A stretch of DNA of 64,000 nucleotides from Rhodococcus rhodochrous. GTDB taxonomy: Bacteria > Actinomycetota > Actinomycetes > Mycobacteriales > Mycobacteriaceae. Both the position numbers and the translations under genes were made by a program. Below the pieces are notes generated by a model, which worked only from the letters and a program-made list of their open reading frames with translations, was not told the origin of the DNA and searched no databases. Position 1 is the stretch's first letter. Each line of letters starts with the position of its first letter. Positions 1-64,000 of this stretch are shown piece by piece. The stretch spans positions 3,844,001 through 3,908,000 of the forward strand of contig NZ_CP027557.1 of the NCBI RefSeq assembly GCF_014854695.1, given 5' to 3'.

Positions 1-1611
1 CACGGCGCGGCCCTTCGGCGACGGCATGACGACGATGACGGGCAGCCCGTCCTCGATCAGCGCGATCGGGCCGTGCTTGAGCTCACCGGCGGCAAAACCC
101 TCGGCGTGCATGTACGCCAGTTCCTTGAGCTTGAGCGCACCCTCGAGCGCGACCGGGTAGCCCACGTGCCGACCGAGGAACAGCACGGCCGGCGAGGCCG
201 ACAGCTCCCGCGCCAGCGCCCGCACCGGCTCCATGCCGGTCAGCAGCTCGGCAATCTTCTCCGGCATCGCCGCCAGGTCCTGGTATTCGCGGGCCACCTC
301 GTCCGGATACTTCGTGCCGCGCGCCTGCGCCAGCGCCAGACCCACGAGGTAGTTCGCGGCCATCTGCGCCAGGAACGCCTTCGTCGACGCCACACCGATC
401 TCCGGGCCGGTACGGGTGTAGAGCACCGCGTCGGCCTCCCGCGGGATCTGCGCGCCGTTGGTGTTGCACACCGCCAGCACCCGCGCCTTCTGATCCTTGG
501 CGTGCCGGACCGCTTCGAGGGTGTCGGCGGTCTCCCCCGACTGCGAGATCGCCACGACCAGCGTGGACCTGTCGAGCACCGGATCGCGGTAGCGGAACTC
601 CGAGGCCAGCTCGACCTCGACGGGCAGGCGGGTCCAGTGCTCGATCGCATACTTGGCGACCAGGCCCGAGTGGTACGAGCTGCCGCAGGCGACGACGAAC
701 ACCTTGTCGATGTCGCGCAGTTCCTGATCGGACAGGCGCTGCTCGTCGAGCACGATGCACCCGTCGACGAAGTGACCGCGCAACGTGTCGGCCACCGCGG
801 CCGGCTGCTCCTCGATCTCCTTGAGCATGAAGTAGTCGTGGCCGCCCTTCTCGGCGGCGGCGAGATCCCAGTCGATGGTGAACGGACGCGTCGCCACGTC
901 GGTGTTGCCGTCGAAGTCGGTGACCTCGTAGGAGTTGTTCGTGATCACCACGACCTGGTCCTGCCCGAGCTCGACCGCCTCCCGGGTGAACTCGATGAAC
1001 GCCGCGACGTCCGAGGCGATGAACATCTCACCGTCGCCGACCCCGACGACCAGCGGCGTCGACCGACGCGCCGCGACGATCGTGCCCGGATGATCCGCGT
1101 GGGCGAAGACCAGCGTGAACGCACCCTGCAACCTGCGCAGCACACTGCGGGCGCTGTCGACGAAGTTGCCCGCCGTCGGGCCCTCGGCGTAGGCGCGGGC
1201 CACCAGGTGCACCGCGACCTCGGTGTCGGTGTCGCTGGCCAGCTCCACACCCGACTTCTCGAGCTCCTCACGCAGCGGCGCGAAGTTCTCGATGATGCCG
1301 TTGTGCACCACCGCGACCTTGCCGGTCGCGTCGCGATGCGGGTGCGCATTGCGGTCGGTGGGACGACCGTGGGTGGCCCACCGGGTGTGCCCCATCCCCG
1401 CGGTACCGGCGAAGTGCTCCTCGCCGATCTCGGCGAGCTCGGCCTCCAGATTGACCAGCCGCCCCGCCTTCCGCTCGACGGCCAGAGCACCCTTGCCGTC
1501 GAGGATGGCGATTCCCGCCGAGTCGTAACCCCGGTACTCCATCCGCCGCAGCGCTTCCACCACGACGTCGAGAGCACGACGGTGCCCGACATAGCCCACG
1601 ATTCCGCACAT
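1..1611 (-). CDS. glmS: Glutamine-fructose-6-phosphate aminotransferase (isomerizing), 3' end cut by window
   Basis: Makes glucosamine-6-phosphate from fructose-6-phosphate and glutamine, the first committed step to UDP-GlcNAc for peptidoglycan. The product starts MCGIVGYVGHRRALD, so Cys2 becomes the N-terminal nucleophile of the glutaminase domain. The glutaminase motif GHTRWATHG follows, then two SIS sugar-isomerase domains with CGSSYHSG and SQSGETADT. The frame is open to base 1, giving 537 codons; about 85 C-terminal residues are missing compared with the usual 610-625. glmM lies 2.5 kb upstream on the same strand, so two amino-sugar genes flank three small genes. Identity is certain from the conserved motifs. 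Confidence 0.97.
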   Translation of the reverse strand, partial: MCGIVGYVGHRRALDVVVEALRRMEYRGYDSAGIAILDGKGALAVERKAGRLVNLEAELAEIGEEHFAGTAGMGHTRWATHGRPTDRNAHPHRDATGKVAVVHNGIIENFAPLREELEKSGVELASDTDTEVAVHLVARAYAEGPTAGNFVDSARSVLRRLQGAFTLVFAHADHPGTIVAARRSTPLVVGVGDGEMFIASDVAAFIEFTREAVELGQDQVVVITNNSYEVTDFDGNTDVATRPFTIDWDLAAAEKGGHDYFMLKEIEEQPAAVADTLRGHFVDGCIVLDEQRLSDQELRDIDKVFVVACGSSYHSGLVAKYAIEHWTRLPVEVELASEFRYRDPVLDRSTLVVAISQSGETADTLEAVRHAKDQKARVLAVCNTNGAQIPREADAVLYTRTGPEIGVASTKAFLAQMAANYLVGLALAQARGTKYPDEVAREYQDLAAMPEKIAELLTGMEPVRALARELSASPAVLFLGRHVGYPVALEGALKLKELAYMHAEGFAAGELKHGPIALIEDGLPVIVVMPSPKGRAV

Positions 1612-1739
1612 GCCTAGCAGGGTACTGGTCGACCCCCGCCCGGGAACAACACACCGGTGAGCCCGTACACGTGCATCGGGGCACGCCGTCCGGTACGCAC
1701 CGACCCCGGCGGGCAGCGCCATCCGCTAACGTTCAGGCC

Positions 1740-2588
1740 GTGGCGGCGAACCCCAAGAAACTGGCTCAGGAACTCTCCCGGCGCGGCCCGCACTCGGTGC
1801 TGCGCGGCGACCTGGCGCTCGCCGGTCAGCCGGGTGTCGTGTACACCCCCGCGGAAGGCTTCGACCTGCCCGCGATCGCGTTCGGGCACGGCTGGCTCAC
1901 TGGGGTCACGAAGTACACGAAGCTCTTCGAGCACCTCGCGTCCTGGGGAATCGTCGTGGGCGCGCCCAACACCGAGCGCGGACCGGTGCCGTCGGCGATC
2001 GGGTTGTCGACCGACCTGCTCACCACCCTCGACATCTGCACCGGCGTGCGTCTCGGTACCGGGCGGATCAGTGTCCATCCGTCGAAGCTCGCGCTGGTGG
2101 GTCACGGTTCGGGTGCCGGGGCGGCGGTGCTCGCCGCAGCGAGACGTGAGGTCGCGGCCGTCGCTGCGCTCTATCCCTCGCCCGTCTCCCCCGCCGCCTC
2201 CGAGGCGGCCGGCCGCGTGCGGGCACCGGGCCTCGTCCTCGTCGGTGAGAAGAGCATCGGGTCGATGACCAGCGACGCCGTCGCGGTCGCCCAGGGTTGG
2301 GGCAGCGACGACGTGCAGCTGCGGGTCGTCGACAAGGCGAACGACGAAGGACTCGTCGAGGGGCGCCGCCTGTTCGGAGCTCTCGGCGTCGGTGGTGCCG
2401 AGCGTCGCACCCAGGAACGCACTCGTGCGCTGCTCACCGGCTTCCTGCTGCACCGTCTCACGGGCGACAAGACGTACGCGATCTTCTCCGACCTCACCAC
2501 CGAGCTGCCCGGCTCCACGGTGATCTCCGACCCCGACGTCGTCGATCGCGATCTCGGCACGCAGGTCAACCTGCTCCTCGGGCGCTGA
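1740..2588 (+). CDS. Alpha/beta hydrolase of the dienelactone hydrolase type (Rv3438-like)
   Basis: 282 residues. An alpha/beta-hydrolase fold is indicated by AFGHGWL near the N-terminus (oxyanion region) and the nucleophile elbow VGHGSGAGAA around residue 120, with Ser as probable nucleophile. No signal peptide is visible, so a cytoplasmic enzyme is expected; the substrate is unknown. I chose the GTG at 1740, giving VAANPKKLAQEL. The upstream ATG at 1671 would add a low-complexity arginine/proline stretch. There is no clear Shine-Dalgarno; a TAACGT hexamer at about 1727 sits at -10 distance from the GTG, which suggests a leaderless mRNA. The position between glmS and glmM matches the mycobacterial gene Rv3438. 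Confidence 0.8.
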   Translation: MAANPKKLAQELSRRGPHSVLRGDLALAGQPGVVYTPAEGFDLPAIAFGHGWLTGVTKYTKLFEHLASWGIVVGAPNTERGPVPSAIGLSTDLLTTLDICTGVRLGTGRISVHPSKLALVGHGSGAGAAVLAAARREVAAVAALYPSPVSPAASEAAGRVRAPGLVLVGEKSIGSMTSDAVAVAQGWGSDDVQLRVVDKANDEGLVEGRRLFGALGVGGAERRTQERTRALLTGFLLHRLTGDKTYAIFSDLTTELPGSTVISDPDVVDRDLGTQVNLLLGR

Positions 2589-2604
2589 CGCACCGTCGTT
2601 CGCG

Positions 2605-3618
2605 TCACAGCGGTCCGGCTTCCGCGAGCACGACTCCCGCATCGCCCGCGTCGTTCTCGTCCTGCCGGTGGTCGTCCTCGACCGGTCCTGAGGCATGTTC
2701 GCGTCTGCGTTCGCCCGGGCGGATCCCGGGAACCGTCAGCAGTGCACCTTGATTCGGCGGGTCGCTCGGTCCGTGCCGCATCGTCCCGTCGTCGACGACG
2801 GGAGCCACCGTCCCTGCACCGGACGCGCCCACGGCCACCCCGGCGCCCTCGGCAACGCGTTCGGTGGTCGTCGCCAGGTCGGTGACAGTGCCGGCGATCC
2901 GGTGGCCGGCCTCCTCACACGCCCCGAGCACCACGGCGACGGCGTCCCGGACGGCCGGGACCAGACGTTCTTCGACCCATCTCCGGCACTCGGCGGCAGG
3001 GTCGCCCACGTTGCTACCGGGCGGGTCGCCCACGTTGCTACCGGGCGGGTCGCCCACGTTGCTACCGGGCGGGTCGCCGAACCAGCGGGCATGCTCCTCT
3101 GGGCTCGGTCCGTGCGGGCCGCCGCTCGCTCCGGCGACGATCGTGTCGATCTCGTCCCTCGTGCGACCGTCGACGGCGCGTTCCGCGAGATCCCCGACAA
3201 CGCGGGCCTTCTCACGCAACGCCGCGGCGATCGCGGTGGCGGCCGACTCCAGAGCGACCGCGAGATCGGTCAGCGACGCACACAACGCCACTCCGGCACG
3301 GACGGTGGTCGTCAGCTCGGCGCGAGCCCGGTCGGCGGCGGATCCGTCCCACGACTCGTCGAGTTGCTGCAGGAGGCGACGCTGTTCGTCGGTCCGACGA
3401 CCGAGCGAGGTCGCGAGCGAGCGCGTCGTGACGGCGTCGTCGGCGAGGGCGGGCAACGAGAGAGCACGTTCCTCGTCGTAACGTGCCCGGACGTCTGCGA
3501 CGCAACAGCCGGACTCGAGCCCGAGAGTGTGCAGGGACTGCACGAGGTCGATCAGACGGGCCAGGCCGGGCGCTCCCGCGTCGAGGATGTCGCCTGCGCT
3601 CTCGGGCGAGGTCCTCAC
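2605..3618 (-). CDS. Alanine-rich T7SS-associated protein with WDG motif and tandem GDPPGSNV repeats (Rv3439c-like position)
   Basis: 337 residues, alanine- and glutamate-rich and mostly predicted helical. A DESWDGSAADRAR segment at about residues 108-120 recalls the turn of WXG/LXG secretion proteins. Around residues 180-206 three exact copies of GDPPGSNV form a flexible linker between two helical halves. The C-terminal 60 residues are disordered and charged. No signal peptide or membrane segment is seen. It starts with GTG overlapping the stop of the upstream gene by 4 nt (GTGA), so the two are translationally coupled. Its position between glmM and glmS corresponds to Rv3439c of M. tuberculosis. 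A role as T7SS substrate or partner is an inference; function is unknown. Confidence 0.75.
   Translation of the reverse strand: MRTSPESAGDILDAGAPGLARLIDLVQSLHTLGLESGCCVADVRARYDEERALSLPALADDAVTTRSLATSLGRRTDEQRRLLQQLDESWDGSAADRARAELTTTVRAGVALCASLTDLAVALESAATAIAAALREKARVVGDLAERAVDGRTRDEIDTIVAGASGGPHGPSPEEHARWFGDPPGSNVGDPPGSNVGDPPGSNVGDPAAECRRWVEERLVPAVRDAVAVVLGACEEAGHRIAGTVTDLATTTERVAEGAGVAVGASGAGTVAPVVDDGTMRHGPSDPPNQGALLTVPGIRPGERRREHASGPVEDDHRQDENDAGDAGVVLAEAGPL
3001..3072. repeat. Three perfect 24-bp tandem repeats inside the T7SS-associated gene
   Basis: Three identical 24-bp units (3001-3024, 3025-3048, 3049-3072) begin GTCGCCCACG and end CCGGGCGG, followed by the partial unit GTCGCC. On the minus strand each encodes GDPPGSNV in frame, so a change in copy number adds or removes eight residues without a frameshift. 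The identity between copies suggests recent duplication by slippage. Confidence 0.95.
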
Positions 3619-4022
3619 GGCTGCCGGGTCCCTGCGTCGCCGAACCCGGCACTGTCGAGGTCGGCACCGGTCACAGCGGTGAGGGCGATGACGGTCGCGT
3701 CGTCCTGGTGCCGGTAGGTGTCCGCCACGACGCGCAACGCGTCGGCATGCGCCTGCACGGTCGCCGCCCAGCTCTCACACGCAGCACGCATCCTGCGATA
3801 GCCGGTCTCGACGCGGACGCCGGCCGCCCGATGCGTCGATCCGGCACCGCCGCCATCGAAGACGAGACCACCGAAGCCGCGACGGATCCCGGCGTCGGCG
3901 TCCTCGGCGACCTCCGCGAGTCGTGCCGCGACGGCGCGCACCGCCTCGTCGTCGAACCTGATCGTGCCGTGCTGTGTAGCTGTGTCGTGCTGCGCTGCCG
4001 TGTCGTGCTGCTGTGTGTCCAT
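3615..4022 (-). CDS. Small ESX-type secretion target (EspC/DUF2580-like), Rv3440c-like position
   Basis: 135 residues starting MDTQQHDTAAQHDT, a short polar Q/H/D/T-rich leader, then a helical hairpin beginning IRFDDEAVRAVAARLAEVA. A glycine-rich turn, GFGGLVFDGGGAGS, lies between the helices. This layout matches the EspC-like type VII secretion target family (DUF2580). The ATG at 4020-4022 is preceded by GAAGGG at good spacing; a longer reading upstream would be arginine/proline noise. It overlaps the next gene by 4 nt. The context between glmM and glmS next to an ESX-4 locus agrees with a secreted partner pair. The family call is moderately sure; secretion is inferred. Confidence 0.72.
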   Translation of the reverse strand: MDTQQHDTAAQHDTATQHGTIRFDDEAVRAVAARLAEVAEDADAGIRRGFGGLVFDGGGAGSTHRAAGVRVETGYRRMRAACESWAATVQAHADALRVVADTYRHQDDATVIALTAVTGADLDSAGFGDAGTRQP

Positions 4023-4140
4023 GTCCGCCCTTCGCCCACCGAACCCTCTCGAAGGGTTAGGACGCAGCGCGGGGCGATCCGGTTCCACCGCAGCGGCACT
4101 GCGAGCGGAAGGCGGCGGCGATGTGCAGGGACCGCGCAGG

Positions 4141-5481
4141 TCAGACGGCGGCGACGACTCCCGCGAGACGGTCGGCGACCGCCCGGGCGTGATCGTCGTC
4201 GGCGGCTTCGACCATGACGCGCACAAGCTGCTCGGTGCCCGACGGACGCAGCAGCACCCGGCCGGTCTCACCGAGTTCGCGCTCGGCCTCCGCGACCGCG
4301 TCCGCCACCGCAGGATCGTTCGCGACGGCGACCTTGTCGTGGACCCGCACGTTCACGAGGACCTGCGGAAGCGATGTCATCACCGAGGCGAGCTTCGCGA
4401 GCGGCAGACCCGTCGTGGCGATCCGCTCCATCAGGCGCAGACCCGTGAGCACGCCGTCGCCGGTCGTACCGTGCGCGGGCAGGACGATGTGACCGGACTG
4501 CTCACCGCCGAGGCCGTAGCCACCGCGGCGGAGCTCCTCGAGCACGTAGCGGTCACCCACACCGACGGTGCGCACCTGGATTCCCGCCGCCCGCATCGCG
4601 AGATGCAGACCGAGATTGCTCATCACCGTGGCGACGAGGGTGTCGTCGGGAAGTTCACCGGCTTCGTGCATGCCGAGGGCGAGGATCGCCATGATCGCGT
4701 CGCCGTCGACCACCGTGCCGGTCGCGTCGACGGCGAGGCAGCGGTCGGCGTCGCCGTCGTGCGCGAGACCGAGGTCGGCGCCGTGCTCGAGCACGGCCTG
4801 CTGCAGCACGGACAGGTGCGTGGATCCACAGCCGTCGTTGATGTTCAATCCGTCGGGTTCGGCGTTGATCGCGATCACCGTCGCACCCGCGGCCGCATAG
4901 GCGGCCGGGCCGGCCTGCGAGGCGGCGCCGTGCGCGCAGTCGACCACCACGGTCGTACCGGTGAGCGGCTTGTGCACGGCCGTCGCGAGATGCGCGAGGT
5001 AACGTTCGAGGGCGTCGGACACGACGCGTACCCGGCCGATGCCGGAGCCGGTGGGGCGTGCGGCGCTCTCGGCGTCGCCGTGCAGCACCGCTTCGATCCG
5101 GTCCTCGGCCTCGTCGTCGAGCTTGTGCCCGCCGGCCGCGAAGATCTTGATGCCGTTGTCGGGCATGGGATTGTGCGACGCGGAGATCATCACGCCGAGG
5201 TCGGCGCCGTAGTCACCCGTGAGGTACGCGACCGCAGGGGTGGGCAGCACGCCCACCGACACCACGTCGACTCCGGCTGCGGTGAGTCCGGCCGTGACGG
5301 CCGCCTCGAGCATCTCCCCGCTCGCGCGTGGATCTCGACCCACGACCGCGACCGGTCGCCGCTCGGCACCCTGCGGGGCCAGGACCGCTGCCGCAGCGCC
5401 TGCCAGGCGTACTGCCAGCTCCACTGTGAGCTCGGCGTTGGCCAAGCCCCGGACTCCGTCGGTGCCGAACAACCGACCCAT
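4141..5481 (-). CDS. glmM: Phosphoglucosamine mutase
   Basis: Converts glucosamine-6-phosphate to glucosamine-1-phosphate in UDP-GlcNAc synthesis. 446 residues, usual for the family. It begins [15 protein letters not shown]. The phosphoserine active-site loop [12 protein letters not shown] has the catalytic Ser at residue 102. The metal loop DGDADRC and the sugar-binding EQSGHIV follow, and the C-terminal phosphate-binding loop is [12 protein letters not shown]. The ATG at 5479-5481 is preferred over the in-frame GTG two codons earlier because GGGAGG lies 8 nt before the ATG and only 2 nt before the GTG. It lies downstream of rplM-rpsI, as in mycobacteria. Confidence 0.97.
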
Positions 5482-5543
5482 GTACACAGCCTCCCAGTCG
5501 TGTGCGGCCCCCGCCGCGGGTGTCGATAGAGGACAGAATGCAC

Positions 5544-5586
5544 GAAAGCAGGCGCCGGTAGGAGATGTCTACCGACGCCTGCTCTC
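5544..5586 (-). terminator. Terminator hairpin after rpsI
   Basis: Arms at 5548-5561 and 5569-5582 pair over 14 bp with one mismatch and a 7-nt loop, and the stem can extend by a few bases. On the minus strand the hairpin is followed by CTTTCG, a weak U tract. It lies between rpsI and glmM, so it should end the rplM-rpsI transcript. Confidence 0.75.
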
Positions 5587-5633
5587 GTGGTGGAACAGGT
5601 GCCGACTCTGACGAAATCAGCGTCGGCGGCACA

Positions 5634-6137
5634 TCAGCGCTTGGAGTACTGCGATGCCTTACGGGCCTTCTTCAGGCCGTACTTCTTGCGCTCGACGGCA
5701 CGCGGGTCACGCGTGAGGAAGCCGGCGCGCTTGAGCGCGGGGCGATCCTCGGGGGTGACCTCGGTGAGTGCACGCGCGATGGCGAGACGCAGCGCGCCGG
5801 CCTGGCCGGACGGGCCGCCGCCGTGCAGGCGTGCGTGGATGTCGAACGACTCGGTGCGCTCGACCGTCACCAGAGGCGACTTCACGAGCTGCTGGTGCAC
5901 CTTGTTCGGGAAGTAGTCCTCGATGGTGCGGCCGTTGAGGGTGAAGTTGCCGGTGCCGGGCACGAGGCGGACGCGGACGACAGCCTCCTTACGGCGACCG
6001 ACGGTCTGGACCGGACGGTCGAACACGATCGGGGCAGCAGGTGCCTCGACGACGTCCTCGACGTACTCGTCTGCAGCGACCTCGACGTTCTCGACGTACT
6101 CTTCGGGGTTCACGTTCTGTTCCTCGGGCGTCGTCAC
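5634..6137 (-). CDS. rpsI: 30S ribosomal protein S9
   Basis: 167 residues. The conserved core starts at [18 protein letters not shown] and ends with the typical C-terminal [12 protein letters not shown], which reaches toward the tRNA in the P site. The first 40 residues form an acidic extension rich in Glu, Asp and Val, clearly longer than in mycobacterial S9 as I recall it. The ATG overlaps the rplM stop by 4 nt (ATGA), so the pair is translationally coupled as in most bacteria. Confidence 0.97.
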
Positions 6138-6577
6138 TGTGCCACCTGCTTGATCTCGAACGGCACCGGCTGCTGCGCGGCGTGGGGGTGGTTCGGGCCC
6201 GCGTAGACCTTCAGCTTCTTCGCGATGGCGCGACCGAGCTTGTTCTTCGGGAGCATGCCGGTGACGGCCTTCTCCACGAGGCGGTCGGGGTTCTTCTCGA
6301 GAACCTCGCCGACGGAACGAGCCCGCAGACCGCCCGGGTGACCGGAGTGGCTGTAGAGGAACTTGTCGGTCCGCTTGTTGCCGGAGACGGCAACCTTGTC
6401 GGCGTTGATGATGACGACGAAGTCACCACCGTCGACGTGCGGCGCGAATGTGGGCTTGTGCTTTCCGCGGAGCAGGTTTGCCGCCTGCACCGCGAGGCGG
6501 CCGAGCACCACGTCGGTGGCGTCGATGACGTGCCACTGATGGGTCACGTCGCCGGCCTTCGGTGTGTACGTAGACAC
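6134..6577 (-). CDS. rplM: 50S ribosomal protein L13
   Basis: 147 residues, the normal length. It starts [19 protein letters not shown] and contains the family signature around [19 protein letters not shown]. The GTG at 6575-6577 follows GAGGAA at a spacing of 6 nt; readings further upstream have no family match. It is the first gene of the rplM-rpsI operon, directly downstream of the ESX-4 esx genes as in mycobacteria. Confidence 0.97.
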
Positions 6578-6708
6578 AGATCTTCCTCGTCTATCGTTTC
6601 GCTGCTGGCCTGCATGCCGACGGTTGCCACGCCCGGCGGCCAGTTGGGACCCGGGAGAGGTGTTCGTCGCGCCACAGGGCACGACGACGTGCGACACGCC
6701 GAGGGGAC

Positions 6709-6738
6709 ACTCTACCGGGCGGACGCAGGGCCGGTCAA
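6709..6738 (-). promoter_or_regulatory. Predicted sigma-A-type promoter of rplM-rpsI
   Basis: On the minus strand TTGACC (6733-6738) is followed after 18 nt by TAGAGT (6709-6714). This is a close match to housekeeping promoters and would give an mRNA leader of about 125 nt before the rplM GTG. Confidence 0.65.
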
Positions 6739-6796
6739 AGCGCCGCAGCAACCCTGACCCCGATCACCCCCGGCCGGAGCACCCCGGAAGCAGCAG

Positions 6797-6858
6797 CACG
6801 TCCCGGCGGCCTCTCCACCACCGGGACGTGACAGCGCCGGATCAGCTCGGATCCGGCG
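6797..6858 (-). terminator. Two hairpins behind the esx gene pair
   Basis: Immediately after the esx stop, a 9-bp perfect hairpin has arms at 6835-6843 and 6850-6858. A 10-bp perfect hairpin follows with arms at 6797-6806 and 6821-6830. Neither has a U tract. Together they probably end or protect the ESX-4 minus-strand transcript before the rplM promoter. Confidence 0.5.
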
Positions 6859-6866
6859 GACCCGGA

Positions 6867-7157
6867 TCAGCCCGGGAAGCGCTGCTGGTTCAGTCGCTCG
6901 ACCTCCTGCATGTTGTCGTTACCGGTCGAGACCACCCGACCGATGTCGTGCAGCACCTGGATGAGGCCGGCCTCGGCCTCGTTCCAGCGCGCCTGCGTGG
7001 CGGCGTAGCGCTCCTGCGCCCCGCTGTCCCAGGTGGCGATGAGGGGCGCCACCTGCCCCTCGATGCGGTCGAGCGTCGCCTCGATCGCCTTCTGACCGGA
7101 CACGAGCTGGGCGTGCAGGTCGGCGACGCCGGCGAAGTTCTGATAGATCTCGGACAC
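6867..7157 (-). CDS. esxT: WXG100-family ESX-4 secreted protein (EsxT position)
   Basis: 96 residues, the standard size of an ESX protein forming a helix-turn-helix hairpin. It begins VSEIYQNFAGVADLHAQL. The turn motif is W43-D-S45 rather than W-X-G. The GTG at 7155-7157 follows AAGGAG at good distance. It is the second of two adjacent small esx genes, which usually encode a heterodimer exported by the ESX machine. Orthology to EsxT rests on position next to rplM and on the lack of a canonical glycine, not on a database search. Confidence 0.82.
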   Translation of the reverse strand: MSEIYQNFAGVADLHAQLVSGQKAIEATLDRIEGQVAPLIATWDSGAQERYAATQARWNEAEAGLIQVLHDIGRVVSTGNDNMQEVERLNQQRFPG

Positions 7158-7218
7158 GGATCGTTCTCCTTGTTCTCGAATGTGTGCCGGAGGGGCTGTG
7201 TGCCGGAAGGAGCGGGGA

Positions 7219-7572
7219 TCAGGTGAACGACCCGTTGAGCACCGAACCACCGTCGGGGTCGATCGCCGACAGGGACTGGGCCTGCTGGTCCTCGGCCGCG
7301 GCGTACGACCGTCCACTGGTGCGCACGGCTTCTGCCAGTTCGTCCAGGGCGTTCGACAGCTTGGTGTGGTTGACGTTCCAGCGCTCCATGATTCCGGCGA
7401 ACTGTTCCGCCGAGCGGCTCCGCCAGACCGACGGCGCGGACTGCACCACGCCCGTCAGGCGACCGAGGATCGCGTCGAGTTCGGCGCGGGAGTCCTGGAG
7501 TTGTCCCGCGACGACCTCCATGGTCGTCACATCGGTGGTGAGGTGATTCGAATTGCCGGTCGGTTGGGTCAA
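7219..7572 (-). CDS. esxU: WXG100-family ESX-4 secreted protein (EsxU position)
   Basis: 117 residues with two amphipathic helices joined by SAPSVWRSRSAEQF; the turn is W50-R-S52 instead of W-X-G. Tyr90 followed by Glu94 fits the YxxxD/E general secretion signal expected on one partner of an ESX pair. The start is TTG at 7570-7572 with AAGGAG 7 nt upstream; no better start is available. The next esx gene begins 61 nt downstream. Its position matches EsxU of the mycobacterial ESX-4 locus. Confidence 0.82.
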   Translation of the reverse strand: MTQPTGNSNHLTTDVTTMEVVAGQLQDSRAELDAILGRLTGVVQSAPSVWRSRSAEQFAGIMERWNVNHTKLSNALDELAEAVRTSGRSYAAAEDQQAQSLSAIDPDGGSVLNGSFT

Positions 7573-7702
7573 CGGCGTACTCCTTCGCTCGTGCGTGGAT
7601 CATCCGGCTCGGCGTCGAGCCGGTCCTGGCTCCTACATGTGGTTGGACGCACCCGATCCGGTATCGGTTCCGCGCCTTCCGAAATTCGTGGACTTTCTTT
7701 TC

Positions 7703-9226
7703 TCACCCGACCCGGAGGGTGTGGACGGCCTGCTCGCACTCGCTGCGGATACGGGTCCATTCCTCCTCGAGGTACTGGCACCCCACCGAGACCTGAAGTC
7801 CCGGGAAGACCAGGACCGACCACCGCACCACCGAGTAGTCGTCGGGAACCTCGGTGTACGCCACGACCTTGCGGTCGGCGAAGGTCGTGTCGGTGTCGAG
7901 GTCGCGGATGACCGGTGCGCGTTCGGCGGCTCGTTCCGCCAACGCGGAGGCGACCGAGCGCTCGTCGGTCCCGTCTGGGAGATCGCGGTACACGACCAGG
8001 ATCCGGCGATCGGTTCCGCCGACCGGTATCAGTTCCGCGCGACCCGCGGGCACGGTCGCGGGGTCGCGGACGCGCCAGCCCTCCGGCAGGTCGAGGTGCA
8101 GCGGACCGGCGTCGATCCGCGTCGACGGGGAGGGACCGGTGTCGGCGGCCGACTCCGGCTCACGAGCGTCGGTCGGTGTCTCCTCTGCAGCAACGACTTC
8201 CGGTGGATCCGGAATCTCCGCGTCTCCGCCTTCTCCGGTGAGTAGCAGCCAAAGGAAGATCGCAGCGGCGAGCAGGAACGGAACCGCCGCCCCGGCGACG
8301 ACCAGGGTGCGCACCGTGCCGGCCCGCCCGGCACGAGGGGGATCCGGGCGTGCGCGCACCTCGCTCAACCACGGCAACGTCCTGTCGGGTACGTCGGTCG
8401 TCGGAGCGACGGCCGGGGCACTCGTGGTCGTTCCGGTTCCGGCCGGTGGCGTTGGAGGGCCGGTCACGGCGCCGAGCATCTCCGAGGCCGCGATGGGCAC
8501 CACCCGCCGGCCCGCACCCACGAGATCGGTTGCAAGGGCGAACGATTCGACACCGTACGGTTCGCCCGGACCGCCGGTCACCACCACGACTTCCGGCCCT
8601 GCCCCGCCACACACCGAGGTCAGCAGGACCTCGAGTCGCGTCGCGGCGTCCGGGGAGTGCACGGACAGACCCGGATCGCGCGCGAGGCGTTCGACGGTCG
8701 GCCCGTCAGGTCCAGGCGGAGCGATGCTCACGGCGGTGGCTCCCCCGGCCGCGAATTCGAGCACCGCGCACCGCTCGTGCGGCGCAGGATCGGCGGCGCG
8801 CGCGGCAGCCACGGCGACCGGGAGCAGGATCGTATCGCCCGCGACCTGCCGCACGGCGGTCCGGAAGAGATCGCGTCGCCGCTCGTTCCACCAGGTGGGG
8901 TGTATCGCGCACGCCACCCCGCCGGTGTCCGGTGCACCCACGGTCGCTGCGGCGTAGGAGACGAGCCCGCTCAGCAGTTCTCCGAGTTCGGTCTCCCCTC
9001 CGACCGCGGCCGCATCCACGAGTTCCGTGACATCCACGACATCCACGACGCCTGCGACGCCGGCCGGCTCCGACTGTTCCTCCGCTGCCGCTCCGTAGAC
9101 CCGCCGGTCGCCGAGTTCCGCTGCGAGAGCGGGCACGCTGCGCGTGGTTCCGGGCCACCCGATGTGGACGGACCCGGGTGTCAGCGTGAACGCGACCGCG
9201 ACGACCGTCTCGTCCCCGATCGCCAT
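7703..9226 (-). CDS. Type VII secretion-associated protein, Rv3446c family
   Basis: 507 residues. The N-terminal part (to about residue 290) has an actin/Hsp70-like flavour (AVAFTLTPGSVHIGW, VVVVTGGPGEPYG). A single hydrophobic helix, VPFLLAAAIFLWLLL, lies at about residues 312-327. An extracytoplasmic C-terminal domain of about 150 residues follows, matching the Rv3446c family C-terminal domain (GPLHLDLPEGWRV). The stop of eccC overlaps the ATG (TGATG); a GTG one codon earlier is possible but too close to GGAGG. It sits between eccC and the esx pair as in M. tuberculosis. Its role in ESX-4 is not established. Confidence 0.85.
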   Translation of the reverse strand: MAIGDETVVAVAFTLTPGSVHIGWPGTTRSVPALAAELGDRRVYGAAAEEQSEPAGVAGVVDVVDVTELVDAAAVGGETELGELLSGLVSYAAATVGAPDTGGVACAIHPTWWNERRRDLFRTAVRQVAGDTILLPVAVAAARAADPAPHERCAVLEFAAGGATAVSIAPPGPDGPTVERLARDPGLSVHSPDAATRLEVLLTSVCGGAGPEVVVVTGGPGEPYGVESFALATDLVGAGRRVVPIAASEMLGAVTGPPTPPAGTGTTTSAPAVAPTTDVPDRTLPWLSEVRARPDPPRAGRAGTVRTLVVAGAAVPFLLAAAIFLWLLLTGEGGDAEIPDPPEVVAAEETPTDAREPESAADTGPSPSTRIDAGPLHLDLPEGWRVRDPATVPAGRAELIPVGGTDRRILVVYRDLPDGTDERSVASALAERAAERAPVIRDLDTDTTFADRKVVAYTEVPDDYSVVRWSVLVFPGLQVSVGCQYLEEEWTRIRSECEQAVHTLRVG

Positions 9227-12200
9227 CACACCTCCGGCGCCCAGGCGGTCTGGACGAGCGCCGTGCCGTCGCGTCGTACGAGCGTGCCGCGGCCCGGCGG
9301 CATCGGCGACGGACGGACCGCGCCGACGAGCGCTCCCTCGTCGCGGCTACCGCTCATGATCAGACCCGGAGTCGACAACTCCCGCAGGCGTCCGAGGATC
9401 GGTTCGTACATCGCGCGTCCGGCACCACCCGAGCGACGCGCGACCACCAGGTGCAGACCGACGTCGCGTCCCTGCGGGAGATAGTCGACCAACGGCAGCA
9501 GCGGGTTCTGGCCCGAGGTGGCGACCATGTCGTAGTCGTCGATCACCACGAAGACTTCGGGTCCGGTCCACCACGATCGATCGCGCAGCTGTTGTTGCGT
9601 CGTGTCGGGGCCCGGCAACCGGCGCTCGAAGATTCCGGCGAGTTCGCGGACCATGGCCGCGAAGACCGTCGCCGACGGGGCATATCCCCCCAGATGGTCG
9701 CCGCCGACGACGCCGAGCAGCGTGCGGCGGTAGTCGCCGACGATGATCCTGGTCTGCGCACCGCTGCCGGCTTCGACCAGTCCGCGGCACAGCCCTCGCA
9801 GCAGATTGGTCTTGCCGCATTCCGAGTCGCCGAAGATCAACAGGTGCGGATGGTCGGTGAAATCCACCGATACGGGCGCGAGTTCGGATTCGTCGATGCC
9901 GATCGGGACGGAGAGCCGGGTCGCCGGGGACGCGTCGGCCGGTGGCGGCCACCCTGCGGGCAGAGCTGCGAGGAGGTCGGATCGGTCGATGCGTTCGGGC
10001 AGCATGCGCACCGGCGGCGCCGAACGCCCCGGCGTGGCAGCACGGACGGCCTCGACCGCCGCCGCGACCCCGACCGCGAGATCGGCCGGATCGGAGCTTC
10101 CGTCCACCCGGGGCAGCGCCCCCAGGATGTGCAGGCCGTCGCGGTCGATACCGCGTCCCGGCCGCCCTTCCGGCACCATCGCCGCTCTCTTTCGGCCGTA
10201 CTCGGAGTCGGACGGGTCGCCGAGGCGGAGTTCGAGCCGTGTACCCAGCAGGTCGCGCATGGCGGGCCTCACGTCACCCCAACGCGGGGCGCTGAGCACC
10301 ACGTGGATGCCGTAGGACAGGCCCTGAGCGGCCAGGATCCCGATCGTCTGTTCCAGCGCCTCGAAGTCCTGCCGGATGCTGGGCCAGCCGTCGACGACGA
10401 GGAAGACGTCGCCGAACGGATCGTCGGTGGCCGGTGCGACCGCGTCGGCGCGCATCCGCCGCAGCTGGGCCATGGACTCGATACCGTTCTCGGCGAAGGA
10501 CCGTTCGCGACGACGCAGCAGCGACATCATCTCCGCGACCGTGCGGCGCACCCGGTCGGTGTCGTGCCGCCCCGCGACGGAACCGACGTGCGGCAGGCCG
10601 GCCAGACCGGACAACGTGCCACCACCGAAATCGAGACCGTAGAACTGCACCTGTTCGGCGGTGTGCGTGAGGGCCATCGACAGGACGAGGCTGCGCAGCA
10701 GTGTGGACTTTCCGGACTGCGGGCCGCCGACCACCACGACATTGCCGGCCGACCCGGACAGATCGACCACCAGCGGGTCGCGGCGTTGCTCGAACGGCCG
10801 GTCGACGACACCGACGACGGTGCGCAGGACTGCGTGACGCGGCACGTCGCCGGTGAGCACCGACCTGGGCAACAGCATGTCGAGCGACGGGGAGTCGTCG
10901 AGCGGAGGAAGCCACACCTCGTGCGCCGGTGTTCCGTGCCCCCGGATCCGGTCGACGACCACCTCGAGCACGCTCCGACCGTCGCCCGCGGGAAGAACCG
11001 GGAGCGGCTCCGTGACCGGGGCGGGCGGACCGGCGTCGACCGGCACCGCCCGCGCGGTGAAGAGCCGGGGCCGGGACGTGCCGGCCGGCACCGCCGATCG
11101 GGTGCGCCGGGTGGGGCGGCCGGGCTCGTACGGTCCCGAGACGTACGCCGCGGAGAAACGCTGGATGTCGGCGGAATCGGTCCGCAGATATCCGGCGCCG
11201 GGTGTCGACGGCAGATGGTAGGCGTCGGGAACACCGAGGACGCTCCGCGATTCGTTGGCGGAGAAGGTCTTCAGGCCGATGCGGTACGACAGGTGGCTGT
11301 CGAGACCGCGGAGACGCCCCTCGTCGAGTCGTTGGCTGGCGAGCAGCAGGTGCATGTGCAGCGACCGGCCCAGACGTCCGATCGCCGCGAAGAGGTCGGC
11401 GAATTCGGGCTGTTGAGAGAGCAGTTCGGAGAACTCGTCGACCACGATGAACAGCGCGGGCAGCGGGTCGAGCGGTGCACCTGCAGCCCTGGCCTTCTCG
11501 TAGTCGCCGACGTTGGCGAAATTGCCTGCGGTCCGGAGTAGTTCCTGACGGCGGTTCATCTCGCCTTCGAGGGCGTCCTTCATGCGGTCGACCATCGCGA
11601 TCTCGTCGGCGAGGTTGGTGATCACCGCCGCGACGTGCGAGATCCGGTCCAGACCGAGGAAGGTCGCGCCGCCCTTGAAGTCCACGAGGACCAGGTTGAG
11701 CGCCTCCGGTGGGTGCGTCGCCACGAGACCGAGGACCAGCGTCCGCAGGAATTCGCTCTTTCCCGAACCGGTTGCGCCGATGCACAATCCGTGCGGTCCC
11801 ATCCCGTTCTCGGCGGCCTCCTTGAGGTCGAGTTCGACGGGCGCACCGTCGATGCCGACACCGATCGGTACCCGCAGGCGGTCTCGTCCGCGGCGCGGCG
11901 CCCATGCCTGCGCGGGGTCGAAGCGGGCCACGTCCCCGAGTCCCAGGAGCTCCTGCCAGTTCGACGGCCGGTCGTCGCCGGCGCTCTCGTCCATCGCCCC
12001 GCTCGTCACCCGGTACGGCGCGAGGAGTCTGGCCAGCGTCTGTGTCTGCGGAGTCCCGATGCCGTCGGCATCGGCGAAGATGTCGACATCGGTGCCGGTG
12101 GCGACCCCGACCCGTCCGTCCTCGACCACCAGGCGCAGGCCGCGCGTCGCGCTGAGCCGCGTGGCGTAACCGGAGAGGTCGAGCACGGTCATCGCGTCGA

Positions 12201-13209
12201 GACCGTCGTCGAGCACCCCCGAACCCGATCCCGTGACCCCGCCGTCGACGACCACGACGAGATGCACGGCCCCCTCGGTGGCCGGGGCGTTCCGGACGAA
12301 TCTGCTGCGACCGGCGAGGACCGCCGCGAGATCGGTCTCGAGTTCGAACAGCGAACCGAACACCGTGCGTGCACTGCCCGCACCGTCGCGCAGGACGGGG
12401 TTCTGTGCGTGCGGCAGCCACTTGATCCATTCCCATTCCGCGGCGGTGTCGGGCCCGCACACGACGGCGACCTGCAGCGTGTCGGGACCGTGGAAGGTGC
12501 ACGCCTGCGCGAGCATCGCCCGCGCGAGCGAGCGCGCCGCGCCGCGATCGCCCTCGATGCCGATCGCGGCGAAACCCCGCAGCGACACGGCCGTGGGCAG
12601 CGCCTGCACCACCGAGTGCGCACGCACGAACCTGCGCAGCGAGAGGGCGGCGACGGGTTCGAGATCCTCGACCGGTCCGGTGTCCGGAGGCACGAGCCGG
12701 GTCGCGAGTCGCTGCCCGCCGCGCCCCACCCTGAGGTGGCCGAAGTCGGGATCGGTGCTGCGTCGCTCCCACATCCGGACGGTGCCGGCGAGGGTCCACA
12801 GCAGGGCCGGGTCGGGATGCGACCATTCGAGCGCCCGACGTTGTTCGTGCGCCGTCTCGGTGACCTCGCGCCGGAGCTGGTCGAGATAGCGCAGATAGTC
12901 CTTGCGGTCCTCGTTCGCCTCGGCGGTCTTCGTTCCCCCGCTGCGACCACTGTTGGCGAGCATGCCCACCAGGGACACGACCATCATGAGGGGGAAGATC
13001 ATCGCCATGGGGCTGCGTGCGGCGCCGGTGGTGAACATCAGCGCGACCATCCCGATCATCGCCGCGACCATCACGAGCGGGAGCAGTCTGGTCACCAGAT
13101 TGCCGGGCGTGGCCCGGGGGATGTCCGGTGGCGGTTGGACACTCACCTCGCCGCTGGGAACGCGCGGTGCCTCCCGCCGTGCTCTGCGCACGAAACGCAC
13201 GGTACTCAC
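9226..13209 (-). CDS. eccC: ESX-4 core ATPase EccC (fused, three ATPase domains)
   Basis: 1327 residues. Two membrane helices at about 39-62 and 68-88 are followed by three FtsK/SpoIIIE ATPase domains. Walker A motifs are GATGSGKS (about 480), GGPQSGKS (about 828) and GDSECGKT (about 1127). Domain 1 has a full Walker B (LVLVDFKGG, LFIVVDEFSE). EccC is the motor that recognises and drives ESX substrates. It is one polypeptide, as in ESX-4, not split into Ca and Cb. The GTG at 13207-13209 follows a GGGGGG tract; longer upstream readings are arginine-rich noise running into eccD's promoter region. It is divergent from eccD. Confidence 0.96.
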   Translation of the reverse strand: MSTVRFVRRARREAPRVPSGEVSVQPPPDIPRATPGNLVTRLLPLVMVAAMIGMVALMFTTGAARSPMAMIFPLMMVVSLVGMLANSGRSGGTKTAEANEDRKDYLRYLDQLRREVTETAHEQRRALEWSHPDPALLWTLAGTVRMWERRSTDPDFGHLRVGRGGQRLATRLVPPDTGPVEDLEPVAALSLRRFVRAHSVVQALPTAVSLRGFAAIGIEGDRGAARSLARAMLAQACTFHGPDTLQVAVVCGPDTAAEWEWIKWLPHAQNPVLRDGAGSARTVFGSLFELETDLAAVLAGRSRFVRNAPATEGAVHLVVVVDGGVTGSGSGVLDDGLDAMTVLDLSGYATRLSATRGLRLVVEDGRVGVATGTDVDIFADADGIGTPQTQTLARLLAPYRVTSGAMDESAGDDRPSNWQELLGLGDVARFDPAQAWAPRRGRDRLRVPIGVGIDGAPVELDLKEAAENGMGPHGLCIGATGSGKSEFLRTLVLGLVATHPPEALNLVLVDFKGGATFLGLDRISHVAAVITNLADEIAMVDRMKDALEGEMNRRQELLRTAGNFANVGDYEKARAAGAPLDPLPALFIVVDEFSELLSQQPEFADLFAAIGRLGRSLHMHLLLASQRLDEGRLRGLDSHLSYRIGLKTFSANESRSVLGVPDAYHLPSTPGAGYLRTDSADIQRFSAAYVSGPYEPGRPTRRTRSAVPAGTSRPRLFTARAVPVDAGPPAPVTEPLPVLPAGDGRSVLEVVVDRIRGHGTPAHEVWLPPLDDSPSLDMLLPRSVLTGDVPRHAVLRTVVGVVDRPFEQRRDPLVVDLSGSAGNVVVVGGPQSGKSTLLRSLVLSMALTHTAEQVQFYGLDFGGGTLSGLAGLPHVGSVAGRHDTDRVRRTVAEMMSLLRRRERSFAENGIESMAQLRRMRADAVAPATDDPFGDVFLVVDGWPSIRQDFEALEQTIGILAAQGLSYGIHVVLSAPRWGDVRPAMRDLLGTRLELRLGDPSDSEYGRKRAAMVPEGRPGRGIDRDGLHILGALPRVDGSSDPADLAVGVAAAVEAVRAATPGRSAPPVRMLPERIDRSDLLAALPAGWPPPADASPATRLSVPIGIDESELAPVSVDFTDHPHLLIFGDSECGKTNLLRGLCRGLVEAGSGAQTRIIVGDYRRTLLGVVGGDHLGGYAPSATVFAAMVRELAGIFERRLPGPDTTQQQLRDRSWWTGPEVFVVIDDYDMVATSGQNPLLPLVDYLPQGRDVGLHLVVARRSGGAGRAMYEPILGRLRELSTPGLIMSGSRDEGALVGAVRPSPMPPGRGTLVRRDGTALVQTAWAPEV

Positions 13210-13404
13210 GTTCGTCACCCCCCGGAACGCCGTCGGCCGCCCCCTACGGCCCCACGGTCGTGGAAGACTAACCCATGGCGGCGACCTTCCGTGCTCCTGC
13301 TCGCCCGTCGGTCCCTCGACGGACAACTCGGGCACGACACCGGTCGGGACGATGTCGTATGGTCTGCGTCGTTCGGACTGCAGTGACGGGGGGAACCGAG
13401 GCCG
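13210..13404. promoter_or_regulatory. Divergent eccC/eccD promoter region
   Basis: 195 bp separate the two divergent ESX-4 arms. On the plus strand TATGGT at 13357-13362 is a plausible -10 box for eccD. On the minus strand TAGTCT near 13267-13272 may serve eccC. Neither has a convincing -35 box, which could mean control by an activator or an alternative sigma factor. No operator-like palindrome stood out. Confidence 0.35.
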
Positions 13405-14856
13405 ATGACATCTGTGCGTGCGCGATCCGAGACCCCGGGGCAGGTGGGCGCCCCGGATCTGTGCCGGATCACCGTGCTCGCCCGCCACACCGAGGTCGAT
13501 CTCGCGCTGCCCCTCGACGTTCCGGTGGCGCTGCTGCTCCCGGGGATCGTGGATCTCGTCGCCGGCCACCGGCCCGACAACGACTTCGACGCGACACCCG
13601 AACGCTCGGAACCCGACGGCTGGGCACTCGCCCGGATCGGTCGGGCCCCGCTGTCCGGTGTGCTGAGTCTCGACGAGCACGGCGTCCGCGACGGGGAGAT
13701 CCTCGTCCTGGAGGATGCCGGATCCCCCGCTCCTCCACCGTTGTTCGACGACGTCATGTACAGCGTCGCGGCCTCGGACCGGACCACGACGCCGTGGGGT
13801 GCGGGCCCGTCGGGTCTCATCGCGGCCGTCCTGGGTCCGGTCGCCCTCGCCGCGGGCTGCGTACCGTTGCTGTTCCTGCCCGACGGCGCGAGCCGTCTCA
13901 CCCTCGGAGCCGTGTGCGCCGCACTGCCTCTCCTGGTGCTGCTCGCCGCAGGCATCCTCGCCCGGCTCCACGACGATCGACGGACCGCGACCGCGCTGCT
14001 GTGGTGCACCTTCCCGCTCGCAGCGACGGCCGGTGCGCTGCTCGTTCCCGGCGAATCGCCGGCGCCGCGTCTCGTCCTCGCCGCGGCACTGACCGGTGCG
14101 GTCGCAGTGCTCGCCGTACGTGTCACCCGCATCGGCCTCGCACCGTGCACGGCGGTCGCCGCGACCGCCGCGGGTGTCGTCGTGACGGCCACCCTCGCAT
14201 CGACCACCGATCTCGATGCGCGCGCCCTCGGAGCCGGAACGGTGGTGGTGGCGTTGCTGGTCGCCGGCACGGCACCGCGCCTCGCGGCGATGCTCGCGAA
14301 ACTTCCCATCCCTCCTGTCCTCGCTCCGGGCGCTCCGCTCGAACCGGAGACCACCGAGAGCAACGTGTCCGGGTTGCCGTCACCGGCGGAGCTCGAGCAC
14401 CGCGCGGACCGGGCGCGCAGCGCGCTCACCGGGATCGTCCACGCCGTCGTCCTACTCACGGCGGGCGGAGCGTGGTGCGCCGCATTCCCGTGGGACGGAG
14501 AGGTGTCCGTCCCCGCGGTAGCACTGGCCGTGGCGTCGGCCGTGGTCCTGGTCTTCCGAGGCCGCACCTACACCGCGACTGCGCAGGCGGCTCCCCTCGT
14601 GGCGGGTGGCGCGGTACTGCTGCTCGGGCTGCTCGTCGGTGCGGCAGCGAGCCGAGCGTTGCCGCCGTGGGCGGTGTTCGCATCGGCTACGGGTCTCGCA
14701 TGCGCCGGTTTCCTCTTCGGGGTGGTCGCGCCGCGACGGACGTTCACTCCGGTGCAACGCCGGATCGCCGAGATCGCCGAGTACGCGACCATCGCCACCG
14801 TCGTGCCGTTGGCCTGCTGGGTCGCCGGTGTGTACGCAGCGATCCGCGGACTGTGA
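13405..14856 (+). CDS. eccD: ESX-4 membrane channel component EccD
   Basis: 483 residues. The N-terminal 110 residues form the soluble ubiquitin-like domain of EccD (DLCRITVLARHTEVDLALPL onward). The rest is hydrophobic, with about eleven membrane helices starting at GLIAAVLGPVALAAG. EccD dimers line the inner-membrane complex of the ESX secretion machine. The ATG at 13405 is preceded by GGGGGAACCGAG. Its stop overlaps the mycP start by 4 nt, indicating coupled translation. Confidence 0.95.
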   Translation: MTSVRARSETPGQVGAPDLCRITVLARHTEVDLALPLDVPVALLLPGIVDLVAGHRPDNDFDATPERSEPDGWALARIGRAPLSGVLSLDEHGVRDGEILVLEDAGSPAPPPLFDDVMYSVAASDRTTTPWGAGPSGLIAAVLGPVALAAGCVPLLFLPDGASRLTLGAVCAALPLLVLLAAGILARLHDDRRTATALLWCTFPLAATAGALLVPGESPAPRLVLAAALTGAVAVLAVRVTRIGLAPCTAVAATAAGVVVTATLASTTDLDARALGAGTVVVALLVAGTAPRLAAMLAKLPIPPVLAPGAPLEPETTESNVSGLPSPAELEHRADRARSALTGIVHAVVLLTAGGAWCAAFPWDGEVSVPAVALAVASAVVLVFRGRTYTATAQAAPLVAGGAVLLLGLLVGAAASRALPPWAVFASATGLACAGFLFGVVAPRRTFTPVQRRIAEIAEYATIATVVPLACWVAGVYAAIRGL

Positions 14857-16220
14857 CGGTGCGGCTGTCAGGTCGGTTCGCGGTCCTGGTCCTCACTGCC
14901 CTGGTAGCGACCGCCACTCCGGGTCTCGCGACCGCCGCGCCCCCGGTACCCGATCCGGCGCAACTACCCGTCGGCGCGACGCCTGCGCCTCCCGAGGCCA
15001 CCGAGATGCGGGTGCTGTGCGCAGAACTGCCGGATGCTCCCGACGGACCGCAGACCCCTCGGGCACAACGCATCCTCGACTTCGCGTCCGTGTGGCCGAT
15101 CACCCGGGGAGCCGGGCAGGTGGTCGCTGTCATCGACACCGGGGTCCATCCGCATCCGCGGTTGCCGGCCCCGATGCCGGGTGGCGACTACGTGTCCACG
15201 GGCGACGGCACCGAGGACTGCGACGCGCACGGCACCCTCGTCGCCGGGCTGATCGCAGCGCGGCCGACACCCGGATCGGGTTTCGCCGGTGGCGCACCCG
15301 ACGTGGGGATCATCGCCATCCGCCAGTCGAGCGGCCATTTCTCCGACCGCTCCCGATCGGACGACGATGCCGCGCGCAACGCCTCCGGATACGGCGACGT
15401 ACGGACCCTCGCAGCGGCCGTCCGACATGCGGTGGACCTCGGCGCCACCGTCGTCAACATCTCCGAGGTCGCCTGCCGGACGGTCGCAGAGGGCCTCGTC
15501 GACGGTCCGCTGGGAGCGGCGGTGCAGTACGCGACGGATGTGCACGACGCGGTCGTCGTCGCGGCGGCCGGCAACACCGACACCTGCCGCGAAGGCAATC
15601 CGCGCTCGGCGGATCCGGCCGATCCCGGTGCGGATCCGTGGGATTCGGTCGTCACCCTGGCATCACCGGCCTGGTACGACGAGTACGTCCTCACCGTCGG
15701 TGCGGTGGAGGACGACGGCACACCGGCGGAGTACAGCTTGCCCGGGCCATGGGTCGACGTCGCCGCTCCCGGGAGCGGGCTCGTCTCGCTCAATCCCGGC
15801 ACCGATGGTCTGGCCGACCTGATCCCCGGCCCCCAGGGCGGCAGACCGGTGTCCGGGACGAGTTTCGCGGCGCCGCTCGTCGCGGCGACGGTCGCGCTGG
15901 TGCGCTCGCGGCACCCGCAGTTGTCCGCCCGGGAGGTGATGACGCGCATCGAGAACACCGCCCACTCCCCCGCGGAAGGATGGAATCCGCAGGTGGGGCA
16001 CGGTGTCGTCGACCCGCTCGCCGCCGTCACCGCTCCGCTGCCGGCCGAGCGCGCGGAGCCGGTGCCGGCGGTTGCCGTCGCCGAGCCGACTCCTCCCCCG
16101 GTACCGGATCACCGGCCGCGCACCATCGCGCTGATCTCGGCTGCAGCCGTGATCGCCGCGACCGTCCTCGTTCTCGTCCTCACTGCACCGGCACGACGAC
16201 TCGCCCGATCACGCACCTGA
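14853..16220 (+). CDS. mycP: ESX-4 mycosin, membrane-anchored subtilisin-like protease
   Basis: 455 residues. A signal peptide (VLVLTALVATATPGLATA) is followed by an S8 protease domain. The triad is Asp95 (VIDTGVH), His126 (DAHGTLVAG) and Ser337 (SGTSFAAPL), with oxyanion Asn241 (AAAGNTDT). A proline-rich stalk leads to one C-terminal membrane helix (IALISAAAVIAATVLVLVL). Mycosins cap the periplasmic side of the ESX complex and are needed for its stability. The GTG at 14853 overlaps the eccD stop (GTGA). The gene ends one base before the convergent eccB stop. Confidence 0.96.
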   Translation: MTVRLSGRFAVLVLTALVATATPGLATAAPPVPDPAQLPVGATPAPPEATEMRVLCAELPDAPDGPQTPRAQRILDFASVWPITRGAGQVVAVIDTGVHPHPRLPAPMPGGDYVSTGDGTEDCDAHGTLVAGLIAARPTPGSGFAGGAPDVGIIAIRQSSGHFSDRSRSDDDAARNASGYGDVRTLAAAVRHAVDLGATVVNISEVACRTVAEGLVDGPLGAAVQYATDVHDAVVVAAAGNTDTCREGNPRSADPADPGADPWDSVVTLASPAWYDEYVLTVGAVEDDGTPAEYSLPGPWVDVAAPGSGLVSLNPGTDGLADLIPGPQGGRPVSGTSFAAPLVAATVALVRSRHPQLSAREVMTRIENTAHSPAEGWNPQVGHGVVDPLAAVTAPLPAERAEPVPAVAVAEPTPPPVPDHRPRTIALISAAAVIAATVLVLVLTAPARRLARSRT

Positions 16221-16221
16221 A

Positions 16222-17676
16222 TCAGTTGCCCGCCCGGACGGGGACCGCCCCTGGGTCCGCGGCGACACCGTCGTGTGCGAGGAGTGCCTGTTCCCGGCCG
16301 AGCACGGGTCCCGGCGCGAGCAACTGCAGGATCGGCCACGGGACCCGGACGGGTGGATCCGTGAAGCCGAGCGCCGCAGCGGCGTCCGCATCGATGATGC
16401 CGTACCGCACACCGGTGTCGGCGACGTAGAACAACGAACCGAGACGGCCGGTGTCCGAGGTCAGCGAGGTGGTCTGCACGTATCTGCCGCGGCCCGGCGG
16501 AATGTGGATCGCGTCGACCTGCGGTCCGGCACCGTCGGCCTGGGCCGGGGCCACGGGCACCGCGTCCTTACCGGTGGGCAGGGCCGTCCCCGCGGACAAC
16601 CGCAGAGCCGAGCGGTGCCGGTCGGCCTCGCCCGTGCCCGGCTGCCAGGTCGAGCACGCCACCGGTCTCTCCCCCGGATCGACGATCCGCGGGACGACCT
16701 CGGGAAAGGTGTCGACCGGCAGTTCGTGCACGACCGGCGCGGCCGCGAGGACGTCGGGCGGAACCACCGGAATCTCCGGTGCTCCTTGCGAATCCGAGAA
16801 GTGGATGAGATGCGCGGTGGCCCGCGAGACCTCCTGCACACCGTTCTCGAGCACCACGTGGAAACTCTGACCGTCCGGTTCGGACACCGCGACGACCGAC
16901 CCGACTCGCACACCCGGAATCGACACGCCCGGGACACCTCCGGCGCCGGTGATGACGGGTGCCGTCAGTTTCGGCGACTCCGGCACGGCGGCGAGCAGTC
17001 CGGGGCTCGCGGGGCGCGCACGGGAGACGTCGATGCCCAGCAGGCGCACGAGCGACCGGTCGTTCGGGTCGATCTCGGCGCGCCTGCCCTCGTAGAGCAG
17101 GTGGTATCTGCCGTCCGCGGTCACGAGGAGCGCTTCGTCGCCGGCGAGTACCGAGCCTGCCCGGTGGTCGGGTGTGCCGGCGAGCACGGCGGTGGTCGAG
17201 GACTGCAGACCGTTCGGGTCGGCGACGTCGCACACCGTCCACGGCACCTCCTCTGCATCGTGGACCAGGGAGGATGGCGCACCCGGGATCCCCACCAGCG
17301 GTCCGCGTGGTCGTGTCGTCAGTTCCTCGTCGGCCACGACCGCCGGTTCGGCGGGCGATCCGAGGATCAGCCGCGCCGACGCGAGATTCAGGACGGGATG
17401 GAAGGTCGTGTCGATCGCGACGTAGAGCGCACCGGAGTCGCGTCCGACGACGACGGAAGCATCACCGATCCGGTCCTGGGGGCGGAACAGGGCAAGGGCG
17501 GCACAGCCTCCCAGCACGACACACGCGACGACGATTCCGACGACGAACGCCCGGAACTGGGAACGCATGGGATCGTGGATCATTCGTACGTCGCCCCGCA
17601 CCAACGCATGATCCATGCGTCGTACCAGGAAACGGTATCCACTGACCTGCCATCGCGTGGTCGGTTGCGCTGCCAT
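16222..17676 (-). CDS. eccB: ESX-4 membrane protein EccB
   Basis: 484 residues. It starts MAAQPTTRWQVSGYRFLVRR, the usual EccB N-terminus. One membrane helix (about 43-64, FVVGIVVACVVLGGCAALAL) precedes a large extracytoplasmic domain with four repeat units and a VRYGIIDADAAAALGF block near the end. EccB is the periplasmic core of the ESX complex. The ATG at 17674-17676 follows GGGGGGAGA; a longer reading exists but lacks family resemblance. It is divergent from eccE and convergent with mycP. Confidence 0.95.
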   Translation of the reverse strand: MAAQPTTRWQVSGYRFLVRRMDHALVRGDVRMIHDPMRSQFRAFVVGIVVACVVLGGCAALALFRPQDRIGDASVVVGRDSGALYVAIDTTFHPVLNLASARLILGSPAEPAVVADEELTTRPRGPLVGIPGAPSSLVHDAEEVPWTVCDVADPNGLQSSTTAVLAGTPDHRAGSVLAGDEALLVTADGRYHLLYEGRRAEIDPNDRSLVRLLGIDVSRARPASPGLLAAVPESPKLTAPVITGAGGVPGVSIPGVRVGSVVAVSEPDGQSFHVVLENGVQEVSRATAHLIHFSDSQGAPEIPVVPPDVLAAAPVVHELPVDTFPEVVPRIVDPGERPVACSTWQPGTGEADRHRSALRLSAGTALPTGKDAVPVAPAQADGAGPQVDAIHIPPGRGRYVQTTSLTSDTGRLGSLFYVADTGVRYGIIDADAAAALGFTDPPVRVPWPILQLLAPGPVLGREQALLAHDGVAADPGAVPVRAGN

Positions 17677-17814
17677 CGATCTCCCCCCGTACGGCACGCT
17701 CTCTGGCGCAACACAGTACAGTTCTGTCGGGCGCTCACCACAGGCGCTCCGCGCGGTCAGGGGGAAGGTCGGCACCGCGCCGGAATCATTGCCGGCCGTC
17801 GTTCGGGGGGATCG
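17677..17814. promoter_or_regulatory. Divergent eccB/eccE control region
   Basis: 138 bp. TACAGT at about 17716 on the plus strand could be a -10 box for eccE. Both genes have G-rich Shine-Dalgarno sequences (GGGGGG). No strong -35 box or palindrome was found. Confidence 0.3.
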
Positions 17815-19500
17815 ATGCAACGGACCGTATCCGAGACGGAGGATTCACGGGTCGGCACAGTGCCCAATGGTGCACGGATCAGCACAACAGCAGGTGAGAC
17901 GAGAAATCATGTCGCCGTGCGGCTCGTGGGTGCGCAGTGCGTGGCCGTCCTCGTGTGGGCGCTGGCGGTGGTGTCGGGGGCGTCCGTGGGGGTGGCCTGT
18001 GCGATCGCCGTGCCGTCGGCCGCGCTGTGCCTCGTGCGGATCGGCGGGCGCGGCACAGCCGAATGGATCGCGACCGTTCTGCGCCGACGCACGGAGGCTG
18101 TCCCCGTCTCGGGTGTCCTCCGCGACTTCCATGTCGGGTCGGCGGTCCCGGTGGGGGTGCGATGGGACGGCCCGTACGCGACCGTCGTTCTCGAGCTGAC
18201 CTCCCAGGCCGGCGCGATCACCCGGCTCGGGCGCGACAGCGAGGAGACGGGGCGAACCCTTCCTCTCGACGCGATCGCCGCCTGCCTGTACCGGCACGAT
18301 GTCGTTCTGGACGGGATCGATGTCGTGGTGCAGGGGCGCCGGGTTCGCGACTCGACCCCCGCGGGCCACGCCTACGCGCAGTTGCTGGGCCCGCTTCCCG
18401 CCGCGGCCGAACGCACGGTGCGGGTGGTGCTCCGACTCGATGTCACGTCCTGCGCGGCCGCTGCCGCCCGTAGAGGCGGAGGCTCCGAAGGTGCGGCCCG
18501 GACCGTCGTCGCGGCGGCGCGGCGCGTGATCCGCGCGCTCGGCGACGCCGGGTACGGTGCGCGACTGCTCACCGCGAGCGAGATCGAACAGGCCGCGCTG
18601 CGTATCTCCCACGGGGTGCCGGCGACGGAGTGGGCCCCGACGCACCGGCACGTCGCCCTGTCCTCCGCCTTCGACTCGGGCGGCACCTTCGATCCCCGAC
18701 GGATCGACCGCCACCACACGGCGGCGATCTGGTCGCATCCGACCCTGGCGTCGACTCTGGTCCTCCGGTTGCGACCGGGTGATGACGGGTCGGTTCGGGT
18801 CGGGGCGCTGGCACGGTTCACCACGCGCGAGGCGGACGTCCCCTCGGTGGCCGGGCTGCTCCCGGCGTACGGACGTCACGCCGAACTTCTCACAGCGGCA
18901 CTGCCCCTCGGGGTTCCGCAGCTGGAGGACCGGGTTCCGTTGCGCGAATCGCGCACCGGGGAACTCGACGCCCTCGCTCTTCCGGCCGGTGGGTGTGGGC
19001 AGCTCGTCGGATCGGACGACGCCGGTCGCGCCGTCACCGCGCGTCTCACCGGTCCCGGAGTCCGCTCGGTCCACATCGCGGGTGAGTTGTATCTCGCCCA
19101 GCAGGTGGTCTTCCGCGCCGTCGCGGTGGGGGCGCGGGTCGTCGTCCACACCGACCGCCCCGGCGCGTGGCGCGGCCTGGTCGGATCCGCGGCCGGACCC
19201 GACCGGCTGCGTCTGGCGGGCGAGTACGCGGGCGACCGCGATTTCGACACGGTCGTCTACGACGGCGTCCCGCCCACCTCGTCCGTGCCGCACGCGACCG
19301 CGATCCACGTGCACATCCATCCGGACGGATGGCCGCGCGAGCGCCCCACGGTGTCGTTGCTCCAACCCGGAGCGGCCGGGGACCGTGTCGTGCTCACGGC
19401 GGGCGACGAACGCACGCCCCTCACACTCGTGACGATCGCGGCGGAGAGCACCCATCTCGGCCGGTCGCGCATGCCGGATCCGGCGTCTCAGCCGGGATAG
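17815..19500 (+). CDS. eccE: ESX-4 membrane protein EccE
   Basis: 561 residues. Two N-terminal membrane helices (about 36-52 and 56-74) precede a soluble domain typical of EccE, including the VLRDFHVGSAVPVGVRWDG and LPLDAIAACLYRHDVVLDGI regions. EccE sits at the outside of the hexameric ESX complex. The ATG at 17815 lies 4 nt after GGGGGG. M. tuberculosis ESX-4 lacks eccE, while other ESX systems and the extended ESX-4 of M. abscessus have it, so this locus looks complete. The last 13 bp overlap the convergent flavin reductase gene. The call rests on topology, position and family resemblance. Confidence 0.85.
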   Translation: MQRTVSETEDSRVGTVPNGARISTTAGETRNHVAVRLVGAQCVAVLVWALAVVSGASVGVACAIAVPSAALCLVRIGGRGTAEWIATVLRRRTEAVPVSGVLRDFHVGSAVPVGVRWDGPYATVVLELTSQAGAITRLGRDSEETGRTLPLDAIAACLYRHDVVLDGIDVVVQGRRVRDSTPAGHAYAQLLGPLPAAAERTVRVVLRLDVTSCAAAAARRGGGSEGAARTVVAAARRVIRALGDAGYGARLLTASEIEQAALRISHGVPATEWAPTHRHVALSSAFDSGGTFDPRRIDRHHTAAIWSHPTLASTLVLRLRPGDDGSVRVGALARFTTREADVPSVAGLLPAYGRHAELLTAALPLGVPQLEDRVPLRESRTGELDALALPAGGCGQLVGSDDAGRAVTARLTGPGVRSVHIAGELYLAQQVVFRAVAVGARVVVHTDRPGAWRGLVGSAAGPDRLRLAGEYAGDRDFDTVVYDGVPPTSSVPHATAIHVHIHPDGWPRERPTVSLLQPGAAGDRVVLTAGDERTPLTLVTIAAESTHLGRSRMPDPASQPG

Positions 19501-20063
19501 CGGTCGAGAGCGGTTCCGGCGCGGACGGTGCGTGCCCACCACGCGAGCTGGTCGAGCATGCGTTCCGCGCCGTCGATCGCGGCCTCGTCGCTCGTGGTGC
19601 CGTCGGCAGCGAAGGCGTGCTTGACGCGGTGGAAGCTCACCGACTGCCGCACCGGCACCATGTGGACCTCGACGACGACCTGCCGCAACTGCTCGACCGC
19701 GCGCAGGCCGCCGGACAGGCCACCGTAGGAGACGAATCCGACCGGCTTGGTGCGCCATTCACGCTTGACGGTGTCGATGGCCGTCTTCAGCGCGGCGGGA
19801 TAACCGTGGTTGTACTCGGAGGTCACCACCACGAAGGCATCCGCAGCACCGATGCGGCGGGTGAAGGCGTCGGCGTCGGGACCGCCCGAGAGGTCCTGCG
19901 GGAGCGGGGTGTCGGCGAGATCGAGGACGCCGACGTCGAACTCGGGGCGACGCCGCGCGGTGGCCGCGAACCAGTCGGCGACGACCGGCGCGATGCGACC
20001 GGCGCGGACACTCGCGACGACGACCTCGAGGCGGATCGGATCGTTCGGTGCAGCCGTGGTCAT
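19488..20063 (-). CDS. NADPH-dependent FMN reductase family protein
   Basis: 191 residues with a flavodoxin-like fold. It starts with a beta strand and phosphate loop (LEVVVASVRAGRIAPVVADW) and contains the family signature SEYNHGYPAALKTAID. It is expected to reduce FMN or quinones with NAD(P)H in the cytoplasm; the true substrate is unknown. The ATG at 20061-20063 overlaps the TetR stop by 4 nt, so repressor and enzyme form one operon. The end overlaps eccE by 13 bp tail to tail. Confidence 0.9.
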   Translation of the reverse strand: MTTAAPNDPIRLEVVVASVRAGRIAPVVADWFAATARRRPEFDVGVLDLADTPLPQDLSGGPDADAFTRRIGAADAFVVVTSEYNHGYPAALKTAIDTVKREWRTKPVGFVSYGGLSGGLRAVEQLRQVVVEVHMVPVRQSVSFHRVKHAFAADGTTSDEAAIDGAERMLDQLAWWARTVRAGTALDRYPG

Positions 20064-20665
20064 GGGGTCGATCGTAAATGCGGTGCGGCCGAGAGCCCGT
20101 GCGCGAGCAGCGCGGCGAGTTCCCGGTAGGCACGTGCGTCCTCGAGACCGGTTGCCTCGGCCACCTGCCGTTGCTGGATACGCACCATGACCGAGGCGAC
20201 GACGTCGGCGACGAACGCCGCGTGGACGTCGCGCAGTTCGCCGGCCGTGACGCCGTCGGAGATGAGCTGGCGGACGCGGTCGGCGGCGAATCGGGTGTTG
20301 CGTTCGTAGACCTCGCGCGCGACCGGCGTGTGGGCGATGTCCTCCATGAACCGCGTGGAGGCGGGTTCGAGTTCGCGCCCCACGGCCTCGAGATAGACGC
20401 CGATGCGTGCCTGGGCGTCCGCGGCCCGCGCGACGTCGGCCTCGACCCGTTCGGCGGCACCCTTGAAGAAGTGGACGGTCGCCGCGTAGACGAGCCGGTC
20501 CTTGTTCTCCGCGAGTGTGTAGAGCGTCGATTTCGAGCAGCGCAGGCGCGCGGCGATGTCGTCGAGGGTCAGGTGCGCGAAGCCTTCTGCCAGGAACAAC
20601 GCGACCAGATCGTCGAACAGTTGCGCCTGCCGGGCGGTGGGTCGCCGGCTACCGACTCTTGCCAT
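20060..20665 (-). CDS. TetR-family transcriptional regulator
   Basis: 201 residues. An N-terminal TetR helix-turn-helix (LTLDDIAARLRCSKSTLYTL, about 37-56) is followed by a helical ligand-binding half with the AHTPVAREVYERNTRF region. It is divergent from an acyl-CoA dehydrogenase gene and co-operonic with a flavin reductase. The 69-bp divergent gap holds a palindrome suited to its operator, so it probably represses itself, the reductase and the dehydrogenase. The ligand may be an acyl-CoA or a reactive compound; this is a guess from the neighbours. Confidence 0.9.
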   Translation of the reverse strand: MARVGSRRPTARQAQLFDDLVALFLAEGFAHLTLDDIAARLRCSKSTLYTLAENKDRLVYAATVHFFKGAAERVEADVARAADAQARIGVYLEAVGRELEPASTRFMEDIAHTPVAREVYERNTRFAADRVRQLISDGVTAGELRDVHAAFVADVVASVMVRIQQRQVAEATGLEDARAYRELAALLAHGLSAAPHLRSTP

Positions 20666-20670
20666 ACCTA

Positions 20671-20704
20671 AAACAGTACTGCAGTATCGTCCTCAGTACT
20701 ATTT
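20671..20704. promoter_or_regulatory. Probable TetR operator between divergent genes
   Basis: Arms AAACAGTACT (20671-20680) and AGTACTATTT (20695-20704) are inverted repeats matching at 9 of 10 bases around a 14-bp centre. A perfect 10-bp palindrome TACTGCAGTA (20677-20686) overlaps the left arm. This AT-richer patch in GC-rich DNA sits where both promoters must lie. Confidence 0.65.
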
Positions 20705-20734
20705 TCGGTCCCCAGCCTTCCAGGAGGAACCACC

Positions 20735-21877
20735 GTGCCCGTCGAGCGTCTGCTTCCCACCCGCGAGGCCTACGACCTGATCGACCTCACCCGCGACGTC
20801 GCCGACAAGGTACTCGCCCCGCGCGTCGACGAGCACGAGCGCAAGGAGACCTTCCCCGAGGGCGTCTTCCCCGCACTCGGCGCCGCAGGACTGCTGAGCC
20901 TGCCGTACCCCGAGGAGTTCGGCGGCGGCGACCAGCCCTACGAGGTCTACCTGCAGGTCCTCGAGGAACTCGGCGCCCGCTGGGCGGCCGTGGCGGTCGC
21001 GGTGAGCGTGCACGGACTGTCGTGTTTCGCGCTCGCCACCCACGGCACCGACGAGCAGAAGAACAAGTGGCTCCCGGAGATGCTTGGCGGCAACACCATC
21101 GGCGCGTACAGCCTTTCCGAGCCGCAGGCCGGATCCGACGCCGCGGCCCTCGCGTGCCGCGCGAAGCCCGTCGACGGCGGCTACCGCATCACCGGCTCGA
21201 AGGCGTGGATCACCAACGGCGGCAAGGCCGACTTCTACACCCTGTTCGCCCGCACGGCCGACACCGGCAGCAAGGGCATCTCGTGCTTCCTCGTGCCCGC
21301 CGGCACCGAGGGCCTGTCCTTCGGCAAGCCCGAGGAGAAGATGGGCCTGCACGCCATCCCCACCACCTCCGCCCATTACGACGACGCCTTCGTCCCGGCC
21401 GAGCGCCGGATCGGCGTCGAGGGACAGGGACTGCCGATCGCGTTCAGCGCACTGGATTCCGGACGCCTGGGAATCGCCGCCGTCGCGACGGGTCTGGCCC
21501 AGGCCGCGCTCGACGAGGCGACGGCCTACGCCAAGGAACGACAGGCCTTCGGCAAGCGCATCATCGACCACCAGGGCCTCGGGTTCGTCCTCGCCGACAT
21601 GGCCGCGGCCGTCGACTCGGCCCGTGCCACCTATCTCGACGCCGCCCGGCGAAAGGACGCCGGCCTGTCCTACTCGCGACAGGCATCGGTGGCCAAACTC
21701 GTCGCGACGGATGCCGCCATGAAGGTCACGACCGACGCGGTCCAGGTCCTCGGCGGATACGGCTACACCCGCGACTTCCCGGTCGAGCGCTTCATGCGCG
21801 ACGCGAAGATCACCCAGATCTTCGAGGGCACCAATCAGATTCAGCGACTCGTGATCGCACGCTCCCTCGCGGGGTGA
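20735..21877 (+). CDS. Acyl-CoA dehydrogenase
   Basis: 380 residues, the standard size of a short/medium-chain acyl-CoA dehydrogenase, a FAD enzyme that introduces the alpha,beta double bond in fatty or branched acyl-CoA catabolism. The family motifs are YSLSEPQAGSDAAAL and the C-terminal IFEGTNQIQRLVIARSL, with Glu364 at the catalytic-base position. KERQAFGKRI and QVLGGYGYTRDFPVERFMRD are also typical. The GTG at 20735 follows AGGAGGA. It is divergent from the TetR gene and probably controlled by it. The exact substrate cannot be read from the sequence. Confidence 0.95.
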   Translation: MPVERLLPTREAYDLIDLTRDVADKVLAPRVDEHERKETFPEGVFPALGAAGLLSLPYPEEFGGGDQPYEVYLQVLEELGARWAAVAVAVSVHGLSCFALATHGTDEQKNKWLPEMLGGNTIGAYSLSEPQAGSDAAALACRAKPVDGGYRITGSKAWITNGGKADFYTLFARTADTGSKGISCFLVPAGTEGLSFGKPEEKMGLHAIPTTSAHYDDAFVPAERRIGVEGQGLPIAFSALDSGRLGIAAVATGLAQAALDEATAYAKERQAFGKRIIDHQGLGFVLADMAAAVDSARATYLDAARRKDAGLSYSRQASVAKLVATDAAMKVTTDAVQVLGGYGYTRDFPVERFMRDAKITQIFEGTNQIQRLVIARSLAG

Positions 21878-21936
21878 TCGATCGCGAGCCGGAAGTGGCA
21901 GGGGTTCCCGCGGCGAAAGATCGCTAGAGTGCCTGC

Positions 21937-22803
21937 ATGCCGGACGCCCTGGAGCGGCTCACTCCACAGCAACGCCACCTGCTGACGCAACGGTTCGGCC
22001 GCATCGTCGTGGTCACCGACATGAGTTGGGGCCTGGTGTCGACCACCGTCCTCGCGGTCGACACCGACGACGGGCGACTGGTCGTGAAGGCGGGCGGAAC
22101 TCCGGACCGGCACATCGGCCGCGAGATCAGCGCCCACGAACGGTGGACCGCTCCGTGGGTCCGGTGCGGTCGCGCCGCCCGGATGGTGTTCGCCGACCGC
22201 GCGGCGAAACTCGTCGTGACGGAATACCTTCCGGGCCGGCTCGTTCAGGGCACGGCCGCGTCGTCCCGTCCGGACGTCTACGAACAGGCCGGCGCGTTGC
22301 TCGCCCAGTTCCACTGCCAGGAGCGGGTCGTGGACGAGGGGTACGAGCGATCGGCGAACACGAAGACGCTGCGGTGGCTCGCGGCACCGCACCGCATCGG
22401 TCCCGACGTCGCCGGCCGGTTGCGCTCGATGGTCGAGGGGTGGCCGACACCGACGGCCACCCTGGTGCCCACCCACGGCGACTGGCAGAGCCGCAACTGG
22501 CTCGCCGACGACGCCGGCAGGGTGAAGGTGATCGACTTCGGACGTGCCGCGATGCGCCCGGCGGGTGAGGACTTCGAGCGGCTCGCGGTGCGCGAGTTCC
22601 TCCGGGTCCCCGGCGCCGAGGAGGCCTTCCTGCGCGGCTACGGCGAGGATCCCCGTGAGGAGGACGCGTGGTTCCGCCGACGTGTCCGCACGGCGGTCGC
22701 GGTCGCGGTGTGGGCTTTCCATGTGGGCGACGACTGCTACGAGGCCGAGGGCCACCGCATGATCGCCGAGGCGCTCGCTCGTGCGTCGACAGTCGCGCGT
22801 TAA
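21937..22803 (+). CDS. APH-like phosphotransferase family protein
   Basis: 288 residues with a protein-kinase-like aminoglycoside phosphotransferase fold. The ATP-binding lysine strand is GRLVVKAGG. The catalytic loop is HGDWQSRNW with Asp182 and Asn187, and the metal-binding VIDFGRA has Asp200. The substrate may be a small metabolite or sugar; resistance should not be assumed because the family is broad. It follows the acyl-CoA dehydrogenase by 59 nt on the same strand and may be cotranscribed. Confidence 0.85.
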   Translation: MPDALERLTPQQRHLLTQRFGRIVVVTDMSWGLVSTTVLAVDTDDGRLVVKAGGTPDRHIGREISAHERWTAPWVRCGRAARMVFADRAAKLVVTEYLPGRLVQGTAASSRPDVYEQAGALLAQFHCQERVVDEGYERSANTKTLRWLAAPHRIGPDVAGRLRSMVEGWPTPTATLVPTHGDWQSRNWLADDAGRVKVIDFGRAAMRPAGEDFERLAVREFLRVPGAEEAFLRGYGEDPREEDAWFRRRVRTAVAVAVWAFHVGDDCYEAEGHRMIAEALARASTVAR

Positions 22804-22915
22804 CAACTTCTCGACGGATATTTGTCACATTGGCCGAGGTTGCCCGTTACCGGCAGTTTCGCTTGAATCAGCTCTGGACATACGTCCAATTCGTTCTCTA
22901 CACGGAGGTCACCAC
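22804..22915 (+). promoter_or_regulatory. Upstream region of the 21-codon micro-ORF
   Basis: 112 nt. TTGTCA near 22821 and GTTACC 18 nt later form a weak promoter candidate. TGGACATACGTCCA near 22876 is a short inverted repeat. The region is locally less GC-rich than its neighbours and ends in a strong GGAGGT ribosome binding site. Confidence 0.35.
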
Positions 22916-22981
22916 ATGCTTCTCGGTTCGCTCGACGCGCTCATCAGCAACGTCCTCAATTTCCTGGACTGGCTGATCTGA
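22916..22981 (+). CDS. 21-residue amphipathic micropeptide (PorH/PorA-like character)
   Basis: 22 codons including the stop, with ATG 6 nt after GGAGGT. The product starts MLLGSLDALIS and ends NFLDWLI; it has only Asp charges (net about -2). On a helical wheel Leu, Ile, Val and Phe fill about 160-320 degrees, while Asp7, Asp18, Ser11, Asn15, Asn12 and Ser5 fill the opposite side, so it forms a near-perfect amphipathic helix without a signal peptide. A strong terminator follows 17 nt after the stop. A mycolyltransferase gene lies convergent next door. Small acidic helical channel proteins PorA/PorH of corynebacteria share these traits and are mycoloylated on Ser. Homology is not shown; expression is likely, function inferred. 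Confidence 0.6.
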   Translation: MLLGSLDALISNVLNFLDWLI

Positions 22982-22998
22982 CGAGCATGTGAGAACGC

Positions 22999-23040
22999 CC
23001 GAGGGGGTGAGGTCGCGGACCTCACCCCCTCGGTGACTTT
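22999..23040 (+). terminator. Strong intrinsic terminator behind the micro-ORF
   Basis: A perfect 16-bp stem (22999-23014 with 23018-23033) with a 3-nt loop is followed by TGACTTTT. It ends the micro-ORF transcript on the plus strand and may also stop readthrough from the convergent mycolyltransferase. Confidence 0.9.
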
Positions 23041-23060
23041 TCGAGCGCAGCGCTCTCGGC

Positions 23061-24101
23061 TCAGGCGCCGATGGCCTCACCGAGCACGGGCCACGAATCG
23101 TGCAGGGCCTCCTGCCAGTAGCCCCAGGTGTGGGTGCCGTCGGGCCGGACCGAGTAGGTCGCCTCGACCCCGGCTGCGTCCAGCGCACCGCGCAGTCGCG
23201 TCGTGCAGTCGTTCACGCCGGCCTCGATGAGCCCGAGCAGAGCCACATCGGGAAGGACGGCGACACCGTCCTGCTCCCATGCCTTCAATTCGTACGGACC
23301 CGGGACACCACTGCTCGTGGAGACGTACACGGCCTTGCCGCGCAGCTTCTCGGCGTTGAGCACGACATCCTGTTCGGTCCAGTGCTCACCGGCGACCGGT
23401 CCCCACATGTTCTCGACTTCGCCCCCGCCGAACGCGACGACGGTCTCCGCGTAGCGCGAACCGATATCCGACGCGGTCTCGGCGCATCCGCTGTACGAAC
23501 CCACCGCCTGGTAGAGATCGGGCGCCTGCTGCGCCAGAGCCAGCGCCGACGTCGCCGACATCGACACACCGGCGATCGCGTTGCGGCCGCTCGCGCCGAG
23601 CGTCTCGTCGACCACCGACGGGATCTCCTCGGTGAGGAAGGTCGTCCACTTGTTGCGTCCGAGAACGGGATCGTCCTCGAGCCAGTCGGTGTAGTAGCTG
23701 AACGCGCCACCGACCGGAGTGACGACGTTGACGTTCTTGTCACCGAAGAATTCCACGATGTCGGTCTGCTCACGCCAGGTCGCGCGGTCCAGTCCCCCAC
23801 CGGCACCGTTGAGCAGGTAGAAGACCGGTCGCGGCGCGCTCGTGTCGGCCGGGCGCAACACCTGAAGCTCGATGGTGCGTTCCATCGACGGCGAGTACAC
23901 GAACAGCGACCAATCGCGGTCGGTGTGCTTCTCGATGCGTTCGACAGTCGCGCTCTGCGACCGGGTCTCGCCGGTCGCGGCGACCGGGAGATCCTCGGCG
24001 TGGGCGACCGCGGCACCGGGCAGGACCAGCGACGAGACGGCGACCGCCCCGATCGTCCCCATCAACGCAAACCGTCGTGCGCGCACATTCGTTCCCTTCA
24101 T
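23061..24101 (-). CDS. Secreted mycolyltransferase (antigen 85 / corynebacterial Cmyt type), copy 1
   Basis: 346 residues. A signal peptide (about 1-35, cleavage after AHA) precedes an antigen-85-type esterase fold. The nucleophile elbow [12 protein letters not shown] carries Ser180; [12 protein letters not shown] forms the oxyanion region, and the catalytic His is in GTHTWGYW. It transfers mycolic acids to trehalose, arabinogalactan or proteins outside the membrane. The ATG at 24099-24101 overlaps the truA stop (ATGA), which decided this start over TTG two codons earlier. It is the last gene of the ribosomal alpha operon strand and faces the micropeptide gene. Confidence 0.93.
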
Positions 24102-24934
24102 CCGCAACAGCCGGGCGTGATGGGCCCGCGCGTCTCCCGCGTCGCAGCGTTGCGCGCGGCCAGTTCCTCGTCAGCAGGGTAGTCGACGCGGACCAGTGAC
24201 AGGCCGTGGGCCGGTGCCACCGCGACGGACGCCGCACGTTCGCGTTCGTCGAGCAGGGCCGTCATCCACTCGACACTGCGACGCCCTTCCCCCACGGCCA
24301 GGGCGGCACCGACGAGGCTGCGCACCATCGACCAGCAGAAGGCGTCGGCGCTGACGTAGGCGGTGAGGATGTCACCTTCGCGGGTCCAGTCGTATCGCTG
24401 CAGTTCGCGTACGGTCGTTGCACCCTCCCGCCGCTTGCAGAAGGCGGCGAAGTCGTGCAGGCCGAGCAGCGACTGCGACGCGCGTTGCATCGCATCGAGA
24501 TCGACGGCCTTCGGCCACGCGACGGTGTCGCGGGCACGCAACGGTTCGGCGCCGTACACCGCTGTGGTGAGGCGGTATTCGTAATGACGCCGGATCGCCG
24601 AGAACCGCGCGTCGAAATGTTCGGGGGCGACGGAGATCCCGGTGACCCGCACGTCGCGGGGCAGGAACCGCGCGAGACGACGGACCCAGCGCGACGGATC
24701 GTCGGGCAACGCCGCGGTGGGGACGTCGACGTGAGCGACCTGCCCGGACGCGTGCACGCCGGCGTCGGTGCGACCGGCGACGGTGAGCAGCACGGGGGTA
24801 CGGACGATCGCGGAGAGCTTCTCTTCGATCTCCCCGCACACCGTGCGACGTCCTGGTTGCCGTGCCCAGCCGGAGAAGTCGGTGCCGTCGTACGAGATGT
24901 CGAGTCGCAGACGAGTTGTCTCGTGAGAAGCCAC
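24098..24934 (-). CDS. truA: tRNA pseudouridine(38-40) synthase
   Basis: 278 residues. It modifies U38-U40 in the tRNA anticodon stem. It starts [20 protein letters not shown]; the catalytic Asp57 is in GRTDAGVHA, and [11 protein letters not shown] is also typical. I chose the GTG at 24932-24934, which lies directly after a hairpin that contains the likely ribosome binding bases GAGGGCGG. A TTG at 24994 would add 20 residues encoded by the hairpin itself. It follows rplQ, as in many actinobacteria. Confidence 0.93.
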
Positions 24935-24966
24935 GAGCCCGCCGCCCTCAAAAGGGACGGCGGGCT
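24935..24966 (-). terminator. Hairpin between rplQ and truA that covers the truA start region
   Basis: Arms at 24935-24949 and 24953-24966 pair over about 13 bp with one bulge; TTTT lies in the loop. It could partly terminate transcription after rplQ. It also ties up the GAGGGCGG that precedes the truA GTG. Confidence 0.6.
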
Positions 24967-24999
24967 CGTGAGCTTCAGCAGATGCCGAAACCAAGTGGA

Positions 25000-25554
25000 C
25001 TAGTCCTTCTTGGCCTCGTCCGCCTCGGGTGCGTCGGCAGCCGTGGCGTTGGTGTCCTCGACACCCTCGACGACGGCGTCGGCATTCGCGACCTCGGCGT
25101 CGGTGGCCTCGGCCTCGACGGCCTGGACCGCGTTGTCCTCGGCGGGTGCCTGCGAGGCGGCGACGCGGCGAGCGCGGTCGGCCTCGGAGGTGACGGTCTT
25201 CTCGCGCACCAGCTCGATGATGGCCATGGGGGCGTTGTCGCCCTTGCGCGGCATCGTCTTGATGATGCGGGTGTAGCCGCCGTTGCGGTCCTCGAAGGAG
25301 GGACCGATCTCCGCGAACAGCGAGTGGACGACGTCCTTGTTGCGGATGACCTTCAGCACCTCACGACGCGAGGCCAGGGTGCCGGCCTTGGCGTGCGTGA
25401 CGAGCTTCTCGGCGTACGGGCGCAGGGCCTTGGCCTTGGCCTCGGTGGTGGTGATGCGGCCGTGCTCGAAGAGCGCGGTGGCCAGGTTGGCCATGAGCGC
25501 CTTCTGATGCGAGGCCGATCCGCCGAAGCGGGCGCCCTTCTTGGGCTTGGGCAT
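25000..25554 (-). CDS. rplQ: 50S ribosomal protein L17
   Basis: 184 residues. The conserved core [20 protein letters not shown] to the ELVREKTV region (about 125 residues) is followed by an acidic Ala/Glu/Asp tail of about 55 residues, common in actinobacterial L17. It lies 30 nt downstream of rpoA. Confidence 0.97.
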
Positions 25555-25584
25555 GATTTTCTCCTAGTAACGGACCGTGAGCTG

Positions 25585-26646
25585 CTACAGCTGCTCGGTC
25601 TCGGCGTAGTCCTCGTTGCCGTCGTTGTCACCGAAGGAGCCGGCCTCGGTATCGCTCCAGGTACCGGTCGCGGCGTCGTAGCCGGCGACGGTGCTGGGAT
25701 CGAACGATGCCGGGCTGTCCTTGAGGGACAGGCCGAGCGAGTGCAGCTTGACCTTGACCTCGTCGATGGACTTCTGGCCGAAGTTGCGGATGTCGAGCAG
25801 GTCGGACTCCGTCCGTGCCACGAGCTCGCCGACGGTGTGGACACCTTCGCGCTTGAGGCAGTTGTAGGACCGGACCGTGAGGTCGAGGTCCTCGATCGGA
25901 AGTCCGAAGGAGGCGATGTGGTCGGCCTCGGCGGGCGAGGGACCGATCTCGATGCCTTCTGCTTCGACGTTCAGCTCACGAGCCAGACCGAAGAGCTCCA
26001 CGAGGGTCTTGCCCGCCGAGGCGAGCGCGTCCCGCGCGCTGATCGAGTTCTTGGTCTCCACGTCGAGAATGAGCCGATCGAAGTCGGTGCGCTGCTCGAC
26101 GCGGGTCGCTTCCACCTTGTACGTCACCTTGAGCACCGGCGAGTAGATCGAGTCGACCGGGATACGGCCGATCTCGGCGCCGGACGCCTTGTTCTGCACG
26201 GCAGGAACATAGCCGCGACCGCGCTCGACGACGAGCTCGATCTCCAGCTTGCCCTTGTCGTTCAGGGTGGCGATGTGCAGATCCGGGTTGTGGATGGTGA
26301 CACCGGCCGGGGGCACGATGTCGCCGGCCGTGACGGTGCCCGGTCCCTGCTTGCGGACGTACATGGTGACCGGCTCGTCCTCTTCCGAGCTCACCACGAG
26401 ACCCTTGAGGTTCAGGATGATGTCGGTGACATCCTCCTTCACGCCGGGAACGGTGGTGAACTCGTGGAGAACGCCGTCGATGCGGATGCTGGTGACAGCG
26501 GCGCCCGGGATCGACGAGAGCAGGGTGCGACGAAGCGAGTTGCCGAGGGTGTACCCGAAGCCAGGCTCGAGCGGCTCGATGACGAACTTCGAGCGGTTTT
26601 CAGCGATGACCTCTTCGGTCAGTGTGGGTCGCTGAGAGATGAGCAT
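25585..26646 (-). CDS. rpoA: DNA-directed RNA polymerase alpha subunit
   Basis: 353 residues. The N-terminal dimerisation domain carries [20 protein letters not shown]. After a linker, the C-terminal DNA- and activator-binding domain carries [21 protein letters not shown]. An acidic tail closes the protein. It lies between rpsD and rplQ, the standard alpha operon order, with a 101-nt gap to rpsD. Confidence 0.98.
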
Positions 26647-26747
26647 CTGTTGCCTCCTTGTGGGCGTCCGCCATATGACGCCCTAGTGGAATGGAGCGGT
26701 GTCCTCCCGCCCGGACGGACCGGAGGACACCACGACACCGAAGTGTC

Positions 26748-27353
26748 TTACTTCGAGTAGTACTCGACGATCAGCTGTTCCTGCAGCGGGATGTCGATCT
26801 GCGCGCGCTCGGGGAGCTGGTGGACCAGCACCCGCAGACGCGGGCCGACGACCTGCAGCCAACCCGGAACCGGGCGCTCGCCCTGGGTTTCGCGGGCGAC
26901 CTGGAAGGGCAGCGTGCTCAGCGACTTCTCGCGGACATCGATGATGTCGTACTGCGAGACGCGGTAGCTGGGGATGTCGACCTTCTTGCCGTTGACCAGG
27001 AAGTGGCCGTGGCTCACCAGCTGGCGGGCCTGACGACGCGTGCGGGCGAGGCCGGCACGGTAGACGACGTTGTCCAGGCGCGACTCGAGAATGACCAGCA
27101 GAACCTCACCGGTCTTGCCGGGGCGGCTGGCGGCCTCTTCGTAGTAGCGACGGAACTGCTTCTCCATGACGCCGTACGAGAAGCGGGCCTTCTGCTTCTC
27201 CTGCAGCTGGAGCAGGTACTCGCTCTCCTTGATCCGCGCGCGGCCGTGCTGGCCGGGCGGGTAGGGGCGACGCTCGAAGGCCTGATCGCCTCCGACCAGG
27301 TCGACACGGAGACGACGCGACTTACGGGTAACGGGACCGGTATAACGAGCCAT
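26748..27353 (-). CDS. rpsD: 30S ribosomal protein S4
   Basis: 201 residues. It begins MARYTGPVTRKSRRLRVDL and has the S4 RNA-binding domain SRLDNVVYRAGLARTRRQAR. The N-terminal zinc-binding cysteines found in some S4 proteins are absent, so it is the zinc-free form. It is part of the alpha operon, 22 nt after rpsK. Confidence 0.98.
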   Translation of the reverse strand: MARYTGPVTRKSRRLRVDLVGGDQAFERRPYPPGQHGRARIKESEYLLQLQEKQKARFSYGVMEKQFRRYYEEAASRPGKTGEVLLVILESRLDNVVYRAGLARTRRQARQLVSHGHFLVNGKKVDIPSYRVSQYDIIDVREKSLSTLPFQVARETQGERPVPGWLQVVGPRLRVLVHQLPERAQIDIPLQEQLIVEYYSK

Positions 27354-27375
27354 TATTCTTTACCTTCCTTTCCCG

Positions 27376-27789
27376 TTAGACGCGACGCCGCTTGGGCGGA
27401 CGGCAACCGTTGTGGGGCTGCGGGGTGACATCGGAGATGGTGCCGACCTCGAGGCCTGCGGCCTGGAGGGAACGGATCGCCGTCTCGCGGCCCGAGCCCG
27501 GGCCCTTGACGAAGACGTCGACCTTCTTGACACCGTGTTCCTGCGCCTTGCGGGCGGCGTTCTCGGCGGCGAGCTGCGCGGCGAACGGGGTCGACTTGCG
27601 CGAACCCTTGAAGCCGACGTGGCCGGAGGACGCCCAGGAGATCACGTTGCCCTGCGGGTCCGTGATGGACACGATGGTGTTGTTGAACGTGCTCTTGATG
27701 TGAGCGGCACCGTGCGGGACGTTCTTCTTGTCCCTGCGCCGTGCCTTCTGGGTCTTCTTCGGACCGGTGCTGCGTGACTTGGGAGGCAT
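27376..27789 (-). CDS. rpsK: 30S ribosomal protein S11
   Basis: 137 residues. A basic N-terminus ([20 protein letters not shown]) precedes the conserved core [20 protein letters not shown] and a C-terminus ending [12 protein letters not shown]. It forms part of the mRNA exit platform. Its ATG shares one base with the rpsM stop. Confidence 0.98.
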
Positions 27790-28157
27790 TACTTCTTCTT
27801 TCCTGCGACGGTGCGCTTCGGACCCTTACGGGTGCGGGCGTTGGTCTTGGTGCGCTGTCCACGCACGGGCAGACCACGACGGTGTCGCAGGCCCTGGTAG
27901 CAGCCGATCTCGATCTTGCGGCGGATGTCCGCCTGAACCTCGCGACGGAGGTCACCCTCGACCTTGTAGCTCTCCTCGATGTACTCGCGGAGCTTGGCGA
28001 GGTCCTCGTCCGTCAGATCCTTGCTGCGCAGGTCCGGGTTGACACCCGTGGCCTCGAGGATCTCCTGGGAGCGAGTACGGCCGATGCCGTAGATGTACGT
28101 GAGTGCGATCTCCATCCGCTTTTCGCGGGGAAGATCGACACCTGCGAGACGTGCCAT
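27789..28157 (-). CDS. rpsM: 30S ribosomal protein S13
   Basis: 122 residues. It starts [20 protein letters not shown] and carries the signature [20 protein letters not shown], with a basic tail ending AGKKK. It contacts tRNA and the large subunit. A 209-nt gap, longer than usual here, separates it from rpmJ; a small 7-bp hairpin at 28216-28238 lies in that gap. Confidence 0.98.
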
Positions 28158-28366
28158 GTGGCATTCCTATTCGGTGTGCGGAGGTCTGCTCCCAGCCCGT
28201 CCCCTGCGTCGAAGAACTGTGTGATTCAAAAACACAGTGGGGCCCCGGCCTCCGTACCGGGGGTTGATCGCGCAGCTCCTCGACGGATCGAGGATCGTAA
28301 CCACGCGACTGGTGCTGGAAGGTCTTCGTGCTTGTTGCCAAGCAGATCTTCGAGACGAAGGTGGAT

Positions 28367-28480
28367 CTAGCCCTGACGCTGCTTGTGACGCAGGTTCTCG
28401 CAGATCACCATGACCCGACCGTTGCGGCGGATCACCTTGCACTTCTCGCAGATCTTCTTGACGCTAGGCTGAACCTTCAC
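28367..28480 (-). CDS. rpmJ: 50S ribosomal protein L36 (zinc-binding form)
   Basis: 37 residues. It starts [19 protein letters not shown] and ends RHKQRQG. Cys11, Cys14, Cys27 and His32 form the zinc ribbon, so this is the zinc-dependent version normally used in zinc-replete cells. The start is GTG at 28478-28480 with AGGAG upstream at long spacing. It lies between infA and rpsM. Confidence 0.96.
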
Positions 28481-28543
28481 GTAAGTCCGATCTCCTGTAT
28501 GTGCGCCGCCGGACACGGCAGAGCCGGCCCGGCGACATGATTC

Positions 28544-28565
28544 TCCCCGACCGTGTGGCCGGGGA
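28544..28565 (-). terminator. Small hairpin between infA and rpmJ
   Basis: TCCCCG at 28544-28549 pairs with CGGGGA at 28560-28565, with two further pairs inside and a 4-nt loop. It has no U tract. It may act as a partial terminator or processing site within the alpha operon. Confidence 0.35.
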
Positions 28566-28572
28566 AGCTTCG

Positions 28573-28794
28573 TTACTTGTAGCGGTAGACGATGCGTCCA
28601 CGCGTGAGGTCGTAGGGAGAAAGCTCCACGACAACGCGGTCCTCGGGAAGGATACGAATGTAGTGCTGACGCATCTTTCCGCTGATGTGGGCGAGAACCT
28701 TGTGCCCGTTCTCCAGCTCGATGCGGAACATCGCATTGGGCAGCGGTTCGATTACCCGGCCCTCGACCTCGATTGCCCCGTCTTTCTTAGCCAT
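28573..28794 (-). CDS. infA: Translation initiation factor IF-1
   Basis: 73 residues, a single OB fold. It starts [20 protein letters not shown] and ends [15 protein letters not shown], typical of bacterial IF-1. The ATG at 28792-28794 follows GGAGG closely. It is the first gene of the alpha operon (infA-rpmJ-rpsM-rpsK-rpsD-rpoA-rplQ-truA). Confidence 0.98.
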
Positions 28795-28937
28795 ATCCTC
28801 CGCGATCCGTTGTTCGGCGTTGTGGTTGCATCGGCATCCGTTACCGTGACGCTCGGCAACTCCGGGACCGGACACGAACCGAGATTCGAAGGAATTCGAC
28901 ACGGGACCGATCGGAGCGCAGCGCGCACCACCGATCA

Positions 28938-28967
28938 ATGGTACGGGAAGTTGACCGTCCAGGACAA
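28938..28967 (-). promoter_or_regulatory. Predicted promoter of the alpha operon (infA)
   Basis: On the minus strand TTGTCC (28962-28967) is followed after 18 nt by TACCAT (28938-28943). It predicts an mRNA leader of about 135 nt before infA. The intervening DNA to 28795 contains no other gene. Confidence 0.55.
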
Positions 28968-29013
28968 ATGAGCTCGGGCACACCCGTGCCCACGACCAGG
29001 AGGAGGACCGCAC

Positions 29014-29451
29014 GTGCGGGCGTTGATCCAGCGGGTGACCACGGCGGCGGTGGCGGTGGACGGAGCCGAGGTGGCCCGTATCACGCCGGCCGAGGGTGGT
29101 CACGGCCTGCTCGTGCTGGTCGGCGTCACGCACGACGACGACGAGGCCAAGGCCGCGACGCTCGCCCGCAAGGTGTGGACGATGCGCATCCTCGAGGACG
29201 AACGCTCCGCCTCCGACGTCGACGCCCCGATCCTGGTGGTCAGCCAGTTCACGCTCATGGCCGACACGAGGAAGAGCCGGCGTCCGTCGTGGTCGGCCGC
29301 CGCTCCCCGCCCGATCGCCGAACCCCTCGTCGATGCGTTCGCGAATGCTCTCCGAGATCTGGGGGCGACGGTGGAGACCGGGAAGTTCGGGGCCCACATG
29401 GAGGTGAGCCTCGTCAACGACGGACCGGTCACGCTCCTCGTCGAGGTCTGA
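29014..29451 (+). CDS. dtd: D-aminoacyl-tRNA deacylase
   Basis: 145 residues. It removes D-amino acids from mischarged tRNA. The two active-site motifs are SQFTLMAD and NDGPVTLLV; the start [17 protein letters not shown] is typical. GTG at 29014 follows AGGAGGAGG at about 6 nt. It stands alone on the plus strand between the infA and map operons, an insertion relative to the usual ribosomal gene order. Confidence 0.95.
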
Positions 29452-29475
29452 ACCCGCGCGGCGTGACCGCGACCG

Positions 29476-30273
29476 TCACTCCGGACGGACGGTGAGGATG
29501 CGGGGGCCGTCCTCGGTGACCGCGACCGTGTGCTCCCAGTGCGCGGCCCGGCTGCCGTCGACGGTCACGACCGTCCACTCGTCGTCGAGGACCTCGGTCT
29601 CGTAGGTACCGAGGGTGAGCATCGGCTCGACTGCGAGCACCGACCCGACGACGAGCTTCGGGCCCTTGCCCGGCTTGCCTTCGTTGGGGAGGAAGGGATC
29701 CATGTGCATCTCGCGCCCGATCCCGTGACCGCCGTAGCCGTCGACGATGCCGTACGAGCGGCCGTGCAACTTCTCGGCGGCGTGCGTGCCCTGCTCGATC
29801 GCATGCGAGACGTCGGTCAGGCGGTTGCCCGGGAGCATCGCCGCGATACCGGCCTCGAGCGACAGACGGGTGGCCTCGCTCAGATCGATGTCGGCCTGCG
29901 ACAGCTCCCCGATCCCGAAGGTCCACGCCGAGTCGCCGTGCCAGCCGTCGAGGATCGCACCGCAGTCGATCGACACGAGGTCGCCCTCGGCGAGCACCAC
30001 CGACGCCGACGGGATGCCGTGGACGACGACCTCGTTGACCGACGAACAGATCGAACCGGTGAAGCCGTGGTAGCCCAGGAAGGACGGAACGGCCCCCGCA
30101 TCGCGGATGACCGATTCCGCCACCTGGTCGAGTTCCAGGGTGCTCACGCCCGGCTTGGCGGCCTCGCGCACTGCGACGAGTGCGGCCCCGACCACGGCTC
30201 CCGCCGCTGCCATCGCGTCGAGTTCACCCGAGGTGCGGAACGGAACCACTGAGCGCTTGCGCCCGAAACCCAT
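29476..30273 (-). CDS. map: Methionine aminopeptidase, type I
   Basis: 265 residues. It removes the initiator Met from new proteins. Metal ligands lie in [20 protein letters not shown] (two Asp), [11 protein letters not shown] (His) and the C-terminal Glu residues of AVEPMLTLG and [11 protein letters not shown]. It lacks an N-terminal SH3-binding extension. It lies 14 nt downstream of adk in the secY-adk-map operon. Confidence 0.97.
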
Positions 30274-30287
30274 GTCGAACTACCCGT

Positions 30288-30833
30288 CTACTTTCCGAGT
30301 GCGGACAGAGCCCGCGAATTGATCTCCTCGACCTCACCGATCGCGTCGACCGTGATGATCGAGTCGGCGTAGTAGTCGAGCAGCGGGGCCGTCTCCTCAC
30401 GGTAGACCCGGAGACGGTTGCGGATCACGTCTTCGGTGTCGTCGGCGCGACCGCGGGCGAGCATGCGCTCGACCACGACGTCCTCGTCGATGACGAAGGA
30501 CAACACGCCGTCGAGCTCGACGCCGAGATCCTTCAGGATGTTCTCGAGTTCCTTGGCCTGCTCCACGCTGCGCGGGAAGCCGTCGAGGAGGAAGCCGTTG
30601 GCGGCGTCGGGCTCCGCCAGACGCTCACGCACCATGTTGTTGGTGATCTCGGCGGGAACGAGCTCCCCCGCGTCGATGTACTTCTTGGCCTCGACGCCGA
30701 GCGGGGTGCCCTGCCCGATGTTCGCGCGGAAAAGATCGCCCGTCGAGATGGCGGGGACGCCGAGCTTCTCGGACAGAATCGCGGCCTGTGTGCCCTTGCC
30801 GGCACCGGGAGGACCGAGCAGTACAAGTCTCAC
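30288..30833 (-). CDS. adk: Adenylate kinase
   Basis: 181 residues, the short form without the zinc LID insertion. The P-loop GPPGAGKGT is at residues 7-15; [14 protein letters not shown] binds AMP, and a short LID follows [15 protein letters not shown]. The GTG at 30831-30833 overlaps the secY stop by 4 nt (GTGA), indicating coupled translation. Confidence 0.97.
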
Positions 30834-32143
30834 TTGAGGAACCCTTCGTAGTTGCGCTGCATCAGTTGACTTTCGATCTGCTTGACAGTGTCCAGCGCGA
30901 CACTGACGAGAATGAGAACCGCGGCGCCACCGAAGATGCTCGAGGCCGTCTGGCTGCCGGACAGGAAGAAGTTCGGCAGCGTCGCGATGAGACCGAGGTA
31001 GATCGAGCCCGGAACCGTGATGCGGTTGAGCACGAAACTGAGATATTCGGCGGTCGGGCGACCGGGGCGGATGCCCGGGATGAAACCGCCGTACTTCTTC
31101 ATCTCGTCGGCCCGCTCCTCCGGATTGAAGGTGATGGCGACGTAGAAGAAGACGAAGAACACGATCAGGGCGAAGTAGATCGCGATGTAGACCGGGTTGT
31201 TCGGATTGACCAGGTACTCGTTGATGATCCGCTGCCACCAACTCGGATCCGGGTTCGTCGTGGCACCGGTGAGCTGCGCAACGAGGTTGGGCAGGTACAG
31301 CAGCGACGACGCGAAGATCACGGGGATGATGCCCGCCTGGTTGACCTTCAACGGCAGGTAGGTCGACGACCCGCCGTACATACGACGGCCGACCATGCGC
31401 TTGGCGTACTGCACCGGGATCCGGCGCTGACCCTGCTCGATGAACACGACGCCCGTGATGAGCGCCAGGGCCACGACACAGACGATCGCGAAGACGAGGC
31501 CGCCGCGGGATTCGAGGATCATGCGACCCTCGCTCGGCAGCGCGGCCGCGATACCGGCGAAGATCAGCAGCGACATGCCGTTGCCGACACCGCGTTCGGT
31601 GATGAGCTCACCGAACCACATGACGACGGCGGCACCGGCGGTCATCACCAGCACGATGACGACCATCCCGAAGATGCTGTCGTCGGCGAGGATCGGCTCC
31701 GAACAGCCCTGCAGCAGCTGCCCTCGGGCGGCGAGGGCGACGATGCCGGTGGCCTGCAGGACGGCGAGCGCGACGGCGAGATAACGCGTGTACTGCGTCA
31801 TCTTGGCCTGGCCGGACTGGCCCTCCTTGCGCAGTTCCTCGAATCGTGGAATGACCACGGTGAGCAGCTGGACGATGATGCTCGCGGTGATGAACGGCAT
31901 GATGCCGATCGCGAAGACCGACAACTGCAGTAGCGCGCCGCCGGAGAACAGATTGATCAGCGAGTAGATGCCGGCCTGCTCGCTGCCGGCGAGCTGATCG
32001 ACACAGGCCTGGACGTTGCCGTAGTCGACGCCCGGGGACGGCACGGTAGCACCGAGGCGGTACAGCGCCACGAGCCCGAGGGCGATGAGAATCTTCCGCC
32101 TCAGGTCCGGTGTCCTGAGGGCCGAGACGAAGGCGGAAAGCAA
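30830..32143 (-). CDS. secY: Protein translocase subunit SecY
   Basis: 437 residues with ten membrane helices, the channel of the Sec export pathway. Conserved parts include [38 protein letters not shown] and the C-terminal [15 protein letters not shown] chose the TTG at 32141-32143 ([19 protein letters not shown]), which follows AGGAGG and matches the usual SecY start; 21 more in-frame residues upstream look non-coding. It heads the secY-adk-map operon. Confidence 0.96.
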
Positions 32144-32370
32144 AGATCCTCCTGGCGGGCCGATCGGGGACGACGGATCGAGAGGGATCCGTCGGACGGT
32201 AGACAACTCTGAAACTCTAACAGTGGGCCCCGATGAGAGGGGTAGCCCGGTAGCCTATGTCACCGCTGCGAACGCAGACTATGACACCGCTGTGAACGCG
32301 CGAACGGCCGCGGTGCAGCTATCTGCACCGCGGCCGTTCGACAGCCGTGACTCACACGCGAAAGTACAGG
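32144..32370 (-). promoter_or_regulatory. rplO-secY intergenic region with terminator-like hairpin and tandem repeat
   Basis: 227 nt. A perfect 18-bp stem (32301-32318 with 32323-32340, 4-nt loop) lies behind rplO and probably ends the spc transcript, though it lacks a U tract. Next to it an imperfect 24-bp tandem repeat (about 32254-32277 and 32278-32301) contains TATGNCACCGCTGNGAACGC twice. A TAGGCT box (minus strand, about 32249-32254) could be the secY -10 element. Confidence 0.5.
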
Positions 32371-32814
32371 TCAGGCCTGGACGGTCGCGCTGCCACCGGC
32401 TGCAGCGATCTTCTCCTGAGCGGAGGCCGAGAACTTGTCGGCGGTGACCTGCACGGCCACCGTCAGCTCGCCCTCGCCGAGGACCTTGACGAGCTGGTTC
32501 TTGCGAACCAGACCCTTCGCCACGAGGTCCGCGACACCGATCTGTCCACCCTCGGGGAACACGCGAGCGATGTCCCCGACGTTGACGATCTGGTACTCGG
32601 TACGGAATGCGTTCTTGAAGCCCTTGAGCTTCGGCAGACGCATGTGGATGGGCATCTGGCCACCCTCGAAGGCCGGCGACACGTTCTTGCGTGCCTTCGT
32701 GCCCTTCGTACCGCGGCCGGCGGTCTTGCCCTTCGAACCTTCACCGCGTCCGACGCGGGTCTTGTCCGTCTTCGCACCCGGAGCCGGGCGCAGGTGATGC
32801 AGCTTGATGGTCAT
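32371..32814 (-). CDS. rplO: 50S ribosomal protein L15
   Basis: 147 residues. It starts [20 protein letters not shown] with the glycine/lysine-rich block [20 protein letters not shown] and ends in the family C-terminal domain [20 protein letters not shown]. It is the last gene of the spc operon before the hairpin. Confidence 0.97.
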
Positions 32815-32816
32815 TC

Positions 32817-32996
32817 TCAGACCTCCTCAACAGTGACGAGGTGACGCACCACGTTGATGAGGCCGCGGTTCTGCGCGTTGTCCTCGCGGACGACGGACTG
32901 GCGGATCTTCCGCAGACCGAGGGTCCGGAGGCTGTCGCGCTGATTCGACTTGGCCCCGATGGTGCTCTTGATCTGGGTGATCTTCAGCTCTGCCAT
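32817..32996 (-). CDS. rpmD: 50S ribosomal protein L30
   Basis: 59 residues. It starts [20 protein letters not shown] and has [20 protein letters not shown], the family pattern. Its ATG shares one base with the rpsE stop and its end is 2 nt from rplO. Confidence 0.96.
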
Positions 32997-33643
32997 TACT
33001 TCACGCTCCCAGCAGCCTGTGCACGGGCGCGCAGCATGCCGGCGGGGGCAACTTCCTCGAGGGTGAGGCCACGGCGAGCCGCAACTTCCTCGGGACGCTG
33101 CAGACCCTTGAGGGCCGCAACCGTCGCGTGCACCACATTGATGGCGTTGTCGGAGCCGAGCGACTTCGACAGGATGTCGTGGACACCCGCGCACTCCAGC
33201 ACCGCGCGCACAGCGCCACCGGCGATGACACCGGTACCGGGGGAAGCCGGACGCAGCAGGACGACACCGGCTGCAGCCTCTCCCTGGACGGGGTGGGTGA
33301 TGGTTCCGCCGATGAGCGGGACGCGGAAGAAGTTCTTGCGAGCTTCCTCGACACCCTTCTGGATGGCCGCGGGAACTTCCTTGGCCTTGCCGTAGCCGAC
33401 ACCGACCAGGCCGTTGCCGTCGCCCACGATCACCAGAGCGGTGAAGCTGAAGCGACGACCGCCCTTGACGACCTTCGACACACGGTTGATCGAGACGACA
33501 CGCTCGATGTAATTCGACTTCTCGGCAGCGTTGCCGCCGCGCGAGTCGCGGTCGCGGCGGTCGCGACCGCCACGGTTGTCACCGCTGTTGGGGTTCTGTC
33601 CGGCGGGGCCGTTGCCGCCGTCACGCCGCTGACGTCCCGGCAT
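32996..33643 (-). CDS. rpsE: 30S ribosomal protein S5
   Basis: 215 residues. A low-complexity Arg/Asp/Gly N-terminal extension of about 40 residues ([13 protein letters not shown]), common in actinobacteria, precedes the S5 core [20 protein letters not shown] and the C-terminal [20 protein letters not shown] domain. Confidence 0.97.
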
Positions 33644-33674
33644 CAGGCGTTCCTTCCGTTCGAGAAAATGGTCA

Positions 33675-34082
33675 TCAGAACTTCAACCCGCTTTCGCGAG
33701 CCGCGTCCGCGAGGGCCGCGATGCGTCCGCTGTAGGTGTGGCCACCGCGGTCGAAGACCACGGCTTCCACGCCGGCAGCCTTCGCGCGCTCGGCGATCAG
33801 CTGACCGACCTTCGCGCCGCGAGCCTTCTTGTCGCCCTCGAGAGCGCGCACATCGGGTTCGATGGACGACGCTGCGGCGAGGGTGGTGCCCGTCAGATCG
33901 TCGACCAGCTGCACGTGCAGGTGGCGCGACGACCGGTTGACGACGAGGCGGGGACGCTCGGCGGTGCCGGAGATCTTCTTGCGGAGGCGGAAGTGACGAC
34001 GCGTCTTCGAAAGGCGACGCGTGGTGGAGGCGTCCTTGCCGCGCGGGATGCGCTTGGCCTTCTGGTTCTCGGTCTGGCTCAT
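33675..34082 (-). CDS. rplR: 50S ribosomal protein L18
   Basis: 135 residues from the ATG at 34080-34082 ([19 protein letters not shown]). A GTG two codons upstream overlaps the rplF stop and is also possible. The core includes [20 protein letters not shown] and [20 protein letters not shown]. It binds 5S rRNA. Confidence 0.96.
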
Positions 34083-34084
34083 GA

Positions 34085-34624
34085 TCACTTACCCGTCTTT
34101 CCGACCTTGCGACGGACCTGTTCACCCTCGTAGCGGATGCCCTTGCCCTTGTACGGGTCGGACTTGCGCAGCCGGCGGATGTTGGCCGCGATCTGGCCGA
34201 CCTTCTGCTTGTCGATGCCCGAGATCGAGAAGCGCGTGGGGTTCTCGACGGCGAACGTGATGCCCTCGGGAGCCTCGATCAGCACGGGGTGGCTGTAGCC
34301 GAGCGAGAACTCGAGGTCCTTGCCCTTGAGAGCCACGCGGTAGCCGACGCCGTGGATCTCCATCTTCGTGGTGTAACCCTCGGTCACGCCGACGATGAGG
34401 TTCTGCACGAGCGTCCGCGACAGGCCGTGCAGCGCACGGCTGCGACGCTCGTCGTTCGGGCGCGTGACGTTGATTGCCCCGTCCTCGCCCTTGGCGATGG
34501 CGATCGGCTCGGCGATCGTCAGGGACAGGTTGCCCTTGGGGCCCTTGACTGCAACATCCTGGCCGTCGATGGTGACCTCGACGCCCGAAGGAACTGCAAC
34601 GGGGAGTTTTCCGATTCGCGACAT
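34085..34624 (-). CDS. rplF: 50S ribosomal protein L6
   Basis: 179 residues. It starts [20 protein letters not shown] with two repeated L6 domains and ends [20 protein letters not shown], the L6 signature. It lies 15 nt downstream of rpsH. Confidence 0.97.
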
Positions 34625-34639
34625 TGTGGTGGCCTCCCT

Positions 34640-35038
34640 TTACCAGACGTAGGCGAGGACTTCCCCGCCCACTCCCTGCTTGGCCGCCTGGCGATCGGTG
34701 AGCAGACCGGAGGACGTGGAGATGATCGCCACGCCGAGGCCGCCCAGGACCTTGGGCAGGTTGGTGGATTTCGCGTACACGCGCAGGCCGGGCTTCGACA
34801 CGCGACGCACGCCGGCGAGGCTGCGCTCACGGGAAGGTCCGTACTTGAGGTCGACGATGAGGGTCTTGCCCACCTCGGCGTCCTCGGTGCGGTAGTCGGA
34901 GATGTAGCCCTCGCGCTTGAGGATCTCGGCGATGTTCACCTTGATCTTCGAGGACGGGAGCTTGACCTCGTCGTGGTACGCCGTGTTGGCGTTACGCAGA
35001 CGCGTCAAGAAGTCTGCGATGGGGTCGGTCATGGTCAT
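34640..35038 (-). CDS. rpsH: 30S ribosomal protein S8
   Basis: 132 residues, starting [20 protein letters not shown], identical in layout to mycobacterial S8. The signature [20 protein letters not shown] ends in VLAYVW. The ATG at 35036-35038 is preceded by AGGTCAGCC. A 173-nt gap separates it from rpsZ. Confidence 0.97.
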
Positions 35039-35171
35039 GGCTGACCTGTTCACCTTTCTCGATGCGGTTCCCATGCAACGCCGGAACGTGCCGGCCGTGG
35101 GCCTACATCGAAACTCGGTTCGATAGCGGATTCGTCGGCCGGATCGGCGACGAACCCATGACAGCGTGACA

Positions 35172-35203
35172 GTGGGCGGAGAACTACTCGGTCCTCCGCC
35201 CAC
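35172..35203 (-). terminator. Hairpin in the rpsZ-rpsH gap
   Basis: A perfect 10-bp stem (35172-35181 with 35194-35203) with a 12-nt loop lies just behind rpsZ inside the spc operon. It has no U tract on the minus strand. It may attenuate or mark mRNA processing. Confidence 0.45.
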
Positions 35204-35211
35204 CGCTCACG

Positions 35212-35397
35212 TCACCAGGAGCTCTTGTGAACTCCCGGAAGTTCTCCGCGGTGTGCCATCTCGCGAAGGCAGATGCGGCAGAGTCCGAACTTGCGGAAGA
35301 CCGAGTGCGGGCGCCCGCAGCGCTGGCAGCGGGTGTAGGCGCGCACCGCGAACTTCGGCTTCTTGTTGGCCTTGTTGACCAGTGCCTTCTTAGCCAT
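35212..35397 (-). CDS. rpsZ: 30S ribosomal protein S14, zinc-binding type Z
   Basis: 61 residues, the short S14. It starts [20 protein letters not shown]; Cys24, Cys27, Cys40 and Cys43 form the zinc site (RCQRCG and LCRIC). Actinobacteria usually carry a second zinc-free rpsN elsewhere for zinc starvation; none is in this window. Confidence 0.97.
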
Positions 35398-35401
35398 GGG
35401 C

Positions 35402-35968
35402 TCAGTTCTCCTTGAACGGGAAGCCGAGGTGCTTGAGCAGGGCACGGCCTTCTTCGTTGTTGGTAGCGGTGGTCACGACAGTGATGTCCATGCCGCGCGG
35501 GCGGTCGATGCGGTCCACGTCGATCTCGTGGAACATCGACTGCTCGTTCAGGCCGAACGTGTAGTTGCCGTTGCCGTCGAACTGGTTGCCGTTGAGGCCA
35601 CGGAAGTCCCGGATACGGGGAAGCGCGATGGACACGAGACGGTCCAGGAACTCCCACATGCGGTCGCCGCGCAGCGTGACGCGCGCACCGATCGGCATGC
35701 CCTCGCGCAGCTTGAACTGTGCGATGGACTTGCGGGCCTTACGGATCTCCGGCTTCTGACCGGTGATGAGCGCGAGGTCGTTGACGGCTCCGTTGATGAG
35801 CTTCGCGTCGCGGGCGGCGTCGCCGACACCCATGTTGACGACGACCTTCACGACGCCGGGGATCTGCATGACGTTCGCGTAGTCGAACTCCGCGTTCAGC
35901 GCGTCCTTGATCTCGGCGCGGTAGCGGGCCTTCAGGCGCGGCTGGGTCTTGTTCTCGGTGGAAGTCAT
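35402..35968 (-). CDS. rplE: 50S ribosomal protein L5
   Basis: 188 residues. It starts [20 protein letters not shown] with conserved [35 protein letters not shown] and a C-terminus ending HLGFPFKEN. It binds 5S rRNA. It starts one base after the rplX stop. Confidence 0.97.
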
Positions 35969-35969
35969 G

Positions 35970-36287
35970 TCAGAGGTCCTTCCCGTTCTTCCGGGAAATC
36001 CGAACGCGCCTGCCGGTTCCCTCATCGGTGCGGTAGCCCACGCGGGTGGGGTTTCCGTCCGAGTCGACGACCGCAACGTTGGAAACGTGGATCGGGGCCT
36101 CCTGCGTCACGATGCCGCCGGAGGAGGCGCCACGCTCGTTCGCAGAGACGGCGGTGTGCTTCTTGATACGGTTCACGCCCTCGACGAGGACCTTGCCGGT
36201 CGCCGGGTAGGCCGCGATGACCTTGCCCTTGGCGCCCTTGTCCTTGCCCGAGATGACGAGCACGGTGTCACCCTTGTGCACCTTCAT
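35970..36287 (-). CDS. rplX: 50S ribosomal protein L24
   Basis: 105 residues from the ATG at 36285-36287 ([23 protein letters not shown] motif). GGAGG lies 7 nt before the ATG, which is why I prefer it to the GTG one codon earlier. It shares one base with the rplN stop. Confidence 0.96.
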
Positions 36288-36655
36288 CACAGCACCTCCG
36301 GAGCGAGCGAGACGATCTTCATGAACCGCTTGTCGCGGAGCTCGCGACCGACGGGTCCGAAGATGCGGGTGCCGCGAGGATCGTTGTCGCCCTTGATGAT
36401 GACGGCAGCGTTCTCGTCGAACTTGATGTAGGAACCGTCCGGACGGCGGCGCTCCTTGGCGGTGCGCACGATCACGGCCTTGACGACATCGCCACGCTTG
36501 ACGTTGCCGCCGGGGATCGCGTCCTTGACGGTGGCGACGATGACGTCACCGATTCCGGCGTAGCGACGGGACGAGCCACCGAGAACGCGGATGCAGAGGA
36601 TCTCCTTGGCACCCGTGTTGTCGGCGACGCGCAGTCGCGACTCCTGCTGGATCAC
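36287..36655 (-). CDS. rplN: 50S ribosomal protein L14
   Basis: 122 residues, exactly the family length. It starts [20 protein letters not shown] and has [20 protein letters not shown]. It is the first gene of the spc operon here, with its own promoter upstream. Confidence 0.98.
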
Positions 36656-36773
36656 TTACTTCTCCTTGACCTGGATTGGTGTGTACGTCAGATTTCCGAC
36701 CTGGACGTACGCGGTCGTCGGCTGCCTGCAGCGCACGTGCGAATCACACACGGGTCCTGTAAGCAACCCGTCC

Positions 36774-36803
36774 AGAGTAGGCCATATACCGTACGCAGGG
36801 CAA
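36774..36803 (-). promoter_or_regulatory. Predicted promoter of the spc operon (rplN)
   Basis: On the minus strand TTGCCC (36798-36803) is followed after 18 nt by TACTCT (36774-36779). The leader to rplN would be about 110 nt. Of the 318-nt rpsQ-rplN gap (36656-36973), this promoter and the terminator at 36902-36940 are all I can identify. Confidence 0.6.
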
Positions 36804-36901
36804 ATTCGCGAATTGTGATGTCACTCCCCACCCCGGCACCGGGCGTGTCGCAGCGACGTCCACCGTCCCCCACGCGAGGGCTGCACCTACTACCGGACGC
36901 A

Positions 36902-36940
36902 CAGCACCCCACCACCCGCGGTGCGGGTGGTGGGGTGCTG
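36902..36940 (-). terminator. Terminator of the S10 operon
   Basis: A near-perfect 17-18-bp GC stem (arms 36902-36919 and 36923-36940) with a 3-nt loop lies 34 nt behind the rpsQ stop. A U tract is lacking, as is common in actinobacteria. It separates the S10 and spc transcripts. Confidence 0.75.
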
Positions 36941-36973
36941 CATGTTCTCGGTCCTCTCGAGGACGAGGAGGCC

Positions 36974-37258
36974 TTACTTGGCCTTCTCGAGCACCTCGAC
37001 CAGACGCCAGCGCTTCGACGCGGACAGCGGACGGGTCTCCATCAGCTGCACGCGGTCGCCGATGCCGGCCAGACCGTTCTCGTCGTGCGCCTTCACCTTG
37101 GTCGTACGGCGGATGATCTTGCCGTACAGCGGGTGCTTCACACGGTCCTCGAGCTCGACGACGATGGTCTTCTCCATCTTGTCCGAGACGACGTAACCGA
37201 TGCGGACCTTGCGGCTCGCGCGCTGTTCCTGGTTGCTCACTGCCTTTTCCTCACTCAT
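36974..37258 (-). CDS. rpsQ: 30S ribosomal protein S17
   Basis: 94 residues. It starts [20 protein letters not shown] and has the OB-fold signature [20 protein letters not shown]. It overlaps the rpmC stop by 4 nt and is the last gene of the S10 operon. Confidence 0.97.
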
Positions 37259-37491
37259 GCCACGTCACCCGCATTCGGGCCGGTGGCCAGTCCGAGCTCG
37301 CGCTCGCGCAGCACCGTGTAGATACGGGCGATCTCGTTGCGCACGACGCGGAGCCGACGGTTGTTGTCCAGCTGACCGGTGGCCATCTGGAAGCGGAGGT
37401 TGAACAGCTCTTCCTTGGCTTCGCGGAGCTTGTCGGTCAGCTCTTCGTCGCTCAGCTCGCGGAGTTCCGCGGCGGGGGTACCGGTAGCCAT
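37255..37491 (-). CDS. rpmC: 50S ribosomal protein L29
   Basis: 78 residues. It starts [20 protein letters not shown] with core [20 protein letters not shown] and helical hairpin continuing to [12 protein letters not shown]. It sits at the peptide exit tunnel. It shares one base with the rplP stop. Confidence 0.96.
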
Positions 37492-37907
37492 CAGAACTGC
37501 TCCTCCCTCGTCACGATGCGGCACTTGCAGGGGAGCTTGTGCATCGCGCGACGCAGGGCCTCGCGCGCAATCTCCTCGTTGGGGTAGCTCATCTCGAACA
37601 GCACGCGACCGGGCTTGACGTTCGCGACCCACCACTCCGGCGAACCCTTACCGGAACCCATGCGGGTCTCGGCAGGCTTCTTGGTGAGGGGGCGATCCGG
37701 GAAGATGTTGATCCAGATCTTGCCGCCACGCTTGATGTGCCGGGTCATGGCGATACGAGCGGACTCGATCTGCCGGTTGGTGATGTAGGCCGGCTCGAGA
37801 GCCTGGATGCCGTAGTCACCGAAGGCCACCTGGGTTCCGCCCTTGGCGGCACCCGTACGGCTCGGATGGTGCTGCTTGCGGTGTTTGACCCGCCGGGGGA
37901 TCAACAT
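37491..37907 (-). CDS. rplP: 50S ribosomal protein L16
   Basis: 138 residues. It starts [20 protein letters not shown] and has [20 protein letters not shown] and [19 protein letters not shown], the family signature. The ATG at 37905-37907 was chosen because upstream residues are low-complexity noise overlapping rpsC. Confidence 0.97.
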
Positions 37908-37911
37908 TGCG

Positions 37912-39097
<1,186 letters not shown>

Positions 39098-39101
<4 letters not shown>

Positions 39102-39379
39102 CGACGCTTGCTCTTCCGGTCGTCCTTGATGTGGCCCTTGAACGTACGGGTCGGCGCGAACTCACCGAGCTTGTGACCGACCATGGACTCCGAGACGAAC
39201 ACCGGCACGTGCTTGCGTCCATCGTGGACAGCGAACGTATGACCGATGAAGTCGGGCAGAATCGTGGAACGGCGCGACCAGGTCTTGATGACCTGCTTGG
39301 TGCCCTTCTCGTTCTGCGTGTCCACCTTCGCCAGGAGGTGGTCGTCGACGAACGGGCCCTTCTTGAGGCTGCGTGGCAT
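39098..39379 (-). CDS. rpsS: 30S ribosomal protein S19
   Basis: 93 residues. It starts [40 protein letters not shown] and [17 protein letters not shown] are the family signatures. It lies 19 nt after rplB. Confidence 0.98.
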
Positions 39380-39398
39380 TCTCTAACTCCCTCCTTGA

Positions 39399-40232
<834 letters not shown>

Positions 40233-40270
40233 GAGTCTTCTCGTCCTCTATCTCTCGAGAGTTCCGATCG

Positions 40271-40576
40271 CTAGGCGACCGGGCCTCCGAAGATCTCGAT
40301 GGGCTTGCTGTCGGCCGTGAGGGTCACGAGCGCGCGCTTGGTGTTCTTGCGCTTGCCGTAACCGAACCGGGTCCGCTTGCGCTTGCCCTGACGGTTGGCG
40401 GTGTTGACGCTGCTCACCTTGACGCCGAAGACCTTCTCGACGGCAATCTTGATCTGCGTCTTGTTCGAGTCCGGGTGGACCAGGAAGGTGTAGGTGCCCT
40501 CTTCCATCAGCCCGTAGGACTTCTCGGAGACGACGGGAGCCAGCAGGATGTCGCGAGGATCGGCGATCGTGCTCAC
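40271..40576 (-). CDS. rplW: 50S ribosomal protein L23
   Basis: 101 residues. It starts [20 protein letters not shown] with [20 protein letters not shown] near the C-terminus. It docks trigger factor and SRP at the exit tunnel. It overlaps the rplD stop by 4 nt. Confidence 0.97.
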
Positions 40577-41256
40577 TTGCTCTCCTCCTTCACTTCCTGG
40601 CCGGACTCGGCCGGCCCGTGGATGAACGTGTTGAGCGCCTCGACGCTGAACACGACGTCATCGCTGTAGAGCACGTCGTAGGTGTTCAGCTGATCCGGCG
40701 CGAGCGCGTGGACGTTGGGAAGGTTCTGAACCGACTTCCACGCCGCCACGTCTTCACGGCCGACGACGAGCAGGACCTTCTTGCGGTCGCTGATCTCGCC
40801 CAGGAACGTGCGAGCACTCTTCGTCGACGGGGTCTGACCGGGGACGAGTTCGGTGATCACGTGGATGCGCTCGTTGCGCGCCCGGTCGGAGAGGGCTCCG
40901 CGCAGGGCGGCGGCCTTCATCTTCTTGGGGGTGCGCTGGCTGTAGTCGCGCGGCTGCGGGCCGTGGACGGTGCCACCGCCGGCGAACTGCGGCGCACGGG
41001 TCGAGCCCTGACGTGCGCGGCCGGTGCCCTTCTGGCGGTACGGCTTCTTGCCACCGCCGCGAACCTCGCCGCGGGTCTTGGTGGCGTGCGTTCCCTGGCG
41101 GGCCGCGGCGAGCTGCGCGGTGACGACCTGGTGCAGCAGCGCGATGTTCGCGGGAGCGTCGAAGATCTCGGCGGGGAGATCGACGGAGCCGGAGGTCTGG
41201 CCACCGGGGGCCTTGACGTCCAGGGTCAGCTTGGTTGCGGTCTCGGTGCTGGTCAT
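40573..41256 (-). CDS. rplD: 50S ribosomal protein L4
   Basis: 227 residues. It starts [20 protein letters not shown]; the tunnel loop [20 protein letters not shown] is complete. The ATG at 41254-41256 overlaps the rplC stop by 4 nt. Confidence 0.97.
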
Positions 41257-41906
41257 GCCCGTGCACCACCCTTCACTGCGGTCTTGACGATCACGAGGCC
41301 GCCCTTGCGACCCGGGATCGCGCCCTTGATCAGCAGCAGACCGTTCTCGGCGTCCACCTTGTGGACCGAGAGGTTCTGCGTCGTGATGCGGTCGGAGCCC
41401 ATACGGCCGGACATGCGCGTGCCCTTGAACACGCGGCCCGGGGTGGCGCAACCACCGATGGAGCCCGGACGACGGTGCACGGCCTGCGTACCGTGCGACG
41501 CACCCTGGCCGGCGAAGCCGTGACGCTTCATCGTGCCGGCGAAGCCCTTGCCCTTCGAGGTGCCGGTGACGTCGACGTAGGCGCCGTCCTCGAACACCTC
41601 TGCGGTGAGTTCCTGGCCGACCTCGTACTCGGAGGCGTCCTCGATCCGGAGCTCGACCAGGTGACGGCGCGGCGTGACGCCGGCCTTCTCGAACTGGCCG
41701 CGAACCGGCTTGTTGACCTTGCGCGGCGCGATGGCACCGTAGGCGAGCTGCACGGCGTTGTAGCCGTCGCGCTCCTCGGTGCGGATCTGCGTGACCACGT
41801 TCGGTCCGGCCTTGACGACGGTGACCGGAACGACCCGGTTGTTCTCGTCGAAGACCTGGGTCATGCCGAGCTTGGTGCCCAGGATTCCCTTGATCTGGTT
41901 AGTCAT
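41253..41906 (-). CDS. rplC: 50S ribosomal protein L3
   Basis: 217 residues. It starts [40 protein letters not shown] is the conserved loop near the peptidyl transferase centre. It lies 45 nt after rpsJ. Confidence 0.98.
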
Positions 41907-41951
41907 GTGTTGTCTCCGCTGCGTCTTTCACAAGCTCGCTGTAATCGAATG

Positions 41952-42257
41952 TCACTGAATGTTGACGTCGACACTCGCCGGGAGATCGATGCGCATGAGC
42001 GCGTCGACGGTCTTCGGCGTCGGGTCGAGAATGTCGATGAGCCGCTTGTGCGTCCGCATCTCGAAGTGCTCGCGCGAGTCCTTGTACTTGTGCGGCGAGC
42101 GGATGACGCAGTACACGTTCTTTTCAGTGGGCAACGGCACCGGGCCGACCACGCGGGCACCCGTACGGGTCACCGTCTCGACGATCTTGCGCGCAGATGC
42201 GTCGATCGCCTCGTGGTCATAGGCCTTGAGCCTGATGCGGATCTTCTGTCCCGCCAC
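41952..42257 (-). CDS. rpsJ: 30S ribosomal protein S10 / NusE
   Basis: 101 residues. It starts [20 protein letters not shown] and ends [17 protein letters not shown]. It also serves as transcription factor NusE. The GTG at 42255-42257 follows AAGGA at 8 nt. It is the first gene of the S10 operon (rpsJ-rplC-rplD-rplW-rplB-rpsS-rplV-rpsC-rplP-rpmC-rpsQ). Confidence 0.98.
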
Positions 42258-42742
42258 GCTTAGTGTCCTTTTCTTGCCGCGTTTCGTGATCCCCGGCGGA
42301 GCCGGAAACCACCTCGTCTGCACAGTTCCCCAGGGAACGGCGACCGAGAACAGCACTCGAAACACAGTGCGAGCCGGACGTATCCGATCCGCTTGCCGCT
42401 GTTCATCTGTCATTGTTCTCCGGTCCACGCGGTCGGGCGTGTCGGCCCGCCGCTCATTCCCCGGCGTCGATGCTCGAAGGCTTCGACACCGCAAGGAACG
42501 GAACCGGCTGCGCTCCGCAGGAGCGCACAGGGGTACTGCTTCCGTCTTGCATGTGGCCGCGACCAGGCCGTGAGGCTCGATCCGCGACTGTCACGTCTTT
42601 CCCGTTCCGAGCCGCGAAACATCCATGGCCCGGTCAAGGCAACCCGACCAGTATGCAGGAGCACGGCCGAGAGTTCAACTCACGACGGTGCGTGATGTGC
42701 ACCTCGGCGATACGCCGCGCGGTCGGGTCCGCGTGGTCGAGC
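42258..42742 (-). promoter_or_regulatory. Long S10-operon leader and promoter region
   Basis: 485 nt without a convincing gene. On the minus strand TTGAAC (42673-42678) is followed after 17 nt by CATACT (42650-42655), a good promoter match. The leader to rpsJ would be about 385 nt. A second weaker candidate (TGAACA, 17 nt, TACGTC) lies closer to rpsJ. A GTTCCC-CA-GGGAAC hairpin sits at 42325-42338. An 11-codon reading starting ATGGATGTTTCG could be a leader peptide but has no clear ribosome binding site. Confidence 0.5.
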
Positions 42743-44398
42743 CTAGCCGATGGGGTTCATCGGCAGGGTCCGAACCGGAGCGGCCGCCCCGATCGTATTC
42801 GTCGGGTCGGGACCGGGGCCCGGCGGCACCAGCGCGACCTCGGGGACCCGTGCGCCGGCGGCGACGAGCTGCGGCTCGTCGCGCCAGATCGGCAGTGCCT
42901 CCTGCAGTTCGAGCCCGATGCCGATGAGACGTTCGTCCTGCCACGGCCGCGCACCGAGCTGCACACCGACCGGCATCCCCGTCGCGGCGGAGTACCCGGC
43001 AGGCAGGGTCACCACGGGGGCACCGGAGTAGTTCGCCCAGCGCACGGGGCCCGTCACTCCGGCCGTGACACTGATGCCGAGGAACTCCTGGCGTCGTGCG
43101 CCGTCGACGGAGGCGCCGGGCAGCATGATCGCGTCGAGATCCTGGTCGACGAACATCCGGTTGTAGTCGCTCTGGTAGCGCAGGCGGTCGCGTTCGAAGG
43201 TGAGGTAGTCGCCCACCGGCACGGCCAGCGAGGCCACCGCCGTGCCTGCGGCCACCGCGTTCTCGGGGCGGTACAGGCCGAGCCGGTCGGTGAACTGCTG
43301 GTGGTAGGCGCCCATCTCGACCTGATCGCCGGTCGCGAGAGATTCGGGCAGCGGCGGCATCGTCACCGGGACGGTGACCGCGCCGAGCGACTCCGCCACC
43401 CGCGCCGCGTCGTCGACGACGCGCTGCACGGCCTCGGGAGGTGCGGGATTCGTGTTCACGGGCAGCCCGATGCGCACGCCGGCGAGGGGACTCGCTCCCC
43501 CGGCCGCCGTCACCGGGTAACCGCCCTCGGGAACGTCGGGGCCGAGTGCCGTGATCGGGTCGGCCGGGTCCGCGCCCGCGAGCACGGTCATCATCAGGGA
43601 CGCGTCCGCGACGCTGCGGCCCATCGGACCCACGTGGTCGCGGGTCCAGGTCAGCGGGATCATGCCGTGCGAGGTGATGCGCCCGTAGGTCGGCTTGATC
43701 GAGGAGACACCACAGGCGCTCGCCGGGAACCGGACCGAACCGCCGGTGTCGCTGCCGAGCGCGAGGGGCGCGAACCGCGCGGCGAGCACGGCCGCGCTGC
43801 CGCCGGACGATCCGCCGGGCGACATCTCGGTGTTCCACGGGTTGCCCACCTGCGGGGTGGCGACACCGATCGCGAATTCGTCGGTGTGCGCGTGCCCCAT
43901 GAGCACCGCGCCGGCGTCCTCGAGTCGGCGCCACACACCCGAGTGCCCGGCCGCGATGTTGCCCTCGAGGACGCGACTCGACGCGGTGAGCGGAAGTCCG
44001 GAGACCGCGAAGATGTCCTTGAGAGCGATCGGAAGCCCGCACACGAGCGGTGCCGGGGCCTGGTCGCGGCGCGCGCGGGCGAGCCGCTCCCCCGCCGCGT
44101 CGGCCGCCGCGTAGGCGATCTCGGGGTAGAGCCGGATCCACGCACCGATCGCTCCGTCGTACGAGCGGGTGCGGTCCAGACAGGCGTCGAGCAGTTCCCG
44201 GGGGTGCAGTTCGCCGGCGTGCAGCAGCGCCGCCGCCTCGACCGCACTCATCCTCGCGGGATCGGTGACGGTGACGGTGTCGGGTGGAGGGAGCCTGCGT
44301 GGCGGAGCCGCACGACCGCTCCCCGCGGTCGCACCCCACGCGAACAATCCGCCGGCGGCCCCTCCCAGTAACCGTCGGCGTGATACTCCGGTGCTCAC
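42743..44398 (-). CDS. Tat-exported amidase (amidase-signature family)
   Basis: 551 residues. A twin-arginine signal (SRRRLLGGAAGGLFAWG, residues 6-22) precedes an amidase-signature domain. The Ser-cisSer-Lys triad is Lys127 (IALKDIF), Ser197 (GGSSGGSAA) and Ser221 (GSDTGGSVRFP). It would hydrolyse amides outside the membrane; the substrate is unknown. The GTG at 44396-44398 is chosen because it places the RR motif near the N-terminus; a Shine-Dalgarno is weak (GGCGGG). It is divergent from a GntR regulator that probably controls it. Confidence 0.9.
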   Translation of the reverse strand: MSTGVSRRRLLGGAAGGLFAWGATAGSGRAAPPRRLPPPDTVTVTDPARMSAVEAAALLHAGELHPRELLDACLDRTRSYDGAIGAWIRLYPEIAYAAADAAGERLARARRDQAPAPLVCGLPIALKDIFAVSGLPLTASSRVLEGNIAAGHSGVWRRLEDAGAVLMGHAHTDEFAIGVATPQVGNPWNTEMSPGGSSGGSAAVLAARFAPLALGSDTGGSVRFPASACGVSSIKPTYGRITSHGMIPLTWTRDHVGPMGRSVADASLMMTVLAGADPADPITALGPDVPEGGYPVTAAGGASPLAGVRIGLPVNTNPAPPEAVQRVVDDAARVAESLGAVTVPVTMPPLPESLATGDQVEMGAYHQQFTDRLGLYRPENAVAAGTAVASLAVPVGDYLTFERDRLRYQSDYNRMFVDQDLDAIMLPGASVDGARRQEFLGISVTAGVTGPVRWANYSGAPVVTLPAGYSAATGMPVGVQLGARPWQDERLIGIGLELQEALPIWRDEPQLVAAGARVPEVALVPPGPGPDPTNTIGAAAPVRTLPMNPIG

Positions 44399-44446
44399 CC
44401 CGCCAACCAAACCACGAACTGCGTCACGATCCGGGCGAGGCGGGGA

Positions 44447-44502
44447 ATGTGTGCCACATGTCACCCCCGGCCGTGATGCCGCCGAGACCGTGCGGTGATA
44501 AT
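44447..44502 (+). promoter_or_regulatory. GntR gene promoter and operator candidate
   Basis: ATGTG-TGC-CACAT at 44447-44459 is a perfect palindrome between the divergent amidase and gntR genes. GATAAT at 44497-44502 is a strong -10 box for the plus-strand gene, preceded by a weak -35 box (TGATGC, 44474-44479). Confidence 0.5.
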
Positions 44503-44533
44503 GCGAGCCGTCCATCAGAGGAAGGCGCATGCC

Positions 44534-45229
44534 ATGAACTCGTCCGCTTCGTCCGGATCATCACGGTCCCCGAAGATTCGTCGGCGACCGCAGCTCTCGG
44601 ACGACGTGGCGGCGCACGTGAGAAACCTCATCATGTCCGGCGGTGTGCGACCCGGCGATTTCGTCCGTCTGGACGAGACCGCGGCCGACCTCGGGGTGAG
44701 CGTGACCCCGGTGCGCGAGGCTCTGCTGACCCTCCGTGGTGAGGGGCTCGTCGAACTCGTCCCCCATCGCGGGTACGTGGTGTCCCCGCTCGACAGATCG
44801 GACATCGACGACATCTTCTGGCTCCAGGGCAGACTCGCCGAGCGGCTCGTGGAGCGCGCCGCGACCCTGATGACGGCCGAGACCCTCGCGGAGCTCGACG
44901 AGCTGGCCGCGCGTTTCGCCGAGGCCGTGCGGGCCGGTGACGGCGCGCGCATCGAGGACCTCGAATTCGAGTTCCACCGGACGTTGAACCGGGTGGCGCG
45001 TTCGCGCAAGCTCGCGTGGTTCCTCCACAACGCGACCCGGTACACCCCCGTGCACTTCTACTCCGACGATCGCAACTGGGGGACGGCGGCGATCGCCTCA
45101 CACGAGCGGTTGCTGCAGGCGCTGCGCACCGGTGACGTCGAGGCCGCCGGACGCGAGACGCGCGAACACTTCACCGACGGGGCCCACCGACTCGTCGAAC
45201 ACCTCGAAGATCTCGGCGTCTGGTCCTGA
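44534..45229 (+). CDS. GntR-family (FCD/FadR-type) transcriptional regulator
   Basis: 231 residues. An N-terminal winged helix (GDFVRLDETAADLGVSVTPV, EALLTLRGEGLVELVPHRGY) is followed by an all-helical FCD ligand domain whose metal-binding pattern includes EFHRTLNRVA and later His residues (SHERLLQAL, TREHFTDG). It probably binds a small organic acid or amide. The ATG at 44534 follows AGGAAGG. Divergence from the amidase gene suggests local control of amide use. Confidence 0.92.
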   Translation: MNSSASSGSSRSPKIRRRPQLSDDVAAHVRNLIMSGGVRPGDFVRLDETAADLGVSVTPVREALLTLRGEGLVELVPHRGYVVSPLDRSDIDDIFWLQGRLAERLVERAATLMTAETLAELDELAARFAEAVRAGDGARIEDLEFEFHRTLNRVARSRKLAWFLHNATRYTPVHFYSDDRNWGTAAIASHERLLQALRTGDVEAAGRETREHFTDGAHRLVEHLEDLGVWS

Positions 45230-45380
45230 CCGACCGGCGTGAACACCCCGAGGGGAACGGACGTCGGCGCCGACGCGCATGTCCGTCCGCCCCTCCCGGG
45301 ATCGTGCGCACCGGTACGATTCCGACGGTGACGGACCGACCCGTCCCCGACGGGGACCGAGATCTACGGCGGGGTGTGAT
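45230..45380 (+). promoter_or_regulatory. Upstream region of the Drr-like exporter
   Basis: 151 nt. TACGAT at 45315-45320 is a fair -10 box for the exporter operon; no clear -35 box. Between 45250 and 45300, inverted sequences (GGGGAACGGAC with GTCCGTCCGCCCC, enclosing CGTCGGCGCCGACG) may form the gntR terminator. Confidence 0.4.
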
Positions 45381-46432
<1,052 letters not shown>

Positions 46433-46436
<4 letters not shown>

Positions 46437-47299
46437 CGGCCCGCACCGACGAGACGGTCCGCGGGACGGAAGCCTCCACGGTCTCGTTCACCGACTCCCC
46501 GTCCACCCTTCCCGCACGTCGGGGAGGGGTCCACCGCCGGATCACGCCGTCGGGCGTCGAGCAGTGGTGGGTGCTGACGCTCCGGTCGTTGCGCACGATG
46601 GCGCGGTACGGCGAGTTGGTCCTCGCGGTCCTGGCACCGTTCGTCTTCGGTCTCGGCTTCTATCTGCCGCTCAAGTTCGTGATGCAGTTGCAGGGCATCG
46701 ACTACGCGCAGTTCCTGATGCCCATCATCGTGTTGCAGTCGATGGCGTTCACCGCCATCTCCGCGGCGCAGCTGGCAGCGCAGGAGGGCACGACCGGTGT
46801 GACCTCGCGTCTGCAGACGATGCCCGTCGCCCCGGCGGCGCCCCTGGCGTCACGGATGACGGCGAGCATGGTGCGGTCGGTCATCTCCTTGGCCGCGGCG
46901 ATCGGATTCGGTTATCTCATCGGTTTCCGTTTCTCCGCCGGGCCCGGGCAGGCAGCGTTGTTCTGCGCGACCGCACTGATCATCAGCCTGTTGTTGTGCC
47001 TGGGCGCCGACGCGATCGGATGTCTGTCCCGGAGCCCCGAGGCCACAGCGCAGGCGCTGACCCTGCCGCAGCTGATCCTCGGGATGCTCTCGTGCGGTTT
47101 CGTGCCCGAGGAGGGATTCCCCGAGTGGATCAGACCGTTCGTCCGCAACCAGCCGATCTCGCAGTTCTCCTTCGCGATGCGCGACATGGCCCAGGACGGC
47201 GTGACCTGGGAGGTCTTCCGGCCGAGCCTGTTCTGGATGATCGGGCTGGCCGTGATCTGCATCCCGGGCGCCGTGTGGGCCGCGACGAGGCGGGAGTGA
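46433..47299 (+). CDS. ABC-2 type exporter permease, DrrB-like
   Basis: 288 residues with about six membrane helices starting at YGELVLAVLAPFVFGLGFYL. A cytoplasmic N-terminus of about 60 residues precedes them. The PEEGFPEWIRPFVRNQPISQ segment is typical of Drr permeases. The GTG at 46433 overlaps the ATPase stop (GTGA). Confidence 0.9.
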
Positions 47300-47303
47300 G
47301 TCG

Positions 47304-48185
47304 ATGAGCAAGACCGTCGAGACACAGCGGGCACGGGCCCGATCGCGAGAGCGGGCAGGGACTCCGGGTCGCGCCTTCGCCTATCCCGAACCGGATCGCG
47401 TCCGCAGCGAGAGTTCCCTCGGCGCACTGTGGGAGCACAGCCGCCTGCAGTGCGGTCGCCTGCTGCTCCGGTGGGCCCGCGATCCGGCCACGATGATCCA
47501 GGCGCTCATCTATCCGGCGCTCACCCTGGTGATGTTCCGCATCGTGCTCGGCGACAGCATCACCGCCGCGACGGGCTATTCGTCGATCTTCGGCACCGTG
47601 CCCATGATCGTGCTCGTCGGCGCGATGTTCGGCTCGGTCGTCAGCGCGGTGGGGCTGCGCACCGAACGCGATTCCGGCCTGCTGAGCCGGTTCCACACGC
47701 TGCCCGTCCACCGCTCGTCCGGTCTGGTGGGACGATTGATGGCGGAGATGGTGCGTGTGTTCGTCACCTCTCTCGTGATCTTCGCCGCCGGCATGGCGTT
47801 GGGTTTCCGGTTCACGCAGGGCATCGGCCCCACCCTGCTCAGCCTTGTGGTCCCGCTGATCTTCGGTCTGGGATTCGCGATGATGGTGACGGCTCTGGCG
47901 ACCCTGCCGGGACGCACACCCCTCGTCGAGACCGTCTCGATCCTGTGCACCCTGCTCATGTTCTTCAACTCGGGGTTCGTGCCGGTCATGGCATATCCGA
48001 GCTGGCTGCAACCCGTGGTGGCGAACCAGCCGATGTCCTGCGCAATCGACACCATGCGCTCGCTCGCGATGGGTGGTCCGATCGCGGAACCGTTCCTGAA
48101 GACCGTCCTGTGGTCGGCCGGGATGGTGGCGATCTTCGTGGTCCCCGCCGTCGTCGGATACCGGCGCTCGGCCGAACAGAATTGA
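47304..48185 (+). CDS. ABC-2 type exporter permease, DrrC-like
   Basis: 293 residues with six membrane helices; MVVTALATLPGRTPLVETVS and PVMAYPSWLQPVVANQPMSC match the Drr permease pattern. It starts 4 nt after the previous permease. The two permeases are distinct and should form a heterodimer. In mycobacteria DrrABC exports envelope lipids; here the substrate is unknown, and the nearby NRPS product is one candidate. Confidence 0.9.
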   Translation: MSKTVETQRARARSRERAGTPGRAFAYPEPDRVRSESSLGALWEHSRLQCGRLLLRWARDPATMIQALIYPALTLVMFRIVLGDSITAATGYSSIFGTVPMIVLVGAMFGSVVSAVGLRTERDSGLLSRFHTLPVHRSSGLVGRLMAEMVRVFVTSLVIFAAGMALGFRFTQGIGPTLLSLVVPLIFGLGFAMMVTALATLPGRTPLVETVSILCTLLMFFNSGFVPVMAYPSWLQPVVANQPMSCAIDTMRSLAMGGPIAEPFLKTVLWSAGMVAIFVVPAVVGYRRSAEQN

Positions 48186-48285
48186 TCTTCCACTCTCCGG
48201 ACCACCCCGCGACCTGCTGTTACGCTGTCCCGCGATCCCGACCCGTGTGAACGCCGTACCCAGAGCGTTCGCCGAGGAGTTTCGT
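48186..48285 (+). promoter_or_regulatory. Promoter region of the secreted lipase gene
   Basis: TGT directly before TACGCT (48221-48226) forms an extended -10 element. No -35 box is obvious. A GAGGAG ribosome binding site precedes the ATG at 48286 by 6 nt. Confidence 0.4.
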
Positions 48286-49350
48286 ATGTTCCGTTTTCGT
48301 CGCAGCACACTCGTGTCCGGCGTCGCCGTCCTCGCCGTCTCCGCATCGGCACTCGTCGCGCCGGCGATCTCGGCCGCCGATCCGATCCCGTCCGACCGGC
48401 GGGCCGCCGATCCGGCGGCCACCGCCCCCGCTCCCGTACCGCTCCCCACCTCGGCGGATGCGCCGGACAGTCGCCTCGCTGCCCTGCTGAGCACGATGGG
48501 CCAGGGCGTCGACGGTGCGAACGACCTCGGGTGTGTACCGTCGCCGGAGCATCCACGTCCGGTCGTCCTCGTGCACGGCACCGGGGCGGGCATGTACCCG
48601 ACATGGACCTATGTCGCGCCCGAACTCGAACGGCTCGGGTACTGCGTCTACGCATTGAACTACGGCGCCGCGCAGGGATATCTCGATCCCGATCGCACGG
48701 TGTGGGGCGTGTCGAACATCGAGAGGTCCGCCGAGGAACTCGGAACGTTCGTCGACGCGGTCCTCGAGCACACCGGCGCCGGGCAGGTCGATCTCGTCGG
48801 TCACTCCCAGGGTGGTGTCGTCTCCCGCCAGTACCTGAAGTTCGAGGGCGGCGCGAACCCGGCCGATCCCGCCCTCAACCGCGTCCGGAACCTCGTGATG
48901 CTGGGTGCGACCAACCACGGCACCACCTTCAACGGTCTCCAGCAGCTCTACACGGTGCTCGCCGTGCTCGGCCTGACTAACGGCAGCGATGCGGTGGCCG
49001 AGTTGTTGTTCCGCGGCACCGATCTCGGTGCCGCCGGCCAGCAGCAGTTGATCGGCTCGCGCATGCTCAGCAATCTCAACAAGGACGGCGACACCCGTCC
49101 CGGCGTGACGTACACGTCGATCGCCACGCGCTACGACCAGATCGTCACGCCACCGGAGAGCTCGTTCCTGCGGCCCGGACCGGGCGCCGAGGTCCGCAAC
49201 GTGTGGGTCCAGGACGGCTGCCCGAGTTCCCCCGCCGACCACTCCACGATCCTCATGCGGCCCGAATCGCTCCACCTGGTGAAGGCCGCCCTCGACCCCG
49301 ACTACGCGGCCGGACACTCCGTGCCGTGCCCGGCGCCCGAGGCCGGATAG
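48286..49350 (+). CDS. Secreted lipase/esterase (class 2 lipase-like alpha/beta hydrolase)
   Basis: 354 residues. A signal peptide (STLVSGVAVLAVSASALVAP, cleavage near ISA/ADP) is followed by a disordered Pro/Ala linker to residue 70. The hydrolase domain has the oxyanion motif VVLVHGTGAGMYPTW and the nucleophile elbow VGHSQGG with Ser174; His in ADHSTILM is a triad candidate. It likely acts on esters outside the membrane. The ATG at 48286 was preferred over 48247 because of its GAGGAG site. Confidence 0.9.
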   Translation: MFRFRRSTLVSGVAVLAVSASALVAPAISAADPIPSDRRAADPAATAPAPVPLPTSADAPDSRLAALLSTMGQGVDGANDLGCVPSPEHPRPVVLVHGTGAGMYPTWTYVAPELERLGYCVYALNYGAAQGYLDPDRTVWGVSNIERSAEELGTFVDAVLEHTGAGQVDLVGHSQGGVVSRQYLKFEGGANPADPALNRVRNLVMLGATNHGTTFNGLQQLYTVLAVLGLTNGSDAVAELLFRGTDLGAAGQQQLIGSRMLSNLNKDGDTRPGVTYTSIATRYDQIVTPPESSFLRPGPGAEVRNVWVQDGCPSSPADHSTILMRPESLHLVKAALDPDYAAGHSVPCPAPEAG

Positions 49351-49374
49351 CGCCGTCGCACCTCGGTCGACCGT

Positions 49375-49416
49375 CGAACACCGAACACCGAACACCGAAC
49401 GTCGAACACCGAACGC
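49375..49416. repeat. Six 7-bp tandem repeats (CGAACAC type)
   Basis: Six consecutive heptamers: four CGAACAC and two variants, CGAACGT (49396-49402) and CGAACGC (49410-49416). They lie between the lipase stop and the terminator. Confidence 0.9.
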
Positions 49417-49455
49417 AGAAGGCCCCTACCGCTACGCGAGCGGTAGGGGCCTTCT
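49417..49455. terminator. Bidirectional terminator between lipase and mycolyltransferase 2
   Basis: A perfect 17-bp stem (49417-49433 with 49439-49455) and a 5-nt loop lie between two convergent genes. The plus strand continues GCTCTGCTCTG, a weak U-rich tail. It should serve both transcripts. Confidence 0.85.
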
Positions 49456-49478
49456 GCTCTGCTCTGTCGCAGAGCCTG

Positions 49479-50549
49479 TCAGTCCGAGAGACCGAGGGCC
49501 TTTTCGAGGACAGGCCACGAATCCTTCAGGTCGTCCTGCCAGTAACCCCACGAGTGGGTGCCGGAGTCGCGGAAGTTGTAGGTGGCGGGGATGCCCAGCT
49601 GGTCGAGGCGACCACGGAGGTTGTGCGTGCAGTAGTTGGTCGCAGCCTCGATGACACCGCCGACGACGATCTGGTTGGCGAGCACGTCGACCTCACCGTC
49701 GATCTGCGGGCCGTTCAGGGTGTCGTGGACACCCGGCAGTCCGGTGCCGTTGGAGATGTACAGATCGAGCCCGCGCAGCTCCTCGGCGTGCACGTAGGGG
49801 TCGTTCTCGACCCAGGCCGGATCATTGAGCTCGCCCCACATGTTGCGGGTGTCGCCGCCACCCCAGGTCTCGACGACGAGCTTGACGAACTGCTGACCGA
49901 TCGGGTCGGAGGTCTGCGCGCACCCGCTGTAGGCCGCGACGCCCTGGTACAGGCCGGGGGCAGCGATGGGCAGCTGAAGGACGGACGTACCCGAGGACGA
50001 CAGACCGGCGATCGCGTTGACGCCGTTGGTGCCGAGCGCGGCGTCGATCAGCGGCGGGATCTCCTTCGTCAGGAAGGTCTCCCACTTGTTGACGCCGAGC
50101 TCCGGGTCCTCGTTCTTCCAGTCGGTGTAGTAGCTCCACTTGCCGCCGACCGGCGAGACGACGTTGACGTTCTTGTCCTTGAAGAACTCGATCGCGTCGG
50201 TACGGAAGCGCCAGGTCGCGCTGTCCTCGCCGCCGCCGGCGCCGTTGAGGAGGTACAGCGTCGGGCGCGGTTCGCTCGTGTCGGCCGGGCGCCAGACGTC
50301 GAGCAGGATCTCCTTGTCCATCGAAGCGGAGTACACGTAGACCAGCAGCTGCTGCTCGCCGTAGTTCTCGATACGGGTGATCTTGGAGCCGTTCTCGCTG
50401 GTCACCGACTCGATCGGCTGAAGCGTGTCCGCGACCGGGTCCGCCCCGGCGGTCACGCCGCCGAAGAACAACGGCAGGGCGACGACCGCCGCGGAGACCG
50501 CAGCGAACCTCACCTTCCGAGCTCGCGTCCTCGACTGGACAACCTTCAT
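49479..50549 (-). CDS. Secreted mycolyltransferase (antigen 85 type), copy 2
   Basis: 356 residues. A signal peptide (about 1-36, cleavage near TAGA/DP) precedes the esterase fold: [17 protein letters not shown], nucleophile region AIAGLSSSGTSVLQL with Ser in GLSSSG, and catalytic His in GTHSWGYW. The ATG at 50547-50549 is preceded by GAGGAGG at 8 nt, a strong site. It shares long blocks with copy 1 at 23061-24101 (KNVNVV, YYTDW, PLY/DLYQ, YSGCA). It transfers mycoloyl groups in the outer envelope. Confidence 0.94.
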   Translation of the reverse strand: MKVVQSRTRARKVRFAAVSAAVVALPLFFGGVTAGADPVADTLQPIESVTSENGSKITRIENYGEQQLLVYVYSASMDKEILLDVWRPADTSEPRPTLYLLNGAGGGEDSATWRFRTDAIEFFKDKNVNVVSPVGGKWSYYTDWKNEDPELGVNKWETFLTKEIPPLIDAALGTNGVNAIAGLSSSGTSVLQLPIAAPGLYQGVAAYSGCAQTSDPIGQQFVKLVVETWGGGDTRNMWGELNDPAWVENDPYVHAEELRGLDLYISNGTGLPGVHDTLNGPQIDGEVDVLANQIVVGGVIEAATNYCTHNLRGRLDQLGIPATYNFRDSGTHSWGYWQDDLKDSWPVLEKALGLSD

Positions 50550-50659
50550 TCCGACAACCTCCTCAGACCCGCTTCCGGGCGTGGGCTACAGACCTCGGGC
50601 GGGGCCGAGGCGCGCCGTCCGGCGCAGCACAACGTGTATCGACGAATCGTTCGTGCACA
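50550..50659 (-). promoter_or_regulatory. NRPS to mycolyltransferase 2 gap
   Basis: 110 nt between the NRPS stop and the mycolyltransferase start, both on the minus strand. Besides the GAGGAGG ribosome binding site, only a weak GC hairpin (CCTCGG with CCGAGG, near 50596-50615) is visible. No convincing promoter was found, so readthrough from the NRPS cannot be excluded. Confidence 0.3.

Positions 50660-64000
<13,341 letters not shown>

Follow-up and report, generated by a model that had tools for sequence, protein, structure and literature searches.

Does a reading frame of only 21 codons, set between two larger genes of Rhodococcus rhodochrous, encode a peptide, and does that peptide work in the mycolate envelope as do PorA and PorH, the small channel proteins of Corynebacterium? 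The original prediction, made from the letters of a 64,000-nucleotide stretch of DNA (the window), proposed a short amphipathic peptide that may be mycoloylated, next to a mycolyltransferase.

Structure of the locus

The ORF (MLLGSLDALISNVLNFLDWLI followed by TGA) occupies positions 22916 to 22981 of the forward strand, and its ATG at 22916 stands 6 nt after a Shine-Dalgarno sequence, GGAGGT (22904 to 22909). A gap of 17 nt separates the ORF from a GC-rich hairpin on the same strand, found by hairpin scan, with a 16-bp stem and a 3-nt loop (22999 to 23033) and then TGACTTTTCG; folding of 22980 to 23045 gave a shuffle z-score of −5.8. Upstream, an APH-family phosphotransferase-like gene (PF01636; 21937 to 22803, forward strand) forms the syntenic flank. 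Downstream, a mycolyltransferase gene (PF00756; 23061 to 24107, reverse strand), whose best solved match is Cmt1 of C. glutamicum, has its stop at 23061, 79 bp from the peptide ORF. The hairpin possibly terminates both convergent genes. A leader peptide or attenuator was rejected, as the downstream gene is convergent rather than co-oriented. The start, ribosome site, terminator with its tail, and convergent enzyme about 80 bp away all agree with the original prediction, as do the charges of the peptide (Asp7 and Asp18 only), the lack of a signal peptide, and the amphipathic helix (hydrophobic moment, 0.36; permutation P, 0.0065). Ser5 and Ser11, which had been named as possible mycoloylation sites, are both present.

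Position 22804, from which the feature had been drawn, is merely where the intergenic gap opens; the first element of the putative promoter lies at about 22840, where a sigma-A-like pair, TTGCCC (22840 to 22845) and TTGAAT (22863 to 22868), was read by eye on the forward strand at a spacing of 17 nt. TTGCCT and TTGAAT at 17 or 18 nt also occur in copies L002 and L003. A scan for E. coli-type promoters found none at the peptide locus. Directly 3′ of the hexamers, the palindrome TGGACATACGTCCA (22875 to 22888, forward strand), of which GGACN4GTCC is kept in other copies, could possibly be a hairpin at the 5′ end of the mRNA or an operator.

Among ATG-initiated ORFs of 16 to 35 aa with GGAGG 4 to 9 nt upstream, this is the sole one in the window, both strands included. 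Under an order-2 Markov null, 2.15 ORFs of this kind are expected per window; none with a hydropathy of at least 1.3 appeared across 20 simulated windows, and the peptide scores 1.4.

Conservation and selection

A direct sequence search found the peptide in 7 of 18 genomes of the genus. With the orthologous mycolyltransferase (assigned by score) as the anchor, the window's site, here site 1, could be read in 14 genus genomes. Ten of these hold an intact ORF, each exactly 21 codons long with a ribosome site, at identities to the window peptide down to 43%. These ten orthologues, which were located by position rather than by similarity, share M1, L3, S5, L6, L14, L17, and L20 without exception; of the two candidate serines, Ser5 is thus kept in all ten and Ser11 is not conserved. 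Remnants are present in three genomes, one without start and stop (G002), one without tail and terminator (G014), and one cut to eight codons (G007), and site 1 of G001 holds neither peptide nor remnant. The mycolyltransferase persists in all four genomes in which the peptide is broken or absent. In the remaining four genus genomes, the 1.5 kb past the acyl-CoA dehydrogenase gene contains neither the anchor mycolyltransferase nor a family peptide.

The original prediction had held that frameshifts or stop codons in close relatives would speak against it, and it had called for a check of synteny and synonymous-site bias. Of 14 genomes, 10 have the frame intact and 3 have it disrupted; the counts are thus mixed, and selection must decide. 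In 12 orthologous pairs from eleven groups, a total from which one three-genome group's third pair and the pair of site-2b variants (see below) are left out, 50 of 245.8 synonymous sites and 18 of 525.2 nonsynonymous sites have changed, a nonsynonymous/synonymous ratio of ∼0.17 (Fisher P, 1.7e−13, with sites treated as independent). We conclude that the ORF is translated and selected. Conservation of length, place, and sequence in relatives, together with purifying selection at the codon level, confirms that a gene for a 21-residue peptide exists beyond chance. Some copies have a strong hairpin at either end, which might suggest a small RNA or a terminator region with an accidental ORF; codon-level selection and the fixed length, ribosome site, and start at several loci make this exceedingly improbable.

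Distribution of the family

To the 401 genomes of the bacterial family we applied a profile of nine site-1 peptides, and 11 further places were read, ten of which hold members; the other, in G269, was rejected as a chance match. Members elsewhere are 21 to 32 aa long and lie at unrelated loci: MVLGSLAATLFTLLAGLGILL adjoins an HxlR regulator in R. ruber, and MLLGSLALTLGGLLAALGIIL and its relatives lie between enoyl-CoA hydratase and thioesterase genes or beside a hydrolase gene. The window's genome (6.09 Mb) has, outside the window, a second member of 32 aa (L104, 7179 to 7274) with a mid-peptide Pro and two leader stem-loops. HxlR-type regulators, with thioesterases, occur near copies at two unrelated kinds of locus (L072, 3302 to 3823, and L104, 8123 to 8605, by Pfam; L105 and L075 by eye), which may be coincidence.

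A profile of fourteen peptides matched 21 of the 401 genomes. Short-frame copies account for 15 of these (13 of the genus plus G099 and G110); in the other six, the matches lie within frames of at least 400 aa and were taken as chance, and other profile matches inside long frames were likewise dismissed. The copies in G110 (L077, 4079 to 4141) and G099 (L079), each single and well formed, come from two further genera of the bacterial family and may reflect either spread or a relic. An order-wide profile search (298 genomes; E, 0.05) matched six genomes, two of this genus and four in frames of at least 503 aa. A DNA pattern of ribosome site and start matched 22 places in 13 of 18 genus genomes and a looser one matched 24 places in 18 of 381 family genomes, only in this genus and in g10; the reversed control of the former and the control of the latter gave none. 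The looser pattern is present in 5 of 14 sampled g10 genomes, whose peptides are 27-mers resembling those in named Prescottella records. The strict pattern was met 21 times in a public species collection. Fifteen of these stretches are in Rhodococcus or Prescottella records, and each opens an ORF of 21, 27, or 32 aa (for L121, translation covered the first of two matches); the remaining 6 belong to unrelated records and open unrelated ORFs of at least 59 codons. Genomes possessing any copy have it at one to three places, and neither profile nor DNA pattern found a copy in 5 of the 18 genus genomes.

The family is conserved and selected at the codon level; its genes have a ribosome site of their own and, in most cases, a terminator of their own, and losses affect single loci. 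It is too short for routine gene callers and has no match in the four protein-family libraries searched (Pfam, NCBIfam, PADLOC, and PHROGs). Literature searches by sequence strings or topic, with most subscription papers outside their scope, gave nothing on these peptides among the matches listed; the family is apparently undescribed.

Type I toxins such as Ibs and Fst have about 20 hydrophobic residues, are dispersed and intergenic, and are controlled by antisense RNA. The family peptides, too, are small, hydrophobic, dispersed, and intergenic, and they decay at single loci while the flanks stay, as tiny membrane toxins repressed by antisense RNA might. Unlike these toxins, the family showed no link to mobile elements: viral contigs, phages, and plasmids gave no match, the phage and plasmid searches being weak for so short a query, and a mobile or phage origin was rejected. 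Moreover, the ribosome site is no more structured than those of 14 control genes (P, 0.37), and no Rfam family reached its gathering score, which says little for an undescribed RNA; Rfam matches to animal microRNAs, far under the gathering score, are hairpin artefacts. A toxin of this sort is improbable.

Anatomy of the peptides

For comparisons across loci, a set of 32 copies was collected by a ribosome-site motif plus M-[LIVH]-[LIF]-[GS]-S-L, which excluded one 28-aa copy in L075. As this filter demands Ser5 and Leu6, their presence in the set is not independent evidence; the unfiltered count is that of the ten site-1 orthologues. Among 18 distinct 21-mers (MH variants and 27- to 32-mers excluded; positions 2 to 6 fixed by the filter), positions 10, 13, 14, 17, 20, and 21 hold only L, I, or V, and positions 7, 11, 12, 15, and 18 are mostly small or polar. 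The spacing 3-6-10-13-17-20 is of helix type and forms a single stripe of large residues. In the window copy and its nearest relatives, D, N, S, and H form the opposite face, with moments of 0.34 to 0.40. For 11 of 13 uncharged 21-mers, the moment does not exceed permutation at the 0.05 level, while the five 27- to 32-mers exceed it. A length of 21 to 32 aa leaves no room for a signal peptide.

Acidity had been counted as a trait shared with PorA and PorH; this falls away, since 18 of 23 distinct nonvariant peptides carry no charge. The same fact bears on a second idea in the original prediction, a secreted leaderless surfactant, extended here to a signalling or antibacterial peptide. Phenol-soluble modulins of staphylococci are leaderless peptides of 20 to 26 aa that form an amphipathic helix with a charged face and leave the cell by a dedicated transporter. 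Similar length and a leaderless start link the family to them, and the window copy is an amphipathic helix; unlike modulins, which belong to another phylum, most paralogues lack a charged face and would hardly dissolve, and no exporter was recognised beside the loci read. We give the modulin-like reading little credence.

Four copies at another place, site 2b, have lost the hydrophobic tail and retained the frame. These variants (L078, 5518; L092; L080; L095) are ORFs beginning MH[F/L]GSLAL that keep the ribosome site and a SigF-type string and have Leu residues replaced by Pro, His, or Lys; they may represent decay or a new form.

Control regions

Among the copies of the set, a 3′ hairpin with a z-score below −2 follows 27 of 31 that could be evaluated; the 32nd has no 3′ sequence. 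The idea of a 5′ hairpin shared by every copy was rejected, as only 9 of 32 reach z < −2. Of the 32 copies, 8, from three kinds of locus, have a mismatch-free GGACN4GTCC at −39 to −58. TGGACRTACGTCCA occurs once in the window's genome, so that no regulon can be read from it, and the operator reading was set aside. The string G(T/G)(G/T)T-N13-17-GGGTA(T/C), defined after the sequences had been inspected, starts at −85 to −88 in 8 of 32 copies versus 1 of 914 window tiles; six of the eight copies are site-2b orthologues, four of them tail-less, and the window copy has the sigma-A-like hexamers in its place. The string resembles SigF/SigB promoters, and this suggests that some paralogues may be used in a stress-dependent manner.

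The neighbouring mycolyltransferase

Compared with solved relatives, the convergent enzyme scores 258 bits to Cmt1, 156 to PS1, and 98 to antigen 85A. Cmt1 is reported to be the only isoform that mycoloylates polypeptides, PorA and PorH among them, and mycoloylation sites are described as having no strict motif (PMC11066868); because of this latitude, Ser5 is compatible with mycoloylation, which is no proof of it. Seven more of the genome's nine mycolyltransferase matches were tested; four prefer Cmt1 (two of them scoring above the peptide's neighbour), two prefer PS1, and one prefers antigen 85C. Cmt1 preference is thus found in 5 of 8 tested enzymes, and since paralogues share it, it is not special to the peptide locus. 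Another mycolyltransferase in the window (49479 to 50549; 276 bits to Cmt1, above the peptide's neighbour) has no leaderless hydrophobic ORF near it. Positions 50660 to 64000 hold, on the reverse strand, a frame of more than 4,400 codons that looks by eye like a non-ribosomal peptide synthetase and reaches the window edge.

The convergent mycolyltransferase is suspected to be the peptide's partner. At the family's other loci, a mycolyltransferase was found in none of 27 records (2 to 14 kb, partly overlapping), in a search whose positive control was found. These loci favour a different account, a self-packing helix of the plasma membrane that tunes the membrane, an enzyme, or a transporter and has no link to mycoloylation. 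Most members are uncharged, 21 residues at 1.5 Å each span the core of the plasma membrane, and SigF-type promoter strings are present at some copies. AcrZ and KdpF are micropeptides of this style. No partner gene recurs at the loci read, and such a helix would leave unexplained why leaderless peptides recur at mycolyltransferase loci (see below); we consider this account rather unlikely.

Micropeptides at other mycolyltransferase loci

An unfiltered scan of 196 records revealed hydrophobic ORFs of other sequence beside mycolyltransferases as well. By one set of criteria, fixed after the first such locus had been seen, leaderless hydrophobic short ORFs are present at 21 of 30 mycolyltransferase loci versus none of 18 acyl-CoA dehydrogenase loci (Fisher P, 6.6e−7), and with site 1 excluded at 11 of 16 versus 0 of 18 (P, 1.5e−5); these P values are overstated, because nine of the eleven loci are orthologous, beside groEL, the criteria are post hoc, and a 28-mer in L030 is doubtful. 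In this genus, leaderless micropeptides are a recurrent feature of mycolyltransferase loci, and their sequences fall into several unrelated kinds.

In four genomes (two of them checked by Pfam), the gene order is groEL (Cpn60), two mycolyltransferases (PF00756), a 25-aa ORF (MGSTTITEIITFIFSLLSQSAEFLS), a 30-aa ORF (MGSITNGLEVINQLIGLVLAIAPALLTGSL), and a hairpin. Neither peptide has a match in Pfam, the sole library searched for them. When 181 family genomes were searched with a profile of each peptide, 11 (six of the genus and five of other genera) had adjacent full-length copies of both, except that the 25-aa match in G029 is partial (E, 0.045) and adjoins its 30-aa partner. The pair behind groEL with one or two Cmt1-like mycolyltransferases was observed in L196 to L199, L038, L200 to L210, and L230 to L243; in L239 and L240, from two g45 genomes, a 25-mer is followed by 33- to 37-mers and a third peptide of 23 to 24 aa, all beginning MGS. 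A profile search found no such pair in the window's genome. There, an acidic 35-aa ORF (MDVIELIGSALELLGGTELLGTLLETGSAVLGLGQ) with a ribosome site and a hairpin lies downstream of the groEL-side mycolyltransferase (groEL read by eye), and close relatives have single acidic 35- to 36-mers at the same place (L041, 984 to 1091; L037; L042; L044). In R. ruber, a 27-aa ORF lies directly upstream of another mycolyltransferase (L040, 2615 to 2698); near yet another, in G011, is a glycine-rich ORF of 74 aa (L038, 3248). In eight pairs of groEL-side peptides, 26 of 182.3 synonymous and 28 of 501.7 nonsynonymous sites have changed (P, 6e−4); two pairs are without differences and one has nonsynonymous changes only, so the codon evidence is weaker than that for the window family.

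Proposed function

The reading that we lead with, tentatively, by analogy with the corynebacterial proteins, is that the locus is a stand-alone gene of a new leaderless micropeptide family that would work like PorA/PorH, as a short helix in the mycolate envelope. One helix would be made from an mRNA of about 165 nt; its Leu/Ile/Val stripe (3-6-10-13-17-20) would lie in lipid, and its small or polar face (4, 5, 7, 11, 12, 15, and 18) would pack against other copies. The peptide would cross or enter the membrane without a signal, might be O-mycoloylated at Ser5 by a Cmt1-type enzyme, and would act by self-association in the envelope; with its D/N/S face, the window copy could form the wall of a small pore or rest on a surface.

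As to PorA/PorH-likeness, the original prediction survives in part. The selected, signal-less helix, the retention of its Ser5, and its Cmt1-like neighbour agree with it, and it is strengthened by the leaderless micropeptides at 11 of 16 other mycolyltransferase loci versus none of the controls; it is weakened by the family's other loci, which lack the enzyme, and by the Cmt1-likeness common among paralogues. Further points against an envelope helix are the tail-less site-2b copies, the moments of 11 of 13 uncharged 21-mers, the 5 of 18 genomes without a copy, and the MspA-like channels of Rhodococcus. A bolder extension holds that Rhodococcus has several unrelated outer-membrane peptides of 21 to 36 residues, O-mycoloylated (the window's kind at Ser5), that form pores or patches of the mycomembrane and are encoded at Cmt1-type genes and elsewhere. 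No smaller outer-membrane proteins would be known, and they would make up a hidden counterpart to PorA/PorH. Taken as a whole, this extension is conceivable and doubtful.

If the peptides of the family reside in the mycolate envelope, they would be its smallest proteins. Two questions would follow: by what route a peptide without a signal gets across the plasma membrane in mycolata, and what purpose protein O-mycoloylation serves beyond Corynebacterium. As ordinary membrane micropeptides they would still be a tractable set: the copies are few, each is a simple single gene, and the remnants available for comparison are clear.

Comparison with known systems

The channels described from Rhodococcus (PMC9233653) are MspA-like and have signal peptides. 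PorA, PorH, and PorACur of Corynebacterium are 37 to 57 aa long (PMC12632848 and PMC5944148), the smallest described PorA having 37 residues (PMC5944148), versus 21 to 32 aa in the window family. The porA and porH genes are reported as a tandem pair flanked by groEL2 and a polyphosphate kinase gene (PMC5944148); the window family, by contrast, consists of dispersed single genes for mostly uncharged peptides, and the window copy is flanked by the phosphotransferase-like gene and the mycolyltransferase.

The groEL-side peptides of Rhodococcus share with the family a leaderless, hydrophobic nature, a ribosome site, and nearness to a mycolyltransferase, and they differ in their unrelated sequences (a 25- plus 30-aa pair or one acidic 35- to 36-mer) and in being co-oriented with the enzyme. 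Since porA/porH are reported next to groEL2, these peptides share the porH-porA place on the groEL side, and the 25- plus 30-aa pair is a candidate for the rhodococcal counterpart of porH-porA.

The window family resembles PorA, PorH, and PorACur in being short and helical with a heptad pattern, in lacking a signal peptide, and in having a Ser near Gly; PorA, PorH, and ProtX have no signal sequences (PMC12632848). Both occur in mycolic-acid bacteria with a Cmt1-type enzyme in the genome, and the window peptide has one next door. A 21-residue helix is not too short for such a role, because the modelled PorAH pore is ∼34 Å deep (PMC12632848).
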